From: Ctenosaura bakeri
Taxonomy: Eukaryota; Chordata; Lepidosauria; Squamata; Iguanidae
Reading direction: 5' to 3'
Assembly: GCA_948474755.1 (NCBI GenBank)
Contig: CAOLHI010000483.1
Location: 1 to 64,000 of the forward strand
DNA length: 64,000 nt
The position numbers and the translations under genes are program-made. Positions within the stretch are counted from its first letter, which is position 1. Each line of letters opens with the position of its first letter. This document shows, piece after piece, positions 1 through 64,000 of this stretch. The notes under the pieces were generated by a model, which ran no database searches, was not told the DNA's origin, and saw only the letters and a list, made by a program, of their open reading frames with translations.

Positions 1-207
1 AAATCAATGATAGGAAATATGTGACCTTCCAGTTGTTGCTAGATAGCAACTCTCATAAGCTCTGGCTGGCACACCCGATGTCTGAAGGGCCACACATTCC
101 CATCCCTGACCTGTGCCTTGGAATGTGTACATTCTGAAGGCAGGAAACTGTCTAATTACAACAGATCACTCCCCAACTCCATCTAGAGTAAGATGTCTCT
201 GAACTTG

Positions 208-292
208 GGAAAAGTACATTTTTGGACTACACCTCCCAGATCCCTGGCCATATTAGCCATTGCTGTCAATTCTGGAACCTGTAGTCCAAAAA
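208..292. repeat. Short palindromic MITE fragment (family D)
   Basis: The two ends are inverted copies built around TTTTTGGACTAC and GTAGTCCAAAAAA, with CTCCCAGA and TCTGGAA inside. The same foldback layout recurs at 1826-1922, 21386-21482, 27750-27815 and 41014-41104, so this is an interspersed, non-autonomous DNA-transposon-like family. No target duplication could be fixed here. The superfamily is not determined. Confidence 0.55.
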
Positions 293-686
293 AGAAAAAA
301 AGGGGGGGCACATCTTTTCAAGGTCTGGACCATTGTGACTTGTAACAGTTGTGTGAAGATTAAACTAGACAAGATGTGTGTTTTGTAAATGGGGCTCTCA
401 GCATCCTTCTTATTTGCAAAAATGAACTGCGGCCCTCATCTCTGATGAGGTGGATTTAACTTTCTTCATTCTGTTTTCCCAATGAACATACATCCACAGT
501 CATGAACTGGGTAGATTAGAAAAATTGGTGGTTCCAGTGGGATGCAATAAGAGGTAAAGAGAAAAAGCAGCCAAGATGGGCATTCCCTTCAACAATGAAC
601 TGCTGCTCTTGTCCATTAAAACACCTAGTCTCACTGTTCTTTCAGTATCATAAAGGCACTGATAACTGGCATAGTGTACAATTTTA
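293..686. other. Single-copy sequence, no gene seen
   Basis: Apart from a short homopurine/G run at 291-308 I find no similarity to other parts of the window and no convincing coding sequence. Short ORFs here have no recognisable domain. Confidence 0.5.
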
Positions 687-1156
687 TGGTTGGCTTCCAC
701 ATTTGTGGGCTTAACTTTCATGGATTTGATTATTTGTGCATTTCTCCAACCCCTGCCCCCAATCTCAGATGCTTCTTTTTGGAGGAACCTTCCCTCTCTG
801 CGGCTCTGATAGGGCCATGCAGCCCTTTAATAACATATCTTTGCTCCTCCTCTAGCAGCCACTGCTTGGCCAGCTCAGGATGGCTTGCAACCCAATTTCT
901 CAGCACCACAAACCCTCTCCCAATACCACCACATGCACACAAGGAAGAAGAAGGGCTAGAGAGATGAAGTATAGGGCCACCAGGCCAACCCAATCCTTTT
1001 ATCTCTCCTTCCCCTGACCTAGTTAGGAAACTGGGTGCCTGATCTCCCCAAAAGGTCTCAGCTCCCTTCCCATGGGCACAGGCATACATTTTGATATTTT
1101 CTCACTTTTGTGAGGGTCTTGTGCCCCTAATCCTTATGAATGCGGAAGGCCAAATG
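687..1156 (+). mobile_element. Tigger-like (pogo/Tc1-mariner) non-autonomous element, old copy
   Basis: The left end (TGGTTGGCTTCCACATTTG) and the right end (ATGCGGAAGGCCAAATG) are degenerate forms of the terminal inverted repeat CAGTTGGCCCTCCACATTTG seen intact at 43787-44345. The inside shares the order GATTTGATTATTTG, GGAGGAACCTTCCCTCTC, GCCATGCAGCCCTTTAA and AAGTATAGGGCCAC with the copies near 43.3, 43.8 and 45.5 kb. It has no transposase ORF, so it would have needed a pogo-type transposase from elsewhere. Unlike the 43.8 and 45.5 kb copies it carries no internal palindromic MITE. Confidence 0.7.
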
Positions 1157-1825
1157 CACTTAAATGTGTTTCTTAAACTAACATTTAATAGATTGGTGCA
1201 TAAACTCTCTGCTACTCCAAAAAAAGAGGGCTGTCAATCAATTCAAAAAATGATTAGTCAGTTGCTTGTTGACTGTTTAATTTGGGGCAGGAATGATAGG
1301 GCTTCTAGTGTGCTGGGACTTGCAGCCCAACAACATACAAAAAGACATGTGATTCCCACCCTGAAATTAATTGTGTTTTTTTAAATTATATTTAATAATT
1401 CTCATAGTACCCACCCAAACCTTAATAAAGGTGCCTTTTTGAAAAATGGATGGACTTGCGGGGTGATTTACATAGTGATATTTATTAGTGGAAGCTGTGT
1501 ATATCCTTTTGTTGCACCTATATTGTCTTGGATCAGAGCAGTTTTTGTTCTACTTCCTTGATCTCTTGCATTTCTAAACTTATGCAAATACTTTCCAGCT
1601 GGAGCTGACTCATAGGCTCTTCTTATTGGAAGTTAATCAAAGGACTATAGACTGGAACAGGAATGTGCTTCTCATCTCTGGTGGATTTGGCAAGCTCCAC
1701 ATTTGTGGGAAAGGATGATCATAATAAGTAAAAAATATAGCAATTCGCTGCAGTCCTACTGCTTTGTCGAATGTTTCCAGTAGACCACTCAGTGATTAAC
1801 AAGCTGCCTACCTAGAACTTGGAAA
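1157..1825. other. Single-copy sequence, no gene seen
   Basis: AT-rich sequence without recognisable repeats. A short segment near 1305-1345 (TGCTGGGACTTGCAGCCCAA) recalls MITE family D but is too short to call. No coding signal is seen. Confidence 0.45.
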
Positions 1826-1922
1826 TGTTACTTTTGGAGTGACAGTTCCCAGAATCTACCAGCAGTCTGCAATCTGGGGATTCTGTGAGTTGTCATCCCG
1901 CCAAAATATAACTTTCCCAAGC
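1826..1922. repeat. Short palindromic MITE (family D)
   Basis: The inverted ends GGAAATGTTACTTTTGG and AATATAACTTTCCCAAGC flank CAGTTCCCAGAATC and GGGGATTCTGTGAG. This foldback matches the 21386-21482 and 41014-41104 copies in order and spacing. Confidence 0.6.
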
Positions 1923-2145
1923 TTGTCATAAGTGCCTTCCATCCTTTCTGAGCTGTTTCATTCCTCGAAGTGCTACTTTTGAACAGCCACTGGGAGGCAC
2001 CATTGTCCTCTTCATCAGCTGCTTGGTGGAGATAAAAATCGATCCAATTTGCTGAAGAACAGAGGCCAGGGCTTGGTTTTTTGTTTGCTCCAAGAAGGAA
2101 GCAAATATAGCTTGCTTCCAGCCAGATTCAGCACATAGGGGTTTC

Positions 2146-2375
2146 TTTTGTTGCTATATGCCTTCAAGTTGCTGCTGACCTTAAGGGGACCCTATCATAG
2201 GGTTTTCTTAGCAAGATTTCTTCAGCTGGGGTTTGCTTGTGCCATCCTCTGAGAATGAGAGAGTCTGACTTTCCTGAGGTCACCCAATGGGTTTCCATGC
2301 CCAAGCAGGGATTCAGAGCCTGGTTTCCAGACTCAAAGTCCAATGCTGAAACCACTACACAATCCTTCCTCTCCC
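2146..2375 (-). mobile_element. tRNA-derived SINE with BovB-like tail
   Basis: Reading the minus strand, a tRNA-like head (diverged box A, box-B-like region) leads into the family body (CCATGGAAACCCACTGGGTGACCTT in better copies, split here), AAGAAAACCCTATGATAGGG, and a 3' tail ending in GAAGGCATATAGCAACAAA. The same body occurs in at least ten places in this window. Such SINEs are transcribed by RNA polymerase III and mobilised by a partner LINE, here most plausibly BovB. Confidence 0.85.
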
Positions 2376-3649
2376 CTTGGTTAAGCCTCAGTCCCAGACT
2401 ACAGCAAACTCTTGTCTCGCACACTTTCAGATTCTGTTTGGGAGTCCTGTCTTCAATTGCTTACCCCAAAGCATGCAGTCTTAATTAAAGCCACAGTGCT
2501 GGTGATTTGGGAGAAAGCAGCTTGGATCTTGACATCTATTTGATATCAGATAAATACAAGAGGGACAAGAGGGAAGTGCAAGGGGTGGGAAGGGATCAGG
2601 AAGAATCAGTCACTAATGGAGGGCTCTCCTTGGCTCAGTGGCTGAATGCTGATTTACAAGCTCCTAAATAAATCATTTTTATTGCTGTCTTTTTGTCTTG
2701 CTGTCTTACATTTAACCCAAAACATCAGTCAGTGACTGTGGAGGGTCTCTTGTTGCGTCAAGCACCAAGGCTGTTTCCTTCCTTCATTGTCAGCTATTCA
2801 GATAAAGAATCCTAATCTTTCTTAGGCCTCTCAAGATTCACAAGGGCCAAAGCTTTGTCAACAGCACCTATAAATGTTCAGGCAACTGTTGGATGAATCT
2901 TCAGAGCTGGATCTGCCTGGGAGAGGCAGACAGCACCCATGGAGCAGTAGTGAATGTTCAAGCATAATTGATCAGCATGACTATCCCCACAGACGTACAC
3001 CCAAGGAGAGTCCAAAACTGAAGCTATGTCATTGATCCATATCAACTAACCAGTTCTGGCTGATTTCTTCTCCACCCAGAGTAGGTCTTTTGTAAAGCTA
3101 GTGGCTCTTACTTGTTCATTAAGCACCTTAGTCATCCCAGATAATTTCCATAAGAATAGGACTCACTTACAACAATATGTCAGTGCTGGGAAAGTCCATC
3201 CACAGCCCACCAGCTAGTATGAGGATTGCAGGTAAGCTCAGAGGAAACTTCCCTTAATCCTCTGTCATCACCAGCACCATCACTACCACCATCACCTGCA
3301 TTAATCTAAAAGTCCCAGTGCTTCAGCCCTATGAACCCTGGATCTATTGCACCATCCATGATCAGGATGTAAGAATAGATTCATGAACTACAGACCATCC
3401 TAGAGGATGTGGGGTGCCCCCTCTCACTGAGAGATGAGGATGTCCACTCTGAAGTCAGAGGCTGAGTCCCTGCCCAGCCCAGAAAGCACTGATGGTTAAA
3501 AGATTATGGTCTTATGGATCACTATACCAGTGATTGCAGTTTGCTCACGGTTGCCCATTGGTGGTGAGGGAAGGCAGACAATACCCGCTGAGCAACCTAT
3601 TTCTCCAGTGTCTTCTTTCTTTCATGGCTGTGTGTAGCCTATTTCCTCC
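2376..3649. other. Single-copy sequence, no gene seen
   Basis: About 1.3 kb with no similarity to other parts of the window except a short CAC/CAT-rich run at 3267-3299. No splice-flanked ORF or recognisable domain is visible. Confidence 0.45.
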
Positions 3650-4125
3650 TGATATTGTCTATACTGGGGTAGTTACCCTGGTATAACGCATCAACAAGAT
3701 TCCAGCCACAGGCTTGGTTGATGGCTGTGCAATGGACAACCTGCCTGCAGAAGAAAACTACTGGTGAATAGAGAATTACTTGTGGGCAAGGCCTTTCTCA
3801 TATTTAGTGGTAGAAGCCTGGGTGAAACTCTGGGAGTACAGGCTTACAAGCCAGACTCTTGGGAAGTATTTCTGACAGTGTGGTTCTAACGTGTTTTGCT
3901 GCTTGAGGCACAGAACAAAATGGCATCCCTCCCATTCCACAGAGAGAAGCTGGTAGCTAATTCTTTCTTCAAGACTGTCAATGAGACAGAATCCTCAACC
4001 ACACAGAGGAAAGACACAGGGCAAGGAGTTTAAGGCAAACAGCTCCCTCCTGTTTGCTTTACTTCTTGGTAACTCTTGCATGATGCATTAGCTCATTTGA
4101 CCTAGTGCTAGGGATGTCCTACTGC
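3650..4125 (+). repeat. Unclassified ~475-bp interspersed repeat (family L), copy 1
   Basis: The sequence is the reverse complement of 8560-9226 over nearly its whole length. Shared landmarks are GATTCCAGCCACAGGCTTGG, AAAACTACTGGTGA, CTGGGTGAAACTCTGGGAGT, AAAATGGCATCCCTCCCATT and TTGCATGATGCA. The second copy carries a ~197-bp MITE that is missing here, so this copy is the empty site. It has no ORF. The TTTTGCTGCTTGAGGCA core suggests a DNA-transposon relic, but class is not settled. Confidence 0.7.
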
Positions 4126-4248
4126 TTGAACAGCATTTTCCATCAGCTCAAGTTAGTATTCTTCTCTGTCCACTCTTTAGCCACACTAGGCTCCCTTATA
4201 TTCGATGCTAGACTAGTTCTGAACTCTGCTATTTGGACTTGAGGCCCA

Positions 4249-4465
4249 GTCATACTACAGAATTATGGTACTATTATTCTACTTTAACTACCACAGTTCC
4301 ATTTTGAAGAATCCTGGGATTAGCAATTTAGAGAGGGGCATTTAGAACTCTCAGCCAGAGCATTCCAGTGCTTCACCAGACTACAAATCCCAGGATTCCA
4401 TAGGATGGAACCATGGCATTTAAAGTGGAATAATAGTGCTATAATTCTGTAGTGTGAATGGGACC
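4249..4465. mobile_element. Palindromic MITE (family A)
   Basis: The long inverted arms start GGCCCAGTCATACTACA and end TGTAGTGTGAATGGGACC, with ATTATTCTACTTTAAC and GTGGAATAATAGTGCTAT inside and a CAGGATTCCATAGGATGGAA core. At least thirteen full or partial copies lie in this window. There is no coding capacity. The termini resemble hAT-type ends, but I could not find an 8-bp target duplication. Confidence 0.8.
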
Positions 4466-4589
4466 CTGATTTTGCCTGTGTACCTACCTACTCCTTGTTT
4501 TGATCTATGACAGATGTGGCTCCCATGTCGTAGGGACAGTGAATCTGCTTTAGGTCTTGATGCATACTTTAAAGAAGGTCTCCAAGTTT

Positions 4590-4700
4590 CTGACCATATT
4601 TTGGGAACAGTGTTCAGCATCTTTGCAATCTCCTTTAAAGTTCACACTAAAACCTGGGGCAGATTCACTCCTCCACTGACACTGGAGCCCCTACTTAACC
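4590..4700 (+). repeat. Unclassified repeat family E, copy 1
   Basis: The block CAGTGTTCAGCATCTTTG, CCTTTAAAGTTCACACTAAA and TTCACTCCTCCACTGACA recurs with substitutions at 11790-11925, 25250-25380 and 63430-63560. It has no ORF or obvious terminal structure. Confidence 0.6.
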
Positions 4701-5320
4701 ACTGGTCTGGACACTGCTGGCTTAGACCCTTGGACTATCTTGTCCTGCTTCCAGAGACCTTCCAGTCTTACTTGATCTAGCTTTATTCAACTTGCTATTT
4801 TGATCTGAAATTTACTCTCAGCTTTTTCAACTTTCAGTTCATTTCCACCTCAGTGCATGCTTATTACTATGTTTTATGCCATGCATACATACATATATAC
4901 ATACATATATCTGTATAATGATTTGGAGCCTAGCCAAGACATTAGGCATCTGAGACAGACAATCCCACAGACAGCTCTCTCACACACAGCAGAAATACAT
5001 TAACAATACATTAAATAGCTAACATATTGCTGCCTTTTTCATAGCACAAAAATCAGCAGCCTCAGGCAGCTGCCTTACTTCGCTTAATGAATAAACAGGC
5101 TCAGACCTACACACAGCATGATCCAAATGGATGTTTCCTTGGATAAACACCACTGACACAAAGGAGATCTGTGCAGGAACACTCCTGTTGATCAATCATC
5201 ACAGTGTGGCTTTGAATGTAGCAGAGTCAGGTGGATGCTTCTCCATTCCAAATATCATTGAGAAGGAGCAATATAATGTGGAAACTGTGCATTTAACTCT
5301 GCCCTTACGATTGTTTAGAT
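4701..5320. other. Single-copy sequence with a short CATA/TATA microsatellite
   Basis: A (CATA)n-like tract lies at 4883-4912. A short stretch at 5048-5075 (CAGCAGCCTCAGGCAGCTGC) resembles family J ends. No coding signal is seen. Confidence 0.45.
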
Positions 5321-5321
5321 C

Positions 5322-6085
5322 ATGTAAAATCATCATTTTAACCATCAAAATGACCTTGACAGATTAGCGAGCTGTGCTAGAACTAACAAAATTAATTTCA
5401 ACAGAGAGAAATATAAGTTACTACAGTTAGGGAGGAAAAAATGAAATGCACAGACACCTGGCTTGATAATATTACATGTGAAAGCGATCTAGAAGTCTTA
5501 GTAGACCACAAGGTGAATGTGAGCCAACGGTATGATACAGGAGCTAAAAAAGCCAATGTAATTCTGGGCTGCATTGATAGGAGTATAGTGTCTAAGTAGA
5601 AGGAAGTAATAGTACCGCACTATTCTGCTTTGGTCAGATGTCATCTGGAATACTATGTCCAGTTCTGGGCATCACAATTCAAGAAGGATATTGCCAAGTG
5701 GGTCATGTCAAGACTAGGGTGACCAAAATGGTAAAAGGTCTGGAAATCATGCCCTATGAGGAGCGGCTTAGGTTGCTGAGTATGTTTAGCCTGGAGAAGA
5801 GACAGTTAAGAGGTGATGGATAGCGAAATTTAAATACTTGAAAGGATGTCATATGCAAAATGAAGCAAGCTCCTGGTGCTCCAGAGACTAGGACACAAAG
5901 CAATGGCTTCAAACTACAGGAAAAGAGATTCCACCAAAACATTAGGAAGAACTTCCTGATGGTAAGAGCTGTTTGATATTGGAATGTGCTGCCTCAGAGT
6001 GTGGAGGAATCTCCTTGTTTGGAAGTTTTTATGCTGGATTGTATCTGCAGGAGTGCTTTGATTGTGTCTTCCTGCATGGATGGCC
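5322..6085 (+). mobile_element. CR1 LINE, 3' part, 5'-truncated and decayed
   Basis: The six-frame conceptual product matches the C-terminal thumb/tail region of CR1 reverse transcriptase in broken pieces (LEVLVDHK..., a CINRS-like INRS block, FKYLKGC, LRKNFLM). It aligns base by base with 34540-35300 and 57540-58300. Frames are broken by stops and indels, so it is dead. The 3' end is eroded before the ATTCTATG tail. Confidence 0.85.
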
Positions 6086-6654
6086 CCTGTGCGTCTATCT
6101 ATAAATTTTCCAGATTCATTTTTACCTTATAAAAATGTAACATAAACATAGATCTGGAATCTTGGTTGGAGAAGCTGACAGCAGGGAACAGGATGAAAAA
6201 GAAAAGTGGGTGGGGGGTGAGCAGCAGCAGATGGTGATGTCAATGACACCAGACAACCAGTCCAAACACTAAAGGAGCTAACCAAGGTACTACCTACCCC
6301 TTAAAAAGAGTTCTTTGATAGACCCTTTAAAGACCAGAGTAAAACCCACAGGACATATATTGCTCCCATTGACAAAGAGGCCACCTGACCCTACTGGGGT
6401 TGTAGAAAGATGTTTCTGAGGTAATATAGCTTGATGTTTCTTCACTGTCAATTATTCACTGTTAATACTCCACATTGCTCAAGTGCACTTTGATTCTCAG
6501 AGCACAGCAGCCATTTGTTGAGTTTATCTTCTGAGGTAACATATTGTCTGAGAGGGAAAAAAATCCTGGGGAGTGGAAAGCAAATGTAACAGGAAAGCAG
6601 AATGCTACAGTAATAATGGTCACACACTGGTTGTAGTAGTATATGTGGATGCTA
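6086..6654. other. Single-copy sequence, no gene seen
   Basis: No repeat similarity or coding signal recognised. Confidence 0.4.
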
Positions 6655-6960
6655 AGTCTCAGGGCCAACTCTACCATTAGGCAAAGGGAACGAACTGCCT
6701 CGGTGGCTGGTGATAGGAAACAGCAATGGCATCCCCTCTCCCCATCTGCTCATCTCTCTAAGCCCCTTGGCCTTTCCCCATCTCTTCGAAGAGACAGTTG
6801 GATGTGCCATACAGTCTGCTTTCTACTCTCTACACTGGCCTGCAGCCCTCAAAAACTCTGAAGGACATTCTCCTAGCATTGGACCAGCCTGTTCTGGTAA
6901 GCCTGTAGAAAGAGAGTTGGGCCTAGATTTAGTCTTTTTCCACAGTGAGGCCTCCTAGTG
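6655..6960. repeat. Probable DNA-transposon relic (family J)
   Basis: The opening GGGCCAACTCTACCATTAGGCAAAG followed by ACTGCCTC is the reverse complement of the end of the 10690-10985 repeat (CTGCCTGAGGCAG ... AATGTTAAGGCCAACTCT). The rest is diverged. ORFs here are incidental. Right boundary is uncertain. Confidence 0.4.
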
Positions 6961-7007
6961 TTACTGTGCCAGGGGGCCTAGTGTCACTGTACCTAATGTT
7001 ACTGACA

Positions 7008-7209
7008 ACCAGTGGTTTATTGGTTAGTGGTTAGTGTTGGACTAGGAATCCACTCAGCCATGGAAACCCATAGGGTGATCTTGGGAAGGTCATCCTCTCT
7101 CAGCCTTAGAAGAAGGCAAACTTCCTTTGAAGAAATCTTGCCAAGAAAACCCTATGATAGGGTCACCATAAGTTGGAATTGACCCGAAGACATGTAACAG
7201 CAACAATAA
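7008..7209 (+). mobile_element. tRNA-derived SINE with BovB-like tail
   Basis: The head TTAGTGGTTAGTGTTGGACTA is followed by CAGCCATGGAAACCCATAGG, GCCAAGAAAACCCTATGATA and the tail GGGTCACCATAAGTTGG with an A/C-rich end (AACAGCAACAATAA). It is nearly full length and in the same orientation as the next SINE at 7473. Confidence 0.9.
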
Positions 7210-7472
7210 GTGAAATGGCAACTTTCCAAGTGCTGCATGTTGCACATATTGTTATAAACTGTGGGTGTCTTCCCCTTGCGTTTGATTCCTAAACTGAAAA
7301 GCTCTAGCTTTTTAGTGTTCCCCTTTAATGTAAAGATATTCCACCTCTTGCCCTTTTCCTTTCCCACCTCTACCATTTCCCTTCTGAGGTGGGAAACCAA
7401 AACTATAGTATTTGAAATATAGCTACACTTTGGACTTGATATAAAATATTTTCAAATTTGGCTGCAAGTGAC

Positions 7473-7681
7473 AATGAGTCAACGTGTTGTAATGGTATGA
7501 GTACTGGATGAGGACTCTGCGAGACCAGCATTCAGATCCCTACTCAGCCATGGAAAGAGTGACTCACTCACTCAACCTTAAGTGAAGAAAGTGGCAGACC
7601 TCCTCTGAATAAATGTTGCCAAGAAAACCCTGTGATAGGGTCACCATAAGTCTGAGCTATCTTGAAGGCACATAAGAAGAA
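7473..7681 (+). mobile_element. tRNA-derived SINE with BovB-like tail
   Basis: Same family as 7008-7209: CTACTCAGCCATGGAAAG, GCCAAGAAAACCCTGTGATA, GGGTCACCATAAGTC and the tail CTTGAAGGCACATAAGAAGAA. The head is diverged from a tRNA (AATGGTATGAGTACTGGATG). Confidence 0.88.
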
Positions 7682-8559
7682 AGTGTTGCTGTGTACCTCC
7701 TGTTGGAAGCAAAGAGGCATCGATGCTTATATACAGTGATTAGTGAGAGGGATTTGTAGAAAGCATTCCTGCCCTTTTGTTTCAACTCTCTGTTCATTTC
7801 TTTGATCTATGTTCTCAAGTCTGTTTGTTGCCTCCCTCCCTGCAAAGGTTACTTCCCTCTTCTTCCAAAAGTTGGTTAGCCTTTTTGTCTTCCTTTTTCT
7901 CAGAGGGAGCATCCATGAAGTTTTTGCCTCAGGATGGCTTATATCCTCTCATGAGAGCCAGCTTTTAAGGGCTCTTCTACAGAAATTTAGGTAATATTAT
8001 TTTTGTCTATTCGCTTTCTGTTCCAAGATGGATTGCCTAAAATAAATAATGTCTGTATTTTCTTTTTTTTACTTTACATCCTGAATCCTGAGTACTTTCT
8101 CCTGTTTATCACCATAGGCTCATATTGCACTGCACTCTGCTTAATATAGATGACGAATTGTCCTACATCTCCTTGATCTTTTCTTTCTCATAGTATTTTT
8201 TTTCATGGTAAAACAGTAATAAAACAATGACCAGTTACTTAGGACAGAGCTTATTACCACTTGGGAGCCATCATTTTATCAGCAAGTCTTTTTAAATTGT
8301 AGGTTTTTAAAAAAAAACACCTTAAATTTAATTCTGTTCTAATAATTGACTTTCTTTGGAGGGTTAATTTTGTTCTTTTTAAAATTTGATAGTACTATAA
8401 GCCTCCTTGAGCCTCATGCAGTAAATCCAACAAATAAATAAATTGCACCGGAAATTACCCATACAGCAACCAGCTGATGCACCAGAGTTAGTTGGAGGAG
8501 ACACTCATTATTGAGTTTTCTCAGAGAAGGAAAGTACAGTTTGCTTGTTCTACTGGTTC
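7682..8559. other. Single-copy AT-rich sequence, no gene seen
   Basis: A/T-rich with poly-T and poly-A runs. The segment near 8390-8440 (CCTCCTTGAGCCTCATGCAG ... AAATAAATAAATTG) recalls the 3' end of an old LINE, as seen better at 35344-35433. No coding signal. Confidence 0.4.
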
Positions 8560-9226
8560 CTTTGTGCTAGGTAGGACAGGGCCAAATGATTTACTTGCAT
8601 CATGCAGGAGTTACCAGGAAGTAACATTAAGGTGTTGGAGGAGAAAGCTGTTTGCTTTAAACTACTTGCCCTGTACCCTTGACTCTTGAAGAAAGAATTA
8701 GATACGAGCCCATTCAGCTTCTCTATACGAAATGGGAGGGATGCCATTTTGTTATGTGCCTCAAGCAGCAAAACTTGTTGGCTCCACCCTGTCAGAAATA
8801 TTCCCTGTCCAGGGGCCTTTCTGCACTACTGTTATGGTGCTATTATTCCACTTTCAACATCCTATGGAATCCTGGACTTTGCAGTTCAGGGAGGGGTGTT
8901 TAGAATTCTCAGCCAGAGAGCTCTTTGGCCTCAATAAACTACAAACCCCAGAATTCCACAGAATGTTGAAAGTGGAATAATAGCACTACACCAGTGTAGG
9001 CCCTTAGAGTCTGGTTGGTAAGCCTGCACTCCCAGAGCTTCACCCAGGCTTCAGTTGCAAGCAGAAGTTCTACTGCTACAGATGATAAAGGCTTCACCCA
9101 CAAGTAGTCTTTTACTCACCAGTAGTTTTCTTTGGCAAGCAGGGTGTCCATTACATGGCCATCACCCAAGCCTGTGGCTGGAATCTTGTTGGTGCATGAC
9201 ACCAGGATAATAATCCCAGTATAGAC
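8560..9226 (-). repeat. Unclassified interspersed repeat (family L), copy 2, interrupted by a MITE
   Basis: This is the inverted partner of 3650-4125. The common sequence runs up to TGTCAGAAATATTCCC (about 8805) and resumes at AGAGTCTGG (about 9006). The ~197 extra bases between are a family A MITE. With that removed, both copies are ~472-476 bp. Confidence 0.7.
8806..9003. mobile_element. Palindromic MITE (family A, TTCAACATCC subtype) inside family L
   Basis: The left arm GGGGCCTTTCTGCACTACTG and right arm CACTACACCAGTGTAGGCCC flank CTATTATTCCACTTTCAAC and GTTGAAAGTGGAATAATAG. The sister repeat at 3650-4125 lacks it, which defines the insertion. No clean target duplication could be recognised. 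Confidence 0.85.
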
Positions 9227-10255
9227 AGTGGTGGCAGGAGGGAATAGGCCTGTAGGGCACTAATAGGGAGAGCATTTTTGTGCTTTGAGGAGCATAACAA
9301 AAGTGCTTTCGCTGGTGCTGAGTAACAGGAGGTCAAAGAGTGGAGCCGAGCATTTGGAAGGACACATGTGACTAAAATATTGGCTAGGCAGGCAAAGAAG
9401 ACAAACAAAAGTGGGATGAGTAACCATGAATTGCAATTAATTGTAAAAGGCAAATCTTCATTTCAAGAACACCTTGGCTCAGGAGTACAACTATAGAGGA
9501 GGGGCAAAAGGAGAGCATCCTCCTCCCAATAAGAATTCTTCTCTCTCCATGGCATTTTCCTTCAGCCCTCAAATTTCCAGCATTGTGGTAACTTAACTCT
9601 TGAATTGAACTATTAGAAATACAGTTTAGGCATCCAAAGCAGTGGGGCAGGAAAAATTACCAGAGAGAATGTAAACAGACCAAATATAAGAGTTTTCAGT
9701 ATGAATGATTTTCAATCCCTCACTTTCTGAAATTTTAGAAATGTGGGGGAAAATTCATTTGCAGGGGGTAGAATTCTTATTGGGGGTCAACCCCTAGCTA
9801 CACCTATACCCATCTCCAAGTGGTGGCCCTCTTCCTATGCTGTTTTTGCTGTCACTTAACAAAACCATCGGCATACATAATGTTGTGAATATAGGGGTGT
9901 AATTAGGTTGCTTAATAAGTGTTGTTTTCCAGGTTACATAATCCAAAAACAAAAAAGTAAGAATGTGGGAAGAAAAGACCACGTGCTTGGAAGAGAATTG
10001 GATGGGATAGGAGGCTGTTAAAAACATGGTGAGTCATCTTTCCACATGACTGGGCTGGTCAAGTTTGATCACAAATCACACAAAAATTAAGCTGCATTCA
10101 AACAACAGTTGTGCATTTAGCTAAAGTGACATTTCAGAAAAATTGGAGGGAATGATGATATCACAGTTTCTTTTTTTCTTTCTTTCTTTTCTTTTCTTTT
10201 GGATGTGAATGAGTCCTTTATAAAATGAAGGCACCAGTTCAGCCAGGGCTGAGCC
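9227..10255. other. Mostly single-copy sequence; a family I end at about 9735-9812
   Basis: GGGGGTAGAATTCTTATTGGGGGTCAACCCCTAGCTACACC at about 9765-9805 (quoted in parts: AGAATTCTTA, CCTAGCTACACC) matches the right end of the TIR element at 46239-46647. A (CTTT)n-like pyrimidine tract lies at 10168-10200. No coding signal. Confidence 0.45.
10168..10200. repeat. CTTT-type pyrimidine microsatellite
   Basis: Imperfect run of TTTC/CTTT units immediately upstream of the minus-strand BovB tail. Confidence 0.9.
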
Positions 10256-10665
10256 TTAGTTGTTGCTGCTATGTGTTGTCAAGTGGGCTTCAACTTACGG
10301 CTACCCTACGAGATACTTCCGGGAGTCATCAATTGTTCTGTTAACTAGCAGGCAAACTCAGGACCATGGTTTCCTTGACTGACTTAATCCACCTGTGGTT
10401 CATGCTATCCACAGCACTCTCCTCCATCGTAGTTTCAGGGGAGTTGATATTTTTCCTGTCACTTTTCTTCACTGTCCAGCTTTCACATCCATACATAGAA
10501 ATCAGATTGATCCTAACTTTGGCATTCAATGATATATCTTTCCATTTGAGGATCTTATCTAATTCCTTCATAACTGCTTTCCCAAGTCTTCTCTTTTCTT
10601 GACTACCATCTCCAGTTTGATTAATTACTGAGCCAAGGTATGGAAACTCATTAATAATAAGCCTC
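10256..10665 (-). mobile_element. BovB (RTE) LINE, 3' part
   Basis: Read on the minus strand, the conceptual product contains the RTE C-terminal block around YGCESWTVKKSDRK with a MKELDKILKWKDISLN lead. It aligns to 39530-40030 on the plus strand. The minus-strand 3' end (about 10262) has the BovB tail with the reverse of CAACAACTAAG. The segment between WTVKK and the tail has an internal deletion. Non-functional. Confidence 0.85.
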
Positions 10666-10689
10666 AGTAGCTGTTGTTAATAGTACGGT

Positions 10690-10985
10690 TCAACCTTGAG
10701 GTACATGAACTACCACAGCAGTACCCAGGTGTTTTGCTGTCTAAAGCAACAAACAAGAAGACTCTCCCTTCCATTCCATGTACAAAATCTGTCTGTAGTG
10801 ATAAGTCAGTAGTTTTTCAGCACTGGCATTGGAAGAGTATCCTCTGCCAGAAGGCTGTAGGCTAGCTTACTGGGTACAGGGAAAGTTGTATGCAGCACAG
10901 CATTTTCCGCTGACACCTTCCTGCTGCCTCCCAGCACCTGCTGCCTGAGGCAGCCTGATCACTCCATCTAATGTTAAGGCCAACT
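10690..10985. repeat. Probable DNA-transposon relic (family J)
   Basis: The end CTGCTGCCTGAGGCAG ... AATGTTAAGGCCAACTCTG mirrors the start of 6655-6960. The inner part (GTGTTTTGCTGTCTAAAGCA) resembles part of family L. Boundaries are approximate. Confidence 0.4.
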
Positions 10986-11277
10986 CTGTGAAATACTAGT
11001 GAAGAAGAGAGTGTTCTTGAGTGTGTTCCTTATCAGTGAGAAGCCACAACCAGTTCCAATACAGCTGCAATTAACAGGCATAGCTTCAAAGATTGTGGCT
11101 TCTAGGCATGTTTGACCTCCATTCTCCCTCCTTCTCCAGATATTTCAGTATAATTGATTAAAGAAATAAAAATGCTTAACTTATAAAACGCATGAACTGA
11201 AATTGCTTGCTTACACATCCCCCAAATGAAGTCTTGCAAGGTTTCCTGGATTTGATCAAGATGTTGCAAAGTGTGGC

Positions 11278-11500
11278 CGGATGCCCAGTTTATCCTACAG
11301 TTAAACTGTAGGATGCTTATACTACCATGGTTATACTACCATGGTTGCATTCTATGGAATCATGGAGTATGTAGTTCAGTGAATTCTCTGGCTGAGGGTT
11401 TTAAGCACCCCTCTCTAAACTGCAGACACCAGAATTCCACAGGATGAACCCATGGTAGTTAAAGTAGAACTATAGTGCTATGCACTATAGAAAGGGCCGT
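11278..11500. mobile_element. Palindromic MITE (family A), rearranged left arm
   Basis: The right half (CAGAATTCCACAGGATGAACC, AGTTAAAGTAGAACTATAG, AGAAAGGGCC) is typical. The left arm has a local duplication of CTTATACTACCATGGTTATACTACCATGG and a small hairpin CCTACAGTTAAACTGTAGG. Confidence 0.75.
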
Positions 11501-11789
11501 GAATCACTCCATTTGCCTATCTAGCCTTGTATTATCAAAGTGAGAGTGCCTTTCCAATGTTTCAGGCAGAATTCCCTTCTCTACTTAACTGGAGGTGGTA
11601 GGCATTGAACAGGGCATCTTTTTGCATGCAAAACATGCACTGAGCTGTTGAGCAAAAGATCCTTCCTTGTTGGGCTTCGAAACTTTCCTTGACCCTCAAA
11701 AACCTGATGACGCAAGCAATAGTCAAACAATTAGTGTTAGTTTTGCCCATTCATACCTGGTAGCGTCCATGGTACAAGGCACCGAATTT

Positions 11790-11925
11790 GCTGTTGGAGC
11801 TATCCAAAGTTCTGGATCATATCCCACAAATAGATTCAGCACCTTGGACAGCTTCTTTAAAGTTTGGGCTAAACCCAGAATGGACTCACTGCTTCCCTAA
11901 GATGGAAGCCACTTATTGGTTTTGC
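11790..11925 (+). repeat. Unclassified repeat family E, copy 2
   Basis: GATTCAGCACCTTGGACAGC, TCTTTAAAGTTTGGGCTAAA and AATGGACTCACTGC align with the family E blocks at 4590 and 63455. Confidence 0.6.
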
Positions 11926-13650
11926 CACAAAGTTTAGCATGAATTTTGTGCTAAGCTTGTTGAGAATCAGCTCTAGTTTAAAACTGCCATAGCTGTAATC
12001 TTATGTGCACTTAACTGACAGGAAACCCTGCTGAATGCAATGGCATCTATGCAAAGGAAATGTGCCAAGGTTGTGATTTTTATGCTTCATGAATGAAATA
12101 GAAGCCAAAAATCTGCAGAATTCAGAGTCATTTTATTATATAGAGAGATGACTATTACAAAGGCAAGAAACATATATTCTTTATGTACAAGAATAAGAAA
12201 TTGCTTTGGAGGAAATGGGAGCTGAGAAGGGATCAGAACTTTCTGTTTATGTTTGTTTGCTACATGGCTGTTCACATGAGAGTGGAGAACCAGGCACAGA
12301 AAAATCTTGGTTTTGATGATGGAAGTTTGTAATGCACCAGCAGGATCTTACAGTCAGAGATCAAAATATCCTGGGCCAGCCCTGCCCCCAAAGGTACAAC
12401 AGCTTCAAGACTCCTTAGTGAGCCGAGTCTTGTTCTGATAACTCCATCCCCAATGTGCAAATCCGGTAAAACTTCTTAAGATACTTGACCTCTTTTTTCC
12501 CCCTAAGGTTCTACGGAATTGTTTTGTGGGGAGCAACAAACAGCTGCTGTTATTTATAAATGGCCAGAAAAAGTTGGTGGGTGGGCTCAAAAACAGCTGG
12601 AATGAACATGCATGTCTTCAACCAGCACCCTATCTGGAAAAAGCATACCCAGATGTAGAGGATTTGAACCATTGGGTTCCATCAGCCCCATTTCCACTGA
12701 ACATCCTAGAAATGACTTCCTTTTTCCACTCTGTATGAAACTCCCAGAGCTCTGAGGACAAGTTCATGGCTGATCTTACTTCTGGCTAGAGTTGTTCCTG
12801 TCTTTTTTTCTTTTTCTTTTTCTTCCCTTTTTTTTTTTTGGAAAAAAAAAAGATAAATATAAAACGGACATACACCCAAGGCCCTCCTCCTTGTGCTGGA
12901 GACCAGCTGCATGCAACAGATGTGTGGTAGCGTGGTTGGAAGTAAAGTTTGTGTTTCTGGCAAATCCGTTTTCCCTGTGTGCACAAAAGGTCTTTTATGT
13001 CTTGACAGCTCTGGGAAGCAGAAACTTAAGAGGGAAAAGGAAGAGAGGGGGAAGGTGTTTACAGGTGTGTGGGATTGTTCCAGTGTCTTGTCTCACGGGA
13101 CACAGGAAAGGAAGGAGACCCTGACGTCATGAATGGTGGTTCTGCAAACGTTTCTAATAATCTATTCATGAGAAGATGAGGGAAAAGCAGTGAGGGGACG
13201 GACTGAGAAAAACCACAAAGGGACCAACCTGTGGCGGGATAAGGGGAGAGAAAGCTGGGAGATGCCAGAACCTGTTCTCATAAAAAAGAGAACTATGAAT
13301 CACAGGGGGCCTTTGATTGCATTGTTCTAGCACTGAAGATTGGAACAGACCAGCCCTCAGGGATAAGTTGTTGGCTGATAAAGCTATGTGGAATTGAGCC
13401 CATTCAAATATATATGACACATACGGGACGCAAGATAAGCCCAAAGATCGGAAATAGGATGGGTGTTGGTTAGTAACACAGAATATCACAAGAGGCTTGA
13501 GCATGCAACCGGACACCAGTCCCATCAGGATTAACACAGAATTATTTTTTCTGGGAGGGCAGGCATTAGCATCCCAAGTAATTTTCACCTGGCATATTAC
13601 TATGCCTTTTCTGATGTTTCCGGGGCACAATGGTTGAGACCCTGTTGGTG
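11926..13650. other. Single-copy sequence, no gene seen
   Basis: No repeat similarity except a homopyrimidine run at 12801-12840 that pairs with an A-run just after it (T-rich tract, GG, A-rich tract), forming a potential hairpin. A 172-codon minus-strand ORF (13166-13684) shows no recognisable domain. Confidence 0.4.
12800..12851. repeat. Polypyrimidine tract with T/A foldback
   Basis: CTTTTTCTTTTTCTT units lead into a T12 run, GG, and an A10 run. The T and A runs are complementary. Confidence 0.85.
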
Positions 13651-14206
13651 TCTTACTTTCTGATATTTCACAGATGCAAACCACGACAAATGTGGTTAAG
13701 CAACATCAGAGAGTGGTCAAGATGGCAAAAGTTGTTAAAGACAAAAAAATACATAAGCTAGGAGAGACTGCAACAGTTTGATTTTGCCTGAGCTTACTGG
13801 GAAGGGCAAGTTTCCACGCCTTCTTCTTCTCTCTTTCCTGCTGAGTTACTTGAATGCAAACTACTTGTGCACTTTGAACTTAGTTTTTAGCAGTGAAAGT
13901 AAAATGTCCCAGTTCCTCTCTCTTCTCCTTCTACTTTCTCCATTTGTCCTCAGCTTACTTCAATTGCATACTAAGTTCAAAATGCAGGAGAAGTTGCACT
14001 CACTTAACTCAGTGGGGCAGGGACTGAAGAGGAGAGGATGGAATCTTGCCCTTCCCAGTAGACTCAGGCAAAAGCAAACTTCTGCAGCCTCTCCCAGTAT
14101 GGGTGCTCTTCCATATTAATAACTTTTACCATCTTGATCATACTCTTATGTTGCTTGGCCATGTGTCCTGGTTTTCATCTGTGAAATGTTGGAGGGTATG
14201 TATCAC
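13651..14206. mobile_element. Palindromic TIR element (family M), copy 1
   Basis: The right end AAATGTTGGAGGGTATG is the inverted form of ATACCCTCCAACATTT at the left end of 40131-40715. The left end here is diverged. Shared inner blocks include AGTTGTTAAAGACAAAAA (13732), AGCTAGGAGAGACTG, and inverted GTGCAAACTAC/TTTGAACTTAGTTT motifs. There is no transposase. The ORFs it contains are incidental. Confidence 0.6.
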
Positions 14207-15190
14207 TGTTTGGCTTAGTCTATTTGAAAATAAGCATAACAGTGATGATTAGCCTAACCAGACCAAGAAGGGCCCGGGGTGGGGGGAGTGGGGTTGGTTT
14301 CGGCCAACTGAGAGAAACGAAATGTCTGTTTTGAAGTGAAGAACAAATGGATGAGTCCCAAAGGCATGTTGTTTCACGGCCAACTTATTAAATGTCCACC
14401 AGACTGTTGACATCTTCAGTCTAGTCCCTTGGCTGAAACTTCATTCTGCACATTGGTGCATTGACTGTGGTGGGAGTCATCATGCACCCTCCCAGTCATC
14501 GCACGGTCACCGTCTGGTGACATGTTCCAGAGAGTGAGACGGTTATGATTTCTGGACTAGCTGGGGAAGAGAGGCCTAGGGAACCAAAAAATGGCCCCAT
14601 TGTCTGAAGAATATCTCAAGAGTGAGTTCAGCCAAGACTGACGCCTGAATGACACATTTCTCTCTCTCTTTGTTTTCATGATTGTGAGGTCTGGACACTG
14701 TGTGTTTATATGTTAGACTAGGGGACTGTGTATATGTCTCATGAGACATGCACATTTTTACTAATAAGTAGCATTAGGGACATTGTTAAAGGCAGAATAT
14801 TTCAGTTGAATTCTGGGTCAGAATTTTCTTTGCTTTTTCAGAGAAGCAATGCTGTATGACCAGAAATAGCCCAAGGTATTTTGAAGGCATGAGGGAAAAA
14901 TCATACCCTCTTTCACTTTAATTAAGGAGAGGAGAGCTTCTGGAGGCCATACTGGAGTAGGGAACTTCTGAAGAACTGTATTTCATGATTCTGCTGCATT
15001 CACTGTTTCAATGGCAAAACCTCCATCCGTTTCTACTTGTCAACAAGGTATGTGGTGGTCACCCACCTGATTTTTAAGAACTGAGCTCCTGGAAGAAGTG
15101 TGATTTCCCTTAGAAACAAGGTGTGTACCCATGTGTATCTTGATTACAAGATAGAAGGAATAATTTTTGCTTATATTTAAAGAGGAAATT
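14207..15190. other. Single-copy sequence, no gene seen
   Basis: A G-rich run lies at 14272-14295. No repeat similarity or coding signal recognised. Confidence 0.4.
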
Positions 15191-15339
15191 TGGTATCTGA
15201 TCCTTTAGCCACTAGTGCCAAATTTGCTGTTAAGGTGACAAAATGTGGCCCTTTTAGACAATGGTGCTTTCCCTTTCACCCATCCAAACTGAAGCCAATC
15301 ATGTTGTTTGGCAGACGTCCAGCAATGCTTCTTCCTATC

Positions 15340-15790
15340 CTTGCCAGCGAACAATGGGTTCTGCCAGATTGGTCTAAAGAAGGCTGGGTTCTTGCAATAT
15401 AGTTCCTTGGTTTTTGTGGAGTTTTGCTATTGTTGTTGTTGTTATTATTATTATTTATTTGTATTATTTCGAAACATTTCTATACATGCCCCCAACAAGC
15501 TGCGTACTCTTTTTACCGACCTGCGAAAGGATGGAAGGCTGAGTCAACCTTGGAGCCCGGCAGGATCGAACTCACAACCTTGTGGCTTGCAGTACTGGCA
15601 TTTAACCACTGCGCCACCAGGGCTCCTGTTGCTGTTGCTCTTGTCTCCACATCAACTCACTCCATTCTTTTTTGGGCCTGTTCGTAGTGATTTGTTGCAT
15701 CTGCATTAGGGCTCTTCCAAAGATTTTTTTTTTTTAAACTGGGGTATGGTTTATATGAACATTAAGAAAATAAAAATAATGACCACAGAT
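15340..15790 (+). repeat. Unclassified ~500-bp repeat (family F), copy 1, split by a SINE
   Basis: CCAGATTGGTCTAAAGAAGG, the Sauria SINE, then CTCCACATCAACTCACTCCATTC and ATTAGGGCTCTTCCAAAG align with 53195-53350, and less well with 61235-61350. A matching downstream half is at 18535-18840, 53400-53670 and 61530-61660. Confidence 0.65.
15429..15628 (-). mobile_element. Sauria-type tRNA SINE
   Basis: On the minus strand it begins CAGGAGCCCTGGTGGCGCAG. Box A is TGGCGCAGTGG (plus-strand 15606-15616) and box B is GAGTTCGATCC (15563-15573), both near-perfect polymerase III signals. The body continues CAGGTCGGTAAAAAGAGTAC and GCTTGTTGGGGGC, and the tail is (AAT/CAA)n. It differs from the other SINE family here. 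It sits within family F, where the 53 kb copy is uninterrupted. Confidence 0.88.
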
Positions 15791-15971
15791 GATTTGCATA
15801 ACTTTGAATTAGACAATGAAGACATTGAAATCTCTGGACAGTGAGCCTGTAGTGTAAAGATATATTATCTAATATATAAATGTCAAAGTTTGTGAATTTG
15901 TGAGTTCTGTCTGTGTCAGGCAGGCAAAGACCTCATATGATTGGCTGAATCAGGCAAGAAGACCTCATACG

Positions 15972-16065
15972 CTTGGCTGCCTGTGAAGATTCTATGGAAT
16001 CCTGCAGCAGGCAGTTTAGGGAGGGGACTTTAGAATTCTTATCCAGAAAGCTCTTGGGCCTCAGG
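15972..16065. repeat. Partial palindromic MITE (family A)
   Basis: TTCTATGGAATCCTGCAG, AGTTTAGGGAGGGGAC and AGAATTCTTATCCAGAAAGC form the left half of family A. The right half is missing. Confidence 0.55.
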
Positions 16066-16462
16066 CCGGTTGCTATGGAGATGAGGCCTAGCAGCAAAGA
16101 GGAGGGCAGTGTATTCCCTCAGGAAACCAACCTCTGTATGTTAAAACCTCTGAATACACATTACATTGGGGAATATGGGGAAAAGTTACAGGTAGTGCGC
16201 AGGGGAGTTTGCGGAATTAGAGACACAGGAGCTCAAATCTATGTATTTCAACCACATCCAGTTCCCAAGATAAGGTAATTCCTAAGGTATTTCTAACAAG
16301 TATTACCTATGAGAAAATAAAATCCAGAACAACGCCAGGTAAATATGCTAATTAATTACTAAAGTTAGGATTGTCCATACCATTGTACTTCCCATTTCTA
16401 TGTATGGTTGTGAAAACTGTACAGTGAGGAAAACTGATAGGAAGAAAAACACATCTGAAATG

Positions 16463-17057
16463 TGTTGGAAATTAAAGTTTCCCAGGTTGTTAGCCCTGTT
16501 GGGAAATTCTGTGGAAGCTAAAACTGTAAGGATTCAACCTCCTTTTAGCAGAGTAGCAGAAAAAGCATGTCTAAATTTGTGTAGGGCTTTTCTGATCTCA
16601 AACTGACTGAAGAAACAAAACAAATGCAGGCAACTTCAGGTTACAAACTTAGAAAAGTTTACTAATGGCTTCTATATTTACATATGTATTGGGGAGCCTA
16701 CATCCTAACTAGCTAATGAATAGTAGTATTTTCTTTCTTAACTCACCATCTTCTGATGGAGATGCGAAGTATGGTCGGAGAGGAGGAAGAGGAAGCAAAA
16801 ATGGAGGAGAAGAGAAATCAAGAGAGATTTGAGAAGGGATCTCTTTCTTTTGTAAGACTGATGACCCAAGCAACTGTCCTGAGTCACGTGATCTGATCAC
16901 CTGAACACCAAAGGTATTTATGATCAAGCAATTAAATGACAGAAAGGCAAATGGTGGAGCTTTGGCATGCAAAAGGGAAAGGAAGCCCTATGCTAGTTGT
17001 GCCCACTTGCTGTAAGAACAAGATGGGGGGAGAGAGAATGCTGGAATTTTTCCAACA
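16463..17057 (-). mobile_element. Solo LTR (family LTR-5), minus orientation
   Basis: The 595-bp element starts TGTTGGAAATTAAAG and ends TTTTTCCAACA (TG...CA). It is flanked by a perfect 5-bp duplication AAATG at 16458-16462 and 17058-17062, within BovB. It is the reverse complement of 38015-38603. The TATA region is mutated (CTTACAAAAG on the minus strand). With no internal gag/pol, it is the product of LTR-LTR recombination. A 5-bp duplication fits Ty3/Gypsy or class III ERV; I cannot choose. Confidence 0.93.
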
Positions 17058-17097
17058 AAATGTTGTATTGAAGAAGAGCTCTACAGATACCCTAGAC

Positions 17098-18201
17098 CAG
17101 TGGTTCTCAACCTTCCTAATGCCATGACCCTTTAATACAGTTCCTCATGTTGTGGTGACCCACAACCATAAAATTATTTATTATTTACAATGCCTCCCCC
17201 CCGCTCCGGCAAAGGCCGTCTCGCCAGCCAGGAACAGGGGGGACGGGCAGGGAGAGAAAGAGGAGCCGCGCATCTACCCCGGGAAAAAACTCCGAGACCC
17301 CCCCGGGCTCTGCTTCTGCTTCGATCTTGTTTCTGCTGTGGGGGGCAATGTGGGAAAAGTTTCCAGAGTGTCGACCCTGGCTGGGGGGGAGGAATCCCAG
17401 CACCTTTGTCTTTTGCACCGGGCACAGCTTGCCTCCCCGGAAAAGCACCGCCTTGCGGCCCCCCGGCTCTTCTACAGCACCCCTCTCTGTGGCAAGTGGG
17501 GCAGGGGCTGTGGTGAGGAGGGGGCCTGCCTCCCGTGCTGCCGCCGTCCCCCCAAGCTGGTCCATCAGACAGGAGGTTCTCCCAGTAGCGGAGAAGGGAA
17601 GCAATTTCAGTCCCTTCTGAACAGGGGGCAGGAGGACACGGGTGCGTGGCTCGAGCTTGTGCACCACCACTTCTGGGCCTTTTCCGCACGTTACCTTATC
17701 GCAGAGGTGGGAGGTGCCGTTCGCGCAAGCAGGTTCTTGCGCGAGGCGCTCTCTTCGCTGCTCCTTCATCCCGCAGCTGGCTTCCTGGTTGCGCAACCGC
17801 CCCTTCCTTCCTTCCCCAGTGCAGCCTACAGCTCCCAGGCTGCACTGTGGAAGGAAGGGGTGGGGTGGTTGCGTGACCAGGAAGCCAGCTGCGGGACGAA
17901 GGAGCAGTGAAGAGAGCGCCTCGCGCAAGAACCTGCTTGCGCGAACAGCACCCCCCACCTCCACGATAAGGTAACATGCGGAAAAGGCCCAGGAGTGCTG
18001 GTGTGCAAGCGCGAGACAGGCGCTCCCACCAAAGGGGGCAGGAGGACATGAGCGCGTGGCTCACGCTTGCGCACCACCACCGAGGAGAGAATGGAGCCTA
18101 AAACCATTGGAAATACGTATTTTCTGATGGTCTTAGGTGACCCCTGTGAAAGGGTCGTTCGACCCCCAAAGGGGTCGTGACCCACAGGTTGAGAACTGCT
18201 G
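17098..18201 (-). mobile_element. SPIN-like hAT transposon, large non-autonomous form
   Basis: The ends CAGTGGTTCTCAACCTTCC and CAGGTTGAGAACTGCTG match SPIN (Space Invader) hAT termini. Subterminal landmarks are also SPIN-like: GTGGTGACCCACAACCATAA on the left, GGTCGTTCGACCCCCAAAGG on the right, and a hairpin CCTAAAACC...GGTCTTAGG at 18097-18136. The 8-bp duplication is CCCTAGAC/CCCTAGTC (17090-17097, 18202-18209; 7/8). The inside is strongly GC-rich, shared in inverted orientation with 55634-56415, and contains a palindromic insert at 17674-17991. No transposase is seen. SPIN is known for horizontal transfer among tetrapods. Confidence 0.95.
17674..17991. mobile_element. Near-perfect 318-bp palindrome (MITE/foldback) inside SPIN
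   Basis: The ends TGGGCCTTTTCCGCA and TGCGGAAAAGGCCCA are exact inverses. The arms stay paired through GCGCAAGCAGGTTCTTGCGC and CCTTCCTTCC to a centre at about 17832 (CAGTGCAGCC...GGCTGCACTG). The corresponding point of the other SPIN copy (near 55845) has no such insert, so it entered this copy or its lineage separately. Family unknown. Confidence 0.85.
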
Positions 18202-18534
18202 CCCTAGTCTGCTAGAAAGACAAATGAATAGGTCCTACAGCAAATCAAACTCAAATGCTCTCAAGAAGCCAAGATGATTAAACTGAGACCTTTATACTTT
18301 GGCCCTATCATGAAAAGACATAATTCACTAGAAAAGACAATAATGCTTGGTAACGTAGAATGCAGTAGGAAAAGAGAAAAACCACATCACACATGGATAG
18401 ACTCCATCAAGGAAACCACAGCCCTGAGTCTGCAAGACCTGAGCAGGGCTGTTGATGATAGAGTGACTTGCAGGTTTCTCTGCCGTAGAGTAAGCATAAG
18501 TGAAGGTCAGTTTGGCTGCAGTTAACAACAATGG

Positions 18535-18840
18535 TTTGCTGAAGTGGCCCTACGGCTTTAAAGGCAAATTTTCTCTTCACTGAAATATTTTTTTCCTTCC
18601 AGTTATAGTGCAAAAGAGCTATTTCTGACTGATGCCTTATAATTTTGATGGACTATAGTCTTATAATTCTGGGGGAAAAAATGTAAAAGGGAAAGAAAGA
18701 AGGAGAAGATATGGATTTTTTTTTTTGCTCTGATGTTAAAGAAATATGCCTGAGGGTGAAAATAAAATGTTGCTGCTGGTGCTGCAAATTGCCACAAAAT
18801 AGTTTGGAACCACAGAAACTTCATGTAGATAGTTTAAACC
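18535..18840 (+). repeat. Family F repeat, downstream half
   Basis: CAAATTTTCTCTTCACTGAAAT, GCAAAAGAGC, AAATAAAATGTTGCTGCTGG and AATTGCCACAAAATAGTTTGG align in order with 53405-53650 and 61540-61650. It begins right after the BovB tail. Confidence 0.6.
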
Positions 18841-19917
18841 ACCATCAGAAACTACAGCAATAAATACCACAGTCTCCCAACACATCTATCCTTCCTGGAG
18901 GAGCCCGAAAATAATGGCATCACATTACAGAACTAAAGATTTCTTGCTATTCTACTGCCTGGTGGTGCCGGCCTCGTTCTGCCTCATAGCAGGAGCCAAC
19001 TGTGAAGTCCTAGGAGACAGAAAAGTTCTTTTTGGCATGACAGATTCCAGAATCTCCAAACCAGTATAGCCACAGTGTTGGTCAAACCTCCTTTAGAAAA
19101 TGACACAGCATTGAAAGCTGGCTGGCTATTCTTTAGTTACCAGGAAAAGGCATGGCTAGTAGACTTTTCATTTTTAATGACCTCCTGTGGCCTGCAAGAA
19201 GCGGCGCTGATGACAACTGCAATTTAAGGCTCTTCCCAATGTGGCGTCTGGTCTCCGGAGGACAGCGCAAACCACTTGGATCTGGACTTAGAGTTTCATT
19301 TACAGACAGCAGAACCCCTGGCATGCTCAAATCTGGGCTGGCTAAGCAGTTTGAAGTTACGGAGAGCAGATTCCCTGGGGCAGCTGCTAATTAGCGGCTC
19401 TTCAACAATTGATGAGCTGCTAATTGCTGTTCATCTCAGGGTGAAATCTGGAGGTTTATTGTGAGGCTTTCTGTAAGGTCCAGCGAGTGTGCGGTGACTG
19501 CTTCCTCTGTTTGTGGCATTCAGATTTTCCCAATAGTCTTTGGAACAAAATGATGTAGTAGAACCAACACTTGAAGGGCTGAAAAGCTATTGCTTACTTG
19601 GCAATAGCAATGAATGACTGGGAAGCCACCAGAATAAGTCCTCCCCATGGCCAGAGGAAAAGTTATTTTGTCAAACTACAACTCTCAGTATTCCTTCAGT
19701 GAGAATGGCCCATGGAGACTATGCTGATGTTTTCAAGTATAATTTCTCAGTTCCTTATTATTGGTCATAAGACTTTCGGGACTTAAAGTCCAAAGCAACT
19801 GGAAATTCAAAGGTCCCCACTTTTGATTTACTTGCAAGTTTTTATGGGGGTGCAAGAAATATTGATCCCTACTGTCAGTCCTTGGTTTGAAACCTGTGGC
19901 CCAACATAAGAAGCCAT

Positions 19918-19921
<4 letters not shown>
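18841..19921. other. Single-copy sequence; candidate conserved regulatory element at about 19190-19490
   Basis: No repeat similarity. The part around 19375-19435 has repeated homeodomain-type cores (GCTAATTAGC, CAATTGATGAG, CTGCTAATTGCTG) and balanced composition, unlike the surrounding repeats. This suggests, but does not show, a conserved non-coding element. ORFs here lack recognisable domains. Confidence 0.35.
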
Positions 19922-19922
<1 letters not shown>

Positions 19923-19953
<31 letters not shown>

Positions 19954-20007
19954 ATGTGTGCTTATCTATCTACTATCTATCTACCTATCTATCTACCTAT
20001 CTATCTA
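19923..20007. repeat. Compound microsatellite (TG)n then (CTAT)n
   Basis: About 16 TG units (19923-19951), then imperfect CTAT/CTAC units (19962-20007). Confidence 0.95.
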
Positions 20008-20509
20008 TTTGCATTTTTAACATACATTTTTAGCATACTTCAGATTGAGGAAAGGAGAAAGAGGCTTTTGTATTTGAAAGTGGGTACACAGAAGTGAGCA
20101 AGAACAAGTATAGCTACTCTGCTTTGTGCAGATTCCTGCCCTTTGATGAATGTTTTCTGCTAATCCACCATGGTAGCCAGCAGGCGTTCATACCCTTGCA
20201 TTTCAAGCTTGTCAGTTCCACTGCTGTTGCAAATTTTCAAAAAGCTTGACAACCTTTGATGTGTTTGTCCTCAAGGCCACCTTGGGTAGAAAACAGTTAA
20301 GATCCCAGTTTTACAGAGGGAGAGTGCTAAAGAGGCCATGCAACTGTACATGGTTGACCTAGATTTGAACCCAGGCTGCTGGTCCAAAACATCTTCTAGC
20401 AATGCCATATTCTTCCCCAAATTATTCTATGGATGCAGACCTTGGAAAAGGGAGTTTGGGGGACTATTCCTCCCAGAATCCCCCAAGTAGGCTGGGGGAT
20501 TGTCAGAGT
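20008..20509. other. Single-copy sequence, no gene seen
   Basis: No repeat similarity or coding signal recognised. Confidence 0.4.
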
Positions 20510-20673
20510 CAGTGGCATATCTAGCATAAACAGAGCTAGGGCAAGTGTGGAAGTTGTGTCCCTTCCTTCTTACCGCTACACCCCCCTATCCCTACATGCA
20601 CAGCTTTTTGAGCCCCCCTGGCACTGGCACCCAGGGCACATACCCTACTTGCCCCATCCTAGATGCACCTCTG
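20510..20673. repeat. hAT-like TIR element relic
   Basis: The ends CAGTGGCATATCTAG and CCTAGATGCACCTCTG are inverted relatives of each other and of the ends of 60414-60804. No clear target duplication remains. Confidence 0.55.
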
Positions 20674-21385
20674 CTGGGAATGGTAGACCTCAAAAGTAAC
20701 CTTTCTGAGCTCTGTGTAGTCTGTAGTGGCAAGGAGAAGAACAAAAGGTCAGGGCCTGTGCTGAGTTAGGACTTCGGAATAGCAGAGATGCTGCTGACTC
20801 AGGACAGAGAGGACTCACTATCAGCTTCCACAGACACACGCTTGACCAAAGCTGCCTTGGAGTCTGAATTGGCTTTTTCCTGCTCTCTGCCGATTGTCAC
20901 TGGGAGCTTTGATTCTGTTTAATGAGGCTGAAGTGGAGTGCTAAGGGGGAAGGGGACTCTCAAAAGGAATCACATCAAACAGATTCACTTTTCAAATCAA
21001 GCTGCTGAAATGTTTGCTTATTCAGCAGAATTGGTCCCTGCCCCTTTCCTACTGCCCCAAACATCATTTTTGTGAGAAAGCATCAATCGGACAGCACTTT
21101 TTTTTTTTTTTTTTCAAATTTGCTTTGCTAAAAGAAGATAATCAGTGCCCCAACCCTAGCCCTCCTCATTTTCCTAAAATGGCTGTACATAGATGCAGAA
21201 CAGGAAGGCTGTTATCCTAGGAAGTGCATTTTGAAAAGAACAGAAATTAAAAGGCACCTGGATTAATTTAACCAGCTATTGCAAGTTGTTTTTGGAGGGC
21301 ACAATTCCTACACTGACTGACCTTCTCTGCAATTCTTTTATATTTCAGAAGATTTTGTCCATGTGTTTACAGTAGAGCTTGAGGA
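20674..21385. other. Single-copy sequence, no gene seen
   Basis: A T-run lies at 21098-21115. The part at 20770-20950 (TTGACCAAAGCTGCC, TTGATTCTGTTTAATGAGGC) is repeat-free and could be conserved. No exon is recognised. Confidence 0.35.
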
Positions 21386-21482
21386 AGGTTACTTTTTTGG
21401 ATCACAACTTACAGAATCCTTCATACTACATGGCAAACTGACTCTGTGAGCTATAAGCCAAAAAAGTAACTCCTTCAAGCTT
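21386..21482. repeat. Short palindromic MITE (family D)
   Basis: GGAAGGTTACTTTTTTGGAT and CCAAAAAAGTAACTCCTTCAAG are inverse ends, with ACAGAATCCTTCA and TGACTCTGTGAG inside. Confidence 0.65.
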
Positions 21483-22069
21483 GGGGCTAGAGAGTGTACA
21501 CAAAGAATTCTAAAGTTGGAAGGGATTTGGCAGTATATCTGTTCCAACCCATTACACAATAGTCTGTGTGCGGGAATGGTAGAGATGGACCAGGGCTGAA
21601 TTTCAATTCATTTTTTAAAATAAGGATTTACCAAATTTATTCTTTTTCAGAAAGAGAAGACTGAGTTTTTCTAAAATTCAAATGCAGGAGAAACAGTAAC
21701 CAACAGATTTCCTATCTAGGCCCAGGACTTGGAGTGGTTAATTCATCCAAGTATGAGTTTGAATTCCTCTACCTTCAGTCATGTTGGTGTTATGTTAGAG
21801 GTGCCATCTTTTTTCTCCCCACAAATTTTCCTCATCTCTAATACTTGTATGACAGGTAGACAGGTACAGCATGGGTCTGTCCAAATTGCATATAGATGTA
21901 ATTATTTAGTTTGACATGTGAAGATGGGAAATAATTTCTTATTTTTTTTTTGGAAAGAATGTACCAATATGCACAACTTTCTTCATATTCTAGGTAGTGT
22001 CCTGGGCTTGGCAGCCTGCCAAGGTTCCTCATCCATTTTGTAGTGGCAAGGAAATGATGAAGACCTTCA
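21483..22069. other. Mostly single-copy; possible CR1-type 3' scrap at about 21505-21560
   Basis: AGAATTCTAAAGTTGGAAGGG followed by TGTTCCAACCC resembles the minus-strand CR1 terminus at 41713-41795, but is short. Nothing else is recognised. Confidence 0.35.
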
Positions 22070-22725
22070 GGTTGTTCCATCACAGAAAGCTTTATTTTCC
22101 AAACCATTTATTTACTGCGCAGGGCAAGCAGCGGAAATACAATGTCCAAAACTGCCCGCCCCGATTGATTAAAACACTTAGTTTTTATACCTTTGGTCAA
22201 CAACGTCAGCAATCAATCACATTTCTAGTCTACGTCAGCCATTACATTTGGAGCTTAATACCACCCCCAAAACAAGGGAACAAAGACCCCAGTCACCAGA
22301 TAATACAAAGCAGAGGCAGAGAGAGTATGCCTGACTCCCTTTTTACTTCCCAGGCACCTAAGCATAGCATTACAAGGCCAATCATATTTTTAAACTGAGA
22401 TAAGGCAGGGACATCTGCTGTCCAATTCACTTATTTTCCTACTCATGCAATACTTCTCTGAATTTAACTCCTTCAATTGAATTAGCTAGAGAACAGCAGC
22501 TCCATAAAACAGCCTCAAGGCTGAAGTAAACTCTCAGTAAAAACAACAGTCCAGAAAGGGAATAGTCCAAAAGCCAAATCGATAATCCAAGCAAAGTGTT
22601 GCGGTCCAAGGTCCAAAACACACAGCTGGAGAATGCCAGAATCACCATGGCTGTCACCACCAATAGTGTTAAGTAGTTTCCAGCAACCTTCTGTTCTTGA
22701 GGCCTCTGATTTTATAGCCTCAGCA
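22070..22725 (-). mobile_element. Possible LTR-like promoter segment, minus strand
   Basis: On the minus strand a TATA box (GGCTATAAAATC, plus-strand 22707-22718) is followed about 620 bp later by AATAAA (plus-strand TTTATT at 22091-22096). The intervening sequence lacks similarity to the window. The layout resembles U3-R-U5, but I found no TG...CA ends with a target duplication. It could equally be unrelated sequence. Confidence 0.25.
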
Positions 22726-23353
22726 TCCTGGCTAGCTATGTCCTACTTAACGAGCCCTTCCCATGTAAGCACTGCCCGAGGTCTGGGCTCTCCCTTTGCC
22801 ACCTGCACTGCCTTTTCTGGGGTGTGACTGCTGGGAAGGGACCTGTCTGAGTCCTGTGAGTCTGGATCCTGGGGCAAGGGCATGACAGGTGGAATGAACT
22901 GGAAGGAGTTTTTTTAAAGTCATATTCAGGAGAAGCAAAACTGACAGATTTTTCCATATCTAGGCAGCAATCAGGCCTACTGGACCTCTCTCTGGCATAG
23001 AGGGTGAACGAAGACTGGCTCTCTGGGCACACCCTAGACTAGTGCTCACATGACAGAGGTGAGTTAGGAGATTCAAGAGAACCAGCCTTCCCTTTTAAAA
23101 TTATTCTTTCTAAATATATTTAATATTTTAATATATTTAATAATTATTGACTGCCTTTTTGCTTGGGTCTTGGATTTCCATAAGTGGCCTTATGTGTTTA
23201 AAATTATTTATTAATTTTAACACATAAAAATTGGAGTGGGCACTTGTACCTTTAAGGGTTGTGTGGAAAAGGGAATTTCAGGAAGTGCTGCTTGTTACCT
23301 CGTTGCACGACAAGCACAACCTGCTGAAATAACCTCTTCTATACAATTATTAG
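22726..23353. other. Single-copy sequence with an AT-rich palindromic patch
   Basis: At 23100-23220 there are self-complementary A/T runs (AAATATATTTAATATTTTAA; TTAAAATTATTTATTAATTT). No coding signal. Confidence 0.4.
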
Positions 23354-23561
23354 AGAGGCAGTGTGGTGTAGTGGTTTGAGTGTTGGATTACAACCCTCAA
23401 GACCAGGGTTTGATTTTCCCCTCACCCCACTGGGTGACCTTGGGAGTGTCACACACTCTCAGCCCCTAAAAAACCCTGTGATAGGTTCACCTTAGGGTCA
23501 CCATAAAGTCAGAAACAACTTGAAGGCACACAACAACAACAACAACAACAACAACAACATA
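23354..23561 (+). mobile_element. tRNA-derived SINE with BovB-like tail and (CAA)n
   Basis: Box A TGGTGTAGTGG (23364-23374) and box B GGTTTGATTTT (23407-23417) are followed by CACTGGGTGACCTTGGGAG, CCCTGTGATAGG and CACCATAAAGTCAGAAACAA, then (CAA)n at 23531-23560. One of the best preserved copies. Confidence 0.93.
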
Positions 23562-23726
23562 TAACCATTAAAGTTACAAGAAATCTTTCCAGTATTTGCT
23601 CTGTCAACCCTACAAGTTATTTGGAAATTGTGAGAGAAAAATATGGAGGAAAACAGTTGCTTATGCAACCTTGGACTCATTGAAAGATAGAATGGGATAG
23701 AAATGTAACTGTTAAAATATACAAGA

Positions 23727-23946
23727 GTCAATGTGGTATCATGATTTCAGGTTTGGAATAGAAAACCATGGTTCAAACCTTACTCAGCCATGGAAACCCA
23801 CTGGATGACCTTGTGCAAGTCACATTCTCTCCGCCTGAGAAGAAGGCAATGCCAACCTTCCACTGAATAAATCTTGCCAAGAAAACCCCATGATAGTTTG
23901 TCTTAGTGTAGCCAAGTTGGAAACAACCTGAAGACGCACAATAACA
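23727..23946 (+). mobile_element. tRNA-derived SINE with BovB-like tail
   Basis: CTCAGCCATGGAAACCCACT, GCCAAGAAAACCCCATGATA and AAACAACCTGAAGACGCACA with an A-rich end define the family. The tRNA head is diverged. It lies 166 bp after the previous SINE in the same orientation. Confidence 0.88.
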
Positions 23947-24760
23947 TTAATAAAATAAAATAGCAAAATGCAGTCCATGGGAAGACAAGGGGTGGGCAAG
24001 TTCACAAGAAGAGAGGGCCTCTCCCCTACCCATGCCTCCCCTGTCGGCTGCAGTGACATTCCTGGTGCAACTGGAAGTGATGTAATGTCACTTCTGGATT
24101 TAGGCTGCAGCCATTTCCCCCCCAGTGTTTGTGCTGTTGGAAGGACAGCAGCCAGAGTATTTCTGTGCCAATTTCAGCTAAAAAATTGGTCTTTGAGGGG
24201 CTGTGTTGGCCACCTTCTAGGATGCTGGGGGGATGCAGAAGGAATAAATGCAGCCATGAGGCTGTATCTTCCCCACCCCAAGGGAAAGCTGTGAGTTTGG
24301 ATGGAAGAATGATTAAGGAGAGATGGAGATAGGAGCTTCTTAATCTTTCCTCCTCCAGCCATTTCCCCCTCTGTAATAATCTCTCCTCCAGCTGCTTTTG
24401 GATCAATGGGGGCGGGGTGAGTGGAGAAAATATTAGTATCTTTTGGAGGAGGCTTCCAGCTGCCTGAGTGTGATGACTATTCTGAACCTCAGTTTGTGGT
24501 GCACGTATGCCTTTATGACACATAAGCAACGGCATGAAGGTTTGCAAAGGGAAGTAATGGAAGGGACTGAGTCAGGACCAGAGACAGAGGCATTCTAAAC
24601 CGATTGAAGAGGAAAAATGCTGCAGGAAGGAAAGCCAGGACAGACATTAAACTAGCCTAGACAAGAAGACACAAAGATTGAAAGCAGTTGTATCGGTTCA
24701 TTAGGGGGAAATGCACAAATAAATGTAGGATAGAGATTTATTTTAAAAATTAGAACTAAG
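23947..24760. other. Single-copy sequence, no gene seen
   Basis: ORFs of up to 173 codons overlap on opposite strands and show no recognisable domain. No repeat similarity was found. Confidence 0.4.
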
Positions 24761-24958
24761 GGCATTTCCACACTGCACAGTTATAGCACTAGGAATCTAC
24801 AACTCTGTCCTGTAGAATCATGGGGTCTGTAGTTTGGTGAGGCACTACAGCTCTCTAAGTGAGAATTCTCAACACCCTTCTCTATACAGCAGATCTTAAG
24901 ATATTGTCATGTTAAAGTGGAATTATAGCGTTATAACTGTGCAGTGTGAAAGGGCCTG
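24761..24958. mobile_element. Palindromic MITE (family A)
   Basis: The arms GGGCATTTCCACACTGCACA and TGTGCAGTGTGAAAGGGCC are near-perfect inverses, with GTTATAGCACTA and CGTTATAAC inside. Confidence 0.88.
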
Positions 24959-25016
24959 AGCGAAAAGCCTGTTCATTGTTCTGTAACATTCTAGCTTTGT
25001 GATTCCCAAATTCTAG

Positions 25017-25116
25017 TCCTCCAGGTGTTTTGGACTTCAACTCCCAGAAGTCCCAGCTGCTTTGGCCAATGATCAGTCATTCTGGGACCTGAAGTCCAAA
25101 ACACCTGGAAAACCAG
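25017..25116. repeat. Short palindromic MITE (family D2)
   Basis: The ends CTCCAGGTGTTTTGGACTTC and GAAGTCCAAAACACCTGGAA are inverted repeats, with CAACTCCCAGAAGTCCCAG and CATTCTGGGAC inside. Confidence 0.75.
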
Positions 25117-25249
25117 AGTAAGAGAAACACTGTCCTAGCTGGTCCCAAGGAAGCAAGAAATCTATTAGCTCCAATACATCCCTTAATCCCTATGTCTTCG
25201 CATTACTGCATTAATCATTACCTTTTGATGAGAAGAGCACCAACTAGGA

Positions 25250-25380
25250 TCTGCTCTGCATTTCAGTCCTAGCTTTAAATGAGCTATCCAAGGGGGATAG
25301 TGTTCAGCATCTGTAATAGTTTCTTTGGGTTAAATCAAAGTAGCCTTACTGCACCACTGATATGGAAACCATCACCTGCC
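25250..25380 (+). repeat. Unclassified repeat family E, copy 3
   Basis: GATAGTGTTCAGCATCTG, TTTCTTTGGGTTAAATCAAA and CACCACTGATATGGAAACC align with 4590-4700 and 63455-63556. Confidence 0.5.
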
Positions 25381-25565
25381 ACACTGCATGCGATGTATTT
25401 TTGTAGCAAACAAGAAGGATGAGCAAGAAACAGGGAGGAATAACAAAATAAAATGTGTTCTCTTGATGGCAGATGTTGTACCTTTATGGCACTGAGTGCT
25501 GGATTTATAAGCAAGATATGTAAACTCCATCTTAGGGTCAGGATAGACAATTGCGCCCCCTAGAT

Positions 25566-25921
25566 CCAGGGTGGGCAAAATGCAATCTGTGGGCCACATG
25601 CAGCCTCCAGTGCCCCTCAAGGTCATTTTTTTTTTTTTTTGCTCCAATATGCCCAAAAAAGATTTCTAGGGAGTATTGAAGGTTTTTCTCTATGTTTCAA
25701 ACCCTGGTCTACTCCAAGGATCAAAATGAGATTTTGTGATTTTGTATTTATTTATTTATTTTAAATTGTTTGTCTCAAAATGTCCCAAAATGCCCTCCAG
25801 AAACCAAGAAAAGCTTCCATGCCTCATAGATGTTTTTTGGGGAAAATATTTTTTTTTTCAGGAGCCAGGACTCCTGGAAGGCTAATATGGCCCCCTAGTC
25901 CTCCACGGCTGCCCGCTCCTG
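25566..25921. mobile_element. hAT-type MITE with perfect 8-bp duplication
   Basis: The ends CCAGGGTGGGCAAAATGC and GGCTGCCCGCTCCTG are hAT/Charlie-like inverted ends. The flanking CCCTAGAT occurs at 25558-25565 and again at 25922-25929. The duplicated site lies in another repeat (TCTAGATGTTGTTGGA, family D3), of which 25922-25980 is the remainder. There is no transposase. A T-run and (TTTA)n lie inside. Confidence 0.85.
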
Positions 25922-25985
25922 CCCTAGATGTTGTTGGATTGCACCCTCCCGTGAGTTCTAGCTAGCATAGCCAGTAATGAGAAGT
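25922..25985. repeat. Family D3 palindromic MITE fragment
   Basis: CCTAGATGTTGTTGGATTGC, GAGTTCTAGCTAGCATAGCC match part of 36440-36545 in inverse orientation. The hAT element above interrupted it. Confidence 0.5.
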
Positions 25986-26292
25986 CATGGAAGTTTCCCT
26001 CTAAAAGTTTTGGGAGGTGCAAGTGACTTAGGGCCTCTGCCTCAGGCTATACAGGGCTTCTAAATGCAAAGATATTTGCATCTGGTATTTCTATTTTCCT
26101 TGCTCTTCCAATTACTAGAATAAACATTATGGGGATAAGTAATGAGGGTTTCAGTGTGTCTTAAAGTGGCCCTTCAACACCTCATTTTGTTCTCATTGTC
26201 AGAAATGATGAAGGAAACAAAAACTGGGGAGCATCTAATCCACAGAAGAAACTTGGGACATGTCTCAAGATGCTGAAAAGAGGACATATTAC
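25986..26292. other. Single-copy sequence, no gene seen
   Basis: No repeat similarity or coding signal recognised. Confidence 0.4.
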
Positions 26293-26335
<43 letters not shown>

Positions 26336-26398
26336 TATTCATAATAATAATAATTATTCATAATAATAATAATAAATATTATTATTCATAATAATAAT
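26293..26398. repeat. ATT/AAT compound microsatellite
   Basis: (ATT)n switches to (ATA/AAT)n in inverse form, so the two halves can fold back on each other. Confidence 0.95.
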
Positions 26399-26495
26399 CC
26401 AAGGGATTTTGACCTGTGTGTATTCTCAAGACCCTCTTTAGGGGCTATTTAGAATCTAACTTCAAACATTTCTGGACCAGGGACTGCCATACCAT

Positions 26496-26722
26496 TTTGT
26501 GTCATCACGTGCCTTCAAGTTATTTCCAACTTATGGCGACCCTAACATGAATCCATCTCAGGGTTTTCTTGGCAGAATTTGTTCAGAGGGGATTTGCCTT
26601 TGCCTTCTTCTGAGGCTGAGAGAGTGTGACTGCTCAAGGTCACCCAGTGGATTTTCATCACTGTGGGTGGATTTGAACCTTGGGTTCCCAGTGTCCTAGT
26701 ATTTGGACTAGTAAAACCACCA
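26496..26722 (-). mobile_element. tRNA-derived SINE with BovB-like tail
   Basis: On the plus strand the tail is first (GTGCCTTCAAGTTATTTCCAAC, TGGCGACCC), then TCAGGGTTTTCTTGGCAGAA, TTTGTTCAGAGGGGATTTGC, GGTCACCCAGTGGATTTTCA, and the tRNA-like head at the right. Confidence 0.9.
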
Positions 26723-27531
26723 ACCTTTGAACATCATGAGACACGTCTCCAGTTTCTTCTGTGGCTTGCCAGAAACGGTGCCATTTCTTATGATTTCATC
26801 TTGGCATCATTGTCCTTCTCTTAATCCCTCTGTAAACTTCTAGTATCACTTTTAGGAATGTGAAAGGATACATCTTTGTGCCCTGCCCTGACTGAGCTAA
26901 ACAATGGGATTTCCAACAGATGACGACTTGCAGAAACAAAGAGAAACTTTGAATCAGGGCTCTATGTGGGAATCTGGGTATATTTTTGAAGGTCCATTCC
27001 AAGATGAGGGCAGTGCCTCAACTGGGCAAAGCCATGGCCTCCGAAGCAAGAAGCGTCCCATTGTGTTTCTCTGCTGGGAGTCTAGGCTGGCTCAGACGTC
27101 TTGCTCTGAATGAAGCAAGCAGGCCAAGACGAACAAGGGAGACCCTTCTTCCCTAACCCTCCCTAATCCATTGACCAAAGACAATGGCATCCAAAGTCCA
27201 CCCTAGGGGAAAATTTATGGCATGAAATTTGCAAACTCTGGAGAATTTGAAGTGCTTGTCACCGAGTGACCCCAGAGATCTTGTCAGCTATAAAGACGGC
27301 CATTGACGATTGCTTCCCATCTTGCTTAAAGAATCCTTGCAGCATCACGTGTAGCTTTGGTTGGGTTGCAGGGAGGCAGCAGCTGGCAATCAAAATATCT
27401 GAAAATGGATGCAGTTTTAGAAGCACTGTTGAGAATCTCAGGTGTCTCTGTAGAAGCAGCTTGGCTTTGTCTCACCTTTTTGATGGTTTTAAAAGGATTT
27501 GGGAGGAAGGCAAAGTAGTTGGTAGAAAGAC
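26723..27531. other. Single-copy sequence, no gene seen
   Basis: No repeat similarity. ORFs of up to 114 codons have no recognisable domain. The even composition around 27240-27480 leaves open a conserved element or an exon of unknown gene, without positive evidence. Confidence 0.35.
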
Positions 27532-27697
27532 AATGGCCATTTCCACACTACACTCTTATACTGCTATTATGCCACTTTCAATATCCTATGGAATCCTATG
27601 GAAGCCTTAGGCCCCTTCCTAAACTGCAAACCCCAGGATTCCACAGGATGTTGAAAGTGGAATAATGGCACTATAAGAGTGTAGGTGGAAATGGCCA
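27532..27697. mobile_element. Palindromic MITE (family A), internally deleted
   Basis: The arms TGGCCATTTCCACACTACAC and GTGTAGGTGGAAATGGCCA are near-exact inverses. The centre is shortened relative to the 4249 copy. Confidence 0.88.
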
Positions 27698-27749
27698 GTG
27701 CTGAGAAGCCACCTGCCTATGGGGTGAATGAGACTCATTAGAATATGAA

Positions 27750-27815
27750 AGTTCTGGGGAAAGTTACTTTTTTGGACTACAGCTTCCAGTGGCCAGGATG
27801 GCTGGGGGACTCAGG
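27750..27815. repeat. Family D MITE fragment
   Basis: GGGGAAAGTTACTTTTTTGG and ACTACAGCTTCCAG form the left arm. The right arm is missing. Confidence 0.5.
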
Positions 27816-28246
27816 GAGCCATAATAATAATTAAAAAAAATGTTTCTAAGTTCTGGGAAAACTTGCAGTCTTGATTTCTCGAAATCCCACTTGCATTCCC
27901 ATCCCAGTCTTTGTTTGCTTCAGATGGTGAGACTTAAATTAAAAATGAATTCCCACATGGAAATTCATATGCATTCCATTCACATTTTCCCAGATGAATG
28001 CATTCTTTTTCTAATGCCTAAAGTATATTGGTATGTCTTTCTATTTTTCACATTTTGTATTAATTCATATTTTTTAAAAAATAAAATATGCATGTTTTGT
28101 CCCTATTTTATTTATGTGAAAAGTCTTGCAAGCTTCCAAATGTACAAATCCACTGCCTCCCTCAAACCAGGAAAATAGATCCCTACACTGAATTTTCTAT
28201 TCACTCTTCCTCCCAAGCCTTCATATTTCTAATTATGTGTCCAGGC
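27816..28246. other. AT-rich single-copy sequence, no gene seen
   Basis: No repeat similarity recognised. ORFs here are low complexity. Confidence 0.4.
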
Positions 28247-28441
28247 AAAGAGAGACAGCATGGTATAGCAGTCTGAGCATTGGACTGCAGCCCTGGAGGT
28301 CAGGGTTCAATTCTCTGTTGCGCCATGGAAACCCACTGGGTGACCTTGGGTGTGTCACACACTCTCAGCCCCTAGAAAACCCCATGATAGGTTTGTCTTA
28401 GGGTCGCCATAAGTTAGAAATGGCTTGAAGGCACACAACAT
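28247..28441 (+). mobile_element. tRNA-derived SINE with BovB-like tail
   Basis: Head GCATGGTATAGCAGTCTGAG, box B GGTTCAATTCT, body CCATGGAAACCCACTGGGTG, and tail GGGTCGCCATAAGTTAGAAA to GAAGGCACACAACA. The direct repeat ATGTGT(C)AGG lies on both sides (about 28233 and 28440) and may be the target duplication. Confidence 0.93.
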
Positions 28442-28727
28442 GTGTAGGGAAATGAAAGACAAATCACTCCTGTGAACCCTCAAATTCTGAAGCACTACCA
28501 TCCAAAACCAGGTTTATGGCTGTTGAGTTTGGGATGGGGTTCTTGGGGTTTCAGCCCCTTTGGGGAAGGATAGAGACTGTTAAGAAGTAGATTCCTTTAG
28601 CAGAGTTTTGCAAAGAAATGTGCTGAAGCTTTAGAAAAACACAAAGTAAGGAGAGAGCATTTGGGTTACAAACCTGTCGTGTAAATATGTATTCTAAACA
28701 TGTATTTGAGTTCACTAACTTCTAACA

Positions 28728-28902
28728 GAGAACTTTTCCACACTACACTGTGGAATTCTGGGGTGTGTAGTTTTCTGTGGCCAAAGAACTCTCTGGCTGA
28801 GAATTCTAAAGGTTCCTCCCTAAACTGCAAACCCCAGGATTCGACAGGATGTTGAAAGTGGAATAATACCACTATAACAGTGTAGTACAGAAAGGCCCTA
28901 AG
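28728..28902. mobile_element. Palindromic MITE (family A), left arm shortened
   Basis: TTTTCCACACTACACTGTGG joins directly to GAATTCTGGGGTGTGTAG. The right arm is complete (GTTGAAAGTGGAATAATACC ... GTGTAGTACAGAAAGGCC). Confidence 0.8.
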
Positions 28903-29492
28903 AAAGACAAAGTTTCAATTAGAGGAGATCCACAGAGTTTACCTAAGCTTACTTATCTTTGAAAGAGAAGAAAATTAAGGAATAAGTGATAGGGAGCAGT
29001 CTTTATATGCTTAGAGATAGCTGGGAGTTTCTGAGATTACAAGGAATGGTTGTGTTACTGTAGCTCCTAGTCTGGACTTGTGGGATATTAGATATCATTT
29101 TGATATCAATAATTTGGCCTACTATACTCCTTTTCCTCCATGTGCTTGCGAGGCCCTTGGACAAGCTCGCATACAGGCACGGCCACTAATCGCTGTAATA
29201 TTCCAAACAAATACAGGCAGGCCAGAAATAGCCAACCTGCCGCTTCAGGAGACCTCAAGGCAAGTACCATATTATGTATGCACACTACTTAAAAAGAACT
29301 CCCTGCCCCGAGCAGGCAGCTTGACTAGCCGAATACTCATCTGTCAAGCACTCCGCATCTGCATACTGGCTACTCTATTGACAATTCGGTCTTAACTCAA
29401 TCATGTAAAATACTGACCTTTTGGAGGCTTTGTCTCCAACCCGAAACCCATTTTTGTTCCCAAGTATGGACTAGCCTACGGCCACATTTTCC

Positions 29493-29502
29493 CCTATAAA
29501 AA
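29493..29502 (+). promoter_or_regulatory. TATA box of the 29-kb solo LTR
   Basis: CCTATAAAAACCCC is a canonical RNA polymerase II TATA element, about 440 bp into the LTR, which would mark the U3/R region. Confidence 0.7.
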
Positions 29503-29762
29503 CCCCTGACTTTGAGAGCTTCCTCGGATCGCTCCTGGCTTCCATCCTGCCTTGCTGCTGCTTTGTTTGGCGAGCCTTCCCCTCAGCTCCACGTGCTGAG
29601 AAACTCCATTTCCACGAACTACTTCTTCTTACCCGGGCTTCAGGACAGGTGTAGTATCTCCTATACCAAAACCTCCTCTAAAAATCCCTCTATCCAACTC
29701 CAACCTTTATTTCAATAGTTCTCTGTGTGAGTGTGTTGCATACACTTGTTTGGCTGTATTTT

Positions 29763-29768
29763 AATAAA
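29763..29768 (+). promoter_or_regulatory. Polyadenylation signal of the 29-kb solo LTR
   Basis: AATAAA, about 270 bp after the TATA box, in the position expected for R. Confidence 0.65.
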
Positions 29769-30179
29769 AATAACAACTATTATTTACTTCTGTTTGCTCC
29801 TTGGCTCGGCCTGACCCCGTAGACATTGGGTAAAAGATCTCACTACGTTGCCCTGCCTCTCGTATTGCTAGCTTGTGCTCTTTTGACTAATTCCCAACTT
29901 TGTAATTTGGAGCGCACTTAGGTGTTCCTCATGGGACCCCCAGAAATCAGGGTAACAGTTGCTTATAGGTATATTGATCATTGTTGTCAATGCATTACCT
30001 ATTACTTTACATTTTTATTGTTACATGATAGTTATACCTCAGTCAAAAAAGTAGATGTGTTGCTAGGCATTAATTCTTTACCAAAACATATGGTCCCAGA
30101 ACCAGGAACAATGTGGAAAGAATACGGATAGGCTTCTACATCACAAAAAAAGAAGAGCAGCTTGTTTCAACAAACCTTT

Positions 30180-30915
30180 TATTCAAAGCTAACAATATGC
30201 ACGTGTGAAATGAAATGAAACAACTACATCAGGTAAGCCTCGCATACAAGAACAAAAACATTTTGAACCTTCTAGAGACTACTTGAAAGCTTCTTTCGGA
30301 CTGAATCCAGGAATGCCTTTTTTCTTTTACCAGACTCCACTTTTCTTAGGATTTCCATTTTGGTGACCCAGATTTGTGCTTTTTAAAGTCCATTTGAAGG
30401 TAGCTAGTGAGCCAGGCTTATCTGCTCTCCAGTCACATAGGGATGTGGGGGCCAGAGAGATAGTTCGCCCCAGGCAGCAATAGTTTTGGGGTATCCCTGC
30501 CCATAGTCATGCCCCTATGTGCACTGGCCACGCCCCCACATCATAGCCCCCTCCTGCCCCCCCTCCACATGCTCCAAGCTCCACCACTGCTGTCCTTCTT
30601 TATTGTTTGTTTTGCTGACCATGTATGCTCAGTTTGGGATCCCAGAGGCAGCTGAAGCTTGCTTTTCCTACTGTAGGCAGGCACACATAGCTACAGTAGA
30701 ACTGTCTAGAGCAGAATCTCATACTTTCCCAACTCAAGCTTTGTTTCTTGTGTTATTTACTGCAGATATGTGCTGCAAGCTGGCACCAAGCTTTTGTGTT
30801 TCTCCAGCTTTCCTTCACCATTTTAAGGAACCTTTAGCTAGACAGAAGTGGAAAGCTGGTGGATGTAAAAATCCTCTGTAACAAAAGGAGCTCTACTGGC
30901 AGAGGTTTTGTTTTT
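30180..30915 (+). repeat. Unclassified repeat (family G), copy 1
   Basis: CTTCTAGAGACTACTTGAAAGC, TTCTTAGGATTTCCATTTTGG, GCAGGCACACATAGCTACAG, CAACTCAAGCTTTGTTTCTTG and AAAGGAGCTCTACTGGCAGAGG align with copy 2 (30960-31330) and copy 3 (55600-56890). An extra ~165-bp GC-rich segment at about 30435-30600 (GGCCACGCCCCCACATC) is missing from copy 2. It has no domain-bearing ORF. The TTCTAGAG at 30270-30277 is an empty version of the SPIN insertion site in copy 3. Confidence 0.7.
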
Positions 30916-30939
30916 CCTCTACACAGACTTAAGGCAATT

Positions 30940-31335
30940 ATCTCACCTTGAAGTTCCTCTCTTCTCTGCTTGAAACTTCTAGAGACTGCCTGAAAGTTTC
31001 TTTGCAAATGAATCCAATGAAGTTTTCCCCTGTTTTCACTAGTCCAGCTTGTCTTATGTTTTCCACTTTGGTGGCCATGCTTATAGATTAATGCTTTCTG
31101 TTAACATGCTTGAAGTAGCTGGTGAGACAGGCGAATCTGTTATCCCCTTTCTCTCTAAGCTGCTATTCATACATACTCAGTATGGGATTCTGGAGGCAGC
31201 TGCATTTTGCCTTGACTACTGTAGGCAGGCACAGCTACAGTAGAATTGGCTAAAGCAGAACCTTGCTCTTTCTCAACTCAAGCTTTGTTTATTGCACTAT
31301 TTACTGTGAACATCCCACTGCAATTCAACACTGAG
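30940..31335 (+). repeat. Unclassified repeat (family G), copy 2
   Basis: It follows copy 1 in direct orientation. CTTCTCTGCTTGAAACTTCTAGAGACTG includes the uninterrupted SPIN target (TTCTAGAG, 30977-30984). Later blocks GGTGGCCATGCTTATAG, GTAGGCAGGCACAGCTACAG and CTCAACTCAAGCTTTG match copies 1 and 3. Confidence 0.7.
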
Positions 31336-31340
31336 AGTCT

Positions 31341-32052
31341 ATATCACTGCTTCCCAACCTTTTTTCACTTCTACACCCCTTGGTAGACCATTTCTGTAAA
31401 TTGTACCCCCTCCTCTACCACCATGTCCTTTCTTTGAAGGAGAAAAAAGCCATTAGAAAGCTTCTATGAACTCTGAGGAGATGTCTCCACACCCACAGAA
31501 GAAAAGGCAGAGTGTTAGACCAGCCACCCTTCCTGGGCCCTCCATCCCATCATGCCCAGTTACTGGCTGAAGGCATGGGGAGGAGTGACTGGTGCTGCAC
31601 ATCCCTCCCTCAGAGGGATTCAGGGAGGAACTGGATGTCTCCACTGGGTATGCTCTCCTCATGGAGAAGGACATAAGGAAGAGGGAGAGAAGAATGTGCA
31701 CGTGCAAGGCTCGAGAAGCCACCTAGCGTGGATCACGGCAACTCAAATAGAAGGCTGTTCATGCATAAGTGTGTGAGAAAGACTCTTTCAAAGTTTGTGG
31801 ACCAGTGGAAGCCAAAGGTTTGGCTTATGTGTCATTCTTCTCTTTACCTTTACCTCCCCCGTCTCTTAAGGTTCTGGGACAGGAAAACCAATGCCATGGA
31901 CAATCAAGAACCACATCGAGTTGTAATATCCTCTGAGAATGGCTTTTACTTTATATTTTTCCCAACATTATTAAATTTTTTCATGTACCCCTAAATGTCC
32001 TCATTCTTACCCTGGGGATCTGTGTACCCTAGATTAGGACCCAATGGTTTAA
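31341..32052. mobile_element. Probable hAT-like element, diverged
   Basis: The left end CACTGCTTCCCAACCTTTTTT and right end TACCCTAGATTAGGACCCAATGG resemble hAT ends of the CAGTGGTTCCCAACC type. Inside are CACCCCTTGGTAGACC and TTTTTTCATGTACCCC. No transposase or clean duplication is visible. Confidence 0.45.
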
Positions 32053-32159
32053 GCCTGCATCTACTTCTGAGCAAAAAGATAACTGGAGGGACAGAACAAA
32101 CTAGAACAAAGGCATGCAGGAAAGCCCTATACTTCACATGGAGGAAGTGGGATGTGTGT

Positions 32160-32340
32160 GAAGCAGTGTGCTGTATTTCTTTTATTCTTTTCTTGGAAAT
32201 TATATTTTAAATATGTTTTAACTGGTTTTAAATCATGTTTTCAAAATCATATTGTTGTTTAATTTTTTAAAAACTGGTATAAACTAATGTTCTAGCTTAA
32301 TCTTTTTTTTTCCCAATCAATGTAAGTTCCCTATGACATT
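32160..32340 (+). repeat. AT-rich old LINE-like 3' region
   Basis: T/A-rich runs (TTTTAAATATGTTTTAACTG, AATTTTTTAAAAACTGG) resemble LINE 3' UTR debris, directly upstream of the CR1. Weak call. Confidence 0.3.
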
Positions 32341-32573
32341 CTTGCAAAGAAGCTAGTAAAATGCGGGCTGGGCAGGGCTGCTGTTAGGTGGATTGGTAAT
32401 TGGTTGACTGACCAAACCCAAAGGGTACTCATCAACGGCTGCTTTTCATCCTTCAGAGAAGTGACTAGTGGGTGCCACAGGGGTCTGTCCTGGGCCCAGT
32501 GCTATTCAACATCTTCATTAATGACTTGGATAAAGGAGCAGAGGGCATGCTGATCAAATTTGCAGATGACACC

Positions 32574-34491
32574 TTCCGGTCGCATGGCGGGCATGAGTGG
32601 CAGCTCGGAATGAATCTGCGCAATGCGCAGCTCTGAGCAGCCACCCGCTGGATTCCAGCTGCTTCTTTTGTTACCCTAGAAGCGGATAAACACCCTTCCG
32701 GTACAAGGGGTGCAGAAGAGGTCCGAAGGGGACCCCACAACTGGCGTCTGGCTCTACCCGGCTGGGGGAGTGGAAAGTGCCAGGGGGTTGAAGGACCATG
32801 ACGGAGCCAGCAGGATCGTCGCCAGAGCGGCACAAGCGCCACCGTCAACTTTTAACCAAGAAACAATTAAGAAACAAGTAAGAAAGCATGTAACCTGTTC
32901 TGGACTTTAATTTTGGAAATATCACAGCGGAATTTGGCTTGCAACGGTGCACAGGAGCGAAGGAATGGAAGAACCTAGAGGAAATGTGAGTGCGTCAAGG
33001 CTGAGAGTTTGTCTTAAAGGGGTGGCTAATTTTAAATAAATGGTTAAGAGGCTTTTCTGCTTTTCTCTCGAGAACTGAAGTTATCAATGGCAAAGATTTC
33101 TGATTTGTAACTTGGATTTACAATTGAAAATGCCAAATAATTAAATGGCTGGTATAGGATTAAGGAATGAGATAGGACTTTACAAGATTTAATAATTTCC
33201 ATTTGGACATTGAACTCTCCTTATTTCTACATTTTACTATTTTGGTTGATCTGAGATGATTGGTGTTTTGGCTTTTTGACTCTGGATTTCTGACCTTAGA
33301 AGAATACTCTGGGAGGCAACAGTTATTGAGCAGTGCTTTTCTTTTTTTAGCTTCTGCTGTGTGAGACTTGTTTCCTGATTTTTTTTTCTTGAGTCTGGAC
33401 TGTTGAGACTGGTGAGCCTGAGCTGGAAGGTCATTCAAGCAACATCCTGACTCCCATGGATGGAGCAGCTTGGGATTTAAGCGACTATGAGAATACAGAG
33501 AATCTTCAGAAATGAACTCCGGGCAGCAAAGTCCAAGATGGGAGGGGGGAATAGGAGGTGGAATCAGGCACAGGGCTCTGAATTTGAAAAGTGGTACTTC
33601 AGCAATGTCAATTAAGCTTACGTATTTGATTGATATATTGTCATTAATATAAACATTGTGATATTGTTAAAGGGTTGAGGGGGTATTGAGATTGGAGAGC
33701 CTGTGATGGAAGTCATTCAAGCAAAATATCCTCACTCCCAGGGACGGAGCAGCTTGGAATTTAAGTGGCTATGAGAATACAGAGAATCTTCAGAAATGAA
33801 TTTCCAGGCTGCAAAGTGCCAGATGGGAATGGGGAACAGGAGGTGGATTTAGGCACAGGGCTCTGAATTACATAAGTGGATTTGTACTTTGGCAATGTCA
33901 ATTAAGCTTACGTATTTGATTGATATATTGATATACTGTCATTAATATAAACATTGTGATATTGTTAAAGGGTTGAAGGGGGCTAAATAGGACATAAGTA
34001 TAGAAGTGGGAAACAAGACATTTTTAATATAATGGAATCCAGGGCAAGGAGATGAGTGACTGTTGCAGTAATAATAGCTCAGACTGCCAGATATACATTG
34101 ACAGATATATTCTAGAAATTGTAAGATTTTAGGTTATAAGTGATGGAGGTCTTAAAAAATACATGAGAGGACAGCAGAAGTTTAAGATAAGTAGAGAAAT
34201 GAGAACACACTGGAATTTGACGATTAGAGAAGAGCAGAATGGCCAATAATGAGTGACAGCTGGGAACTGATAAGTGAGAATGACTGTATTATGATTGTGT
34301 GGGAGAGGGAAATGCATGTTCAAACAGTTGAGATAAACATTGTATTGTGATACATAAATGTAACAAGTGGAGTGAATTTCAAGAAATGAAGATCAGATCA
34401 GAGTGGAAGATCAGAAACAATTCATGTAAAACTACAGGTTAAAGAATCTTTTTTTTATTTGTGAAATTTAATAAAATTATTATTAAAAAAA
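32574..34491 (+). mobile_element. L1-like non-autonomous retroposon, full insertion
   Basis: The 1918-bp insert is bounded by a perfect 14-bp duplication TTGCAGATGACACC (32560-32573 and 34492-34505). It starts with GC-rich CTTCCGGTCGCATGGCGG, like an L1 5' UTR, and ends AAAATTATTATTAAAAAA, like an L1 tail. This combination means target-primed reverse transcription. It has no long ORF. Two ~290-bp direct repeats lie inside (33401-33982). It is probably an internally deleted L1 derivative; L1 assignment is inference from ends only. Confidence 0.8.
33401..33982 (+). repeat. Tandem ~290-bp duplication inside the L1-like element
   Basis: Unit 1 (33401-33683) and unit 2 (33684-33982) share GGAGCAGCTTGG, CTATGAGAATACAGAGAATC, TCAATTAAGCTTACGTATTT and AACATTGTGATATTGTTAAA in order. 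They differ by substitutions, so the duplication is not recent. Confidence 0.9.
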
Positions 34492-35344
34492 TTGCAGATG
34501 ACACCAAATTGGGAGGGGTTGCTAATACCCCAGAGGACAGGAAAATTTCAAAATGACCTTGACAGATTGGAGAGCTGGGCCAAAGCTAACAAAATGAGTT
34601 TCAACAGAGAGAAATGTAAAGTCCTACACTTAGGCAGAAAAAATGGAATGCACAAATATAGGATGGGGGATGCGTCACTGGACAGCAGTTTGTTTGAAAG
34701 GGATCTAGGAGTCTTGGTAGATCACAAGCTGAACATGAGTCAGTAATGTGATGTGGCAGCCAAGAAAGCCAACACAATTCTTGGTTTCATCAATAGGAGT
34801 ATGGTGTCTAGATCAAGGGAGGTAATGGTACTACTCTATTCTGCATTGGTTAGGCCTCATTTGGAATACTGTGTGCAGTTCTGAGCACCTCAGTTCAAGA
34901 AGGATATTGACAAACTGGAACGTGTCCAGAGGAAGGCGACCAAAATGGTGAAGGGTCTGGAAGCCATGCCCTATGATGAACGGCTTAGGGACCTGGGTAT
35001 GTTTAGTCTGCAGAAGAGAAGATTAAGAGGGGACATGATAGCCATGTTTAAATATTTGAAAGGATGTCATGTTGAGGAGGGAGCAGGCTTGTTTTCTGCT
35101 GCTCCAGAGACTAGGACAAGGAGCAATGGATTCGAGCTGCAGGAAAGGAGATTCCACTTGAACCTCAGGAAGAACTTCCTGATGGTCAGAGCTGTCTGGC
35201 AGTGGAATATGCTGCGTTGAAGCATGGTAGAGTCTCCTTCTTTGGAGGTTTTTAAGCAGAGGCTGGATGGGTGTTCCTGCATAGTAGGGGGTTGGACTCA
35301 ATGGCCCCTGGGATCTCTTCCAACTCTATGATTCTATGATTCTA

Positions 35345-35391
35345 AGCCACCTTGAATCCTATCTTGGGAGAAAGGTGGGATATCAATTCAA

Positions 35392-35430
<39 letters not shown>

Positions 35431-35433
35431 ATA
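35345..35433 (+). repeat. LINE-type 3' terminus with (AAAT)n
   Basis: AGCCACCTTGAATCCTATCT, TGGGAGAAAGGTGGGATAT and then about 10 AAAT units (35390-35433). It follows directly on the CR1 end. The phrase is typical of a second LINE/SINE 3' end in reptiles. Confidence 0.7.
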
Positions 35434-36150
35434 TCCCACTACTCTAATAAAGAAAAAGTGAGAAGAATGTGAAAAGGATGCTTGACTGGAATAGTATAGT
35501 TCCAACAATATATTTTTGCGAGAATGAGGACTTAGTGGTACAAGCATGAATGTTTACAGATACACATTTGAAAGGGACAGCTCTTCTGTACTTTACCACC
35601 CATTTCATCAGGACTTGAGAAGAACTTCACAGTGGGTTAGGCTCCACAGGTCATAGTTGTCTATCTCCCATTCTGCTACTTGTAACTGAGTTTCAAATGT
35701 ACTGCTTGAGATCAGCTGGCCCAAGGCAATTTATGGCCCAGGGCAAAGAGAAGAAAGTGCTCCCTCCATCATGTCGCATCCTGAAGCTGACTGGGCTGCC
35801 ATTTGAATCTTACTTCAGTATGGGGGATAGAGTAACATCCTCCACTGTGCTTTGAACCAGCTGGCAAACTGATGGGAATCAAAACATGCCTCAATGAACA
35901 TAGCTGTTATCCTTTAATCAAACATGGGAGTGGAATGAGGGAGAAGAACTCAAAAGGAACAGCTAGAGAGCTGCCACTGCTGCCCCACCCATTGCCTGAG
36001 GCAGATGCCTCACTCCAGTGCCAAGATATATGCACAAACAAAGCAACCTACAATTTTCTGTCTAACTGGGAAAATGATTAAGATATATACATCTATAAAA
36101 TTGGATAATCAATAAATGTTCGAATAAGTTTGTAAATTTAATACACCCTA
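35434..36150. other. Mostly single-copy, no gene seen
   Basis: A family J-like scrap (CATTGCCTGAGGCAGATGCC) lies at about 35990-36012. No coding signal. Confidence 0.4.
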
Positions 36151-36153
36151 AAT

Positions 36154-36322
36154 GTGTCAGAACGAAAACTGGAAAGGGCTCCTATGCCTTGAATGGTTGG
36201 GTAGAAGAAAGAATTAGGTGTTGCTTATTATCTGGTTGTGTGACAAACAATATCTTGAAATCCCTTCTTTTACACAACCATTCAATATACAGGAGCCTTC
36301 TCCAGTTTTTATTCTGGCAACC
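36154..36322. mobile_element. Small TIR element (~169 bp)
   Basis: The left arm GTGTCAGAACGAAAACTGG...TTGAATGGTTG (36154-36200) is the inverse of the right arm CAACCATTCAATATACAGG...CCAGTTTTTATTCTGGCA (36274-36322). Its outer AGGGTTGCCA-type end recalls 47411-47729. No coding capacity. Confidence 0.75.
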
Positions 36323-36439
36323 CTAATACACACATACCCAGACCTGCACGTGCTACCTGCCCCAAAACTGTGGTTAGAATAATGTACCTTTTTGTAGTCT
36401 TGCTAAACTTGACATAACCAAAGGCAGAGACAGAAATCA

Positions 36440-36548
36440 TATGGTCCTCTAGATGGTTCTGTACTCCACTTCCCAGCAGTTCTCACAACTGGCAATACTA
36501 GCTAGGGCTGCCAAGAGTCCAACAACATCTAGAGGGTCACATGATTTC
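36440..36548. repeat. Short palindromic MITE (family D3)
   Basis: The ends ATATGGTCCTCTAGATGG and CATCTAGAGGGTCACAT are inverses, with CACTTCCCAGCAGTTC and AGGGCTGCC inside. Confidence 0.65.
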
Positions 36549-36950
36549 TACCTGTGGTTTATCTCTTACTCCAGCCATCTCAATCTGTCAGTGCTAGGCT
36601 TGCCGGTCTGTTTCTGTCAGACATCAGGGATGTTCTTATGTTCCTAAGAGGAGGTCTGCTGAGGCACTGAGAATCTGAAGACCTACACCCTTCCAGAATG
36701 CAAACAGAGACAGCATTCACAATCAGAAGCCCCATCCTTCCCAGTGACTTCAGCAAGGCTGCATTTCTTTGTTCAGCATGGGTTAAAAATAGCTCCCTGG
36801 CCAGTGGTGGTTTGCTGGGTTTTTGAATAATTCGTATTCATGAGGCTGACTCTGATTCAAGCTGTTGCTGGCAATGCAATTACAAGAAGCTGTTAATGTA
36901 AGAATGGGAGCAGCATAGTTGCATGGGGAAGTAGTCATAGTAGTCATGCT
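36549..36950. other. Single-copy sequence, no gene seen
   Basis: No repeat similarity or coding signal recognised. Confidence 0.4.
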
Positions 36951-36952
36951 GC

Positions 36953-37002
36953 AGCTTTGAGACTGAGAGAAAGATGTTGGTAGCATAAACTTGTGTACGC
37001 TT
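36953..37002 (+). repeat. Family K fragment, plus orientation
   Basis: CTTTGAGACTGAGAGAAAGA, TGTTGGTAGCATAAACTTGTG is the inverse of 37712-37775 across the CR1. Confidence 0.6.
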
Positions 37003-37697
37003 AGAATCATAGATTCATAAATCTGGAAGAGATCACAAAGGTTATCGAGTCCACCCCCTGCCATGCAGGAATACACCATCAAAGCATTCCCAACAGATGC
37101 ACATCCAGCCTCTGTTTAAAAACCTTCAAAGAAGGAGACTCCACCACACTTTGTGGCAGCATATTCCACTGTCAAGATGATCTTACTGTCAGGAAGTTTT
37201 TCCTGATATTTACATCAACTCTTTCTTCCTGAGGTTTGAAGGCATTGCTCTGTGTCCTAGTCTCTGGAGCAGCAGAAAAGATTCTTGCTCCATCCTCCAT
37301 ATGACATCCCTTTAAATATTTAAACATAGCTATCATGCTACCTCTTAATGTTCTCTTCTCCAGGCTAAACATACCCTGCTCCCTAAGCCACTTCTCATAG
37401 GTTTCCAGGCCTTCTACCATTCTGGTCACCCTCCTCTGAACACATTCCAGCTTGTCAATATCCTTCCTGAAATGTGGTACCCAGAACGGGACACAGTATT
37501 GCAAGTGAGATCTGACCAAAGAGAATAGAGCGGTACTATCACTTCCCTTGACCTAGACACTATACTCCTATTGATGCAGCCCAGAATCACAATGACTTTT
37601 TTAGCTGCTGCATCACACTGCTGACTCATGTTCAGCTTGTGGTCTAATAAGATGCCTAGATCCATTACATATGTACAAGACTTAAGCAAGATGGGTG
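37003..37697 (-). mobile_element. CR1 LINE, 3' part, minus strand
   Basis: The plus-strand start TTAGAATCATAGATTCATAA is the inverted CR1 terminus. The minus-strand product has the blocks GILLDHKLNMSQQCDAAAKK, RSREVIVPLYS, DIDKLECVQRRVTRMVEGLE and GMFSLEKRTLRGSMIAMFKY across two frames. 5'-truncated at LDHK and frameshifted. Confidence 0.93.
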
Positions 37698-37699
37698 AT

Positions 37700-37835
37700 T
37701 AAGTAGACTTAAGTCTATGAAAGCTTATGCTACCAACTTCTTTCTCACAGTTAGTCTCAAAGGTGTTACAAGATCTCTTTGCATACTGATCCAGACTGAC
37801 ATAGCTATGTCTTTGGATAGTAGTCATGATGAGAA
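37700..37835 (-). repeat. Family K fragment, minus orientation
   Basis: ATGAAAGCTTATGCTACCAAC, AGTTAGTCTCAAAGGTGTTA and TGATCCAGACTGACATAGC match 45010-45140 in inverse and the widespread vertebrate TAGTCTCTAAGGTGC-type repeat. Confidence 0.6.
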
Positions 37836-38014
37836 AATGAGACACAACAGCTAGCATCTGCCCTGACACTTTTTTTTGGATGTTGTTTGGAAACCACCCT
37901 GATCCATCTGGATTGGGGGATAAGGAGTGAAGAGGTGCTGCAGAGGATAAAAATCCAGAGAGATCAAGCCCCAATGATAAAATTTGATATAGGAAGCCTA
38001 ATGCAGGTGACCAG

Positions 38015-38603
38015 TGTTAGGAAAATTCCAGCATTCTCTCTCCCCCGCCCCATCTTGTTCTTAGTGCAAGTGGGCATAGCTAGCATAGGTCTACCTTTCT
38101 CTTTTGCATGCCAAAGCTCCACCATTTGCCTTTCTGTCATTTAAATGCATGATCATAAATACCTTTGGTGTTCAGGTGATCAGATCATGTGACCCAGGAC
38201 GGTTGCTTGGGTCATCGGTCTTATAAAAGAAAGAGACCCCTCTCAGCTCTCTCTCCTCTCTTCCATTTTTGCTTCCTCTTCCTCCTTTCCGACCATGCTT
38301 TGCATCTCCATCAGAAGATGGTGAGTTAAGACTGAAGCTACTACTATTCATTAGCTAGTTAGGTTGTAGGCTCTCCAATACATATGTAAATGTAGAAGCC
38401 ATTAGTAAACTTTTCTAAGTTTGTAATCTGAAGCTGCCTGCATTTGTTTTATTTCTTCAGTCAGTTTGAGATCAGAAAAGCCATACACAAATTTAGACAT
38501 GCTTCTTCTGCTACTCTGCTAAAGGAAGCTGAATCCTGACAGTTTTAGCTTCCATAGAATTTCCCAATAGAGCTAACACCCTGGGAAACTCTTATTTCCA
38601 ACA
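38015..38603 (+). mobile_element. Solo LTR (family LTR-5) with perfect 5-bp duplication
   Basis: The 589-bp element starts TGTTAGGAAAATTCC and ends TTATTTCCAACA. ACCAG lies at 38010-38014 and 38604-38608. It has a clear TATA box at 38221-38229. It is the best-preserved of three copies, the others being 16463-17057 and 57147-57542, both inverted. No internal genes remain. A 5-bp duplication fits Ty3/Gypsy or class III ERV. Confidence 0.93.
38221..38229 (+). promoter_or_regulatory. TATA box of the 38-kb solo LTR
   Basis: TTATAAAAGAAAGAGACC is a canonical TATA element. The aligned site is mutated in the 16.5-kb copy and lost with a deletion in the 57-kb copy. Confidence 0.7.
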
Positions 38604-38829
38604 ACCAGCTCTGTATGGTAAACTGTCAGGTGCATGACAGCGCTCTTGGTTTTATGAAACACCAGGCAGGCAATAATACAAGAACAAAGAGGTTAATTAA
38701 GTGGCCAGTGGAAAGTCTGCCACTTTCTTGAGTTGGGAATGTTTACTCTTCTTCCTTCTTCTTCCTATCTCCTCCCTTCAAGGAAATTAGTCTAGACAGC
38801 TCAGAGAGATAGAAGATGACAAAAAAAGG
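38604..38829. other. Single-copy sequence, no gene seen
   Basis: CTT-rich patch (38749-38765). Nothing else recognised. Confidence 0.4.
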
Positions 38830-40032
38830 AACAAGAGATCTTTTCCACAAACCTGAGAAATCAAATGGAAATTTAAGTCAACAGTGGGGATGCTAGGGGA
38901 ACACATTACATGACCAAGTACAAATAAAAAGCCAATGGAAAAAATATACTGAAGAACTATATGAAAGAGATGACAGATTCATTCAAGGAAGAACCTTTTG
39001 AAGATGAACCTGCAGTTTTATTAAGTGATGTGGAAGGACATTTGGGACACTTGGGAGAAATAAATCACGGGAAAAGGATGGCATACCAATAGAACTACTT
39101 CAAACTACATAGACAGAATCTACTCTAGTTCTAACTATAATCAGTCAACAAGTATAGAGAACAAAGCAATCATTCACAGATTGGAAACATTCAATATACA
39201 TTCCAATCCTCTAGAAAGGGGACACCAGGGATTGCAGTCACCACAGAACCAATGCATTAATTTTCCATGTCAACAAAGTGATGCTCAAAATTCTACAACA
39301 AAGATTTTTGCCATATATGAAGTAATAAATGGCAACTATCTAAGCTGGGATCAGAAAAAGATGAGGCACTAGAGATTGTATTGCAAACATATGTTGGATA
39401 ATGGAGCACACCAAAAATTTTCAAAAGAAAATTAGCTCAAGTTGAAGATTTTCCATACCTTGGCTCAGGTGTTGATCAGAACAGAGACTATAGTCAAGAA
39501 ATCAGAAGAATATTAGGACTTGGAAGTACAGCTATGAAGGAACTAGACAATGTCCTGAAGTGTAAAGGTATATCATTAAATACTAAAGTTAAGATTGTCT
39601 ATGCCATCATATTTCCAGTTTCTATGTATGGTTTTGAAAGCTAGACCATGAAGAAAGCTGAAATGAAAAAAATCAACTTATTTGAAATGTGGTGCTGGAG
39701 AAGAGTTCTACAATACCCCGGACTGCTAAAAAGACAAACGAATGGGTACTAAAGCAAATAAAGCCTGAACTCTCCCTAGAAGCCAAGAGGATTAAACTGA
39801 GACTGTCATACTTTGGACTTGTCATGAGAAGACACGACTCACTAGAAAAAACAGTAATGCTTGTTAAGACAGAAGGAAGTAACGAAAGAGGATTCTTTTA
39901 ATGCGTAGACTTAATCAGGAAGCCATGGCCATGAGTCTGAGCAGGGCTGTTGATAATAGTGTAACTTAAAGGCCTCTTATTCGTAAGTTGCCATAAACTG
40001 AGGTTCACTTGGCCACAGTTAACAACAACAAA
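38830..40032 (+). mobile_element. BovB (RTE) LINE, 1.2-kb 3' part
   Basis: Broken reverse transcriptase blocks can be followed (FHKPEKSNGN-like lead, KDGIPIELLQT, FPYLGSGVDQNRDYSQEIRR, ALKELDNVLKCKGISLN-type, WVLKQIKPELSLEAKRIKLR, MRRHDSLEKTVML). It ends in GCCACAGTTAACAACAACAA. Several stops and indels kill the frame. It is the longest BovB here and the reference for reading the other three. Confidence 0.92.
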
Positions 40033-40130
40033 GCTCAGAGCAGCACAGTGATATGGGGGCATGGTAGAAACCATGTGCACACATAGACCTGTCCATTCCC
40101 TTCAGTGCCTGTGGCAGAAGCAGCCATCTC

Positions 40131-40715
40131 ATACCCTCCAACATTTTACGGATTAAACCCGCGACATGTGTGGCTAAGCAATACCAGAGTGTGGTCCAGA
40201 TGGCAACGGTTGTTAATGAGGAAGAACACACGAGCTAGGAGAGGCTGTGGCAGTTTGTGTTTGGCTGGTGGCGGAGCTTATAGTGTGTGCGGGGCGCGAG
40301 AGGGGCGGGACTGTGGTGGGAGGGGCGTGGCCACTGTGCGTGGTGGTGTGGCTGTGGTACGTGGGGGCATGGCCAGGGCACACGAGGGCATGGCTACAGG
40401 CCAGGATGCCCCAAAACCATTGCTGCCCTGGGCGAATTGCCCTCTGTGCCCCCATATTCCTATGCAACTGTGTTTGCCTGAATTGACAGGAAAGGGAAGA
40501 ATTCTGTTCCTTCCTCTCCTCTTCCCCCTGCTAAATTGAGTGCAAACTACATTGTACTTTGAGCTCAGTTTGCAGTAATTGAAGCAATCTAAGGACAAAG
40601 GGAGAAAGCAGGAGGAGAAAAGAGAAACTGGGACATTTTATAAGCAGCTGAAAAAATGGGACAATAGAGGATTAACTGGGACCACACCTCCCAAACTGGG
40701 ACAATTGGGAGGTAT
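40131..40715. mobile_element. Palindromic TIR element (family M), copy 2, with GC-rich insert
   Basis: The ends ATACCCTCCAA and TTGGGAGGTAT are exact inverses, with a possible TA duplication just outside. Inner blocks GGTTGTTAATGAGGAAGAAC and GCTAGGAGAGGCTG match 13651-14206. A GC/GT-rich segment at about 40265-40425 (GGGGCGTGGCCACTG) is extra relative to copy 1 and related to the extra piece at 30435-30600. Confidence 0.7.
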
Positions 40716-41013
40716 ATCAGCTTGCTCTGTCCACCAAACACCAATCCCAGCATCACAGTTCTCACACATTGAGATATGTGCTTGTGTACTCTTGACTAAT
40801 TTGCTGCCACACATTTCTTTACCATAAACAGTCCTCTTGTTTTCCCTTTCAGGTCTTCCTGACCTTTGTAGCTGTTGCGTATTTTATAAAATTTCCTTTT
40901 AAAATCCAAAGACAATCTATAGCCTGGAACACTAGCTCCAGCCTCCGAGGTGGCTGCTTTGCTTTGCTTCACCTTGGCATGCAGTAGCTTCCAGTCTAAG
41001 CTTGAAAACATCT
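40716..41013. other. Single-copy sequence
   Basis: No repeat similarity or coding signal recognised. Confidence 0.4.
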
Positions 41014-41104
41014 ATTTTGTGGGCCTATAATTCCCAGAATCCAAATGGCCATGCTAGTGAGCTGAGTTTCTGGGAACTGTAGTCTAAAAAGCAACTCTTC
41101 CAAG
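41014..41104. repeat. Short palindromic MITE (family D)
   Basis: GGGCCTATAATTCCCAGAATCC and TTTCTGGGAACTGTAGTC are inverse blocks, closed by AAAAAGCAACTCTTCCAAGC. Confidence 0.65.
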
Positions 41105-41710
41105 CTCTGTTTCATATAGCACACAGGAAAAGTCTCTTCCTATTGCATACGCTTGGATTTTCTCTTGAGGTAAGACAGTAGCCTCACCAGTTAAGACCTT
41201 TAGCACTTAACATTAACATGCAGAGAGTTTATTGTCTCTAATCCTTGTAATAATCTATTCTCACCGTGTGCTTGATTTATTTGGGATTTTTCTTGGGGGG
41301 ATGTACCCCTCCACTTGTTTATTTTAATCTGGAGTTAACAACCCTTGTGCTATTTAACAGCTGGGGGCAGAGCAATTAAGCAAAACTCATTGGTTGTTAA
41401 CCACAATAATGAGTCTACCTAATTCTCAGACCCTGCAGACATGGTAAAACCTCACTTTACAACTACAGGAACACACCATGCATTTTAGAAAAATCACTGC
41501 AGTGGAGATATTTTTTTTCCCCTGATGCTGAGCAGAAATGCTTTTAAGCCTGCAATTCTAAAATGTACTTACCAGAGAGTAAGCCAATTTAAATGGTTGG
41601 GAATAGGCTTCCCAGATATCGAGACCTGGACCCTCTTCTCCAGTGCTCAGGGTAAAGCATTGAAAGGTATATTTTTTCTCATTAGATATGGGCTGGAACT
41701 TTGTTTATTA
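41105..41710. other. Single-copy sequence; candidate conserved element at about 41155-41430
   Basis: It is repeat-free with several AT-rich transcription-factor-like cores (GAGCAATTAAGC, GTTAACCACAATAATGAG, CTACCTAATTC). No exon is visible. Conservation cannot be tested from this sequence alone. Confidence 0.35.
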
Positions 41711-41795
41711 GTCATAGAATCATAGAATCACAGAATCATAGAAATGTAGAGTTGGAAGAGACCACACGGGCCATCCAGTCCAACCCCCACTAAAG
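41711..41795 (-). mobile_element. CR1 terminal fragment, minus strand
   Basis: GTCATAGAATCATAGAATCA begins the inverted ATTCTATG tail, followed by GAGTTGGAAGAGACCACACG and GGCCATCCAGTCCAACCCC. Only the last ~80 bp of CR1 remain. Confidence 0.9.
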
Positions 41796-41998
41796 AGCTG
41801 AAATGTTGAGTCAGTAGGTAAATGCCATTGATTCAACAGCTCTGCTCTGGTTGAGACTAATAATAGGGTTAGGTCTTTTATTTGAAACATTTGGGCTCAA
41901 AGTATCATGTTGCTTAAAGACATCACCATGGGCTGCCCCTTCTAACATCAGAAGGGTTCACTTCCCTGTGACATCACAAAGGCTCAAGTCTAGGAAAC

Positions 41999-42196
41999 CA
42001 TTCACACTACACAGTTATAGCACTATTATTCCACTTTAATTGCCACGGTTCTTTTCCTATGGAATCCTGGGATTAGCAGTTCAAGGAAGAGCATTTTGAT
42101 TTCTCAGGAAGAGTGCTCTAGTGCCCCACCAAACTGCAAGCCCCAGGATTCCATAGGATGGAACCATGGCCGTGAAAGTGGAATAATAGTGCTATC
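41999..42196. mobile_element. Palindromic MITE (family A), right end cut by a SINE
   Basis: ACCATTCACACTACACAG, CCATAGGATGGAACCATGG and GTGGAATAATAGTGCTATCA. The right arm stops where the SINE tail begins. Confidence 0.85.
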
Positions 42197-42197
42197 A

Positions 42198-42437
42198 TAT
42201 TGTTGCTGTGTGCCTTCAAGTAGTTTCCAGCTTATTATGACCCAAAAGCAAATCTATCACAGGCTTTTCTTGGCAAGATTTGTTCAGAGGGGGTTTGCTT
42301 TTGCTTTCCTCTGAGGCTGAGAGAATGTGACTTGCTAAAGGTTCCCCAGTGAGTTTCCATGGCTGATTGGGGATTTGAACCCTAGTCTCAGAGTCATAGT
42401 CCAGCACTCAAACCACTACACCGTGCTGGCTCTCTAA
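42198..42437 (-). mobile_element. tRNA-derived SINE with BovB-like tail
   Basis: The plus strand runs tail to head: TTGCTGTGTGCCTTCAAGTA, TCTTGGCAAGATTTGTTCAG, GAGTTTCCATGGCTGATTGG, GTCCAGCACTCAAACCACTA and CACCGTGCTGG. Box A is preserved as AGTGGTTTGAG on the minus strand. Confidence 0.93.
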
Positions 42438-43061
42438 ATATGCTACTTACCTGTTTAATTTTTATTTCCAGAGAGGGAGGTAGGCAGGTTATTTATTTAT
42501 TTAATTGATTAATTAATTTATATCCTGTCCTTCTCCCAGCAAGGAATTCAAGGCAGCATACAATGTTTTAAAAGCAAAACAGGTAGCTGCATTGCAACAA
42601 AACAAGAAAGAGTCCTAGAGGACCTTAAAGACAAAAGCATATATTACGGCATAAAGATTTGAGAACTGTAGTCCAATTAATTCAATATGTATTGTTTGGT
42701 GTTTTTTTTTTTACTATTCATATCCTTGGGTAGCAACTTAGTGGACAGGTAAGATAAAAATTTAACAAATTACACAAACACACATCCTTGGGCACATGCA
42801 TACACACTCACACACACAAGTTAGAGCTGAGACAGCTTATTTTAACCATAAAGCTCTGGACAGGTTTGGGCTAGCACATGCTAAGAATACATCTGGATGA
42901 TTCATTTTTCATATGATATGCTATTCATAATTGCCAAAGGAGGCAATGAAATCCATTCTGGATTCTGTTAGCTGTCACCCATTGTTCCTGTTTAGTGTAC
43001 CACTTCTGCAAAATTTGTTATCAAATCCATTTCTTTTAAAGGGAACGGTCAGTGGGAGACA
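42438..43061. other. Mostly single-copy; family K scrap at about 42600-42665
   Basis: (ATTT/AATT) low-complexity at 42489-42520 and a (CA)-rich patch at 42775-42820. GTCCTAGAGGACCTTAAAGACAAAAG with GGCATAAAG resembles family K. No coding signal. Confidence 0.4.
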
Positions 43062-43267
43062 CAGGGCCCTTTCGTAGAACACAATTACGTCATTATGATT
43101 CCACCCTAACTTCTGTGGCAACATGTCATGAAATCCTGGGGTTGAAGTTTAGAGGAGGAATACTTAGTTTTCTCAGCCAGAGAGATTTAGTGCCTCCCCA
43201 GATTCTACCAGGATTCCATAGGGTGCAGCCAAGGCAGTTAAAGTAGAATCATAGTACTATAACTCTG
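43062..43267. mobile_element. Palindromic MITE (family A), diverged
   Basis: GGGCCCTTTCGTAGAACAC, ATGATTCCACCCTAAC, AAGTAGAATCATAGTACTAT and ACTCTGCAG. It abuts the Tigger-like end at 43267. Confidence 0.75.
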
Positions 43268-43575
43268 CAGTTGGTCCTCCACATTTGCAGATTTCACTTT
43301 CATGAATTTGATTATTGGTGAGTTTCCCCGTCCCCTGCCCCCCTTCAAGTGCTTATTTTCTAGGGGAACCTTCTTTTTCAGCAGCTCTAATCAGGCTACG
43401 CAGCCCTTTAAAAACCCACCTCTAGTCCTATTACACGTTTACCAACTGCTGCCCGGACAGATAAGGATAGTTCACAGCGTGATTTCTCAGCACCACAAAC
43501 CCTCTCCTGATACTCACACACCCCCAAGGAAGGAGATGGGTGTGAGAGAGGAAGTATAGGGCCACGATGCAGATG
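43268..43575 (+). mobile_element. Tigger-like element, left part only
   Basis: CAGTTGGTCCTCCACATTTG, ATTTGATTATTGGTGAG, GGAACCTTCTTTTTCAGC, CAGCCCTTTAAAAACCC and AAGTATAGGGCCAC match the left 60% of 43787-44345. The right end is missing. Confidence 0.85.
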
Positions 43576-43786
43576 GTGCACACCAGAATTTAACAGAACA
43601 AACTTCAATATATATACCATTAGAATTTGACATAGCAGTAACAGTGGAATCATAGTGGAAAAGAAAAACATCTATCCAGTGTGCAGTAGTATTGCAAGGG
43701 AAAAAACATTATGAAAAGGACTGAAAATAGAACTGACAAACTTGAAATATCTTATGTAAATCCAAGATGCTGACACATTTAAAGTA

Positions 43787-44345
43787 CAGTTGGCTCTCCC
43801 CATTTGCAGATTTCACTTTTATGGATTTGATTATTTGTAAGATTTTTCACACACACACACACACGTTCAGGTGCGTCTTTTCCAGGAGAGGATTCCTTTC
43901 AGTGGCTCCAATCAGGCCACACAGCCCTTCAATAACCTGTCTCTGGTTCTCCTCCCCTTCCACCAGCTGTTGTCTGGCTCACAGCCCAATTTCTCAACAC
44001 CACAAACCCTTTCCCAGAAACACACCCAAGAAAAGAAATGGGCAACAGACAGAAAGTATAGGGTGATCATGCTGATCCACCCCTTTCCCTCTTCTTTCCC
44101 TGACCTGGGCCATTTCCTCATGAGGCTGTTGTAGAGCTATGATTCCACTTGCAACATCCTATGGAATCCTGGGGTTTGCAGTTTTGGGAGGGGTTGCCTA
44201 GTGTGGAAGTGTCTCCAGTTTGGACCCTGGCTGCCCACTCTCCTCGCTGTGCCTCACTCCACCCAGATGTGCTTTGATATTTGCAATTCCCCCACTTTTG
44301 CGGGGTCCTGTGCTTCTAAATGTAGCAAATGTGGAGGGCCAACTG
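43787..44345 (+). mobile_element. Tigger-like non-autonomous element, complete, TA duplication
   Basis: The ends CAGTTGGCTCTCCCCATTTG and CAAATGTGGAGGGCCAACTG are inverted repeats. TA flanks it at 43785-43786 and 44346-44347, as for Tc1/mariner elements. Near 44105-44205 it holds a partial family A MITE (GGCCATTTCCTCATG, CAACATCCTATGGAATCCTG), also present at the same place in the 45.5 kb copy. No transposase. Immediately right of it, TAGTGTGAAAGGGCC is a family A end, so it may have inserted in one. Confidence 0.9.
43851..43864. repeat. Short (CA)n
   Basis: Seven CA units inside the Tigger-like element. Confidence 0.9.
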
Positions 44346-44347
44346 TA

Positions 44348-44999
44348 GTGTGAAAGGGCCGAGAGAGCGGGAGAGAAAGAAAAAGATGGATTGATATGGT
44401 ATACAAAATAAATGGCTTTTTGGTGATGGAAGAGATGAGTACACAGAGGAATGTTTCTCTGGGACACTTATCAGAGCAGGACTTTGCTTAGGACTTCTAA
44501 GTGATTGAGTTAATGGACAGACTCTCTGCACTCTGACAAATGAATGGGATGAATTAGATGAACAGGGAAATAATCAAACAAAGGCTGGATACGTCTTTCC
44601 TTTTTTTTTTTTTAATGATAGTCCTGGTTCATGCTAGCAGTTTAAAAGGCATCACACTTCTTTATAAGTTTGTTTACCTTTTGAGTTGAAATTCCAAAGG
44701 TGCATTTCGGCTGGCTGGACATCTTTTTTTAAGGTTCAGTGAGTTATACAAGTTGAACCCCTGTGCAGTCAGCAGCATTAATAAATTCAGCAAAGCTTAC
44801 TCTCAGGTAATGATGAAGGGGAGTATCGATTTATTCAGCACACTTAACTGTGTGATGGAATGCTTTTTCTTCTTTGTTCTGACTGTTCATTTTGGCTGCC
44901 TTGAGTTTCATTGTGGGGTGGTGGCAATTCTGTTAAGTATATATAACAAAAAAGCAGATTTCATATTTACATCACTTGTGACTGCAAAGCAACATACAT
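44348..44999. other. Single-copy sequence, no gene seen
   Basis: A GA-rich patch (44360-44385) and a T-run (44600-44613). The remainder is repeat-free. No coding signal. Confidence 0.4.
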
Positions 45000-45225
45000 G
45001 AATCCAGCAGCACTTTTGAGACTGACAGGGAAGAAGAGATTTCTGGCATAAGCTTTTGTGGCTACTGTCCCACCTGCTTGTCCACAAAAGTTCATGCTAG
45101 AAATTTCTTCTTCCCATTTAGTTTCAAAGATGCTACTGGATTTCTTTGGTCTTTTTCTGGTAAAGCTGACTAATGTGGCTCTCTCTTTGAATATTATGTT
45201 TTGTGTCCATAGGTCCAAGATTTAT
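45000..45225 (+). repeat. Family K repeat, two facing halves
   Basis: ATCCAGCAGCACTTTTGAGACTG and GCATAAGCTTTTGTGG (plus) face TTTCAAAGATGCTACTGGAT and GCTGACTAATGTGGCTC (minus). So the fragment contains the unit in both orientations. Confidence 0.55.
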
Positions 45226-45235
45226 AGATACAACT

Positions 45236-46137
45236 GACTATGTGCAGTTGTGAAAGCTGGACAGTGAAGAAAGCTAATAGGAGGAAAATCAGCTCATTTG
45301 AGATGTGGTGTTTGAGAAGAGCTCTATGGATAATCTCAACTGCTAAAAAGATGAATGAACAGGTTCTACAGCAAATTGAATCTGAAATTCCCTAGAAGCT
45401 AAGGTGATTAAACTGAGGCTGTTGCATGTTGGACATATCATGACATTACATGACTCACTGGAAAAGACGATACAGTCTGCCCTCCACATTTGCAGCTTTA
45501 GCATTCACAGATTTGATTATTTACAAGTTTCTCCAACTCTTCCCGCCCTCCCCGCCACCTCAAGTGCTTGTTTTCCAGGGGAACCTTCCCTCTCAGCAGC
45601 TCCAATTAGGCCATGCAGCCCTTTAAAAATCTACCTCAGATCTTCCTCCCCCACCAGCTGCTGCTTGGCCAGCTAAGGATGACTTTCAACCCAATTTCTT
45701 ACCACCACAAATGCTTTCCCAATGACCTTCCCCACCCACGGAAGGATATGGGTAAGAGAGAGAGGAAGTATAGGGCCACTATGCTGACCTACCTTCTTTT
45801 CCTCTCCTTTCCCTGACCTAGGCCATTTCCACACTAGACTGTTATAGTGCTATTATTCCACTTTCAACATCCTATGGAAACCTGGGGTTTGCAGTTTTGA
45901 TATTTGTGATTTTTCTACTTTCATGGTGGTCCTGTGACCCTAATCGTAGCAAATGTGGAGGGCCAACTGTGAAAGAGGAAGACTGAGTTACAGATGAATA
46001 GACTCAATCAAGGAAGACACTTGCTTGAATCTGCAAGACCTGAGCAGGGCAGCTGAGAACAGGTTGACTTGGATGTCTCTCATCCATAGGGTCATCATAA
46101 ATAGAAGTCAACTTGACAGCAGTTAACAATAACAAAA
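45236..46137 (+). mobile_element. BovB (RTE) LINE, 3' part, split by a Tigger-like element
   Basis: The pieces are 45236-45472 and 45970-46137. The YGCESWTVKK-type region (GTTGTGAAAGCTGGACAGTG), the HVGHIMTLHDSLEKTI block and DLQDLSRAAENR-type end flank the insert. The tail GGGTCATCATAAATAGAAGT to GTTAACAATAACAAA is intact. About 25 bp of BovB are missing at the insertion point. Confidence 0.9.
45473..45969 (+). mobile_element. Tigger-like non-autonomous element inside BovB
   Basis: The ends CAGTCTGCCCTCCACATTTG and AAATGTGGAGGGCCAACTG flank the same inner order as 43787-44345. The left neighbour is TA (45471-45472), the right TG, a likely mutated TA. Near 45826-45896 it carries a partial family A MITE (GGCCATTTCCACACTAGACT, CATCCTATGGAAACCTGG). 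Confidence 0.9.
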
Positions 46138-46238
46138 TGGATTCTTCTTGGAGGAGTAAGAATGAGGGGCTTGTTATGAGGAGTATCTTTACTCCAAAAC
46201 TTCAGCACTCCCTCTTGCTGTTTGTTTAATCTGCCCAG

Positions 46239-46647
46239 CAGGGGTGTAGTGATGGGGGGGCTAAAATGAGGGGTTTGCTGCCCAAATGAGAATTATATTC
46301 CATCCCCATTAATTTTTTTATGTATGAATTTCTTGTATTGCAAGACACTGACAATTGTTCACATCTGGATCCTGTGCCAAGAGAAGGGTGACATATAAAT
46401 AAATAAAAAAAAAAAGCAAATACATAAACAGAACTCCTATATTTGCTGTGTTTGCATCCCTTAGTAACTTCAGTGACCCCTTTTCTTTACATGCATAAAC
46501 AGGAATTCCAAATTGTCAGCTGAAGTTTTATGTTACTGCAGTAGTACAAATTTGAGGACTGAAGGCAAAATGCGGCGGGGGGGCAGAATTCTTAACTGGA
46601 GGGCAACAAAACCCTTATTTTGCCCACCCTGTAGCTACACCCAGCTG
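46239..46647. mobile_element. hAT-like TIR element (family I)
   Basis: The ends CAGGGGTGTAGTGATGG and CTGTAGCTACACCCAGCTG are inverted relatives. Near the right end, GGGGCAGAATTCTTAACTGG and TTATTTTGCCCACCC match 9735-9812. A (TAAA/A)n patch is at 46396-46415. The target duplication is not clear. Confidence 0.6.
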
Positions 46648-46792
46648 TTAATTCACCTTATTCCTTTGAGACCAAGCATGTTAGAAATACAAGAAAATCA
46701 ATAACTAGGGGATGTATATGGAAATTTATGCCAGATTTTGGTCATATATTCTCCACTGATCCATAATCTCTGAGCTCCATTGAGATATTCTC

Positions 46793-46798
<6 letters not shown>

Positions 46799-46847
<49 letters not shown>

Positions 46848-46849
46848 AA
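46799..46849. repeat. (GAAA)n microsatellite
   Basis: About 12 perfect units. Confidence 0.97.
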
Positions 46850-47410
46850 AATCTTCTGTCTTCATACATCCTTCCTCTATGAGAGAAATTGCTTTTTGGC
46901 AGCAAGAGCCAGCAATTAGAACTTTCATTGTCTGCTAAGCTCCACTTTCACCCAGCAATCAAAGAATGGATAAATATTAATGGGAGGAAGTCATAGGGTT
47001 TGTTTCTGAGCAAAGCACTCCAGCCACAGAAACATGGGCCAAGGACCACATCCTGGAAATATTGACCATGGACTTTTTCCAAGGGCCCAACATTTGATGG
47101 AACCGTAATCTTATGTGAGCCTCTAAGAAGGACATTCTGGGCAGCTGGTCCCTTGTCTCCACCCTGGTTAATATTCATAGTTCTACATATAACTCGAAAC
47201 ATTTTCCTCCTGAGGCAGAAAATTCCACCAGGACTTCTCTTCTTCCCTGACAGAAGTTGCCCAAAGTGATAGCTGCTAGGAAGTAATAGCAAGGTATTGG
47301 AGGAATGAGCTGTGTATCTCAGGGATGCTCTGCCATTCCCAGTGTTGCATTTCACTTCAGCCCCATTGCCAGTCCAGTTATCTTTTGTACTTGAAGTGAA
47401 ATGGGGACAA
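46850..47410. other. Single-copy sequence, no gene seen
   Basis: A 164-codon minus-strand ORF (46948-47442) shows no recognisable domain. No repeat similarity. Confidence 0.4.
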
Positions 47411-47729
47411 TAGGGTTGCCAAGTCAGGACTATGCCAAGCACTGAGGTTTTAGGACCAAAACTTGGGACCTCGGGACAACTTTTTGTGATATTACAGGAA
47501 GTGGCCCCAGTGATCTTACAACGATGATGTTACTAGTGATGCCATTAAGCACAGTGCATTAAGCATCAGTCACAGTTGTAAGGTATGCTATTTAAATAAA
47601 CACCAACAAATAAGGAAAATACATCCAGAGCCAACCATACCACTTTCAATATAGTTCTCCTGCCCTGAGATTCTGCCCCACTCTGACAAGTGGAGCCTCA
47701 AGTCCAGGCCCTGAAATTTGGCAACTCTA
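47411..47729. mobile_element. TIR element with TAGGGTTGCCAAG ends
   Basis: TAGGGTTGCCAAG (47411) and TTTGGCAACTCTA (47717-47729) are inverted repeats. The inner CAGGACTATG and AGTCCAGGCCCTG continue the pairing loosely. A single copy in the window, with distant end similarity to 36154-36322. Confidence 0.6.
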
Positions 47730-50320
47730 GAGGGTACCAATTTTGTTCTTCATCTCATCACACAGAATGCCTTGGGCTAGACTTGCCAGTCCAGTCTGGT
47801 ACAGCAGCAAACAGGATAGATATAAAATATATGTCTCTTCTTTTTTCCTCTTCTCCTTTCCCTGCAAATCTTATCCAGCTCATCCGCAGGGTTTCCACTG
47901 GAATTATGGTGTTCAGCAAGGTGCCCAGAACTCAGAAAAGACTGCTTACTGCAGAATTCCTGGGCAAACATAATTATTTTAGAAAACCCAGGGCAAAAAT
48001 GCCCTATTCAGCTCATAGTTTGATTTGGATAACATCCCAGTGGAGCCGTCGATGCCCATGGATTGGAATCTATCCGTTGCCCTTTCTGTTCCGCTTCAGT
48101 TGCCACAAAATTGCCTCACATGGTAGATCTACCTCTGCTATGTTCTGTGTGGCAATTCTCCATGAATTCCAATTCCCATTAACACTTTTCTTTTACAGAG
48201 AAGTCCAATGTGGCCTGTGGTCCCCAGGTGGAAAATCTGTAGCTTCTGAGATGAGAGAGGCCAAAGCCATGTGGTGGAAAGGAAGACGGTGCAAGGAAGG
48301 GCCTCTGCATCTGGATAATGTTCTGCCTGTTCTCTCTTCTTTCCTTTAATGCCACTTCCAGATCCCTATCATCATTTTAACAAAGTCGCCTCCTCCGCAG
48401 ACCTGGCCTGCGGTCTGAAATTTGCAGCGTTCAAGCCCGGTTCTGCTCTGTGGAAGGCTGTAATGGCCGGTAATTGCTTGCCGACAGTAGTACCGAGGCC
48501 AAGAATTGGAAAGCCAAACTGCAGGTGTCTGCCCTCCTCATCACATCACACCCTTTTTACCTCCTCCCCACCACACTCTTCTCCATTTCAGGGCTCTCCC
48601 ACTCCATTATCTCCTCTCTCCATTCAGCTGCTAATCGCTCTCCCATTCAAAGAGCTGTTTCTCATTTAGGAACAATTATTATGTGCATCTGGGCCCCCAT
48701 TATGGCCCTCTCTTTGGGTCTTGGTGAACCGAGTTGAGAGTGAAGCATGCTGCATGGTATTTTTTTTTTTTTAAAGACAGAGCACCATTTCTCATGCATG
48801 GTAAAAGCATTTGTTGTGCTAGGAAGCCCTGCAAAGAAGGATTTCCAAAATACCTTGGTATCTGAAATGCTTCTGAAAAGCCAGAAGTGCAGCTTAGCTC
48901 AGCTGCCTGTTAACAAGATGGGCTTTGCAAGAGGTCAGCTGCTCGTCAATGAGAGATATGCAGGGGATTACCTATGATTTTTTTGGAACCAGTTGAAGCA
49001 AAGATAGTAGAATCACTTGAACAGAATACTTAGAAATGATCTAGTTCTAGTCGAACTCCTTGCTCAGTACGAATTTTTTAGTGCTGAAGGTACTGATGCT
49101 ATCACATCCCTAACAGATTGGTGTTCTGTCCCTGCTTAACTTCCCAAGATAAAAGAGAACTTACCCTCTGTCCTGCTTTAGACAGCATGTACACTGAGCA
49201 GCTAGGTGTTGACAAGGCTCAACACCTGAAGCAAGGTCTGAGCCCAGCCCAGAGTCTAGCTACATCATTGGTATTAGTAGCAAGATCAATAGCAGCCTAA
49301 AGTCAGAATTAATAATGCAAGTAGGGTGAGAGTATCCCAAATGCCAAAACACCAGGATGATGGGACAGTGAAGAGCTAATAGCTAGTGGAACCACAGGAT
49401 GGAACATGTATAGAGATAATGCTGCAGCATGCTGTGTCTAGAACCAAAATCTCTTAAGCTAGAGCTTTCAGACCCCCACTAAGAGCATAATTTCACATCA
49501 TCAGTGGGATCCAAGAAATGTTCTATTTATGAAAAAAATTACCTTTATTGGATTAAAAACACTGAAAATCTCTCATGCTGTCTAGGGGATTCTGGAAGTT
49601 CCACTCCCTAACAGTAACTTTCTCAGGCAGTGCATGTGAGGAGTGCCTTGCTTTAATTCCTTTATACACAAGAGCCATTATTCGTCAGGTGGATTCCACT
49701 GTGTGTGATAGCCAACTGAAGTGCTCCCTAGGACTGGTGACTTCTCAGCTTCTCTTCCAGTTCACAGTGGAGACCTGTCTGCCTACATTGCAAGAAAGCC
49801 TTTAAACTGTTGTCTTCCCCAATTACCCAGGATTTCTCTGATCTGCCCAAATAACTGCCCCCCATCTCCGCAGTTGCTCTTCTGCAATGTTTGGACTGGA
49901 CAAGTCCATGTAAACAATTCCATCAGTGGGGAAAGACACCATCTCCAAAGCCAGAGGACAAGGCTGTCAGATATTCTGATTCTTCTGACTGCCCCATAGC
50001 AGATGAAGAGCCAAACATTTTTGCTGCCTGAAACAAAAGTCCAAATGCTGTGTTAACTGTCTTTCTTCCCCACCCAACACTGAGGAAAGGAAGTGAAAAA
50101 GCCTTGTTGCACCAATTGGACAAATGCCTGGATGTATGCCTTATTGTTTTGCTCATCCTAATCCAATAGTGCCACTTATAGTTGGTTGCTTCACACTGCT
50201 GCGTGACACAGTGAGCTCTGCTGAGGATCTTCATTTTTGCTGGATATCTGCTTTGCAAGAAATCAACTGCAATTCAATGAAGGATCTCTGCATCCCAAAA
50301 GACTTTATAAAAAGTGAAGA
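47730..50320. other. Largest single-copy block; candidate conserved element at about 48385-48740
   Basis: 2.6 kb without repeat similarity. The 48385-48740 part has GGCCGGTAATTGC, CTGCTAATCGCTC, AACAATTATTATGTGC and CCCCCATTATGGCC, a texture seen in deeply conserved enhancers. A 219-codon ORF (47690-48349) has no recognisable domain and spans a TIR element edge. I call no gene. Confidence 0.35.
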
Positions 50321-50574
50321 CATTAGAGCAGTGGTTCTTAACCTGGGGTCCAGGGACCCCAGGGATCTGCAGAGCCCTCAAAGGGGGTCTGCAAAGCCCT
50401 GCTGGGGACACCAACATCAGTGGCAGTAACAGGGATGCAGCAAGGGGAGGGGGCTGCAGGTGCTGAAACGCTCCTTTGTTTGCAACCAAGGAAGCTGTTT
50501 GGGCATATGCACACATATCCCCTGCTGCTACATCCCTGATGAAAGGGACATGGCAACAGGTGTGTATGCATCCA

Positions 50575-50650
50575 AACTATGACTCTGGAGACCAGGGTCT
50601 GAATTCCCAATTGGCCATGAAAATCCACTGGGTGACCTCAGGTAAGTCAC
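50575..50650 (+). mobile_element. SINE fragment, plus strand
   Basis: GACTCTGGAGACCAGGGTCT, AAAATCCACTGGGTGACCTC. Only the middle of the tRNA-derived SINE remains. Confidence 0.8.
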
Positions 50651-50828
50651 ATTCAAGTCACTTTTGAATTATGTCAACCCTAAAATGAATCCATTACAGC
50701 GTTTTGTTTTTTAGGGGGGGCAAAATTTGTTCAGAGGGGTTTGCCTTTGCCTTCCTCTGAGGCTGAGAGAATGTGACTTACCCAAGGTCACCCAGTAACT
50801 GAGTAGGGATTTGAATCCTAGTCTTCAG
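50651..50828 (-). mobile_element. SINE fragment, minus strand
   Basis: TTCAAGTCACTTTTGAATTATG, TTTGTTCAGAGGGGTTTGCC and GGTCACCCAGTAACTGAG. It abuts the plus-strand fragment, forming an inverted pair inside the hAT element. Confidence 0.85.
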
Positions 50829-50967
50829 AAGCCTTTAATGAATAAATACATATATGAATCTTCAGAAGCCTTTAATAAATAAATGCGTATATGAATATGT
50901 CTCCAGCAACAAATTATATTTACAGGGGCTCCCTGGTAAAGCAAGGTGAAGAACCACTGCTTTGGAG

Positions 50968-51384
50968 GGTTGCTAACAGGCAGTATAGAAACTGAAGGGC
51001 CCAGCTACAAGGGAATTTAGATATCCTAGACATTGCTGTGATTGTGATCTCAGAATTTCTGCTCTCATGTTAAGCAGCTCACATAGATACCTCACATCAG
51101 TGGGTAGGATAAAGTGTCAACAAAAGAGAAAGAAATGTATGAAGGGGCTCTGCTTCTGGGTCACACACAGGGTTTTCATTACCATCATGAGGACTAGAAA
51201 ATTTCTTTCCTTTTGTTTTGTTTAAAAGTATGAAAGCTAAAAACACAGAGTGTCCTAGTTTAGCATGCTGCATTGTTATTTGCTACATCTATATGCAACA
51301 TGTGGGATGTGCAATCAGAATCACCCACTTGTTTAATAACAACCAAAGTGGTAGGATAGGCACATGTCAGATTAGGGATGTGGT
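50968..51384. other. Single-copy sequence, no gene seen
   Basis: No repeat similarity or coding signal recognised. Confidence 0.4.
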
Positions 51385-51472
51385 CCTGGAAAACTGCAAA
51401 CTCCAGGATTCCATAGGATGTTGAAAGTGGAATCAGAGTGCTATAACAGTCTAGTGCGGAAATGGCCTTAGT
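51385..51472. repeat. Palindromic MITE (family A), right half
   Basis: AAACTGCAAACTCCAGGATT, GTTGAAAGTGGAATCAGAG and CTAGTGCGGAAATGGCC. The left half is absent. Confidence 0.75.
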
Positions 51473-51535
51473 CTTATGGTCTCTCTATATGATTCCCTTC
51501 TGCAGGTAGGAGATGGGCTAGATTGCAAAGACCAG

Positions 51536-51727
51536 TTATTACATGCCTTTAAGTCAACTCCAATGGTGGCTCTGTCCTAAGGGTTTTCTTGCCAAAATGT
51601 ATTCCGAGGATGTTTGCCAATATTTTCCTCTCAGGCTGAGAGAGTGTGACATGCCCAAAATCAGCCAGTGGGTTTCCATAGCTGAACAACGATCCAGACT
51701 CAAAGCTCCCAGAGTCCTAAATCAAGA
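51536..51727 (-). mobile_element. tRNA-derived SINE with BovB-like tail
   Basis: TTACATGCCTTTAAGTCAAC, AGGGTTTTCTTGCCAAAATG, GCTGAGAGAGTGTGACATGC and GTGGGTTTCCATAGCTGAAC. The head is partly lost. Confidence 0.87.
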
Positions 51728-52171
51728 CACAACTATTATTCCACCTTGGCTCGTTAACAACCCTGTTCCCAATACTGCAACCTCAACATGACTGGGAAAA
51801 CATGCTTTTCTTTTTACACTCCTTCTCCCATCCAATCTCAGGAGATTTTTATCATAGTCCTTCTGCATCTCATCTAATTGAGTGTCCGTAACAGAGAAAT
51901 GGAGAAAGAGAAGAGAGTGGAGACCACAAGAAAGCAGATAATAATGAAAGCAATGAGAAGGAGATTGAAATGAACAAGGAATGATTTTTTTTTAAGCCAG
52001 AAACAATGACCCACTGCAAAAACAATCCCTTGTTTCTTTTCTCCCTCTCTGGCACATATGGTTTAAAGAGAGCTAGTTAGCACATTCAACCTTTTCTGGG
52101 ATCTATTAGTGCTAACATCACATTTGCCTGGAGGCAAGCAACACAGCCCTTCAGTCATTAGCCAAATAGGC
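51728..52171. other. Single-copy sequence, no gene seen
   Basis: GA-rich patches at 51890-51960. No coding signal. Confidence 0.4.
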
Positions 52172-52172
52172 A

Positions 52173-52216
<44 letters not shown>

Positions 52217-52217
52217 A
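52172..52217. repeat. (AAAG)n microsatellite
   Basis: About 11 units. Confidence 0.97.
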
Positions 52218-53194
52218 TATACAGGTTCAGTCTGACACTTTGTCAAAAGTTCTTGGAGGAAGTATCTCTACTCTCTATCTGGGAAACAACAGCCAGTTAA
52301 AGAAGGCAAATGGAAACTTGGCAGAAGTGGCAATCATGCAGTTCATGGACCCCAGGGCCTCCTTATGACACAGAATTTCTCCACAAGCACCCCCGTACCC
52401 CTCAGCCCAAACTAGGCAAAGATGGATATTCCTGATCCTGAAAACCTCTGCATGTGGGAAAACTGACTTGGGTACAAGTTATCCTGTGCCTTGTCACACC
52501 CCACGAAGGTGTTTTTATCAAAATGGAGGCAGCTCTTTAGACACTTCCTGTTTGTTTGCTTATTTCTGTTTTCTGGAATTGGTGCAACCTGTGGAAAGTC
52601 CTGTGGGCTAAAAGTGTTCCTCTGGTCCTCTAGAGCTTTCCAAACACTGTGTGGTTAATGTCTGGTTTCAGTCCTGAGTAGCTACCATCTGCAGTGAAAT
52701 TTAATGGCTGTTTATCTTGCTTCCTCTCTTGCTGTAGATTTTACATTCTTTCTGAAATGTTGCTTTTCAAGTAAATGGAATTAAGCAAGGAAAAAGAGGT
52801 TGAATAAGACTGCTTTAACTGACACTTCTGTGCTGCCTTTTTAATTGTTGCATCTCACATTTTGTGAGAATCTTCCTTTTATTTGAGGAGCATTAAAAAG
52901 AAAAATAAATAAATTGTTTATTATTTTCTAGATCTAACAGAACATTGCTTTACTCTGAGCAGAAGAAGCAACTATTGCCACAATACCATGAATCCAAGCC
53001 CCACAAGTTGAGGGCTGCAAGTCACCACATTGTTATCATGTGGTCCCTTTCCAAAGACAGGGTGGTCATGTATATTAATTTATGGGGTGTGATTCTCTGT
53101 TTGAAGGTATTCTCCTCTTGATGGTCATTCCAAGACTTGTTTAAATACAAGAAGGGAGAGCAGGGATCTTAAATGTTCAGATTTTAACTTTAAA
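52218..53194. other. Single-copy sequence; possible conserved element at about 52640-52900
   Basis: Repeat-free with AT-rich cores (GAAATTTAATGGCTG, TTTTTAATTGTTGC, AAGTAAATGGAATTAAGC). No exon or repeat recognised. Confidence 0.3.
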
Positions 53195-53675
53195 CTCCTC
53201 CAGATTGGTCTAAAGAAGCATGAGTTCTTACAATAGACCTCCTTGAGTTGTGCTGGCTGTTGTTGCTTCTGTACCCACTTGTTCCATTCTTTTGGGGGCT
53301 GTATGTACCAGTTTCTTGGATCTGTACTAGGGCTCTTCCAAATTTGTTTGTTTGTTTTTTAATCTGAGGCCATGGTTTGATGAGATGGTCCTATGGTTTG
53401 AAGGGCAATTTTATCTTCTCTTTAAAAAAACCAACAACTTAGGCTTTGAGTGTTATATTGCAAAAGTGCCATTTTGCAGATGCACTATTAATGATAAATC
53501 AAATTTATTATTTTTTTAAAGAGAGAAAGAGAAAGACAAAGAGAGAGTTGTCTGAGAATTAAAAAGAAAGTCAAATAAGGATGGGAATAACATGTTGTGG
53601 CTGATGCTAGGAATTGCCAGAAAATACTGTGGGACAACAGAAACATTATTTTGGATATATATATATATTAAAACC
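53195..53675 (+). repeat. Unclassified repeat (family F), fullest copy
   Basis: It runs from CCAGATTGGTCTAAAGAAGC through TGTTCCATTCTTTTGGGGGC, ACTAGGGCTCTTCCAAATTT, CTATGGTTTGAAGGGCAATT and GCTAGGAATTGCCAGAAAAT to GGGACAACAGAAACATTATTTTGG. Other copies are at 15340 (split by a SINE), 18535 (second half) and 61235 (with a hAT scrap inside). An (AT)n lies at the end (53656-53669). No ORF. Confidence 0.7.
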
Positions 53676-54024
53676 TGTGAGAACTAGAGGAGCAAATACT
53701 GCAACCTTCAGACCCATTTGCTCATTTGGAAGAGCCTAAGTATGTTTCTTTATTTGTCCTATTTATATTCAGCTTTTGCTCCAATGAGCTCAAGATAGTA
53801 CACACAGTTCTCCTCCTCCCCACTTCATTCTCAAAACAACCGTTGTGGTAAGTCAGTCTGAAAGAGTGACTGGCTCAGACTTAGCTTCTGAATTTCATGG
53901 CAAGTGGAAACTTCAAGTTTCATCTTCCAGATCCCAGTCCAACCCACACTGTACATGGAAGGCCCCCTGTGAAGGTTGCCTTTCTGTAATTAATCCTGCA
54001 AACTGAAAGAATGTGTAAGCAGTC
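53676..54024. other. Single-copy sequence, no gene seen
   Basis: No repeat similarity or coding signal recognised. Confidence 0.4.
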
Positions 54025-54348
54025 CAGTGGTGTCACTAGAGTTGGTGTTACCCAGTGCAGTAACTCCTGATATCACCCCCATGGAGCCTTTTCTATCCAG
54101 GAGCTGGAATTCCAGGGGTCCTGGTCTACTGCCATGGGGACCCAACTTCTGGGCATCCCGATTTACCTGCCTGGCTCTGTGTGCATGAAGGCACTGGAGA
54201 TCTTGTCCAGTCATAAGAAAAAAGAGGGTGGTTATCCTACATGAAGCTGTATCAGCTCTTGGGAAGATGGGAAGAAAGAAGGGGCAGGCAGTCATTTTGG
54301 TGTCACCCCCTCTGAATACCTCCCACCTACCCCCTAGTGATGCCACTG
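54025..54348. mobile_element. hAT-like TIR element (family H)
   Basis: CAGTGGTGTCACTAG and CTAGTGATGCCACTG are 15-bp inverted ends (13/15 or better). Inner GTTACCC and GGTGTCACCCC also pair. The adjacent bases do not form a clean 8-bp duplication. No transposase. A minus-strand 126-codon ORF across it is incidental. Confidence 0.7.
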
Positions 54349-54727
54349 CTTGATCCATCAGTGGTGACACATTGGATCTTATCTCAGCAAACAGATTTGG
54401 GCAGATTGCAAACAGAACAAGCCAACACGGAACGTTCCCATTGCCTTACATTGTCTCAAACGCAGTGCTTTTCAGTGGAGTCAAACAAGAGCCATTAAGT
54501 GCTGAGTAATCTATTGACTGGAACTGACCACTTGGGATGCATTTTTACAATATGAAAATGCTTGCTTCCACTTGCTCCCAATCTGGCCTGGCATATTTCA
54601 AGGTGTTGGTTTTCACTATATAGCACTATCCAGAATGGTCTCTGGTACACAGGGGATGTGGGAAACAGAGGTCTATGGGAAAGGGATATAACTAAATATT
54701 CTGGAAGTGGATAGAGCTGGCTGGTTT
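54349..54727. other. Single-copy sequence, no gene seen
   Basis: No repeat similarity or coding signal recognised. Confidence 0.4.
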
Positions 54728-54997
54728 GAATCTTGGGGCTCTTTCACACCACATAGTTATGATTCCACTTTAACTGCCAAGGCTGCATCCTATAGAATCC
54801 AGGAATTTGTAGTTTGCAGGGGCACTAGAACTCTCTGGCTGAGAATTCTAAATGCCCCTCCCTAAACTGCAAACCTCAGGATTATGCAGGACAGAATCAT
54901 GACACTTACAATGGAATCATAGTGCTATAACTGTGCAGTTTAGGCAATAAATTATGCAATAGTGCAATAAAAGCTTGTGTAGTGTGAAAGGATGTCC
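54728..54997. mobile_element. Palindromic MITE (family A) with a small right-arm insertion
   Basis: GGGCTCTTTCACACCACATAG and TTGTGTAGTGTGAAAGGAT close the arms. About 35 extra bases (AGGCAATAAATTATGCAATAG) interrupt the right arm after CTGTGCAGTTT. Confidence 0.83.
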
Positions 54998-55104
54998 GAA
55001 ATAGAACATTTTGTTTCAGTTTGTACAGATCTGAAGAGTTCAGGGACTTGATACTTCCTTATGTGGGAGAAATGGAGTATATCTACTTTATATAATTATA
55101 GTAG

Positions 55105-55335
55105 ATTAATCTCAATTTACCTGCTATGGTGTCTGTGGAATCCTGAGGTCTGCAATTCAGTGAGGTCCTTAGAATTCTCTGCTAGAGGGCTCTGGTGAGG
55201 AAGGTAGTTCAGGGTATGTAGTAAAGCTCTCTAGCAGAGAGACTGAGTACTTCACAAACCTACACGTCCCAGGATTCCATAGAATGGAGATATAGTAGTT
55301 AAAGTGGAATCAAACTGCTCTAACAGTGTGATGCA
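55105..55335. mobile_element. Palindromic MITE (family A), diverged
   Basis: TGTCTGTGGAATCCTGAGG, AGAATTCTCTGCTAGAGGGC, CCCAGGATTCCATAGAATGG and TAGTTAAAGTGGAATCAAAC keep the family order. The outer ends are eroded. Confidence 0.72.
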
Positions 55336-55599
55336 GCTTCACTCATGCTAGAAGTATACACAATCATGCATTATTTAGCGACAATGGGAAAAGGAGAAGT
55401 TCTTTTTTTCCTTTTTGATCCCCCTTTGTTATCATTCTTGAAAATGAGATCCTCTACTATAATTGAGGAGTGGGAGATTTAGGGCACAGAGAGAGATATA
55501 GGATACAAAATATAATTAAATTATGGAAATCACTTCATTGCCAGAGACTTTGTTAACTGAGGTATGTTTCTACACATACAAAGGCAATTCTCTTGCTCT
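55336..55599. other. Single-copy sequence
   Basis: No repeat similarity or coding signal recognised. Confidence 0.4.
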
Positions 55600-56890
55600 G
55601 GGATTCCCTTCTCCCTGCTTGGATCTTCTAGAGCAGTGGTTCTCAACCTGTGGGTCGCGACCCCTTTGGGGGTCAAATGAGCCTTTCACAGGGGTCGCCT
55701 AAGACCATCGGAAAATACATATTTCCGATGGTCTTAGGCTCCATTCCCTCCTCCGTGGTGGTGCGCAAGTGCAAGCCACGCACTCGCGTCCTCCTGCCCC
55801 CTTCAGCAGGAGCGCGTGCAGCCACAGCGTCACCACAGCAGGAGTGGTGGTGCGCAAGCATGAGCCATGCGCTCGCGTCCTCCTGCCCCCTGTTCAGAAG
55901 GGACTGAAATTGCTCCCCTTCTCCGCTACCGGGAGAACCTCCCGTCTGACGGGTCAGCTTGGGGGGCAGTGGCAGAACGGAGGGCAGGCCCCCTCCTTGC
56001 CACGGCCCCTGGCCCACTCGCCACAGAGGGGGGTGCTGTGGAAGGGCCAGGGGGCCGCAAGGCAGCGCTTTTCCGGGGGGGGCGAGCTGCGCCCAGAGCA
56101 AAAGACAAAGGCGCTGGGATTCCACCCCCCCCGCCAGGGTCGACACTCTGGAAACTTTTCCCACACTGCCCCCCCAGTGGAAACGAGAGCGAAGCAGAAG
56201 CAGAGCCCGGGGGGGCTCGGAGTTTTTTCCTGGGGGAGACGCGAGCTCCTCTTTCCCTCCCTGTCCACCCCCCCCGTTCCTGGCCAGCGAGGCGGCCTTT
56301 GCGGTGGGGGGTGAGGCATTGTAAATAATAAATAAATAATTTTATGGTTGGGGGTCACCACAACATTAGGAACTGTATTAAAGGGTCACGGCATCAGGAA
56401 AGTTGAGAACCACTGTTCTAGAGGCCACTTGATACCTTATCCTAAAATGTAAGTTTCACTTTTCTTATGATTTTCCATTTTTGTGGCCAAACCTATAGAT
56501 CTGTGCTTTTTAAAACATGTTTGAGATAGCGGTGAGGCAGGCTTGTCTGCTCTCCTCTTGTCTTTCTGTTCCACTCTTCAAGCATGCTCAGTAACGGATT
56601 TTAGTCTTTGTTTGTTGTAAGCCAAGGCAGGTGGCTACAGCTGGATTAGTTAGAGGAGAATCCCATTCTTTCTGCTCTCAAGTTTTGTTTATTGCATTGT
56701 CTGTTGAAGACAAGCTATTACAACGCACCACAGAAAGTCTGTGTTTTTCCTTCACCATCCTCCCCGTGCCAATACTAGACAGCTGGACTTTCAACTAGAC
56801 AGAGGACAAAGAGGAAAGGGGATGAGGGATGAGATGGGAGTAAAAAGCCTTTGTGAAAAGGAGCTTCACTGTCAGAGGTTTTGTTAAGTG
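55600..56890 (+). repeat. Unclassified repeat (family G), copy 3, split by SPIN
   Basis: CCCTTCTCCCTGCTTGGATC precedes SPIN and AGAGGCCACTTGATACC follows. Then TTTTCTTATGATTTTCCATT, TGTGGCCAAACCTATAGATC, GCAGGTGGCTACAGCTGGAT, CTCAAGTTTTGTTTATTGC and AAAGGAGCTTCACTGTCAGAGG match copies 1 and 2 at 30-31 kb. Confidence 0.75.
55634..56415 (+). mobile_element. SPIN-like hAT transposon, GC-rich non-autonomous form
   Basis: The 782-bp element starts CAGTGGTTCTCAACCTGTGG, with GTCGCGACCCCTTTGGGGG, and ends AAAGTTGAGAACCACTG. It has a perfect 8-bp duplication TTCTAGAG (55626-55633, 56416-56423). A perfect 40-bp hairpin CCTAAGACCATCGG...CCGATGGTCTTAGG (55699-55738) and GGTTGGGGGTCACCACAACA at the right are SPIN signatures. 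Two GGTGGTGCGCAAG...CGTCCTCCTGCCCC units (about 55756 and 55847) precede a GC-rich body matching the inverted 17.2-17.65 kb element. No transposase. Confidence 0.96.
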
Positions 56891-56899
56891 AGGTGTCCC

Positions 56900-58349
56900 T
56901 GGATTGCTTCCAGTGTCAAAGGCAATGGCCTCTCAATACTAGTTGCCAGGGAGTGAAAACAGTAGAGAGATTTTTTGCTCTTGTCACTGTGGGGTGCCAC
57001 AGGGTTCTGTCCTGGGCCCAGTGCTATTCAACATCTCCATCAATGACTTGGATGAAGGAATAGAGGGCATGCTGATCAAATTTGCAGATGATACCAAATT
57101 GGGAGGGGCTGCTAATATGCCAGAGGACAGGATCAAAATTCAAAAATGTTGGGAATTAAAGAGTTTCCCAGGGTGTCAGCCCTATTGGGAAATTCTATGG
57201 AAACGAAAACTGTAAGCATTCAGCCTCCTTTTGGCAGAGCAGCAGAAAAAGCATGCCCAAATTTGTATGTGTGGCTTTTCTTATCTGAAACTGACTGAAG
57301 GAACAAAACAAATGCAAGCAGTTTCAGGTTACAAATTTAGAAAAGTTCACTAATAGCTTTGACATTTACATATGTATTGGGGAACCAACATCCTAACTAG
57401 CTAATGAATAGTAATAGCTTCGTTGTTAACTCACCATCTTCTGATGGAGATGCAAAGCATGGAGGAGGAAGAGGAAGCAAAAAATGGAGGAGAAGAGAGA
57501 CAAAGGATCTGAGAAGGGGTCTCTGCTGGAATTTTTCCAACAAAAATGAACTTAACAGATTGGAGAGCTGGGCCAAAGCTAACAAAATGAATTTCAACAG
57601 AGAGAAATTTAAGGTCCTACACTTTGGCAGAAAAAATGGAATGCACAAATATAGGATGAGGGTCACGTGGATGGATAACAGCACATGTGAAAGGGATCTA
57701 GGAGTCTTGGTAGACCACAAGCTGAACATGAGTCAGCAGTGTGATGCAGCAGCCAAGAAAACCAATACAATTCTTGGTTGCATCAATAGGAGTATGGTGC
57801 CTAGATCAAGGGAGGTAATGGTACCACTCTATTCTGCTTTGATTAGACCTCATCTGGAATACTGAGTCCAGTTCTGGGCACCTCATTTCAAGCAGGATAT
57901 TGACAAGCTGGAACATGTCCAGAGGAGGGTGACCAAAATTGTGAAGGATCTGGAAGCCATGCCCTATGAGGAGCAGCTTAGGGAACTAGGTATGTTTTAG
58001 TCTGCAGAAGAGAAGGTTAAGAGGGGACATGATAGCCGTGTTTAAATATTTGAAGGGATGTCAGGTCAAGGAGGGAGAGGGCTTGTTTTCCGCTGCTCTA
58101 GAGACTAGGACAAGGAGCTATGGATTCAAACTATAGGAAATGAGATTTCACCTGAACCTCAGGAAGAACTTCCTGATGGTCAGACCTGTCTGGCAGTGGA
58201 CGATGCTGCGAGTGTGGTAGAGTCTCCTTCTTTGGAGGTTTTTAAACAGAGGCTGGATGGCCATCTGTTGGGAGTGCTTTGACGTGGGTTCCTACATAAC
58301 AGGGGGTTGGACTGGGTGGTCCCTGTAGTGTCTTCACCTCTATGATTCT
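56900..58349 (+). mobile_element. CR1 LINE, 3' part, split by a solo LTR
   Basis: The pieces are about 56900-57146 and 57548-58349. The first encodes [20 protein letters not shown] and [12 protein letters not shown], the RT palm with an FADD form of the catalytic box. The second encodes LNRLESWAKANKMNFNREKF, ERDLGVLVDHKLNMSQQCDA, NTILGCINRSMVPRSREVMV and the later KYLKGC and LRKNFLM blocks with frameshifts. It ends near TATGATTCTAGGATT. Dead, 5'-truncated. Confidence 0.93.
57147..57542 (-). mobile_element. Solo LTR (family LTR-5), internally deleted, inside CR1
   Basis: TGTTGGGAATTAAAG opens and ATTTTTCCAACA closes it. The flanks are AAAAA and AAAAT (4/5). Compared with 16463-17057, about 200 bp are missing between GAAGGGGTCTC and TGCTGGAATTTTT, the part that holds the TATA box in the 38-kb copy. 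Confidence 0.9.
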
Positions 58350-60405
58350 AGGATTTTATGAGTGGCCTCTGAGTAGCCCCGTGGAAACAGAATTCTGGTC
58401 AAGCTAGGCCTTTGTTCTGATCCTCTACTGTTCTACTTACACTGTTAATATGCTTAAGAGCCACCACACACACAGAGGCAAGCAGCAAAGAGGGCGGTAT
58501 AATTTATTTTGGCAAGCAAAAGGGCTCTTTGTTTCTCATCTCTGCAATGGTAGGTCTTCCAAATGAGAGGGAGAGTGTTTGGCCAACTCTTAACTTACTG
58601 TAAAGCTCGTGGCACAAATGGAATTGCCATTAGACGAGAGTCTCCCTCTCTCCAAGCAGAGGGCCAGCCAGCACAGTGAGTGAAGCAAGTAATAAATATA
58701 ACATGAACAGCAGCGCAAACGCCATTGATCTGAAAACATCCCTGCTCGCCAAGTTCATTTGTGCTTTTTAATGGATCCGTTTTTCTCCTGCAGCTGTCTG
58801 AGGGCTCAGAGAGAATGAGAGAGGCAGAGAGGGAGGGAGGGCCCCCTTTAATAATTAGTTTTTAGAGCGTGTGGCTATTTGGAGAGAATTGCAGGTGGGA
58901 CAGGAAAAGTCATTGTTTACTTGGCAAATGAACTTGATGGCTAAATAGCTTCTGTACTCTAGATTGTCACCTGGGATTGAAAGAGAGAGGAGAGAGAGAG
59001 ACTAAATATGATGTGGAAGTGTTGTGCCAAGGGACAATCCTGAGTGGCATTTAGTCCCTGAGATAGTGGCTTTTTAAAAGGAGTCTCTGCCAGGAAGATT
59101 CTTTTAAATATCCACTGACTTAATGCCTAAATGCCATTCAGCACTGGGTCTACTGAGACCAGACCTATGAAGAGACTCTTTAGTTTCTATGGTTTCCCTT
59201 GGAGGATTTGCTGAGCAGAGCACAGTCCTGGAAACTGGTTTTAAGTAGGGCTTAAACCAGATCTGGCTGATTCAGACTGATCTACATCAGATTTAAAACA
59301 AGGTTGGATCTGTCCTAACTCAGTCCAAATCAGTTTGGATCAGTTTGGACTGTAAGAGAAGGCAGAACAATGTACCGTATCTCTACGATTTTGCAAATTT
59401 AGGGTTGGCATATTCCACTTCTTCAGACATCTAATCTGCATATTATTATTATATTCTGCTCTAATTTGCATTCCAGTTATGAAAATTAGACAGATTAATG
59501 GTTATGCTTTTTATCTCACACAATGTTCTAAACTTCATATCATTTTTTAGTTACAATGTGAGATTTAATTTTTAAAGTGGTAGACATGAAGCACAGAGAC
59601 TCAAATTAGAATCTTTCTTGATCATGGAATTAACCATGTGGCTATGGGGCACCACAACCTCTCAACAAACCTATTTTACAATCTTGCTGTGGGGATTAAA
59701 AGGAATATGGAAGCCATATGAAGAGAACACTTGCAGTGCAGTCCAAATAATATTAGCATTGTACACATACAGACGCTTCCAGTGGTATTCTCATAAGATT
59801 ACTAGTTTTTGATATCAGTTTTTCAACGACAGCAAAAAGGAACAGGTGCATGAAAATACCACAGAAAGCCCATGAGAGTAACTGTCATCTGATTCACAGG
59901 GGAACATGCCGAGAGGGAGAAAAAACAAATAGCAAGGGAAAAAGGGAAAAAACATGATTTCTTTCAGAGATAAAGAATAACAATCTTGTTGTAAGCAGAA
60001 GTCCTTCAAGTCACTTCCATCTATTTGACAGTTCATCAAAATGTACATGCTCAGCAGCTCATGCTCCCACCCAATTATTGTTTATTAATGCCAAAGTAAT
60101 GATATTTATACTTTTATTTATATTTAATGATATTTATACTTTTAACATTTCCATTTCCTTTCACACACTAGTTACATCCTCCCACCCCAATCATGTGTAT
60201 AAATATCTGCCAGCTGAGGCATTTCTTTATTCCTCTGATTATATGGGCTGCAGTCCTCAAAAGCTTACGGCAAATAAAACTTGTTATTTTTAACGGTAAG
60301 GATAAGGATGGATATGAGATCCTAGGGTTTTTTTTTAATTTTGTTTTGCTTTGCTTTGATGCAAAACGCTATGACTGACATGAAAAGTTTAAAAGGTATT
60401 CCTTT
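58350..60405. other. Single-copy block; candidate conserved element at about 58590-58960
   Basis: 2 kb with no repeat similarity except GA-rich patches (58815-58845, 58980-59000). The 58590-58960 part (AACGCCATTGATCTG, TTTAATGGATCCG, CCCTTTAATAATTAGTTTTTAG) looks like constrained non-coding sequence. A small local duplication ATGATATTTATACTTTTA occurs at 60101 and 60127. No exon is recognised. Confidence 0.35.
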
Positions 60406-60413
60406 GTTGTAAG

Positions 60414-60804
60414 CAGAAGTGTATCTAGGGTGGGATAACTGGGGCTCATGCCTGGGGCGCCAATGCCAAGGGGGTGCAAAAAAGCTGACATCCCCCCTCT
60501 CGTCTAGACCTGGCCCGTTGCCGCCCCCTGCCCCTGCCCCTGCCCCTGTTCCTGGTCCAGTGAGGGGGCAGTGGCAGAAGCAGCCTTTCCACCTGCCCCA
60601 CCTGCTGCTGCCCCCTGCCCCCGCTGGGGTCCTTTCTGCCCATCTGCTGTCCCCCCCACCGCTGCCTCCCCACTGCTGCCCACTGTCACCTCTCCTGCCC
60701 CTGCTGGGGTCCTTCCTGGACCGGTGTGGTGGCGGCGGCAGCAACACCTAGGGGACGCAACCTCCATGCTTGCTCTAGACCCTGTTGAGCCTAATATACC
60801 ACTG
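60414..60804. mobile_element. GC-rich hAT MITE with perfect 8-bp duplication
   Basis: The ends CAGAAGTGTATCTAGG and CCTAATATACCACTG are inverted relatives of CAGTGGCRTATCTAGG. GTTGTAAG flanks it exactly at 60406-60413 and 60805-60812. The inside is C-rich, with (TGCCCC)n at about 60520-60550 and repeated CCTGCCCCYGCTGGGGTCCTT blocks at about 60612 and 60695. Open frames on both strands follow from composition. The end type matches 20510-20673. Confidence 0.87.
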
Positions 60805-60812
60805 GTTGTAAG

Positions 60813-61001
60813 GGGGGGGGAATGAGCATGCTCTCCTTGTTTTCTCATAGTGTATCCTTTATTTCCTTCTTTCATACCACCACGCTTACTTCCCACCTGC
60901 CTGAAATCCCAGATGTGTTTGTTTCTTGCACAACTATTTTACAGAAGAGTGCCTCCATATTTTGTCCCATATCTTGGCTTCTACAAGTACTAGAGATTAC
61001 T
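60813..61001. other. Single-copy sequence
   Basis: A G-run at 60812-60820. Nothing else recognised. Confidence 0.4.
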
Positions 61002-61068
61002 GGAAGGAAGGAAGGAAGGAAGGAAGGAAGGAAGGAAGGAAGGAAGGAAGGAAGGAAGGAAGGAAGGG
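61002..61068. repeat. (GGAA)n microsatellite
   Basis: About 16 units, ending in GGGAGGGATGGATG. Confidence 0.97.
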
Positions 61069-61234
61069 AGGGATGGATGTGGCCCGAAGGGGGGATCCAA
61101 ATGGACACCAGGTAGCACACAAGGCTATTTGAGCAATATAGCATTCCTATGTAAAACTATGACATATAAAAGGAAAATGGCAGAGTGGGAAGAAGAGGAG
61201 CTGGCTGTGACTGCTCAGTGGTAGATCTGGGTTC

Positions 61235-61665
61235 TTCCAGACTGATCTAAATGAGTGTGAGCTCACGTGATATAGCCCCTTGTGTTTTGCTGGGTTTTCT
61301 TGTCACCTCCACATCTAGTTATCCTATTCTTTTTGAAGACTGTTTGTACTAATCTCTTGGATGTGCATTCAACCTTCTTCTAAAGGTCTAGATACCAACA
61401 AACCCCCTTTGAGGGCTCCATCCCCCCCCAGGGGTCTGTGGAGCCCAGGTTAAGAACCACTGCTATAGTGTCTTTTCAGCTACACACTATAGCACTAATA
61501 CTCCTCGCTCAACAAATAAGAGAGAAAAGGAAACATTTTTTTATTCTAATACATCTTGGAATTAAAAGGAAACCCACTTGAGGATGGGAATTAAATGCTG
61601 CAGCTAGTGCTAGGAACGGCCAGAAAATGGTCCAGGACAACAGAAAAATCATTTGGACTTTTTTT
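61235..61665 (+). repeat. Unclassified repeat (family F), with a hAT scrap inside
   Basis: CCAGACTGATCTAAATGAGTG, TTATCCTATTCTTTTTGAAG, then the hAT scrap, then GAATTAAATGCTGCAGCTAG, TAGGAACGGCCAGAAAATGG and GGACAACAGAAAAATCATTTGG align in order with 53195-53675. Confidence 0.65.
61395..61468 (-). mobile_element. hAT end fragment
   Basis: The minus strand reads CAGTGGTTCTTAACCTGGGC, then GAGCCCTCAAAGGGGGTTTG, matching the left end of 50329-50959. Only ~70 bp remain. Confidence 0.75.
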
Positions 61666-62786
61666 TAAGAACAGCAATCAATCAATCAATATAGCAAAGC
61701 TTCGGACACACTTTCCCTTTGGCAGAGCCCTTTGCTTACTAATTCAAAGGAAAAATCTCAACAGCACTGTTCAATACCAGTGCTTGTGGACAGGGATAGT
61801 CTTTTTTTGGCTTTCTTACTAGTTGTCTATTACCAAGGAAGAACATTCTTGAATGCTTTGTTAGACGTTGACAGTAGTTTTGTGTTTACTTCTGCTTGTG
61901 TCTTCTTTTGTTCATCCTACTAGAAGCAACTTTTCATCCTCCTTTCTAAATTTTTTCCAGTCCAGTCCCATACTTCCTTATTCTATATTTGTTGTTAAAC
62001 TGAATGAGTTTCCCTGTTGGTCTGAATGTTATTTCTAGTGATGGTATTATTAGACAGTGGCACGTCCTTTATTTCTCCCCTCCTGCACTCCTTAAATTTT
62101 GCTTTAGTATATTTTTGTTAGGTTTGGATTTGATTTTAATTTGTCTTGTTTAGTGTGTTTGTTCCCTTTGCATCTGTATGTGTGGGTTGGTTTTACACAC
62201 AGAGAGAAAGTCTTAATGCACAAGCAGCCCATATACATCATATAGCATACTGGGGGAAAAATCTGTAAGCAAATTTTAAATGCATCCGATAAATTTAAAC
62301 TTGGACCTACATTCTGCAATTTATCAGGCCTGAGTCCCTCTGAAGAGACTTTCATGTACCAAAATTTCATGCTCAGTTGTGAAAAAACAAAATTGTTGTG
62401 ACCATTTACAGGGAAATGTTAAAGGTGGCTGACACAGAAATTCCTAGACTTATTTTTCTGCAATTTGGCAGAGTTAATCCCTCCTAAAGAGGCTACTGTG
62501 CCACTAGAGTTCAAGGAACAGATTCAGGGATTAGCTTCTCTTGCATAGATAGGCCTTTCATCCTGACACTTCATATCTCATCTTAAAAATTACACACCAT
62601 CTGAAGCTTGTCGAAGGCTCTGGGGCTTAGATAATCTGATTTCTATTACCTGCCCTGGTCCTGCAGTTGATCTCCAGGACAGACTAAGGACTGAAAGATC
62701 TGCCAGTTTTTACTTTCTCCCAGATTCATATTTTTTGTTTTTTACTCATCATATTCTTTCATGAAGAATCTGAACATGTTTACTAG
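61666..62786. other. Single-copy sequence, no gene seen
   Basis: A short (AATC)n at 61677-61690. No repeat similarity or coding signal. Confidence 0.4.
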
Positions 62787-62788
62787 TA

Positions 62789-62880
62789 CAGTCAGCCCTC
62801 CACATTCACTGGAGTGAGGGGCATTGGACCCCCACAGGAGTGGAAAAACTGGAAATATCAAATTGTACATGTGTGTCTGT
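62789..62880 (+). mobile_element. Tigger-type terminal fragment
   Basis: TACAGTCAGCCCTCCACATTC follows a TA, then GGGGCATTGGACCCCCACAG and AAAACTGGAAATATC. This is the outer part of a pogo/Tigger-like end of a different subfamily from the 43-46 kb elements. Confidence 0.65.
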
Positions 62881-62920
62881 GGGAAGCTGGGGAATACCTG
62901 AGATTAGCATCTATCCTATT

Positions 62921-63322
62921 GTTGCTGTTGCGTAGTTTCAACTTATTTCCAACTTATGGTGACCCTAAAGTAATCTGAACAAGCATGGTATAGTGGTTTC
63001 AGCATTGGATGATGCCTCTGGAGACCAGGGGTTCAATTGCTTGCTCAGCCATGGAAATCCACTGGGTGACCGGGGGCATGTTACATACTTTCAGCCCCAA
63101 TAAACCCTGGGATAGTTTTGCCTTAGAGTTGCCATAAGTTGGAAAGGACCTGAAGGAACAAACAACAACAACAAGGTGAATCTATTATGAGGTTTTCTGG
63201 GGCTGAAAGTGTGTGACATGGCCAAGATCACCCAGTGGGTTTCTGTGGTCAAGCAGGGAATTGAACCCTGGGCTCCAGGGTTGTATTCCAATGTTCAAAC
63301 TACTATACTATGCTGGTTCTTG
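62921..63322 (-). mobile_element. tRNA-derived SINE, minus strand, split by another SINE
   Basis: The pieces are 62921-62976 (GTTGCTGTTGCGTAGTTTCA, TTATGGTGACCCTAAAG) and about 63175-63322 (TCTATTATGAGGTTTTCTGG, TCACCCAGTGGGTTTCTGTG, ATTGAACCCTGGGCTCCAGG). The head has box A as CTATACTATGCTGG on the plus strand. Confidence 0.9.
62977..63174 (+). mobile_element. tRNA-derived SINE inserted in the previous SINE
   Basis: AGCATGGTATAGTGGTTTCA, CAGCCATGGAAATCCACTGG, GCCATAAGTTGGAAAGGACC and a (CAA)n end. The flanks AAAGTAATCT and AAGGTGAATCT are similar and may be the diverged target duplication. Confidence 0.92.
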
Positions 63323-63429
63323 GCATCTACTGTACCTGCACTTTTATCTTCACAGCAATTCCACGAGTCCCTGTGATTGCTGGCTGCTCTCATGTCAGTA
63401 GGATGGTGAATATGTTCCAGGTCTTACTT

Positions 63430-63560
63430 CAAAGTTTAAGAGAGCCATCTGAGGTTTTGAGCCTAGTTTAAGAATACAGTTCAGTACCTTGGAAAGCTCT
63501 GTTAAAGCTCAGACTAAAGCCTTGGATAGATTCACCACTCCACTGACATGGAGGCCACCA
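63430..63560 (+). repeat. Unclassified repeat family E, copy 4
   Basis: CAGTTCAGTACCTTGGAAAG, CTGTTAAAGCTCAGACTAAA and ATTCACCACTCCACTGACAT, TGGAGGCCACC. The clearest copy, and the one that best shows the family's right part. Confidence 0.65.
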
Positions 63561-64000
63561 GGTGGAGTAGGCCTAGAACAAATAACTGACCAAATGCCAC
63601 CCACCAACCTTTGTGACCAAGTGGAAACCTGAACCCCATTTGCCCCCAAGTCTTATGCTCTACTACTCCATTCTATGAGCTCATTTGCATACATCTTCTT
63701 AAAATGTTTTATTCTTCTCTTGAAACAGCATGCAGATGTTACCTTTGAAAATAGTACCCTTGAGCTGCATAAAAGTGATTTGTTCTCACTGCCCCAGATT
63801 TCCCCTTTACTCAAAGTGAAGCTGAAATCTTCTCGTCTCTTCGTGAACCAGAAACTCCTCTTCATCTCTATGGCTTGACTGACAGGAATGAAGTTATCCA
63901 GGATGGGTAGTTGGTTGCCATGGAAATAAGCAAAGAGGGTCAGAGAGAGGTCTGGGATGTTTCAGTCTTCCTGTAATATCCTTAATTGCTCATTTATTTA
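63561..64000. other. Single-copy sequence, no gene seen
   Basis: No repeat similarity. Short overlapping ORFs on both strands have no recognisable domain. Confidence 0.4.

Follow-up and report, generated by a model that had tools for sequence, protein, structure and literature searches.

SPIN (Space Invaders) hAT transposons have been reported as colonisers of many squamates (PMC11008031). They are placed in the Buster family, and the target site duplication (TSD) consensus printed for another of its members, TcBuster, is nnnTAnnn (PMC3499496). Outside this branch, the maize Ds2 elements described in a paper on Ac/Ds have an average length of ~1.4 kb, to which retrotransposon insertions contribute in some of them, and are filled with unrelated sequence that is occasionally derived from genes; the same paper calls gene capture a rare feature of the hAT superfamily (PMC3260210). 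Such elements are in general a familiar type, and by the measure of Ds2 as described there the size of the two elements reported here is in itself unremarkable among non-autonomous hATs. The short derivatives of SPIN, for their part, are presumably AT-rich and a few hundred bp long.

Two complete hAT insertions

The window (the whole stretch of DNA analysed, 64,000 nt) contained two non-autonomous hAT elements of SPIN type, which were recognised by their terminal inverted repeats (TIRs), their TSDs and their homology to each other. Element e1 (1104 bp; 17098–18201, minus strand) and element e2 (782 bp; 55634–56415, plus strand) lie in opposite orientation with ~37 kb between them. Their TIRs are 16 bp long, with 14/16 positions matched in e1 and 15/16 in e2. 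The ends of e1 are CAGTGGTTCTCAACCT (17098–17113, plus strand) and CAGCAGTTCTCAACCT (18186–18201, minus strand), and those of e2 are CAGTGGTTCTCAACCT (55634–55649, plus strand) and CAGTGGTTCTCAACTT (56400–56415, minus strand). Each element is flanked by an 8-bp TSD: CCCTAGAC (17090–17097) and CCCTAGTC (18202–18209) agree at 7/8 positions around e1, and TTCTAGAG stands on both sides of e2 (55626–55633 and 56416–56423; 8/8). This confirmed e1 and e2 as two complete hAT insertions, and the matching ends that an earlier sequence-only reading had described for both, as putative SPIN termini, were borne out. All three TSD sequences have TA at positions 4–5, which fits nnnTAnnn and hence the Buster branch, in what is a weak test with two insertions. 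A non-autonomous hAT should also lack a transposase gene, and in agreement no transposase domain occurred in the 10 scanned of 23 open reading frames (ORFs) and the body they share gave no clear coding signal.

When the 16-base end was searched for with up to three mismatches, nine sites were found in the window against 0.97 expected, a count that was reached by 0 of 100 shuffles. Four of them are the termini of e1 and e2, three (50329, 50944, and 61447) belong to a different hAT-like family, and the other two (27413 and 31345), with three mismatches, are possibly due to chance. The different family comprises an element at 50327–50961, with the ends CAGTGGTTCTTAACCT and CAGTGGTTCTTCACCT and imperfect 8-bp flanks (6/8, judged by eye), and a solitary end at 61399–61464 (82% over 66 columns). 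The first 34 bases of the former match the e2 end at 86%. Its interior contains two oppositely oriented fragments of one repeat, which also has matches near 2.2, 7, 23, 26.5, 28.3, 42.3, 51.6, and 63 kb.

A literature search, with the main SPIN papers outside its scope, returned nothing describing the e1/e2 element by title or text, and the 20-base end sequence had no match in the literature searched. The family may already be present in Repbase.

The shared GC-rich body

Both elements follow one order: a left end with a subterminal hairpin, a 48-bp repeat, a palindrome (in e1 only), a second 48-bp repeat, a GC-rich body and a right end. The left terminal segment of e1 (18081–18201, minus strand) aligned with e2 55634–55754 and its right terminal segment (17098–17184, minus strand) with e2 56325–56415, the right-end region being 94.6% identical over 93 columns. 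The subterminal hairpins were claimed for both elements by the earlier reading, and folding agreed with it: e2 has a perfect 18-bp stem with a 7-nt loop (55697–55739; −32.2 kcal/mol), and e1 has a decayed version of the same hairpin (18097–18137; −16.3 kcal/mol). The direct repeats are located at 17623–17670 and 18033–18080 in e1 and at 55755–55802 and 55844–55891 in e2 (spacing 89), and the two copies are 88% identical within each element.

The body spans 17185–17660 in e1 (minus strand) and 55855–56324 in e2 (plus strand), with 86.98% identity over 476 columns (E 2.6e-160). The sequence-only reading had set 17185–17660 against 55860–56330 and had named a failure of the two bodies to align as fatal to its proposal; they align at 87% over the 476 columns, and only the span in e2 was corrected, to the one given here. 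The alignment scored 554 bits; in a set of 500 dinucleotide shuffles the best score was 28.3, and 223 shuffles produced a match of any kind. In blastn, with e1 plus one extra base as the query, e1 and e2 matched at 87.5% over 583 columns (body and right end) and at 87.1% over 186 columns (left part). The G+C content of the body is 0.639 in e1 and 0.676 in e2 against 0.428 for the window, and its CpG observed/expected ratio is 0.49 and 0.53, respectively, against 0.18. At E ≤ 1, the window outside e1 and e2 held only one match to the body, of 14 bases (51145–51158, E 0.30).

Because two separate insertions, each flanked by a TSD and having ends of identical type, contain the body, its mobilisation together with the ends as a unit is well supported, which is what had been proposed; the sample consists of two copies, both within one 64,000-nt window. 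The body was seen in the company of such ends alone, and thus we infer, rather than observe, its status as captured cargo.

Between e1 and e2, 98 of 777 aligned columns differ, and 44 of those 98 are among the 120 columns in CpG context, which indicated that CpG decay accounts for a large share of the divergence. The non-CpG distance is 0.088 overall, 0.045 for each end, 0.084 for the body and 0.182 for the segment adjoining the palindrome (55743–55820), the four regional values omitting 23 of the 777 columns (55821–55843), where the alignment is poor. The ends and the body did not differ significantly outside CpG (8/184 vs. 31/395; Fisher p 0.15, this test and the three below having been picked after inspection of the data and their p values being uncorrected), as is expected of a unit of a single age. 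Nominally, however, the ends are less diverged than the body (0.045 each vs. 0.084), which counts against the single-unit reading. Divergence is higher in the segment adjoining the palindrome than in the ends (9/59 vs. 8/184, p 0.008), and therefore e1 and e2 may stem from different source copies, or the alignment there may be partly wrong.

The body is most likely non-coding. A coding role was judged unlikely because all six internal indels between the two bodies (6/6) have lengths that are not multiples of three; moreover, each of the six frames contains one to three stop codons in one copy or the other, and pN/pS ranges from 0.63 to 1.04. There are long open frames, of up to 291 aa in e1 and 222 aa in e2, and three frames of the body have pN/pS values of 0.63–0.68; the putative cause of both is a bias towards transitions together with the GC-rich composition. 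Among the 23 ORFs of at least 50 aa listed for e1 and e2, the 10 that were scanned contained no hAT transposase domain, and their sole Pfam match was PilA (E 0.03; 15.1 bits vs. a cut-off of 28.5), which was rejected. For two of the 23 ORFs, no protein relatives were found at E 0.001 (4329 and 845 candidates; 5.8 billion proteins), and the same two had no match in PDB at E 1.

As a positive control, the CR1-like ORF at 57401–57862 retrieved 104 proteins among 119 candidates (Anolis, Podarcis, Varanus, turtle, and bird). This indicated that reptile proteins are present in the database, although an untranslated body would still escape such a search. The control ORF is a fragment of a CR1-like reverse transcriptase, and its top-scoring relative comes from Anolis, at 75% identity and 69% query coverage; other lizards, a snake, turtles, and birds rank lower. 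On the evidence of this single ORF, the host is probably a squamate. Many of its matches came from short ENA contigs of ~0.5–1 kb, which may, at a guess, be reptile sequence that ended up in assemblies of environmental samples or of low coverage.

The palindrome of e1

The extra length of e1 is a palindrome of 378 bp (17644–18021), which folds end to end with arms of ~184 bp and a 9-nt loop, and which e2 lacks. Comparison of its arms over 184 ungapped columns gave 20 differences, and arms of 173 nt without gaps are 87% complementary. Part of the 48-bp repeat recurs, inverted, as one of the outer arms. At the corresponding junction in e2, ~20 bases match e1 poorly, a weak observation made by eye.

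Rfam had no match in the window at the gathering score. At a loose threshold there were 23 matches in e1 and 4 in e2, all below their gathering scores, and a structured RNA gene was rejected on this ground; the best in e1 was MIR820 (17745–17920; E 2.2e-15, 89.7 bits vs. 196 needed). Such loose matches on the palindrome were taken as what any long hairpin yields. ARAGORN, run with the bacterial code, found no tRNA.

Outside CpG, the palindrome arms differ from each other to nearly the same extent as e1 differs from e2 (13/150 vs. 54/657, p 0.87), which suggested that the palindrome dates roughly to the common source or to the split of the copies. Divergence is higher in the outer parts of the arms than in the inner parts (7/29 vs. 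13/155, p 0.02), and so the palindrome may have arisen stepwise, in two events; a single fold-back explains this difference poorly. Either the palindrome was gained in the e1 lineage or it was lost from the e2 lineage. Long palindromes are unstable and the e2 junction is poorly matched, and for these reasons loss is a little likelier.

A doubtful alternative is that the palindrome is foreign to the e1/e2 family and represents a fold-back element or MITE of its own that is nested within e1. The lack of a palindrome in e2 and the closer similarity of the inner arms (p 0.02) are consistent with nesting. However, no target duplication was evident by eye around the inner edges, and the outer arms extend into the 48-bp repeat that belongs to the family, one of them as its inverted copy, so that the palindrome is made in part from the element. 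Elsewhere in the window, the matches of the palindrome were all short and fell on a GGAA tract.

Origin of the body and comparison with known elements

The explanation that we regard as probable is that e1 and e2 represent a non-autonomous hAT family of Buster/SPIN type that moved in trans, its interior having been replaced by unrelated filler. The name SPIN is tentative and follows from an apparent resemblance of the terminal and subterminal sequence to SPIN termini, together with TSDs that fit the Buster-type consensus. The ends, ~100 bp each, would be bound and cut by a hAT transposase supplied in trans from an autonomous relative elsewhere in the genome, a presumed enzyme whose 8-bp target sites would have TA at their centre. 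The GC- and CpG-rich filler was probably taken up a single time, earlier than the insertion of e1 and e2, by faulty gap repair after excision, with the copying strand switching to an unrelated template. Fold-back copying could likewise be the source of the inverted duplications, namely the subterminal hairpin and the palindrome of e1. Errors of post-excision repair have been suggested as a capture route in the maize Ac/Ds paper (PMC3260210).

Two other origins of the body were considered. The body could be flanking, non-coding sequence that belongs to a SPIN-like autonomous transposon, with e1 and e2 as ordinary derivatives by internal deletion, and internal deletion is described as a source of non-autonomous elements in maize (Ds-del; PMC3260210). 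That origin is unlikely, however, given that the transposase domain is absent from the 10 scanned ORFs of the 23 and that the body has 64–68% G+C and a CpG observed/expected ratio of ~0.5. Such a composition differs from that of SPIN interiors, which we take to be AT-rich. The body could instead be a piece of a host CpG island or gene that was taken up in the host lineage; this would be a special case of the replacement by filler rather than a competitor to it. Its CpG ratio (0.49 and 0.53), far above that of the window (0.18), is what such a fragment would have, and the window has no repeat-like copies of the body elsewhere. On the other hand, the two ORFs of 23 that were searched had no protein or PDB match and there is no clear coding signal, although a promoter or an untranslated source would escape both. 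A host fragment is a tentative assignment of fairly low probability. Far less probable is a wider reading, in which a squamate hAT/SPIN family acquired sequence resembling a CpG island, perhaps that of a different species, multiplied it as cargo and could have transferred it between species along with the transposon; we give it a very small chance.

No match was found in viral contigs (seven patterns) or in bacterial and archaeal genomes (two patterns) by scans that needed exact runs of 23–35 bases, or in plasmids and phages with e1 alone as the query. These scans required exact matches, and the collections are not meant for reptile genomes; thus the viral and prokaryotic negatives say little about the origin of the body. 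Should the source of the body prove to be a gene or a different species, the family would represent uptake of cargo by a type of element that is known to pass between species. For now, the family is a subfamily of repeats that deserves an entry in a library.

Compared with SPIN, e1 and e2 are apparently alike in their TIRs and subterminal sequence, and they have the 8-bp TSD with a central TA. They would differ from the short SPIN derivatives in a GC-rich interior of at least 0.5 kb, which in one of the two is accompanied by a palindrome. The maize Ds2 elements, as described, resemble them in that the termini are kept, much of the interior is unrelated filler, and movement occurs in trans (PMC3260210). 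However, Ds2 belongs to the Ac family and not to Buster/SPIN, and its filler is variable in all 39 Ds2 elements of that account, with one type found twice, whereas e1 and e2 have one common body (PMC3260210).
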